IMG/VR virus record: IMGVR_UViG_3300046532_001017
Location: 1 to 20,007 of that record
Reading direction: 5' to 3' (one strand)
Length of the DNA stretch: 20,007 nucleotides
DNA from: a virus
Made by a program: the position numbers and the translations under genes. Each line of letters begins with the position of its first letter. Position 1 is the stretch's first letter. The notes beneath the pieces are model-generated. The model saw only the letters and a list, made by a program, of their open reading frames with translations. It did no database searches and was not told where the DNA came from. Positions 1-20,007 of this stretch are shown piece by piece.

Positions 1-292
1 AATTACAGACTAAAACGACCGTAAAGCGCGTGTCGCTCTTAAGCGCAATTTGCTCCATAAACTCTAACCTTTTAAAGTGTCTTTTGACCGTTGCTGGTGA
101 CACTCCCAGCGCCTCAGCGGCTCGCCGGTAAGTGGTTATAAACTCCCCTGGTTGCACCTCAATTCCAACCCGCATTTTAACCGGTTTCCAGACTGCCCTG
201 CATAGAATCCATAGCCACGTTTTGAGTAAATGCGGATCCTCAAATACTTGGCTGTTTTCTATTTGTCGGTGTAACTTAATGAATCCGTTCAT
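1..292 (-). CDS. Phage replication initiator, DnaD-like N-terminal winged helix (partial)
   Basis: Read from the ATG at 292, this frame stays open to the window edge, so only the first 97 residues are seen. The N-terminus (GFIKLHRQIENSQVFEDPHL, residues 3-22) and the stretch PGEFITTYRRAAEALGVSPA (48-67) followed by TVKRHFKRLE are typical of phage replisome-organiser or DnaD-type proteins, whose N-terminal winged helix binds the origin or helps load the helicase. The helix-turn-helix lies at about residues 54-76, with the wing at 81-97. The Shine-Dalgarno AAGGA sits about nine bases before the ATG. The gene follows a strong terminator, so it probably has its own promoter and leader. The neighbouring Sak4-like ATPase and SSB-like protein fit a replication/recombination module. 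The missing C-terminus would normally carry the helicase-loader contact region. The family assignment is fairly secure; the exact partner is unknown. Confidence 0.75.
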   Translation of the reverse strand, partial: MNGFIKLHRQIENSQVFEDPHLLKTWLWILCRAVWKPVKMRVGIEVQPGEFITTYRRAAEALGVSPATVKRHFKRLEFMEQIALKSDTRFTVVLVCN

Positions 293-298
293 TTTCGC

Positions 299-311
299 CC
301 ATCCTTTGTAA
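299..311 (-). promoter_or_regulatory. Candidate CsrA-binding site over the Shine-Dalgarno
   Basis: The coding strand reads TTACAAAGGATGG immediately before the replication gene. The published CsrA SELEX consensus is RUACARGGAUGU; this site matches with one extra A in the middle and a G in place of the last U. It contains the Shine-Dalgarno AAGGA, so a bound CsrA would block ribosome entry. The same genome encodes a CsrA homologue (2560-2742). Only a weak 3-bp stem could present the GGA, so a classical hairpin-loop presentation is not evident. This is an inferred site. Confidence 0.35.
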
Positions 312-318
312 TATGATC

Positions 319-384
319 TCACCAATGAATTGCGCAACCTGCGGGACTACCGCTACCCGCAAATAATGATCCAACTGTATACAT
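319..384 (-). CDS. Possible 21-residue leader peptide
   Basis: ATG at 384 and TGA at 319-321 enclose a peptide beginning MYTVGSLFAGSGSPAGC. An AGGGA sequence lies about ten bases before the ATG, so it could be translated. It lies inside the leader of the replication gene and overlaps the 340-361 hairpin, so translation would compete with folding. The start MYTVGSLFAG vaguely resembles the N-terminus of cytosine-C5 methyltransferases, but no such gene follows. It could equally be a chance ORF. Confidence 0.2.
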   Translation of the reverse strand: MYTVGSLFAGSGSPAGCAIHW

Positions 385-399
385 TTTTTACATCCCTAT

Positions 400-434
400 A
401 AAAAACCCCTAGCCGGAAACACTCCGGCCAGGGG
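400..434 (-). terminator. Rho-independent terminator
   Basis: On the minus strand a 12-bp stem, CCCCTGGCCGGA paired with TCCGGCTAGGGG (one G-U pair), encloses a five-base loop and is followed directly by six T residues. The plus-strand side has no T run, so it acts on the leftward transcripts. It lies 52 bases after the stop codon of the sulfotransferase-like gene and closes the long late/recombination transcript before the replication gene begins. Confidence 0.9.
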
Positions 435-444
435 ATCCCAAATA

Positions 445-475
445 AATCGTTGCGTCGAGAGTCTGCGCAACGATT
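445..475. repeat. Perfect inverted repeat (10-bp arms)
   Basis: AATCGTTGCG at 445-454 and CGCAACGATT at 466-475 are exact reverse complements separated by 11 bases. The repeat lies between the sulfotransferase-like stop codon and the terminator. It has no T tract of its own. As RNA it would form a stable stem upstream of the terminator; as DNA it could be an operator-like dyad. Function unknown. Confidence 0.75.
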
Positions 476-479
476 AACC

Positions 480-500
480 CCGGCGGCTAAATGCTGCCGG
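480..500. repeat. Hairpin spanning the stop codon of the sulfotransferase-like gene
   Basis: CCGGCGGC (480-487) pairs with GCTGCCGG (493-500) through eight pairs including one G-U, with a five-base loop. It covers the TAG stop (487-489) and the last codons of the gene. It is the first of three consecutive stem-loops (480-500, 445-475, 400-434) at the end of this transcript and may protect its 3' end. Confidence 0.6.
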
Positions 501-1044
501 AATATTTCCAAAAGTTTACTTCGGCCGTCCATTCTTCCGTTTTAAAGTATGGGTGATCTATTAACGGCGTTGCGTTATTAATCAACGCCGTGTGATCAAA
601 ATCGGGCCGTATCTCAATATCATATTCAAACGCAAGTAAATCATCAATTTCGGTTGTCGTTACGATTTGGGTACCCTGTAATTCGTAACGCTGGTATAGC
701 TGTAACTGCGTTTCCTGGTGAATATAATTCTTAGGGGGATTATCTAAATACTTACTGTACGGAACATCGGCCGCTAACCCCCAGCATTCTAACCACCAGA
801 TGTAATGTTTATACAAACCGTGTTTTCTGGCGTATGGCTCCCGGATTATAAATATTACGGTGTAGCCGTCATGCTCCCAACCCTGATGAATTGCCCCGTA
901 ATGGTGATCTATCCCGCCGTCGGGGTCTGGGCCATTAACCCAGATACCGCCAATGTCAGCCTTGCATAATATCCGATGTAATGCCCCGCTTCCCGTGTGC
1001 GGTGGCGTCACGATTACAAGTTTTTCGCGTTCTAATAAAATCAT
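487..1044 (-). CDS. Sulfotransferase-like P-loop protein
   Basis: 185 residues from the ATG at 1044, chosen because GAGGAG lies seven bases before it; a TTG eighteen bases earlier would place the Shine-Dalgarno inside the gene. The N-terminal strand and loop VIVTPPHTGSGALHRIL (residues 10-26) resembles the 5'-phosphosulfate-binding motif of PAPS-dependent sulfotransferases (usual form PKxGTT/S; here the lysine is replaced by histidine). IFIIREPYARKHGLYKHY (64-81) resembles the 3'-phosphate-binding segment. H47/H48 or H52 could supply the catalytic base. The protein is shorter than cellular sulfotransferases (about 250-300 residues), so it may be a minimal or divergent form. It is the last gene before the terminator. 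The acceptor cannot be predicted: capsid, host surface glycan or a small molecule are all possible. The fold call is moderately sure; activity is unproven given the lysine change. Confidence 0.6.
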   Translation of the reverse strand: MILLEREKLVIVTPPHTGSGALHRILCKADIGGIWVNGPDPDGGIDHHYGAIHQGWEHDGYTVIFIIREPYARKHGLYKHYIWWLECWGLAADVPYSKYLDNPPKNYIHQETQLQLYQRYELQGTQIVTTTEIDDLLAFEYDIEIRPDFDHTALINNATPLIDHPYFKTEEWTAEVNFWKYSGSI

Positions 1045-1066
1045 TTTATTGCTCCTCAACAATAGA

Positions 1067-1513
1067 TTAAAATGGCATATCGTCCGGTAGTTCCGATTCA
1101 GTCTTTGCCGTTGCTTTAAACGTTTTTAAGGCGTCTTTTACATCGTCCGTACTGGTTTCGTATTCTAGATATTTAAAAACGCTGTTGCGCATTGTGCCGG
1201 TCTTATCCTCATATTGCCCTAGCTTTACTTTGCCGGCCTTATCTAGGCAATCAGCGGCCATTAATACTTCCGCTTCGTACTGTTTCACCAGGCCAACCGC
1301 ATAGGCAAATTGCCGGATCTTCCAACTTTTAGACGGTGATAACCATTGGTTCAAAAATACTACCCCGCCGGCGTGGTAGATCCGTAGATTCAACTGTATT
1401 TGTTCTTCCCCATCGTTGAATTTACTAACCGTATCTTCGGCCGTTACTACCTCAAAATCGTATTCGCCAACTGGTAATATTCCTGTTCTTGCGTCCTCTG
1501 CTTTGAATTCCAT
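1067..1513 (-). CDS. Phage single-strand DNA-binding protein, DUF669-like
   Basis: 148 residues from the ATG at 1513; GGAG lies about ten bases upstream, and this start puts the conserved GILPVGEYDFEVVTAED segment at residues 11-27 as in DUF669 proteins. The start at 1561 lacks a Shine-Dalgarno. The C-terminus ends ESELPDDMPF, closely matching the acidic tip (DDDIPF) of bacterial SSB that recruits replication and repair partners. The centre (38-118) alternates beta strands, consistent with an OB-like fold. It lies just downstream of the Sak4-like ATPase, and the two are a common pair in phage recombination/replication modules. Its likely role is to coat ssDNA during replication and annealing. 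The first 67 bases overlap, in another frame, the preceding small ORF. Confidence 0.75.
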   Translation of the reverse strand: MEFKAEDARTGILPVGEYDFEVVTAEDTVSKFNDGEEQIQLNLRIYHAGGVVFLNQWLSPSKSWKIRQFAYAVGLVKQYEAEVLMAADCLDKAGKVKLGQYEDKTGTMRNSVFKYLEYETSTDDVKDALKTFKATAKTESELPDDMPF

Positions 1514-1695
1514 TTGATCTTCACTCCGTGTAGATAACATAGTTTTGTTAAAGTTTCCCATCCAAGTTTAACGCCGGCATAATGCCAAACGATAATGCGT
1601 ATTTGTTTTAATGTCTTACCGTTTAACGCTTCGCCCAGTTCATAAATTTGGGTTGAGGCTTTGCAAACGTCTATCATTTTTCGCGTTGATTTCAT
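1447..1695 (-). CDS. Small hypothetical protein overlapping the SSB-like gene
   Basis: 82 residues from the ATG at 1695, which overlaps the TGA of the ATPase gene by four bases (ATGA), the usual translational-coupling junction. The protein is basic (MKSTRKMIDVCKASTQIYEL at the start). It carries a helical segment TLKQIRIIVWHYAGVKLGWE (28-47) followed by TLTKLCYLHGVKIKW that could form a helix-turn-helix. No family is recognised. Its final third lies inside the SSB-like gene in a different frame. The first 55 residues occupy a gap between two genes that would otherwise be empty in an otherwise tightly packed genome, which supports it being real. Confidence 0.5.
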   Translation of the reverse strand: MKSTRKMIDVCKASTQIYELGEALNGKTLKQIRIIVWHYAGVKLGWETLTKLCYLHGVKIKWNSKQRTQEQEYYQLANTILR

Positions 1696-2579
1696 GCCAA
1701 CCGCCCCTCCGCATACTCTATACATTTGCTCATAACGTCCGGCGGTAATAACTCCACCGATTCCACACCGGCCTTTTCGCACCACTTATCAATTGTTGTT
1801 GTGGGGATCCCAGCTTCACGGCAAATCATTATTAGATTGCTGGCCTGTTCCGGTGTTGATATTTCACACGTTACCTCGTGATCTGCGTTTATTAGCTTTT
1901 TTCCATAACGCTCCGCGAAATCTTTGTAATCGAGTTCAAACCGTTCACCCTCCACAAATCCCAATAACCGGCTTTTGCGTACTCGGCCTTTGCGGCTCTT
2001 GCCCTCTTTTAAAACCTCAATCCATAAATCAAGCTCATAATCTAGGGTTTTATAGCCTTCGTACGTTGTATCAATCACGGATTGCTGGCCGGTTGAGTCC
2101 TTACCCCATTTATCGGCCTCATGGCAAATATAGATTACGTTCATGTCTAGCTTATCAATCCATCGGATCAGTTGCCGCGTAGGCCGGTTTGCTTCTCTTT
2201 TATCCCTGCCGAATTCGTTACCGATTGCCTTACCATTTACCACGCGCACTTCTGCAGCAGCCGCTTCCATGGCGTATAACTTTGTAAATGAATCTATTAC
2301 AACGGTTTTGTATTCATGATCCACCGTTGCCAGCGTAATGATTTCATCAATTACCGTTTGATAATCCTGAGATCCTTCATCATGCCCCAGGTAAACACCG
2401 TTGCCCTTCTTTAGCTTCTGGGCGTAGTGTTCACGCTCGGCCGACCCTTCAACGTCGATATAGTAGCAATTCGGGAAATCTAGCGCAAAGTAGGTTTTTC
2501 CAACTCCGGCCCGCCCGCTTAGAATAATCTTAGCGCGTTTGTCTTTGCCTACTGGCGGTTTAGCTTTTAATTTTCGCAT
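1692..2579 (-). CDS. Sak4-like RecA-fold ATPase (AAA_24 family), phage recombination
   Basis: 295 residues. A Walker A motif GRAGVGKT (residues 22-29) follows the strand AKIILS, and Walker B VVIDS lies at 93-97, preceded by the polar stretch VDHEYKT. A glutamate after strand two (VEGSAER, E44) and H153 in IYICHEAD fit the RecA-like core of Sak4/AAA_24 proteins. Sak4 proteins bind ssDNA and promote strand annealing together with a phage SSB; the SSB-like gene lies just downstream. A C-terminal extension (about 235-295), starting STPEQASNLI, may be a small helical interaction domain. The gene starts inside the end of csrA (20-base overlap) with AGAGG about twelve bases before the ATG. Fold and family are well supported; activity is inferred. 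Confidence 0.85.
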   Translation of the reverse strand: MRKLKAKPPVGKDKRAKIILSGRAGVGKTYFALDFPNCYYIDVEGSAEREHYAQKLKKGNGVYLGHDEGSQDYQTVIDEIITLATVDHEYKTVVIDSFTKLYAMEAAAAEVRVVNGKAIGNEFGRDKREANRPTRQLIRWIDKLDMNVIYICHEADKWGKDSTGQQSVIDTTYEGYKTLDYELDLWIEVLKEGKSRKGRVRKSRLLGFVEGERFELDYKDFAERYGKKLINADHEVTCEISTPEQASNLIMICREAGIPTTTIDKWCEKAGVESVELLPPDVMSKCIEYAEGRLA

Positions 2580-2742
2580 TGTCTAAGTCCCTCTGATAAA
2601 CTTCGTTTCGTAAAATCTTAACGTTTCTCGGTGCGTCAAAACTTAGCACTACGCTAGACGCCTTTAGTTTTTTAATGGTGATGATAATATCATCACCAAT
2701 CATTATTTGGTTTCCTAGTCTCCTGGTTAATGCTAATGGCAT
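2560..2742 (-). CDS. csrA: Carbon storage regulator CsrA homologue
   Basis: 60 residues, the normal CsrA length. LALTRRLGNQIMIGDDIIIT (residues 3-22) aligns with the start of bacterial CsrA (LTRRxGExxxIGD), and DAPRNVKILRNEVYQR (36-51) aligns with its C-terminal part. The RNA-contacting residues equivalent to E. coli L4, R6 and R44 are L5, R7 and R45. Differences: an extra residue after Met1, N11 where cellular CsrA has Glu, and VVLS in place of VRIG at the fourth strand. CsrA dimers bind GGA motifs in 5' leaders and usually block translation. The gene overlaps its upstream neighbour by one base (TAATG) and has a strong GAGGAGG Shine-Dalgarno with a GGA, so autoregulation is conceivable. Targets may be phage or host mRNAs. 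Confidence 0.92.
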   Translation of the reverse strand: MPLALTRRLGNQIMIGDDIIITIKKLKASSVVLSFDAPRNVKILRNEVYQRDLDNAKIKS

Positions 2743-3338
2743 TATGGGGCCTCCTCATCAAAGATATTGTAAAAAGTTTCCTGCGGTTCATTGGTTTTAA
2801 CTGCGTATTTGGCAAACCAACCCATAGACAAATTTAAATCATCTTCAGGCACATCGTAGATAAGTGGCCGCGCCTCGAATATATGCGAACTTCCTAAAAT
2901 ATCATACTTAACAGCGCCGCCGTAAAACGTTACGCTATGGCCGCTAAAACTCGCCGCAATATAATAGTTAGGTTTCTCAACGCTTAACCGCCAATGTGAA
3001 ACGCGTAAACCAGGGGTATCTATCCCGCCTTGGTCTAATAGATATTTAGGGACGATGACAACCGGCGTTAATCCAACGTCTTTTAAATCTAAAACGCAAT
3101 CAATATCGTTATCGTCTAGATAATTTGGGTCATGCCATAAGTGTTCATCGTTGCACCATTTAGAAAACGCCCAGCCGCAAACGCAATCCAATAGAATGGT
3201 TGCGTAATCATTTTGGCGGCCTACGTAGTTGGCCTGATAATCCTGCGCGTGTAATTTTGCGTAGGTATCCGCGTCTTTTCTTACTTGCTTCGGTACTCTT
3301 ACCGTTACCCAGCGTGGGCTATCTGTAAATGCAAACAT
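2742..3338 (-). CDS. Hypothetical early-type protein
   Basis: 198 residues from the ATG at 3338, eight bases after GAGGAGG. I do not recognise it securely. Residues 24-62 (starting with AYAKLHAQDYQANYVGRQ after position 23) are helical, ending in a WAFSKW pair, a pattern seen in phage proteins related to PD-(D/E)XK nucleases. The later DIDCVLDLKD (about 78-87) and PVVIVPKYLL (about 92-101) could be the beta-hairpin part of such a fold, but the catalytic lysine of a D...ExK motif is not clear, so an inactive or different fold is possible. The last third is beta-rich, ending in an acidic tail NIFDEEAP. It is the first gene of the block csrA-ATPase-SSB after a 94-base gap, suggesting a DNA-metabolism or regulatory role. 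Confidence 0.6.
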   Translation of the reverse strand: MFAFTDSPRWVTVRVPKQVRKDADTYAKLHAQDYQANYVGRQNDYATILLDCVCGWAFSKWCNDEHLWHDPNYLDDNDIDCVLDLKDVGLTPVVIVPKYLLDQGGIDTPGLRVSHWRLSVEKPNYYIAASFSGHSVTFYGGAVKYDILGSSHIFEARPLIYDVPEDDLNLSMGWFAKYAVKTNEPQETFYNIFDEEAP

Positions 3339-3432
3339 CCCGTTTGCCTCCTCTGATAAATTTAACTTCGTTTAAAACTTCGTGGGTGGTAGCTTAATAT
3401 ATTTAATCGGCATAGTGCAAGCGCAAAATCAA
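3339..3432 (-). promoter_or_regulatory. Intergenic gap, possible internal promoter
   Basis: This 94-base AT-rich gap separates the membrane-protein genes from the regulator/recombination genes and is one of the few gaps of any size in the window. The coding strand carries TTGCGC about 19 bases before TATATT, a weak promoter-like arrangement. No hairpin with a T run is seen. The end of the gap holds the sequence TTATCAGAGG, part of the strong Shine-Dalgarno of the next gene; the same ten bases occur ahead of the ATPase gene, where they also code for VYQR of csrA. Confidence 0.25.
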
Positions 3433-3687
3433 CTATTTTTTTAACAGATACAAAACCACTGACGATAGCGCGCCAATGATCGCCGTTACCGCAGTTCTAA
3501 ACGCCCATTGTGTAGAACTTTTAACGTCCTCCAATTCCGTTTCTGCAACGGACATACGAACATCCAAACCAGGTTTGCCATTGCCCCGGTGCAATTTGCA
3601 AATCGGCTGTAATTCGGTTAATACCTGCTCGACCTTAATTTCGATCCGTTGCAGGTTTTCCCGTAAATCTTTTATATCGTCAGTCAC
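3433..3687 (-). CDS. Small C-tail-anchored membrane protein, holin-accessory-like
   Basis: 84 residues from the GTG at 3687 (AAGGA upstream; the junction overlaps the previous gene by eight bases). A longer reading from 3735 would lie mostly inside the previous gene. Residues 1-30 form an amphipathic, likely coiled-coil helix (DDIKDLRENLQRIEIKVEQV). A short loop with HRGNGKPGLDVR follows, then a second helix, and a single transmembrane segment close to the end (FRTAVTAIIGALSSVVLYLL, about 63-82). The layout, coiled coil then loop then C-terminal membrane anchor, is that of XhlA-type or similar proteins in phage lysis cassettes. It follows two other small membrane proteins. A lysis role is inferred from topology and position, not from sequence identity. 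Confidence 0.6.
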   Translation of the reverse strand: MTDDIKDLRENLQRIEIKVEQVLTELQPICKLHRGNGKPGLDVRMSVAETELEDVKSSTQWAFRTAVTAIIGALSSVVLYLLKK

Positions 3688-3886
3688 TATCTGGCGTTTC
3701 CTTCTTAGCAACTGGGCGCAAACTATCGCCAACAATAAGCCCCGTAATGATTACAACCAGTTTGTTTAATAGCTCTTCGCTAACTAGCGGCTCGGATAGT
3801 TGCGCGTTCACTGTCGCAAATAAAATAGACAACACTGCCACAATAGTACGCTTGCTTTTAAACGCTGCAATAATTTCTTTGAACAT
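3680..3886 (-). CDS. Putative holin-like small membrane protein
   Basis: 68 residues from the ATG at 3886, which shares one base with the preceding TGA (TGATG); a GTG directly before it is an alternative. A basic amphipathic start (MFKEIIAAFKSKR) leads to a hydrophobic helix TIVAVLSILFATVNA (about 14-28). A second hydrophobic stretch, KLVVIITGLIVGDSL, spans about 42-56. The tail is charged (KKETPDSD). Size, two hydrophobic segments and a charged tail fit small phage holins. The two neighbours are also small membrane proteins. No endolysin gene is visible next to it. Holin is the best guess; another membrane function is possible. Confidence 0.55.
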   Translation of the reverse strand: MFKEIIAAFKSKRTIVAVLSILFATVNAQLSEPLVSEELLNKLVVIITGLIVGDSLRPVAKKETPDSD

Positions 3887-4143
3887 CACTCGCCCCCTGG
3901 TAAAAAACCTTTGATTATATTTAAGGCGCTACTGCCGGCGCCGCTGGACAAAACGAAATAGGCACCTAGCCCAATGGCGATAAGCAGTACTAGCCATTTA
4001 CGTTTTTCGGCCTTTGCTTTACTCAATTCGGCCTTGGCTAAAATTATATCAACTTTTCCGGCTTGCTTCGATTCCTTTTTAGAATCTGCCGGTACCATTT
4101 CTAACTTACCGTCAGCGTTTCTTATTCGCTTTTTGCGTCCCAT
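3886..4143 (-). CDS. Small single-span membrane protein
   Basis: 85 residues; the ATG directly follows the TAA of the PRTase-HAD gene. The first 47 residues are strongly basic and helical (starting MGRKKRIRNADGKLE, later KAELSKAKAEKRK). They are followed by one transmembrane segment WLVLLIAIGLGAYFVL (about 50-65) and a glycine-rich tail. By the positive-inside rule the basic N-terminus would be cytoplasmic. Its place ahead of the holin-like protein suggests a lysis or membrane-associated virion role. No family is recognised. Confidence 0.55.
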   Translation of the reverse strand: MGRKKRIRNADGKLEMVPADSKKESKQAGKVDIILAKAELSKAKAEKRKWLVLLIAIGLGAYFVLSSGAGSSALNIIKGFLPGGE

Positions 4144-5142
4144 TTAATAAACCTCCCCGTTTTCCGTACAAATCACCCAGGCCCCTGTTAGTTTCGCTAT
4201 TTCACTAGATTGTATTGGGCATGACTCCACAAACCAATCTAACCCCAGTTTGCTAAATTCGGCGGCCTTGTATTCACTGACTGCTTGCGGTTTCATTCTG
4301 TCCGAATTGCTGCCAGGAAACATTATCAACCGTTTGCAGCGGATCCCGTAACGCTTTAGCCATGTTTCGGTTACGGCCCTATCTCCCTCGAGTCGTCCCG
4401 TAATGATCGCGGGTAATTCTGCCCGCCTTGGTAGGTTGTACGGTTTCGCGGTTTCTAGCGGTTTAGACATTGGCATGTCATGACATAGTACGCCGTCCAT
4501 ATCAAACGCCATACGGGAAACGTAGCCGCTATTAAACAGATTCCATTGCAACAAATGCGGCAATTCTAATTCTGCGCCGTATAGATCCGGTTTAGTTTCT
4601 GCCCTGGGGTTTACATATATAGCCGCTGTTATCCCGCGGAATTCTTGCAGTCGATTAATAGCCGCGCCGGTTGCTACCGTATCATCGACAAACAAAAACC
4701 GCGACGGCTCCGGGGTTGCATTCATGCGGTCACCGTGGCCGATATTGGTTACATAACGTTTTTTGTCGATGCTATATAATGGTAAATGCAAATGGGCCGC
4801 TATTACGCTAGCGGGAATCATGCCGGATCGTGGCACCGCGCAAACGGCGTCTATCTCCGGTGGTACCTGGTCGCAAAATCTAACGGCCTGGTGTACTAGT
4901 TCTACGGTTGGAATCAACCTAGCGTTTTTAAACGCTGGCGTTGCAAACTTCTTATTTAATGTACCCTGGCGGCTCTTGCAGCCGCCGCACTGTTTAATAC
5001 CTATAGCCGATGTAAAACGCGCTACGGAATCCCCGAGGCCCTTTGATAACCCACAATTGCGGTAACTTACTTTCTTTTTCTTATGTCCGCAGTTTACGCA
5101 AACCACGCCGCCATCTGTCCGGTTTTCCCATATGCACTTCAT
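4144..5142 (-). CDS. Zinc-ribbon / phosphoribosyltransferase / HAD fusion protein
   Basis: 332 residues in three parts. Residues 1-65 hold Cys pairs C15-x2-C18 and C52-x2-C55 plus C3 and C30, probably a metal-binding domain; the segment GLSKGLGDSVARFTSAIGIK resembles a small domain I recall from phage proteins ending in a CxxCxxR-LN motif. Residues 75-205 form a type I phosphoribosyltransferase: AVPRSGMIPA (102-111) as the pyrophosphate loop and FLFVDDTVATGAA (149-161) as the PRPP-binding loop. Residues 208-332 form a HAD-type phosphatase domain: FDMDG (213-217, nucleophile D214, acid D216), ITGR (247-250), K284, and VESCPIQSSEIAKLTG near the end. The start overlaps the previous gene (ATGA). 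A role in base/nucleotide salvage or DNA base modification is plausible; the substrate cannot be told from sequence. Confidence 0.8.
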   Translation of the reverse strand: MKCIWENRTDGGVVCVNCGHKKKKVSYRNCGLSKGLGDSVARFTSAIGIKQCGGCKSRQGTLNKKFATPAFKNARLIPTVELVHQAVRFCDQVPPEIDAVCAVPRSGMIPASVIAAHLHLPLYSIDKKRYVTNIGHGDRMNATPEPSRFLFVDDTVATGAAINRLQEFRGITAAIYVNPRAETKPDLYGAELELPHLLQWNLFNSGYVSRMAFDMDGVLCHDMPMSKPLETAKPYNLPRRAELPAIITGRLEGDRAVTETWLKRYGIRCKRLIMFPGSNSDRMKPQAVSEYKAAEFSKLGLDWFVESCPIQSSEIAKLTGAWVICTENGEVY

Positions 5143-6707
5143 ATTTCCGTAGCCTCAACTGTTGCCGCTCCGCCAGAATTGCACCAATCAGAAAAGCTCG
5201 TCGATGCCGATAGGCTACCATATGTAACGGATAGCGTACCAATATCGTTTACTGCTGAGAAGCTTTCGGTGCCATCCAACAAACATATACTAGGGTTTTC
5301 TGATGGTATATATTTGAAATATAGATCATGGCATTTGGTCACGGAATTACCACGGGTAACGGGGTTTCCGTCCGCGTCTAGTACCGTTTCAAATATTCTT
5401 ACTTCCATCTCATAAATAAGATGTAGCCGCCATTCGTCACTCTCAACCGCACCTGTGAGAATAGGGTATTTGTTTAATTGTAAACCCCGCCAACCCCAAT
5501 ACTTATAAATTGTATACCCTGTCGGCTCGTCCTCTACGGTGGTGCTGCAATCGCGCGGCCCGTGGTAATCTGTAAAGACTATCCCCCATGTGCATACGTC
5601 CTTACTGGCGTCTAAGTTATCCGGCGCCGCTTCGCCCAGGTTTGTGCATAGACTGTTCCAAACATCGAAACACTGTAGCGTAAACGTTTCGTTTATAAAA
5701 TCACAATTAACGCAATCGGTCGAATCTGTAAACCCGCTTACAGTTGCGTCGAATTCACCCGTGTAAAATGCACCCGGGAAAATATCGCTGCAATTATCGC
5801 AACATTCGCTCGGAGGTGGTGCCGCTGTGCAACATTCGGGGACGTCTGACGCTAAATGGCATATTGACGTTTTATAAATTTGCTGGTGTTTGTCGTAAAT
5901 CCCATGGCCCGCCACCGTACAACCTGCATCGCCCACCTCTGACTCACTCGCAAACCGCGTGATCCAACCCAATTTACCGCCGTTAATCGGGGTAAATCTA
6001 TAGGCAGCGGTTTCGTGTGAATTTCCGATTAATCCAAGATTCAATTGCACAAGATCTTCGCCCACTGTGCGCCGCTTGACGGTTATTTCTATAAATACAT
6101 CAACCTGATTGGCACCGCCGCCCAGATTAATAGTAGCCGCGCTCGCAAACGGATCAACCAATTGGATCGTACCCGCTACGTTTTCCCATAGCCGTATTAA
6201 AAATATTCTGTCGGGGTTGCCTGGGGATGTAGTAAAATCCGGTTCATATTTTATCTCAAGCGCTAGCCAATTATCGGTGTCTTCATAATCGAAACAAAAC
6301 CATAGCGCGTTGTTTTCGTCGCCGGTGCAGGTTTCGCACTTCATAAAAGACATCAACGTATACCATTGGAATTGGTCCAGTGGATTTATAAGAATAGCGC
6401 GGTTTGCATTTTCGCCGGCGCTCTGGATACCTTTGATATATGTATCGGGTGAATATTTAAGTCCGCTTCTAGTGTCCGTTGTCGCTATACAATCACTTAG
6501 CCCCGAATTGCAAACGTCCCTTTGATATGTCCAATTTTCAACGTCATCAAATACACCAGATAAATTAAACGCCCCGCCCTGTACGGGAAACGCGCCCCCA
6601 GTTGCGTGGTCGTCTGGGAAATTTTCCGCGATAAATTCACAATATCGGGATTCGTAAACCAAGCAGCAATTACAATTGCAACCAGTAGAGAATATTGAGA
6701 TAGGCAT
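5139..6707 (-). CDS. Cysteine-rich putative tail fibre/receptor-binding protein
   Basis: 522 residues with 26 cysteines, about 5 percent. The N-terminus has a tight cluster STGCNCNCCLVY (C10, C12, C14, C15). Residues about 50-285 are beta-rich and aromatic (LWFCFDYEDTDNWLALEIKY at 135-154, IFLIRLWENVAGTIQLV at 168-184), like a concanavalin/LamG-type jelly roll. Residues 292-390 hold C-C and C-x2-C pairs (292/293, 302/303/306, 332/335) around strand-rich segments, suggesting a second small disulfide- or metal-stabilised domain. It is the last of four genes between the tape measure and the lysis-like block, where phages usually encode tail-tip or fibre proteins, so host recognition is a reasonable inference. 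I cannot name a family with confidence. Similar Cys-rich tail genes are, to my recollection, found in Planctomycetota prophages. Confidence 0.6.
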   Translation of the reverse strand: MPISIFSTGCNCNCCLVYESRYCEFIAENFPDDHATGGAFPVQGGAFNLSGVFDDVENWTYQRDVCNSGLSDCIATTDTRSGLKYSPDTYIKGIQSAGENANRAILINPLDQFQWYTLMSFMKCETCTGDENNALWFCFDYEDTDNWLALEIKYEPDFTTSPGNPDRIFLIRLWENVAGTIQLVDPFASAATINLGGGANQVDVFIEITVKRRTVGEDLVQLNLGLIGNSHETAAYRFTPINGGKLGWITRFASESEVGDAGCTVAGHGIYDKHQQIYKTSICHLASDVPECCTAAPPPSECCDNCSDIFPGAFYTGEFDATVSGFTDSTDCVNCDFINETFTLQCFDVWNSLCTNLGEAAPDNLDASKDVCTWGIVFTDYHGPRDCSTTVEDEPTGYTIYKYWGWRGLQLNKYPILTGAVESDEWRLHLIYEMEVRIFETVLDADGNPVTRGNSVTKCHDLYFKYIPSENPSICLLDGTESFSAVNDIGTLSVTYGSLSASTSFSDWCNSGGAATVEATEI

Positions 6708-6710
6708 ATT

Positions 6711-7346
6711 TTAGCATTCTGCAAAATCAATAAACCAGTTTTCCGCTAGTGCGTGTTTTTTCAGCATTACATAACTAGCAACGCCAATGGCTACATTTGC
6801 AATATTATACCCGGTTATTGTTTCGCCGGTATCCGTTAAAACGCCCGCCAATAAATAGTAAACTTTTATTGTGGCGCTACCCGCTGTTGTTCCGCTTCTG
6901 CCTGGTACACCGTTTAGAGCATAACCTATCATTGTTTGTATTTCAGCACTGGGTAACCATAACCCGCTACGGAAATTACGCGAAACCCTGATATAAGAAT
7001 CTACCGTGATTGGTATCAATGATTCATTATGGATTACAATGTTTCGGTTTGTTGGGTCCGCTCCATAGCTGGCAACTTCCGTTGCATCTTTATAACTTGC
7101 TTCGTCGTCTTCCGTGTCGTAATCAACATCAATATTTTGAACATCCGCTTTACCTTTACCCAGCGTAGCCTCTACCCTCGGTGTAATTTCCTCAGTGACC
7201 TTTACAAACGCGTGATCTTCACGGCCGCCAATTAAACCGATATTGGAAACCATCGATTCTAGCCGGCGTACCCTGTTTTTCAGCGTGGCATGATCTAGGC
7301 GCAGTTTTTTGACCGCTTCGGCAGTAAGTAAAAACCCGTTAGGCAT
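6711..7346 (-). CDS. Putative tail-associated structural protein with N-terminal coiled coil
   Basis: 211 residues, overlapping the previous gene by eight bases. The start is a heptad-like helix (EAVKKLRLDHATLKNRVRRL, about 10-29), as in trimeric fibre or whisker proteins. The middle is acidic (YDTEDDEASYKDATE). The C-terminal half (about 98-211) is beta-rich, with IVIHNESLIPITVDSYIRVS and SATIKVYYLLAG, and ends in the hydrophobic/aromatic ENWFIDFAEC. The predicted layout of coiled-coil trimerisation and a beta-rich head fits a tail-tip or fibre component. No family is recognised. Its position between the beta-helix protein and the Cys-rich protein supports a virion role. Confidence 0.55.
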   Translation of the reverse strand: MPNGFLLTAEAVKKLRLDHATLKNRVRRLESMVSNIGLIGGREDHAFVKVTEEITPRVEATLGKGKADVQNIDVDYDTEDDEASYKDATEVASYGADPTNRNIVIHNESLIPITVDSYIRVSRNFRSGLWLPSAEIQTMIGYALNGVPGRSGTTAGSATIKVYYLLAGVLTDTGETITGYNIANVAIGVASYVMLKKHALAENWFIDFAEC

Positions 7347-8154
7347 TATTGCTCGTTATCTCAGTAGGGCCGCCCGTAATGTTTAACGTTCCAATTGTAA
7401 CTAAATCGGGATCATAAACGACGCTGCCACCTGGTTTAAGATTTAACGTTGTAATCGTCCTGGCTAGCCCGCTGCGGTATAGATCCAATTTGCCACCCTC
7501 AACATTGGCCGTTGAAATTGTCCCCGTCCCATTATGTGTATGGGATCCGTTAAACAAACTCAAGGTAGTTACCGCGCCCGCTTCTGCCATCGTTACATTG
7601 CCATTATATATTTTTAACGTTGTCACGCTTGCCTGTGAGTTTAGTTGCCCGCCGTAGACTGTGACATTAGTTAAAGTGCATCCATCGCCCGCAACGATAC
7701 TTCCGCCATTGGCGCTTATCGTTGTTACCGTTGCAGTTTCCCCGGCTTTTGATGCTATGCCAACCCGGCCCGTTATAACGTTAACTTCGTCTATGGCGGA
7801 GCCCTTTAAATATAAGCCGCTCTTGCCCGTAGGCGCTGCCGCCGTCCCATCTACCCGAATATCTATGGCCGAAGTTGAAACGTCTATATAGGATTCCCCG
7901 GACCCTTTAAAATCAACATCAGTACACACTATTTGCAAATAGGCTATTTTAGTTCCTATCTTGCCCGTGTAGCCTGATTCAACGATTAATTTACCGTAGG
8001 CGACTACGCCTAGATCTAATCCCGCAGTCAAATCAACATTGTAATCCGCTACGAAAAATATATTATCAGAGGCAACCGGTGCCGATCCGCTCAACCAATT
8101 ACCCGCCACGCTCCAATCACCAGAAGTTGCCCCGGTAAAAATCTTATCAGCCAT
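7339..8154 (-). CDS. Beta-helix-like tail spike or tip protein
   Basis: 271 residues. The start, TSGDWSVAGNWLSGSAPVAS (10-29), resembles the W-x4-NW-x-G-x2-P motif that opens many repetitive beta-solenoid surface proteins. From about residue 140 to 263 the sequence repeats every 17-20 residues with the pattern VTTLxIYNGxV: VTTISANGGSI, LTNVTVYGGQL, VTTLKIYNGNV, VTTLSLFNGSH, ISTANVEGGKL, ITTLNLKPGGS, IGTLNITGGPT. This is the look of a right-handed parallel beta-helix. Such proteins serve as phage tail spikes or adhesins that bind or cleave glycans. No catalytic residues can be picked out. It overlaps its neighbours by eight bases on each side, part of the tail operon. Confidence 0.6.
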   Translation of the reverse strand: MADKIFTGATSGDWSVAGNWLSGSAPVASDNIFFVADYNVDLTAGLDLGVVAYGKLIVESGYTGKIGTKIAYLQIVCTDVDFKGSGESYIDVSTSAIDIRVDGTAAAPTGKSGLYLKGSAIDEVNVITGRVGIASKAGETATVTTISANGGSIVAGDGCTLTNVTVYGGQLNSQASVTTLKIYNGNVTMAEAGAVTTLSLFNGSHTHNGTGTISTANVEGGKLDLYRSGLARTITTLNLKPGGSVVYDPDLVTIGTLNITGGPTEITSNNA

Positions 8155-9280
8155 TGTTCGTAAACTCCATTTTTAAACCGTGAAAATTTGAAATACCGGC
8201 GGCCCTAAAATCAATTTCAGGATATACCGCATAACGTAAATAAGTAGCCGCGTGCGTTTCTAGGTCTAGCAGTTTGCCCTGGCCATCTAATAAAACCGGC
8301 TCAGATATTTGATTCCCGGTTACGTCTAGAATGTTATTTTTTGACGGCGCGCCCTCCGATACCGTTTCATTAGAATTGACGCAATAACCCCTATCCAATA
8401 TATCCAAACGCCAGCCAAATAGTAAATCTGCGAGATATTCTATTTCTATCCGCCAGTACGCTACGCCGTTTTTGAATCGTCTTTGTGTATTGAATCCCAT
8501 AAAACGCAATGTATACGGCGGGAAGTCCTCGGTAAAACCGAAATGCCAACCCCTGAATTCGCCAACGTCTAAATTTACCCGTTGGCCATTAACAGAATTT
8601 ACCAATTCCCCTAATCGCCCTGGGTATTGGTCGCAATTCATGCCCGCAGTGATTCGGATTTGATTGTATGCGATTTCTGGCGGTGGATCGAATGGGGTAT
8701 AGACTGAGTTTGTAATCGGTACGCCGTTGACAATTCTGCCTAGGTTGTCGCCGTTTGCCTGCTCTACGCCGGTGCTTCCTGGCCGGAATCCTTCGGTACT
8801 GAAATAACCATCATCATTTACGTCAATGTTTCCGATAGGCAAATCTATTTGCCCAATGTACGCGCCGCGCTCTGCTGCCCTGGTTGCATTTACTACCGTT
8901 ACGCTAACGTCTATAACTTCCCGCAATGGGTTATCTGTCGGGTTTAAATCCTCATCTAATCCGCCAATCGGCCCCCCGTTTTCCTCCCCCGCTGGTTCAT
9001 TAGGGCCAAACGTTACCGATACATGCCAGAACTTGTCATCAATGGGCGTGGGCGATTTGCTTTTAACAAACGCAAATGGGTCAGAATCGTTGCCAACTGC
9101 GTAGGTTTCAAACTGTCGCGGTATCCTGGATGTACCATCGTCCGCATCCATAACTATTAAAGCGCCGTCGTTTTTGTCGTCCACTTCCACCAGATAGACA
9201 ACAGTAAACGTCGTTTTTGTTCCGATGTCCTCGGTCGCACTCCACCCGTTATGTAATATGTTTACGCTTACTACCGCCAT
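8147..9280 (-). CDS. Putative tail-tip/baseplate structural protein
   Basis: 377 residues; the ATG shares one base with the stop of the tape-measure gene (TAATG). In siphoviruses the gene after the tape measure is normally the distal tail protein, but its usual sequence signature is not seen here. The sequence is beta-rich, with an acidic loop DDKNDGALIVMDADDGT at 34-50. The second half has the flow RITAGMNCDQYPGRLGELVN, then RGWHFGFTEDFPPYTLRF, then an aromatic segment AYWRIEIEYLADLLFGWRLD, and ends LRYAVYPEIDFRAAGI. The region after about residue 205 could form the structural core that caps the tail. Function is inferred from position; I do not recognise the family. Confidence 0.55.
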   Translation of the reverse strand: MAVVSVNILHNGWSATEDIGTKTTFTVVYLVEVDDKNDGALIVMDADDGTSRIPRQFETYAVGNDSDPFAFVKSKSPTPIDDKFWHVSVTFGPNEPAGEENGGPIGGLDEDLNPTDNPLREVIDVSVTVVNATRAAERGAYIGQIDLPIGNIDVNDDGYFSTEGFRPGSTGVEQANGDNLGRIVNGVPITNSVYTPFDPPPEIAYNQIRITAGMNCDQYPGRLGELVNSVNGQRVNLDVGEFRGWHFGFTEDFPPYTLRFMGFNTQRRFKNGVAYWRIEIEYLADLLFGWRLDILDRGYCVNSNETVSEGAPSKNNILDVTGNQISEPVLLDGQGKLLDLETHAATYLRYAVYPEIDFRAAGISNFHGLKMEFTNNG

Positions 9281-10728
9281 TAGATCCCCGCTGCCGCTAG
9301 TGGTTGTTTTGTGTTGTTTTTAATTTCTAATAAATGCCGGTTTGCTAGATCAGCCGCTTTTAGCTGGGCCTTTTGGAATTGCTCAAGCACATTGGCCGCC
9401 CGTTGTCTTGCAGAGAATTCCGCCGCGGATCCTCTGACCGCTACGCTAATCGGCTTGCTTGCCGTTTTCCCTAGCTCGGCGTTTAGTTCTTTCACCGCGT
9501 CCGTTTCTGTTTTTATTGCTTCGGTGTTTAGGTTGGCAACATCTGCAACCGCTGTTGCACCGGCGGCAGAGAATTTTAATTTTTGATTCCCCTCAATCAG
9601 CTCGTTAACCTCGTCTTCCGCTTCTTTGATAGAATCACCTAATGCGTCAAATGCTATCATGGTGGCGCCCCCTGCGGCCGCCATTACACCTAAAGCAATT
9701 GCAACGCCCGCAAAATTCATTCCGGCCGCATGTGCGGAAAGTTCCGCCGCCGTTAGTACTCCCAGCGATACAACCAGCGCCCGTATTCCGGCCATCACTT
9801 TTGGAATTATCGTAATCATATAACCCAGCGTTTTAACCATAACGCCAATAGTCAAAATTTGTTTTATTGTGGCCTTATCTAAATTCCCTAGCCATTTCAC
9901 TAGGGTTAGACCGAGCCTTAAAAGTTTGTCAATAACTGGTATTAACAAATCGCCAAATGTAAGCGCCAACTCCACTACGTTATCTTTTAATGTACTCCAT
10001 CGCCCCGCCAATGTTTTAGATTGTTCTGACATTAATTTACCAAACTTACCACCCGCGCCCGCCATATTATCCATGGCCGCAATCATATCATTAAATGAAA
10101 CTTGACCTTTTGACACCATATCCCTAATGGCAGAATCAACCACCCCGAAATGCTCCGCTAGTGCTGTAATAACCGGTATACCCCGCTCGGCTAATTGGTT
10201 TAATGTTTCACCCATTAGCTTGCCCTGGCTTTTGATCTTGCCGAATATCTGCGCCAACTCTGATACATTTGCGCCGCTCATTGCGGCTAGGTTACCGATA
10301 ATAAATAGACTATCCATAACCTTGTCTTCAGCAAATCCAAACGCTAATAATTGTTTAGTAGCTTTCACCAAATCTTTTAATTGAAACGGCGTTGTCTTGG
10401 CGAATTCCCGCAATTTACCCATTAGCGCATTAGCTTTTTCTAAACTACCCAGGAACGCTTTGATTGTTATTATGTCCTGCTGCATTTGTGCCGCTGCGCT
10501 AATAGCCATTTTAGCAAATCCAATAGCCGCAACGGCCGCGGCTATTTTTGCCGCCCTTACGATTACGGAATCACCAAACCGTTTAAACGCTGCTGATGCT
10601 TTCATCCCGGCCGATTGAACATCACTACCCATGCGTTTAACTGAAGCGCTGGCCCGCTTAACGCCAGATTCAAAGGGCGCGGTTTTGGCAACAAACGTTG
10701 TCGCTATGGATCCAATGGAAAGGGCCAT
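9280..10728 (-). CDS. Tape measure protein
   Basis: 482 residues; the ATG follows the TAG of gpT with no gap, and GGAG lies about eleven bases upstream. The segment LREFAKTTPFQLKDLVKATK followed by QLLAFGF (about 105-131) is the signature of the tape_meas_nterm family. Basic, alanine-rich helices precede it, and hydrophobic helices lie at about 58-79 and 285-360, ending in an alanine/lysine-rich C-terminus. The protein sits inside the tail tube, sets tail length and helps DNA passage. At roughly 0.15 nm per residue, 482 residues predict a tail of about 70 nm, on the short side for siphoviruses. The gene order (chaperones, tape measure, tip) is standard. No muramidase or lytic transglycosylase domain is seen in it. 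Confidence 0.93.
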   Translation of the reverse strand: MALSIGSIATTFVAKTAPFESGVKRASASVKRMGSDVQSAGMKASAAFKRFGDSVIVRAAKIAAAVAAIGFAKMAISAAAQMQQDIITIKAFLGSLEKANALMGKLREFAKTTPFQLKDLVKATKQLLAFGFAEDKVMDSLFIIGNLAAMSGANVSELAQIFGKIKSQGKLMGETLNQLAERGIPVITALAEHFGVVDSAIRDMVSKGQVSFNDMIAAMDNMAGAGGKFGKLMSEQSKTLAGRWSTLKDNVVELALTFGDLLIPVIDKLLRLGLTLVKWLGNLDKATIKQILTIGVMVKTLGYMITIIPKVMAGIRALVVSLGVLTAAELSAHAAGMNFAGVAIALGVMAAAGGATMIAFDALGDSIKEAEDEVNELIEGNQKLKFSAAGATAVADVANLNTEAIKTETDAVKELNAELGKTASKPISVAVRGSAAEFSARQRAANVLEQFQKAQLKAADLANRHLLEIKNNTKQPLAAAGI

Positions 10729-11034
10729 CTATTTTTTTACTCCATACATAGCAGCCATTTGGGCTTCGTCATCAACTGCTGCGGTTTGTTTCTTCTCGGT
10801 GAAATCTGGTACAAAATGATCCAATTCAATGGAATCTTTTGCAGCAAGATTTAAAACAATACTACATAGATAACTAGTCTGTAGCCATTCTTCCCCGAAT
10901 GGCTCCAGCCTATAAAATGCAATCCATTCATCTAACAATTCTGCCGGCATTTCCTCGAGCATGCCGGGAACATCCCAAACGCCCAGTTTAGCGGCTAGCT
11001 TGAAACTGAAATGGCGTCGTGGATGTCGTTTGAA
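10729..11034 (-). CDS. Tail assembly chaperone T part (GT product), made after a -1 shift
   Basis: The reading frame from 11034 to the TAG at 10729 encodes FKRHPRRHFSFKLAAKLGVW, then DEWIAFYRLEPFGEEWLQ. FYRLEPFG and the EW before it are the hallmark of phage minor tail protein T. The first in-frame ATG is at 10962, but that would cut off the conserved RRHFSFKLAAKLG part, and no ATG, GTG or TTG lies upstream in the frame, so independent initiation is unlikely. A canonical slippery heptamer A AAA AAT lies exactly before it at 11040-11034. GT joins the G chaperone and recruits tail-tube protein onto the tape measure; G and GT are absent from finished virions. The GT identity is clear; how ribosomes reach the slip frame from gpG is the puzzle described at the recoding region. 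Confidence 0.8.
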   Translation of the reverse strand, partial: FKRHPRRHFSFKLAAKLGVWDVPGMLEEMPAELLDEWIAFYRLEPFGEEWLQTSYLCSIVLNLAAKDSIELDHFVPDFTEKKQTAAVDDEAQMAAMYGVKK

Positions 11035-11078
11035 TTTTTTTCTAGTTCGTCGACGGCCTCCGAATTAGTTTGCAACTA
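10995..11078 (-). other. G/GT recoding region: slippery site plus a frame break
   Basis: After gpG stops at TAA (11065-11067), the +1 frame reads NSEAVDELEKNSNDIHDAIS and stops at TAG (10995-10997). Its EAVDELEKN is what the C-terminus of gpG normally looks like. Within it GAA AAA AAT gives a slippery heptamer A AAA AAT (11040-11034); a -1 slip there enters the gpT frame. The +1 frame is closed upstream by TAG at 11076-11078, so the switch from the gpG frame must happen in the 11 bases 11065-11075 (TTGCAAACTAA on the coding strand). Removing one A from the AAA run there would give a continuous GAIVATNSEAVDELEKN. None of the codons in the interval offers an obvious cognate +1 slip. Confidence 0.8.
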
Positions 11079-11352
11079 TCGCACCGTCCATTTCCCCTAA
11101 TAAATCCATGTCAGAACCACTCAAAAGCGGTTGCCCGTCATCGTCTACTAACATAGTGATCAATAACCGCCGGCGGGCGCTCATGTATACCTCGCCGGTT
11201 TTCTTATTGATTACCGCCTTTTCGAAACGGCTTTTTTCCGCTTCGCTTAACGATTGCAATCGAAATTCCATACCATCTATTGAAACGGTATTAAAACGCC
11301 GTTTACACCGCGCTAATAAATCAGTCCTCGAAATCAGGTTGGTCTTGCTCAT
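11065..11352 (-). CDS. Tail assembly chaperone G (apparently interrupted at its C-terminus)
   Basis: 95 residues as read, from the ATG at 11352 with GAGG just upstream. The sequence ISRTDLLARCKRRFNTVSID and RLQSLSEAEKSRFEKAVIN, followed by RRLLITMLVDDDGQPLLSGS, fits the small phage tail-assembly chaperone family. The position between tube protein and tape measure, just ahead of gpT, confirms it. As read it ends abruptly in GEMDGAIVAN at TAA 11065. The usual acidic C-terminal tail appears in the next frame (NSEAVDELEKN...), so the complete protein would be about 24 residues longer and end at 10995. This is either a one-base mutation or sequence error, or an unusual recoding event. The start overlaps the preceding gene by 32 bases. 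Confidence 0.82.
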   Translation of the reverse strand: MSKTNLISRTDLLARCKRRFNTVSIDGMEFRLQSLSEAEKSRFEKAVINKKTGEVYMSARRRLLITMLVDDDGQPLLSGSDMDLLGEMDGAIVAN

Positions 11353-11593
11353 CTTCCTCTATCTCCTCTGGTTCTTGTGCTGGTGGCGGTTCATTAACTG
11401 AACCAACGGCGCCACCGATAAATTTTTCTACTTCCACTTTTACAAGCAATCGCACCGCTTGCGGTTGCCTACCGATAAAACAAATTGGCGAACCCTCTGA
11501 AACTCCACAATAGCCGGCGCCTATGCCATCTATACGGATTAACTTAACGTCGTCAATCTGGCCGTTTGGGTGATCCTCAATAACTATTTTCAT
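11321..11593 (-). CDS. Small acidic-tailed protein between tail tube and chaperone
   Basis: 90 residues from the ATG at 11593, which shares one base with the stop of the tube gene (TAATG). A start at 11629 would add residues coded inside the tube gene and is unlikely. The first 60 residues are beta-rich (MKIVIEDHPNGQIDDVKLIR, then GYCGVSEGSPICFIG). The tail is strikingly acidic and proline-rich (PPPAQEPEEIEEDEQ). Small proteins at this position in siphoviruses are often unassigned tail-assembly factors. An acidic tail could contact the basic tape measure or tube subunits, but that is a guess. Confidence 0.6.
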   Translation of the reverse strand: MKIVIEDHPNGQIDDVKLIRIDGIGAGYCGVSEGSPICFIGRQPQAVRLLVKVEVEKFIGGAVGSVNEPPPAQEPEEIEEDEQDQPDFED

Positions 11594-12000
11594 TATGAAC
11601 CTGCCGTATAGGTTGGTTGGCCGCCCCATTTAACGGTATATTCGCCGCTCATGATTTCACCGTTCAACAAATCCGGCCCAGTAGACCCAGTTAAAAACCC
11701 GGATCCGCTCAACGTTGCCGCGGTAGTTTCGCCGGATTTCATAGGATAGGTTACCGTGACGGTTTCCGCTGCGGCTGTGATCGGTGGGAAAGTTGACGCG
11801 CTCTGATCCCATTGAAACTCGCAACTAAATTCCCCGCCATCTACCAAATCGGCCGGTTGAAATGACATGTAATCAGCGGTTCCCAGGTGCGAAACGTCTA
11901 ACGATTCGCGCCCCATACCAGTTCCGCCAATGCGACTATATGAAGCGGTAAAACCGCTTGTACCAAAAACTATTGTGGCGCTGTTTCCAGTTTGTGCCAT
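11593..12000 (-). CDS. Major tail tube protein
   Basis: 135 residues from the ATG at 12000, with AAGGAG eight bases before it, one of the best Shine-Dalgarno sequences in the window and suited to an abundant protein. The pattern GTGMGRESLDVSHLGTADYM (27-46), then LVDGGEFSCEFQWDQ, is typical of lambda-like/HK97-like tube proteins, which have a beta-sandwich core and polymerise into hexameric rings. The C-terminus GEIMSGEYTVKWGGQPTY also fits, because family members end in a G-x-YTVK-like strand. It sits between DUF3168 and the chaperone, as expected. No added Ig-like domain is present. Confidence 0.85.
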   Translation of the reverse strand: MAQTGNSATIVFGTSGFTASYSRIGGTGMGRESLDVSHLGTADYMSFQPADLVDGGEFSCEFQWDQSASTFPPITAAAETVTVTYPMKSGETTAATLSGSGFLTGSTGPDLLNGEIMSGEYTVKWGGQPTYTAGS

Positions 12001-12012
12001 TTTCTCAACTCC

Positions 12013-12435
12013 TTAAAAACTTGGTATTGATTCACTCAATACGATTTCAAAACTTAAACTAGTAACATATAAACCGCCGTCGGATCCATCCGCTGGCACT
12101 AAATAACCGCTAGCCCTGCCGCTTAGCTGGCTACTTTGTATTGTTTCGCTGCCGGCGCTGCCCTCGTATCCTTGCAACGCTGCCCGCACTTTTTCCCCCA
12201 GGTTTTCCGCGGCCAACCTGGTTTCGCTGTAACATGCCACCGTAATTTGGCTTGTCACTATTCCACCGCCGCCCGTTATTGTGTGTTCGTGGTCACTGTT
12301 TGTCTCATCTATTACAATCGCCGGGAAAGTTTCGTTCTGTATTAATGCATCCGGCCGTATGCGACTAGATACAATACCCGTTACGGCTGTAACCGTTAAT
12401 AAATACGTTCTGATTCCTGTACCGATTCCCGCCAT
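12013..12435 (-). CDS. Tail completion/terminator protein, DUF3168 family
   Basis: 140 residues; the ATG shares a base with the stop of the gp10-like gene (TAATG). The order helix, SSRIRPDALIQNETFPAIVI (23-42), then QITVACYSETRLAAENLGEK (63-82), then a C-terminal strand GLYVTSLSFEIVLSES, matches DUF3168. The proteins form a ring at the head-proximal end of the tail tube and stop its growth. Position between the gp10-like gene and the tube gene agrees. Nothing is unusual in length. Confidence 0.85.
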   Translation of the reverse strand: MAGIGTGIRTYLLTVTAVTGIVSSRIRPDALIQNETFPAIVIDETNSDHEHTITGGGGIVTSQITVACYSETRLAAENLGEKVRAALQGYEGSAGSETIQSSQLSGRASGYLVPADGSDGGLYVTSLSFEIVLSESIPSF

Positions 12436-12983
12436 TACCTACCCTTCCTAGCCGCTTTAATAACTGCCGCTGTAATAGCTTGTTTCGCCTTTGCCGCTAC
12501 TATTCCCTTGGATCTAGCCGCAGCCGCTTGCCGCGCTTCTTTTTGCCAATGGATCCCCGCAACCCGGCCGCCGCCACGATGGCCCCAATAAACGGCTACA
12601 TGGCCATCATTTACCAAATGTGCATAGGGCGCCGATTTCGCGCCGCCCCTGGTGTAATCGTATCCGGCCGTGACTCCCAGTATCCCCCGCCGTGCTAATG
12701 CCTGTTTGTTTTTCCATTTGCTAGATGGTTTGCTTTTGATTGACTTTTTAAGTTGGTTTTTTCCGCCGGTACGCCGGCCGGCTGTGGTTTTGCTCCAACC
12801 TTTATGGGTCCCCGTTTTACTGGATTGTGGTGTACGTGTACGGTATTCCTTTTTAATGCTCGTTGCTACTCCCGTTAATATTTTACGCTCTACATTACGT
12901 TTTAGACTGTCATTCAAAACGGCGTATGCCTTTTGCATTTGTGCAATGTCCCGCGGTGATACTTCCATCATAGGTTTTGCCAT
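12435..12983 (-). CDS. HK97 gp10-like head-tail/tail completion protein
   Basis: 182 residues from the ATG at 12983, with GAGGA nine bases upstream. An earlier in-frame start at 13013 would lie inside the previous gene. The protein is very basic and helical at both ends. The centre carries LGVTAGYDYTRGGAKSAPYA then HLVNDGH, the conserved part of the HK97-gp10 family. It is predicted to act at the head-tail joint or tail completion. It is rich in lysine and arginine (for example KTGTHKGWSKTTAGRRTGGK), more so than is usual. Confidence 0.82.
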   Translation of the reverse strand: MAKPMMEVSPRDIAQMQKAYAVLNDSLKRNVERKILTGVATSIKKEYRTRTPQSSKTGTHKGWSKTTAGRRTGGKNQLKKSIKSKPSSKWKNKQALARRGILGVTAGYDYTRGGAKSAPYAHLVNDGHVAVYWGHRGGGRVAGIHWQKEARQAAAARSKGIVAAKAKQAITAAVIKAARKGR

Positions 12984-12985
12984 TT

Positions 12986-13315
12986 TTAAATATCCTCGGT
13001 GCAATACAACCACAATTCGCGCTTGTGCGTGTCCCGCCGTTGTATAGTGTCAATATTTAAAATCACGCTGCCCCATTTAACCCGATGTTCTGGTATTGGA
13101 AACGTTCCCGATTCGACAAACCGAATACGAACAATAGCTGCATATTTTGCATCAACCTGCTGTCCCCTGATTACCTCCGCGCCGCCCTTGTAAATCACCT
13201 CAGCGTAAACCGTGGTATATGTACTCCAGGATTGCGAAATCTGGCCGGCGCTGTCAGCGGTGCCGGCGTTATTTTGCAATTCTATACGGTGTCTTAGCTC
13301 GCCGGATCGTACCAC
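12986..13315 (-). CDS. Head closure protein / head-tail adaptor
   Basis: 109 residues from a GTG at 13315; AGGAG lies five bases before it and no better ATG follows, so GTG is the start. The pattern SGELRHRIELQNNAGTADSA (4-23), then SWSTYTTVYAEVIYKGGAEV, then VKWGSVILNIDTIQRRD, is the phage head-tail joining family (Phage_H_T_join, SPP1 gp16-like), a small beta barrel that closes the connector below the portal. It overlaps the connector gene by 22 bases. Confidence 0.87.
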   Translation of the reverse strand: MVRSGELRHRIELQNNAGTADSAGQISQSWSTYTTVYAEVIYKGGAEVIRGQQVDAKYAAIVRIRFVESGTFPIPEHRVKWGSVILNIDTIQRRDTHKRELWLYCTEDI

Positions 13316-13914
13316 AAAAACTCCTCCCCTATTTTGTAGTGCGCTAGGATATTTAGTAATGCCAGGGGGACAACGGACGCGACGTTATTAAACGCTACCG
13401 CTTCACGATGTTCGAAATAATGCCCAACCAGCAATAACGCGGCCTGTTTGATTCCTTCCGGCGTTACGGTTGAATCCCCATAGCCACAAACAAACCGAAT
13501 TTCTACCGCGTCAATTTCCCGCCGGCTTGTGGGCCAGACTTCATTAAATGCGGGTTGTATAATTGCCGGTTCTCTTGAATCCGAAACCTTATATTTTGAA
13601 CTGGCCAGCGTAGTTTGTACGCCGTCCGTATCAATATATTTGATATGGGTGATCGACTGTAACTGCCCCTTAGGGATGTTAACAGCAGCCCGCCCCGCTG
13701 GGAATCTATCAACGATTAAATCATAAGTGGCTGTACATATCTGGCGCCCCGTTTCCGCTTCTATGTACGCTGTAGCCGCTTTGATATAGTCGTTTATCTG
13801 GGTATCAAACGTTGTTTCGCTTGAATCAATCGCAATATGCTTTTTAACCTCGGTTGAATCTACTGGTTCATCCGTGGCCGCTGTGATTGTTTTGATTGCG
13901 TAATTGTTACTCAT
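13294..13914 (-). CDS. Head-tail connector protein, gp6-like / phiE125 gp8 family
   Basis: 206 residues from the ATG at 13914, with AAAGG six bases upstream. A TTG directly before it is the alternative. VDSTEVKKHIAIDSSETTFD (18-37), then INDYIKAATAYIEAETGRQI (41-60), then TYDLIVDRFP is the signature of these connectors, in which helices form a 12-fold ring beneath the portal. The later VEIRFVCGYGDSTVTPEGIK and KQAALLLVGHYFEHRE are also conserved in the phiE125 gp8 subfamily. It overlaps the previous gene by eight bases. Confidence 0.88.
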   Translation of the reverse strand: MSNNYAIKTITAATDEPVDSTEVKKHIAIDSSETTFDTQINDYIKAATAYIEAETGRQICTATYDLIVDRFPAGRAAVNIPKGQLQSITHIKYIDTDGVQTTLASSKYKVSDSREPAIIQPAFNEVWPTSRREIDAVEIRFVCGYGDSTVTPEGIKQAALLLVGHYFEHREAVAFNNVASVVPLALLNILAHYKIGEEFLWYDPAS

Positions 13915-14119
13915 CAATTACCTTTTTTGATCGTTTTTTTGGTGCTTTACGCGCGGCCGATTCAACCACCGGCAAACGGCCAGGGGATTTACCCCCGGCC
14001 GCCTTTGCCTGGTTGGAATCTAAAAGCCGTTTACCCTCAGCATCGGAAACCTCGATTACTTCACCCACTGACTGGGTAAAATTTGTTCCCGCTCTGCTTA
14101 CTAATAATTCAACTTTCAT
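13907..14119 (-). CDS. Small head-region protein with basic tail
   Basis: 70 residues; AGGGG lies about seven bases before the ATG. The first half (MKVELLVSRAGTNFTQSVGE, then VIEVSDAEGKRLLDSNQA) has the form of a small beta-barrel protein often found between capsid and connector genes. The second half is proline/lysine-rich and very basic (ARKAPKKRSKKVIDE), suggesting nucleic-acid or capsid contact. A function cannot be assigned; decoration, head-completion or connector accessory are possibilities. Confidence 0.65.
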   Translation of the reverse strand: MKVELLVSRAGTNFTQSVGEVIEVSDAEGKRLLDSNQAKAAGGKSPGRLPVVESAARKAPKKRSKKVIDE

Positions 14120-14136
14120 AATTTCCCCTTTTGGTG

Positions 14137-15450
14137 TTACGCCTGGATTAGGTGCTTAATCGGATTTGTTCCCGCATCCAATAAAACGCTATCATGTCGG
14201 CTAAATGCTACGAACCCGGTCTGATCAAAATCCCTGTACCGCTCCTCCATGCGGGCTAGCTTAACCCCGCCTGCGTCACGGATTAAGAACTTATCAAATG
14301 CACCAAATAAGACCGTCTTTTCGCCTGTAGCGATACTGCTGGCCATTTCCTGATTAACTACAACCGGTTTCCCTAAAAGCATATCAGGGGCATCGGATGT
14401 TAAACCCGGTTGCCATAGATATTGATTATTAGAGTCCTTCAATTTGCGAACAGCAGATTTGACGCTGTTGTGCATCATGAAGCCGGCGCTACTTGAATCC
14501 TGGTAAGCAGGATCAACACTAGCTAGCAAATCAATCAATTCATCCATAGTTATAGCCACTGCACTTGCAGCAGTTACGCCCAGGGTTGAACCCGTTACGA
14601 TTCCCTCGGGTTGGCTGGATCCTGTGCCGGTTGTGAAGTGTTCCGCAGTAATGCGGCCCAATCGTTCACCAATCATAGATCCAATTTCAGCACCTAGGTT
14701 AAACGCACTATCCTGCATCAATTCAGCACTAACACGGATTAGCTTAGAACTGTATTTGTAAGCGTTCAATGTAACGCTTCCATATACAACATCTTGCTCA
14801 GCTACTTGCGTGTTTTCCGCAAGTAATGCGCCCTTGTTGCTAGTGTCGTTAACGGTTGGCCATGGGATGTCGTTACCCGATGACGTCCGTAAAACTCTAC
14901 TAACGCGACGCGGCCCGCCAAATGCCAATAATGCCCGCTCTAGCTCGTTACTGAATCCCTCGGGGATTGTGTAACCACCAGCGGCCGCTACTGTGCTTTG
15001 GGCGCGAAATTCGCCACCGAAACCATTTGCGTTATATCGGCCAGCTTCGCGGTAATCAATTTCAAAAAACGATTTTCGAGGATCTACGCCGCAACGTTTC
15101 GCCGCTGCGTAAAGATCGTCGGTTACATCCTGGCCACTTTGGAAACGACACCAGGCCACCAATGCTTTAGACTTTGTATCGTCCGTGATTGGTTGCGGTT
15201 CGTCGTTTCGTTTAGCTTGCCATTCTGACTTTTGGCGTTCTTCGCTGATTGCGTCCAAACGCGCTGAAACGTCTAGTTGTTGTTGTGTTGCTGCTTGTGA
15301 TTCTAGAATAGAATCGTATTCAACGTTTACAACGTCCCAACGTTCCCGTTCTTCTGCTCCCCAGCTATCTTGACTATCGCCCAGGGTTTTAATTTCAGCC
15401 GCTAGCGTGTTTCGCTGCTCCTGTAGTTCTTGCAATTTATCAACTGCCAT
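14137..15450 (-). CDS. Major capsid protein, HK97 fold
   Basis: 437 residues from the ATG at 15450, chosen over a GTG nine bases earlier because AGGTG lies six bases before the ATG and includes that GTG. Residues 1-80 are a charged coiled coil (KLQELQEQRNTLAAEIKTLG), the delta domain that acts as internal scaffold and is removed by the protease. The mature part begins after about residue 110-150; AAAGGYTIPEGFSNELERAL opens the N-arm and GRITAEHFTTGTGSSQPEGI followed by VTG is the classic HK97 capsid motif. The C-terminus (GFVAFSRHDSVLLDAGTNPI) is the P-domain/A-domain end. It lies just downstream of the S78 protease, the normal order. It builds the icosahedral shell. Confidence 0.95.
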   Translation of the reverse strand: MAVDKLQELQEQRNTLAAEIKTLGDSQDSWGAEERERWDVVNVEYDSILESQAATQQQLDVSARLDAISEERQKSEWQAKRNDEPQPITDDTKSKALVAWCRFQSGQDVTDDLYAAAKRCGVDPRKSFFEIDYREAGRYNANGFGGEFRAQSTVAAAGGYTIPEGFSNELERALLAFGGPRRVSRVLRTSSGNDIPWPTVNDTSNKGALLAENTQVAEQDVVYGSVTLNAYKYSSKLIRVSAELMQDSAFNLGAEIGSMIGERLGRITAEHFTTGTGSSQPEGIVTGSTLGVTAASAVAITMDELIDLLASVDPAYQDSSSAGFMMHNSVKSAVRKLKDSNNQYLWQPGLTSDAPDMLLGKPVVVNQEMASSIATGEKTVLFGAFDKFLIRDAGGVKLARMEERYRDFDQTGFVAFSRHDSVLLDAGTNPIKHLIQA

Positions 15451-15600
15451 TTTAATCACCTATGAAATAAGAGGTTTCACGGTGCGCCATTACATAGGCC
15501 CACCTATAAACAAAAAATATTGCCTATAGCCCAGCCTAAACGGCGTTGCTTTAGAATGTTACCGGGTTCGGCTGATCGCCGGCCCGATGATTGAAATTAT
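15451..15600 (-). promoter_or_regulatory. Leader before the capsid gene with a possible 12-residue leader ORF
   Basis: 150 bases separate the protease from the capsid gene, the largest gap in the head region. It holds an imperfect stem (15563-15586: CGGG and CGGC pairing with GCCG and CCCG, loop GATCA) with no T run. It also holds the motif ATAGG three times on the coding strand (near 15527, 15507 and 15462). A mini-ORF MAHRETSYFIGD runs from 15490 to its TAA at 15452, one base before the capsid ATG, with AGGTGG about nine bases upstream. The arrangement suggests translational coupling or attenuation for the most abundant protein; no promoter is convincing. Confidence 0.35.
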
Positions 15601-16233
15601 CTATAAATCTAAATTCGCGTCAAGTTTAATTTGTGCCAATCTGATTTTAACTTTGTCAGATTCCGCGAAATGGCGTTTTTCCCAACTGGAAACCGCTTCT
15701 TTAGCTTCGTCTATATTTTCTTTGGATCTCATGCCGCTAGTGGCGCTTTCATACGCTGGATAGGTTACCACCGATACATCAAATAAATTTGCGTCGGTAA
15801 TATTGCGGTATGTCTGGCCGTCGCTGCGCTCGATCTCTTGGCCGCTACTGTTTACGCTAAATGCAAAGCTCGAGCCGCTAACGTCGCCCCTGTTAACGCT
15901 TTCGGCCAGGTCTTTAGCGGTTTGGGTATTCGGTAGGTCTACATCATAACGCAACCCAGTAGAATCCGTAGACAATCGCAACGTTCCGGAAGTGGTACGG
16001 CCTAGGATGTGATTTGGATCATGGTTAAACAGCGCCCTAACGTCTTGGTTTTCCGCTAACGCTCTATCAAACGCCCCTGGCTGGATCCGCTCATAGTAAT
16101 TATCCATCAATTGGAATTGTGTTCCTGGATCCTCGGCCCGATGGAATACGGCCGCATACCCGCTAATGGTGGTTGTGCCGTCCTGCCGGGTTTCAACCGT
16201 TACGGGTTGCTGATTTGGGAATATCTTTGCCAT
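15601..16233 (-). CDS. Prohead protease, HK97 family (peptidase S78)
   Basis: 210 residues; the ATG overlaps the portal stop by one base, with AGGAG eight bases upstream. The start ISGYAAVFHRAEDPGTQFQL (23-42), the motif RALFNHDPNHILGRT (66-80, catalytic H71) and GDVSGSSFAFSV (116-127, catalytic serine within S119-S122) followed by LFDVSVVTYPAYESA (150-164) are the family hallmarks. It cleaves the capsid delta domain and itself during maturation. Length fits a dedicated protease without a fused scaffold. The C-terminal tail (about 170-210) is charged and helical and may target it to the prohead. Confidence 0.93.
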   Translation of the reverse strand: MAKIFPNQQPVTVETRQDGTTTISGYAAVFHRAEDPGTQFQLMDNYYERIQPGAFDRALAENQDVRALFNHDPNHILGRTTSGTLRLSTDSTGLRYDVDLPNTQTAKDLAESVNRGDVSGSSFAFSVNSSGQEIERSDGQTYRNITDANLFDVSVVTYPAYESATSGMRSKENIDEAKEAVSSWEKRHFAESDKVKIRLAQIKLDANLDL

Positions 16234-17879
16234 TATAAAATCTCCTGTTTATATCTTGCGATAGTATCCGCTGAATAATCTTTTAAAACGGTTTTCAATG
16301 CCGCTGTCCGTTGCTCCGGTTCGCTGCTGGTTATTACGTCTTCTATGCGCTCACCCATTTGGCCAAATACAAATTTACCTAAACGTTCCTGTATTTCCTC
16401 GGCATTGTCCCCGCTAATAGCCGCAATTAGGTTTACACTATCGCCGGTTTCGGTGCGTAGCTGCTTGTTTTCGTCATCCAGGCACGTTTCAACCCAGTTA
16501 CTAAAGCCCTCTTTGCCTGATTCCCTGGAAACCTTGCGCGCTAGATACCCGGTAAAACGGCCTACAGCCGCATCTAATACCTTGTAGGCCGGCTCTAATT
16601 GGGTGTTTCGGAGTATTTCCGGGACTTCTTCGATTACTTCCGGTTGTTCTTGGTCGGCGTATTCCATATTGAGCGGTCGTAAATACTTATTGCCCATCTT
16701 ATCCGGCCGCGGGTTTAGGTTTTGCATTGCGCGGACTTCATCCGGGGATAATATCCCCGCTTCTATGCCGGTGCGGTAAATCTGGTATTGTGTCGCAATG
16801 TCTGCGGCAATCAACGCCCCTACGTTAAACTCTATGAAGTGGCTGTTAGATTCCTGCTCCATTGGGGCCAGAATTTTTAAATAACATTCTGATTCAATAG
16901 TTTTTAACCAGGCACTAAGACAATGATTTAAATACGAGCGGTTTTCCTGCTCGAGTGAATTGTAACTAGCGTTTGAATCGTCCCCCAACTTGTGCGGTGG
17001 GATATTAAACCACCTGGCAACCTCTTTTACTTGCTGGGTACGCGCTGCAACCATCTGCGTTTGCTCTGGCGTGAACTGTGCCTGATGAAACTTTGCCCCG
17101 TCCCGCAGGATTACAGTTTTAAAACTTGTATCTAGCCCCTCGTAAGTTTTACGAAATCCCGATTCTAGATTGTCAGCCCCTTGTTTTTGCATCCCTGCCG
17201 GCATTTCCAGAATACCACCAATCCGGCCGCCGTTGCTAAAATACTTACTCGCGAAATTCTCCGCGGCTATGGATAACGCAAACGATTCCCGCGCCTTATA
17301 GATCAACTGGCAATCACTTAACCCGTTAACGCTGATTTGCTCGAGGTGCAGAATGTTAGACGCTGCAAACCCTTTTAAATCTCCGCCAATCTCCGATACA
17401 TAAAACAGCACGCCCGCTTTGGTTCTGTGTGGGCTAGTTCGATCCGGTAGCAATGGCAATAGGGAAATAGGATTGCCGGTTTCGTCCCGCTCAATTAGTG
17501 CGTATGCGTTAGACCATAAAAGGGCGTGTGTCATCATGCGCCGCCAGAACTTAAACGCGCTCATTTCAGCATTGGGCCGATACTTTAACAGCCGTTGCCC
17601 TGGGTGGTTCTCATCGATTACACGCCCTTTGTCGCCCTGTTCCGGGGTACGCTTGTAAATGTTTAGGGGTAGCTTCGCAACGTCCCCAGATATTAAATTG
17701 ATTGCCTGGAATACCGGCGCAATGGATAATGCCCGCTCAGGACTAACGGCAATACCACCGCCGCTAACGTTACCATTGAATATTTCGTTGAAAACCTCAG
17801 GGCTACCCAACGGTATATTAGGGTTTTCAATAGCCCGCTTCGCATCGATCCCAGCACCAACAAAATATGTTTCGCTCAT
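16233..17879 (-). CDS. Portal protein, HK97 family
   Basis: 548 residues; ATGA overlap with the terminase stop. The N-terminal part with SPERALSIAPVFQAINLISG (46-65), VAKLPLNIYKR and a conserved WSNAYALIERDETGNPISLL (122-141) leads to the crown and stem. FNIPPHKLGDDSNASYNSLE (291-310), then QENRSYLNHCLSAWLKTIES, is the most diagnostic motif. The dodecameric portal is the DNA gate and packaging-motor dock. Family members commonly end near residue 400; here about 140 more residues follow (FTGYLARKVSRESGKEGFSN and further helices), an extra C-terminal domain that probably forms an extended barrel inside the head. Confidence 0.95.
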   Translation of the reverse strand: MSETYFVGAGIDAKRAIENPNIPLGSPEVFNEIFNGNVSGGGIAVSPERALSIAPVFQAINLISGDVAKLPLNIYKRTPEQGDKGRVIDENHPGQRLLKYRPNAEMSAFKFWRRMMTHALLWSNAYALIERDETGNPISLLPLLPDRTSPHRTKAGVLFYVSEIGGDLKGFAASNILHLEQISVNGLSDCQLIYKARESFALSIAAENFASKYFSNGGRIGGILEMPAGMQKQGADNLESGFRKTYEGLDTSFKTVILRDGAKFHQAQFTPEQTQMVAARTQQVKEVARWFNIPPHKLGDDSNASYNSLEQENRSYLNHCLSAWLKTIESECYLKILAPMEQESNSHFIEFNVGALIAADIATQYQIYRTGIEAGILSPDEVRAMQNLNPRPDKMGNKYLRPLNMEYADQEQPEVIEEVPEILRNTQLEPAYKVLDAAVGRFTGYLARKVSRESGKEGFSNWVETCLDDENKQLRTETGDSVNLIAAISGDNAEEIQERLGKFVFGQMGERIEDVITSSEPEQRTAALKTVLKDYSADTIARYKQEIL

Positions 17880-19498
17880 AATAACTCTATCGGGTTTTCA
17901 TTGTAATAATCGTATGTTTCCGCTGGTTCCGCTTCGGCCGTAGCCCGCCCAATACCCATAATGGCCGCCACAATTCCATCAATTTTACGCTGTGATTCTG
18001 AACCTGGTTTAACCGGTCTTTTGTTATTGTTGGCGTCGGTTTTGATGGTAACGCTTGCGGCCTGCCAATTTAGTATTGGGTTGTTTAAATGTCGTAATTT
18101 CTTGGCAATAACCAGCCGTTCGAATTCTGCGGTTGGGCCGGCGTAATGCATAATAGTTTGTGGGAAGTTTGTACGCAAACAGCCTAATTGATTTTCAATT
18201 CTGGTTGTCAAATCTTCGGCGTACATCCTATCGTATACTATTTCGGTTATTATATATACTTTCGCTAATTCTGCTATGCGATTTTCTATGTATCCATAGT
18301 CGATTACCTCGCCGGGTATCAATTCAAGCCAACCGTCATTGGCCCATTGCATATAGGGGGCTATATGGCTGTTATTCTTAGCGGCCGCTTCCGGATAGAA
18401 GAAATACGGTAATAGTGTGAACTCGTCGCCATCAGTAAAAACTAATACTACCGCCGTCATATCCCTTGTGCGGCTTAGATCTATACCGGCTATGCACTCC
18501 ATGCCCGCTAGATCATCGGGATCAATAGCAACGGCGCATTTGTTCCAATCCTCGATACGTAGCCAGGGGGATTCACTAGTACCCCAGATATTCAACCGAT
18601 ACATTTTAAAATTCTGCCAATCCGATAGACTGCGCCGCGCCCGCTGCATGGACTTTGTAAATTCATCCTGACTAATGATTGTACCCATTGATGGGTTTGC
18701 GGCCTTCCAAACGTCCGGGTGTTGTAACTCGTCATCCGTTAGCGTGGAATCCGCGGCATATTTCAAAAAAAAGAACTCGTGATCGTCAATGGCCCCGCTG
18801 TTTACCTTTTCGCCGTATTCCCATTGGCGCCGGCCGTAGCCTATTGGGTTGTTTCCGGCGGTTGAAATCTCAAACCGTAGCCACTCGGAGCGACTAATGC
18901 CGGCATGCTCTATAGCGTTGGCGGTTCGTGGGTCTAATACGTGAACCTCATCAACAATACAGGATCCGTTCAAACCTTCTAGGCTTTGATAATTTGACCC
19001 CGCTACAATTTGATAATTTGAATGTGTCGGTTCATAGGATACTACGCCGGTACTGTTATTTATCATGCATAATTGATTTAATGCGGGTGATTGCTCAACC
19101 ATCATTCTAGCGTTCTTATGAACAATGCCGGCCTGCTTGGAATCCCTAGCGCAACTGTATACGTGGTTCCCTGGTTCCCCATCGGCCGCCAGCAGATACA
19201 AACCGACAAACGCGCCCATGGGGCTTTTACCGTTCTTTTTGGGTAGCCAACAGGACGCAATACGGAAACGCCGGATTTCCCGCCCGTAAAACTCCGATTC
19301 CGTTACCCAGCCAAACAGCCTATAGAATAAATCTATCTGCCAATCCATAAGCCTAACGGGTTTTCCTGCGTAATCGCCCTCATATAGGCATAGATTGGAT
19401 TCTATGAAATTACATATATGTTCCCCGCGTGATTCATCCATAAAATAGCCGGCGGCCTTGGCTTTTTCATCAGCTGCGTTTCGGATCCAATCACCCAT
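17876..19498 (-). CDS. Terminase large subunit
   Basis: 540 residues. ATPase domain: Walker A-like LPKKNGKS (85-92) after IASCW, and Walker B IVDEVH (181-186, D183/E184), with the coupling segment RFEISTAGNNPIG (208-220). Nuclease domain with RuvC-like acids: D340 in IAGIDLSRTRDMTAVVLVF, D423 in VYDRMYAED, and D507 in QRKIDGIVAAI. It powers DNA into the prohead and makes the cuts. Layout and motifs match the Terminase_1 family used with P27-like small subunits. It starts three bases after the small subunit stop. No missing key residue is seen. Confidence 0.96.
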   Translation of the reverse strand: MGDWIRNAADEKAKAAGYFMDESRGEHICNFIESNLCLYEGDYAGKPVRLMDWQIDLFYRLFGWVTESEFYGREIRRFRIASCWLPKKNGKSPMGAFVGLYLLAADGEPGNHVYSCARDSKQAGIVHKNARMMVEQSPALNQLCMINNSTGVVSYEPTHSNYQIVAGSNYQSLEGLNGSCIVDEVHVLDPRTANAIEHAGISRSEWLRFEISTAGNNPIGYGRRQWEYGEKVNSGAIDDHEFFFLKYAADSTLTDDELQHPDVWKAANPSMGTIISQDEFTKSMQRARRSLSDWQNFKMYRLNIWGTSESPWLRIEDWNKCAVAIDPDDLAGMECIAGIDLSRTRDMTAVVLVFTDGDEFTLLPYFFYPEAAAKNNSHIAPYMQWANDGWLELIPGEVIDYGYIENRIAELAKVYIITEIVYDRMYAEDLTTRIENQLGCLRTNFPQTIMHYAGPTAEFERLVIAKKLRHLNNPILNWQAASVTIKTDANNNKRPVKPGSESQRKIDGIVAAIMGIGRATAEAEPAETYDYYNENPIELL

Positions 19499-19501
19499 TT
19501 A

Positions 19502-19954
19502 TTACCGCTCCCTGGGTTGAATTTGCAAAACGGCCTCAGATGGTTTATCTACGGTTATTCTACCGCGGCTCGATGGCGTTAACCCGAATTCTATTAATAA
19601 CTTTAGCGTTCTATCGAACCAATCCCGCGCGGCTATATCGTTGTGATTTCGCTTACCGTCGACTATTAGCCCTTCGGCCTCGCTGGCTACCTGGTAACGT
19701 CGCCAATTGGCGTATGCAATAGATAATTGCTCGAGGGCCATTTTATCAGTCGTGGTTAATACGCCCAATTTATCTAACAATTCCCCGTAATACTTCCACG
19801 CCTCTACCGCGTGTTTATCTTTGACCCAACCGGGTTTACGGTGTTTCTTTCTATCCGGTTTCGGTGCAGCATAATTTAACCTGTCTGGGTTTTTCTTATC
19901 AATCCCCCGTAGCCGTTTGATTTCATCGGGTATCCGCTTGCGTCCTCGTGGCAT
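19502..19954 (-). CDS. Terminase small subunit, P27 family
   Basis: 150 residues; AGGAG lies nine bases before the ATG. The basic start MPRGRKRIPDEIKRLRGIDK, the proline-rich linker ending KPGWVKDK, and the helices HAVEAWKYYGELLDKLGVLT and DKMALEQLSIAYANWRRYQ followed by the ARDWFDRTLKLLIEFGLTPS segment are the P27 pattern. It recognises the packaging site and feeds DNA to the large subunit encoded next. An A-rich run precedes the ATG (TAAAAAAAA). It is the first gene of the head operon visible here. Confidence 0.93.
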   Translation of the reverse strand: MPRGRKRIPDEIKRLRGIDKKNPDRLNYAAPKPDRKKHRKPGWVKDKHAVEAWKYYGELLDKLGVLTTTDKMALEQLSIAYANWRRYQVASEAEGLIVDGKRNHNDIAARDWFDRTLKLLIEFGLTPSSRGRITVDKPSEAVLQIQPRER

Positions 19955-20007
19955 TTTTTTTTACTCCTGTTAAAAATCGCTAGTTTGTGGGGAAAAAAAC
20001 ACGCGGG
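19955..20007 (-). promoter_or_regulatory. Leader of the terminase operon at the window edge
   Basis: 53 bases upstream of the small terminase. The coding strand begins CCCGCG then TGTTTTTTTCC, which could be the end of a terminator stem and T run of a gene outside the window. Toward the gene lies AACAGGAGT, the Shine-Dalgarno, which also has the ACAGGA core similar to CsrA sites. No promoter can be judged with so little sequence. Confidence 0.3.

What the first reader, a model, noticed from the sequence alone, without database searches (positions are those of the whole stretch)
4144..5142. Three-part Cys-pair / PRTase / HAD protein in a tail-to-lysis position
Both catalytic halves look intact (PRPP loop VDDTVATG; HAD FDMDG, ITGR, K284), fused behind a Cys-pair domain. 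A PRTase and a phosphatase in one chain suggests coupled handling of a phosphoribosylated compound: base salvage, a modified nucleotide, or an NAD/PRPP-related defence or counter-defence step. Its location between tail and lysis genes is unusual for a metabolic enzyme.
Basis: partly seen in the sequence, partly recalled or inferred. Interest (0 to 1): 0.55.

Follow-up and report, generated by a model that had tools for sequence, protein, structure and literature searches.

The report
Probable phage ribose-transfer enzyme
A gene beside the tail genes of an uncultured virus of bacteria encodes a two-step enzyme that probably attaches a ribose to a sugar chain or protein and then removes its phosphate; the idea rests on relatives that are joined to, or lie next to, sugar-attaching enzymes, and has not been tested at the bench.

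Summary
Window 4144-5142, minus strand, encodes one 332-aa chain (Cys-rich head, PRTase, HAD phosphatase) between a Cys-rich tail-like gene and holin-like genes. Both active sites look intact: in 47 aligned sequences (46 cluster representatives plus the window), Arg105-Ser-Gly, Asp153-Asp154, Asp214, Asp216, Thr248 and Arg250 are invariant. The HAD lysine is K292, not K284 as reported.

The PRTase fold is closest to purine PRTases, but their loop Asp is absent in 47 of 47 and their Lys is kept in 4 of 47. In other phages a different Cys-rich head carries either the same PRTase-HAD pair or GT8-type glycosyltransferases, some with a GT4 or GT2. GT8 is fused to, or within three genes of, PRTase-HAD in 6 of 20 such clusters. 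Neighbours of relatives include sulfotransferase, pyruvyltransferase and CMP-sugar-synthetase families.

Best reading: a PRPP-dependent ribosyltransferase for a glycan or protein that dephosphorylates its own product. It would work like bacterial capsule ribofuranosyltransferases but fails three structural features of the characterised ones.

No acceptor or activity is shown; I saw no glycosyltransferase beside the window gene; a nucleobase acceptor is not excluded.

The parts
4144..5142 (-). Whole gene, 332 aa: Cys-rich head + PRTase + HAD phosphatase
4945..5142 (-). Cys-rich head (residues 1-66), six nearly invariant Cys
4945..5052 (-). Second half of head (residues 31-66), matches phrog_32048 (2.6e-6 for the head alone); in other phages also a free-standing small protein
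4531..4929 (-). PRTase domain (residues 72-204): R105-S106-G107, D153-D154, W200
4147..4527 (-). HAD phosphatase domain (residues 206-332): D214xD216, T248, R250, K292, E306-S307; small cap
5139..6707 (-). Upstream gene overlapping by 4 nt: 522-aa Cys-rich tail-like protein; a possible target (inference)
   Evidence: no Pfam match at E<=1
3886..4143 (-). Downstream 85-aa small protein with a hydrophobic stretch; small genes follow in 6 of 7 related contigs read by eye
3680..3889 (-). Holin-like 69-aa protein (weak, phrog_9987 0.0028)
3433..3735 (-). Holin/XhlA-like 100-aa protein (phrog_689 9.7e-10)
487..1062 (-). Possible distant sulfotransferase relative; its relevance to this gene is unproven
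   Evidence: for; searches give no support

Best explanation
A PRPP-dependent ribosyltransferase for a glycan or protein. Step 1: the PRTase domain binds PRPP (loops intact: shown by conservation and model) and transfers ribose-5-phosphate to an acceptor that is not a purine base (inferred). Step 2: the HAD domain of the same chain removes the 5-phosphate (fold and motifs shown; substrate inferred), leaving a ribosyl residue. The Cys-rich head, perhaps metal-binding, directs the enzyme to its acceptor (inferred). The acceptor is most likely a glycan or protein of the phage's own tail, perhaps the product of the gene just upstream; a host surface glycan is the alternative (both inferred).
For: (1) Catalytic residues of both domains invariant over 47 aligned sequences: 46 representatives of clusters at 70% identity plus the window. 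(2) Loop Asp present in 5 of 5 aligned purine PRTases and in 0 of 47 here; the Lys present in those 5 is kept in 4 of 47. (3) A second head family, scanned on its own: among all loci held, 36 non-redundant proteins carry it, 17 with PRTase-HAD only, 3 with PRTase-HAD and GT8, 12 with GT8 and no PRTase-HAD, 4 with neither. 11 of the 12 and all 4 came from the head scan; the PRTase-HAD share is inflated because loci of the earlier PRTase-HAD scans are counted too. Pfam finds GT4 in L178 and L179, GT2 in L181 and a second GT8 in L201. GT8 DxD present in 22 of 22 distinct segments. (4) GT8 is fused C-terminally (L163) or N-terminally (L036, L199), is the next overlapping gene (L039, L150), or lies two genes upstream (L029): 6 of 20 clusters with this head. 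(5) Of 147 genes near PRTase-HAD: CTP_transf_3 4, Sulfotransfer_4 3, Sulfotransfer_2 3 (possibly the same proteins), PS_pyruv_trans 3, Methyltransf_24 5; of 111 genes further away on the same contigs, none of the first four families has two or more members, Methyltransf_24 has 1. (6) A protein matching my profile of the window's own head half carries a GT2 (PF00535 2e-13) in a Pirellulales contig that also encodes a PRTase-HAD (L207). (7) Precedent: Cj1432 joins GT4, HAD and PRPP-dependent ribosyltransferase (PMC12096443, passages); Bcs3 joins a ribitol-phosphate transferase, HAD and PRPP-dependent ribosyltransferase (PMC10299916, passages and section 9).
Against: No acceptor or activity is known. 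In the window and in seven related loci read by eye no glycosyltransferase stood out beside the gene; the glycan context comes from more distant members. Glycosyltransferase families themselves are not enriched near the gene: group 1 GT 2 and GT25 2 of 147 near, group 1 GT 2 of 111 far. Most GT8 calls are below Pfam's cut-off: of the 10 proteins, 8 match GT8 at E<=0.01 and only 2 (L195, L201) reach the cut-off. The PRTase is nearest to purine PRTases and keeps the Trp aligned with that of GpT-2 (W200, 47 of 47); orotate PRTases also match the profile (1.3e-7) and, as I recall, lack the loop Asp, so its absence does not exclude other bases. The HAD is nearest to nucleic-acid 3'-phosphatases. 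Heads of the window type are mostly seen alone (47 ORFs, with repeats, against 39 with PRTase-HAD, with repeats, and one with a long other part). Both Pfam tallies show 25 families only (of 47 and 60).
Confidence: 0.55

Rival explanations
1. Nucleobase-to-nucleoside enzyme: the PRTase makes a nucleotide from a base and PRPP, and the HAD domain dephosphorylates it to a nucleoside (salvage, modified nucleoside, or a nucleoside signal as proposed for Ter systems).
For: Closest PRTases by profile and fold are XGPRT and GpT enzymes; orotate PRTases match too; W200 aligns with a Trp of GpT-2. PRTase plus HAD making a nucleoside or nucleotide derivative is proposed for Ter systems (PMC7824862, passages).
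Against: Loop Asp of the purine enzymes absent in 47 of 47 and their Lys kept in 4 of 47. GT fusions, the shared head and glycan-modifying neighbours would be unexplained.
Confidence: 0.2
2. RNA or DNA end processing or ribosylation: a Pnkp-like phosphatase partnered with a PRTase acts on nucleic acid.
For: HAD domain closest to T4 Pnkp and Pnkp1; weak phrog_415 polynucleotide-kinase matches; the 17 named-phage hits are HAD parts of polynucleotide-kinase-like genes.
Against: The chain is accounted for by head, PRTase and HAD, with no kinase or ligase domain; motif IV is E-S where I recall D-D for Pnkp.
Confidence: 0.1
3. Same chemistry, other target: PRPP-dependent ribosylation of a host surface glycan (receptor masking or seroconversion) rather than of a virion component.
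For: Neighbours of relatives include pyruvyltransferase and CMP-sugar-synthetase families, which I associate with surface glycans; a candidate pentofuranose system in a Caudoviricetes phage, possibly for seroconversion, is mentioned in PMC11127046 (passage).
Against: The gene follows a tail-like gene and precedes holin-like genes in the window, and a Cys-rich gene lies directly upstream in 7 of 7 related contigs read; such a late block suits a virion target better (inference).
Confidence: 0.12
4. Inert or structural protein with decayed active sites.
For: Tail-adjacent position; no activity known.
Against: Catalytic residues of both domains invariant or nearly so across 46 clusters.
Confidence: 0.03

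Closest known systems
PRPP-dependent ribofuranosyltransferases (gPRT + PRP): Bcs3 CrpP/CriT, Cj1432, K. pneumoniae O4/O7 enzymes
   Same: PRTase-fold transfer from PRPP coupled to a HAD phosphatase that removes the 5-phosphate; can share a chain with another transferase (passages of PMC10299916, PMC12096443, PMC11231755, PMC11127046).
   Different: Here PRTase precedes HAD, the two Asp are adjacent rather than split over two loops as in CriT, the HAD lacks a large cap as in CrpP, and Cys-rich heads are present in 41 of 46 clusters.
Purine phosphoribosyltransferases (XGPRT, GpT-1, GpT-2)
   Same: Nearest fold and sequence of the PRTase domain; PRPP loop; a Trp aligned with GpT-2.
   Different: Loop Asp never present, Lys mostly replaced, fused to a HAD and mostly to a Cys-rich head.
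T4 Pnkp / Pnkp1 3'-phosphatase domain
   Same: Nearest fold of the HAD domain (Z 12.4 and 12.3); motifs I-III.
   Different: Motif IV is E-S; no kinase domain; attached to a PRTase.
Ter-system PRTase and HAD enzymes
   Same: PRTase and HAD functions used together (PMC7824862, passages).
   Different: There proposed for a nucleoside/nucleotide signal; here the genes of relatives lie with glycan-modifying families. Ter components were not searched for by name.

Membership tests
gPRT-PRP ribofuranosyltransferase (CriT/CrpP type) | PRTase-fold domain with PRPP-binding loops | tested here: met
gPRT-PRP ribofuranosyltransferase (CriT/CrpP type) | DD function split over two loops (D680/E818 of CriT, PMC10299916 section 9) | tested here: not met
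   D153-D154 adjacent in 47 of 47
gPRT-PRP ribofuranosyltransferase (CriT/CrpP type) | HAD with a large helical cap (CrpP residues 393-490, PMC10299916 passage) | tested here: not met
   33 residues between D214 and T248 in the window protein
gPRT-PRP ribofuranosyltransferase (CriT/CrpP type) | HAD before PRTase in the chain, as in Bcs3 and Cj1432 (perhaps not strict: a P. syringae lipid-phosphoribose synthase candidate has a C-terminal phosphatase, PMC11127046) | tested here: not met
   PRTase then HAD
gPRT-PRP ribofuranosyltransferase (CriT/CrpP type) | Sequence or fold relationship to CriT/CrpP chains | tested here: inconclusive
   profile search of PDB sequences and fold rows cannot settle it
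gPRT-PRP ribofuranosyltransferase (CriT/CrpP type) | Transfer of ribose-5-P from PRPP to a sugar acceptor | not testable with these tools
   needs biochemistry
Purine PRTase (XGPRT/GpT) | PRPP loop with adjacent acidic pair | tested here: met
Purine PRTase (XGPRT/GpT) | Asp in the PRPP loop (DDxxDTG; catalytic role recalled) | tested here: not met
   5 of 5 aligned PDB sequences, 0 of 47 here
Purine PRTase (XGPRT/GpT) | Lys of the KP motif (purine contact recalled) | tested here: not met
   5 of 5 aligned PDB sequences; N178 in the window, K in 4 of 47
Purine PRTase (XGPRT/GpT) | Trp in the hood (role recalled) | tested here: met
   W200 47 of 47, aligned with the Trp of GpT-2
Pnkp 3'-phosphatase | HAD motifs I-III | tested here: met
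Pnkp 3'-phosphatase | Acidic pair in motif IV (recalled) | tested here: not met
   E306 (E 45, D 1 of 46) followed by S307 (46 of 46)
Ter system nucleoside module | TerD/TerC/TelA neighbours | tested here: inconclusive
   not among the 25 of 47 neighbour families shown; not searched for by name

The most novel reading that the evidence does not exclude
A second, independently evolved class of PRPP-dependent ribosyltransferase, built from a minimal purine-PRTase-like domain and a Pnkp-like HAD phosphatase, used mostly by phages to put ribose on their own tail glycans or proteins, with interchangeable Cys-rich heads, shared with glycosyltransferases, that act as acceptor-docking tags.
Probability: 0.4. 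Interest if true: 0.75.

Novelty: new variant of a known kind. Interest (0 to 1): 0.58.

Why it matters
Ribose transfer from PRPP onto glycans was assigned to bacterial enzymes only recently (the papers seen here date from 2023 to 2025). A phage family with different domains in reverse order would suggest that the chemistry arose more than once, would point to sugar decoration of virions or hosts by phages of little-known bacteria (relatives were found in planctomycete and SAR202 genomes), and would offer a compact enzyme of about 330 aa for making ribosylated molecules. The recurring Cys-rich heads could serve as a marker for finding further phage glycosylation enzymes.

Tried and rejected
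Named phages: tblastn of the window protein gave only weak HAD-domain hits (17 records, none covering 80% of the query); the L016, L043 and L034 proteins gave none, so no cultured phage or host came that way. Base salvage as the default was down-weighted, not excluded, because of the residue table. Defence or NAD role: passages of two reviews (PMC7824862, PMC9503650) describe other PRTase systems; the defence library (padloc) was not searched.

Absences: no CriT/CrpP-type chain is recognisable by name among the 53 PDB sequences at E<=1 or in the 50 rows of each fold search, and no row shown covers PRTase and HAD together in this order; none of this excludes a relationship.

Sulfotransferase at 487-1062: no useful Pfam match. 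The PDB profile search (its query included L029 and L163) listed an endoribonuclease first (0.025) and a sulfotransferase at 0.24. The AF2 model is poor (pLDDT 62) and has no fold match. A profile comparison with sulfotransferase-like phage proteins was positive (95.8%, 7.8e-9) and a control against the PRTase-HAD profile negative (0.1%); but that comparison set was picked partly by eye, and one of its members, L042, has no Pfam match at 0.05. Kept as a lead only. The two head families are not detectably related.

Host census: 5 of 294 Planctomycetota genomes, the starting genome included (in most genomes only part of the first-look candidates was scored, so this may be low); 1 of 201 in the phylum of the SAR202 genome, that one being the starting genome. 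phrog_32048 matched 2 of 199 Planctomycetota genomes. No firm host claim for the window.

Rows dropped or limits: the near/far comparison used 25 of 46 clusters and same-strand genes of 90-900 aa; both tallies show 25 families only. The 120 PRTase-HAD ORFs and the ORF counts contain repeats of the same contig. In the Cys-rich upstream count, 2 of 47 had no upstream gene held; 23 of the other 45 have at least 4 Cys in the first 110 residues against 69 of 418 background genes; the 23 include a few that are not tail-like (for example L029, L036). L057, cut short, stayed in the motif table as gaps.

Print: searches listed no paper whose title or shown abstract describes this family (one search listed 15 of 18, only the first 10); I opened passages of six papers in all, and only open-licence papers are searchable. 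The 2022 Nat Chem Biol ribofuranose paper is not held and is known to me only through citing papers and recall.

Full report
WHAT IS THERE. Window 4144-5142, minus strand, encodes a 332-aa protein. Its start overlaps by 4 nt the end of a 522-aa Cys-rich gene, and it is followed by an 85-aa small protein and holin-like genes. In seven related contigs whose genes I read by eye (L005, L009, L012, L018, L022, L025, L026) a Cys-rich gene lies directly upstream in 7 of 7 and small genes follow on the same strand in 6 of 7 (not L026). The record is a 20,007-base virus record; the window also encodes a protein that matches genes annotated as terminase large subunit.

DOMAINS. AF2 on a 43-row alignment gives pLDDT 88.3 and pTM 0.82. 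The PRTase part matches purine PRTases (5bqp Z 13.6, XGPRT entries about 13; profile E 4.6e-12 for GpT-1, about 1e-8 for E. coli XGPRT, 1.3e-7 for an orotate PRTase). Residues 206-330 match T4 Pnkp 3'-phosphatase (Z 12.4) and Pnkp1 (Z 12.3). By Pfam alone the window protein reaches no cut-off (PF00156 20.8 of 26.3 bits). Residues 1-66 form a head with six nearly invariant Cys; residues 31-66 match phrog_32048, which elsewhere is a free-standing small phage protein.

ACTIVE SITES. From 120 PRTase-HAD ORFs in the loci held (with repeats) I took 46 clusters at 70% identity and aligned their representatives with the window protein (47 rows). R105, S106, G107, D153, D154, G159, W200, D214, D216, G217, T248 and R250 are 47 of 47; T155 45 of 47; K292 46 of 46 ungapped; E306 45 of 46 (one D); S307 46 of 46. 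Both halves are thus under strong constraint. The place of the loop Asp seen in 5 of 5 aligned purine PRTases, residue 157 here, is M, Y, A, F and others, never D; the place of their Lys, residue 178 here, is N 21, H 9, K 4 of 47. The PRPP site is kept, part of the purine-recognition set is lost, and a Trp aligned with that of GpT-2 is kept. Orotate PRTases, as I recall, also lack that Asp, so this weakens only the purine reading.

RELATIVES. The direct scan of viral contigs gave 16 loci and the profile scan 60, which include those 16. The genome scan gave four: Planctomycetaceae, Pirellulales, Thalassoglobus neptunius and SAR202. Whole-genome sampling found it in 5 of 294 Planctomycetota genomes, one of them the starting genome. 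41 of 46 clusters have at least 4 Cys before the PRTase (in L036 and L199 that stretch includes a GT8 part). The heads belong to different families; the two that I compared are not detectably related.

THE KEY LINK. I scanned viral contigs with the second head family alone (64 loci). Among all loci held, 36 non-redundant proteins carry it: 17 PRTase-HAD only, 3 PRTase-HAD with GT8, 12 GT8 without PRTase-HAD (10 of these with a further long region), 4 neither. The PRTase-HAD share is inflated by loci of the earlier scans; 11 of the 12 GT8 proteins and all 4 others came from the head scan. Pfam gives group 1 GT (L178, L179), family 2 GT (L181) and a second GT8 (L201) in further regions. The GT8 assignment is weak by Pfam: 8 of the 10 proteins match at E<=0.01 and 2 reach the cut-off; but DxD is present in 22 of 22 distinct segments. 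In 6 of 20 clusters with this head, GT8 is fused to PRTase-HAD on either side or lies within three genes, in two of them as the next, overlapping gene. PRTase-HAD therefore takes the place of a glycosyltransferase module. For the window's own head type the evidence is thinner: one protein in L207, matching my profile of that head half, carries a family 2 GT (2e-13) in a contig that also encodes a PRTase-HAD; most such heads without PRTase-HAD are free-standing.

NEIGHBOURS. For 25 of the 46 clusters, 147 genes close to PRTase-HAD and 111 further away on the same contigs were scanned with Pfam. Near: Methyltransf_24 5, Radical_SAM 4, CTP_transf_3 4, Sulfotransfer_4 3, Sulfotransfer_2 3, PS_pyruv_trans 3, group 1 GT 2, GT25 2. 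Far: group 1 GT 2, Methyltransf_12 2, Methyltransf_24 1, Epimerase 1; no sulfotransferase, pyruvyltransferase or CTP_transf family with two or more members (families with one member are only partly shown). So sugar-modifying families are commoner near, but glycosyltransferase families as such are not enriched; no significance test was made, and one protein may count in two families. By eye, one marine group shows tail-fibre-like gene, small gene, PRTase-HAD, methyltransferase, sulfotransferase-like gene in a row (L042, L050, L209); the last of these in L042 has no Pfam match at 0.05. The gene directly upstream is Cys-rich in 23 of 45 cases against 69 of 418 background genes.

MECHANISM. Shown: conserved PRPP and HAD sites, fusions, context. 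Inferred: ribose-5-phosphate goes from PRPP to an acceptor hydroxyl and the HAD then removes the phosphate. Precedents: Cj1432 (GT4, HAD, PRPP-dependent ribosyltransferase; PMC12096443 passages), Bcs3 (ribitol-phosphate transferase, CrpP, CriT; PMC10299916 passages and section 9) and the K. pneumoniae O4/O7 enzymes (PMC11231755 passages). The phage protein works like these on my reading but fails three features of the characterised ones (split DD, large HAD cap, domain order), so I do not file it as a member. The acceptor is unknown; a tail protein or its glycan is my first choice because of gene position.

LIMITS. No glycosyltransferase was noticed beside the window gene. The sulfotransferase-like gene at 487-1062 is only a lead. 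The nucleobase-to-nucleoside rival is not excluded. The host of the window phage is unknown.

Noticed in passing
window 487-1062 (minus); equivalents in L005, L009, L012, L018, L022: Gene related by profile (95.8%, 7.8e-9) to a set of sulfotransferase-like phage proteins picked partly by eye; Pfam, PDB and fold searches gave no support.
   Followed up: partly
loci L074-L140, for example L083:3770-4165 and L085:3746-4183: The phrog_32048-type head occurs as a free-standing small phage protein; in L083 and L085 it lies directly behind a Cys-rich tail-like gene, the place that the head-PRTase-HAD gene takes in the window; in others it lies elsewhere, for example before terminase-like genes.
   Followed up: partly
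L182, L184, L205 and the C-terminal half of the L195 protein: An unassigned region that looks alike by eye follows the second head type in three proteins and a GT8 part in a fourth; no convincing Pfam match. Possibly another transferase.
   Followed up: no
L029:2427-3701 and 3698-4930; L189:1667-2929: Long genes with twin-arginine-like starts in viral contigs; two far-set genes, apparently the L029 pair, match DUF1501 (3.7e-111). The L189 gene was not scanned.
   Followed up: no
L042:8746-9860, L050:8770-9857, L209:10845-11956: Conserved pair downstream of PRTase-HAD: a methyltransferase (Methyltransf_24 in L042) and a gene that looks like a sulfotransferase by eye (no Pfam match at 0.05 in L042).
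   Followed up: partly
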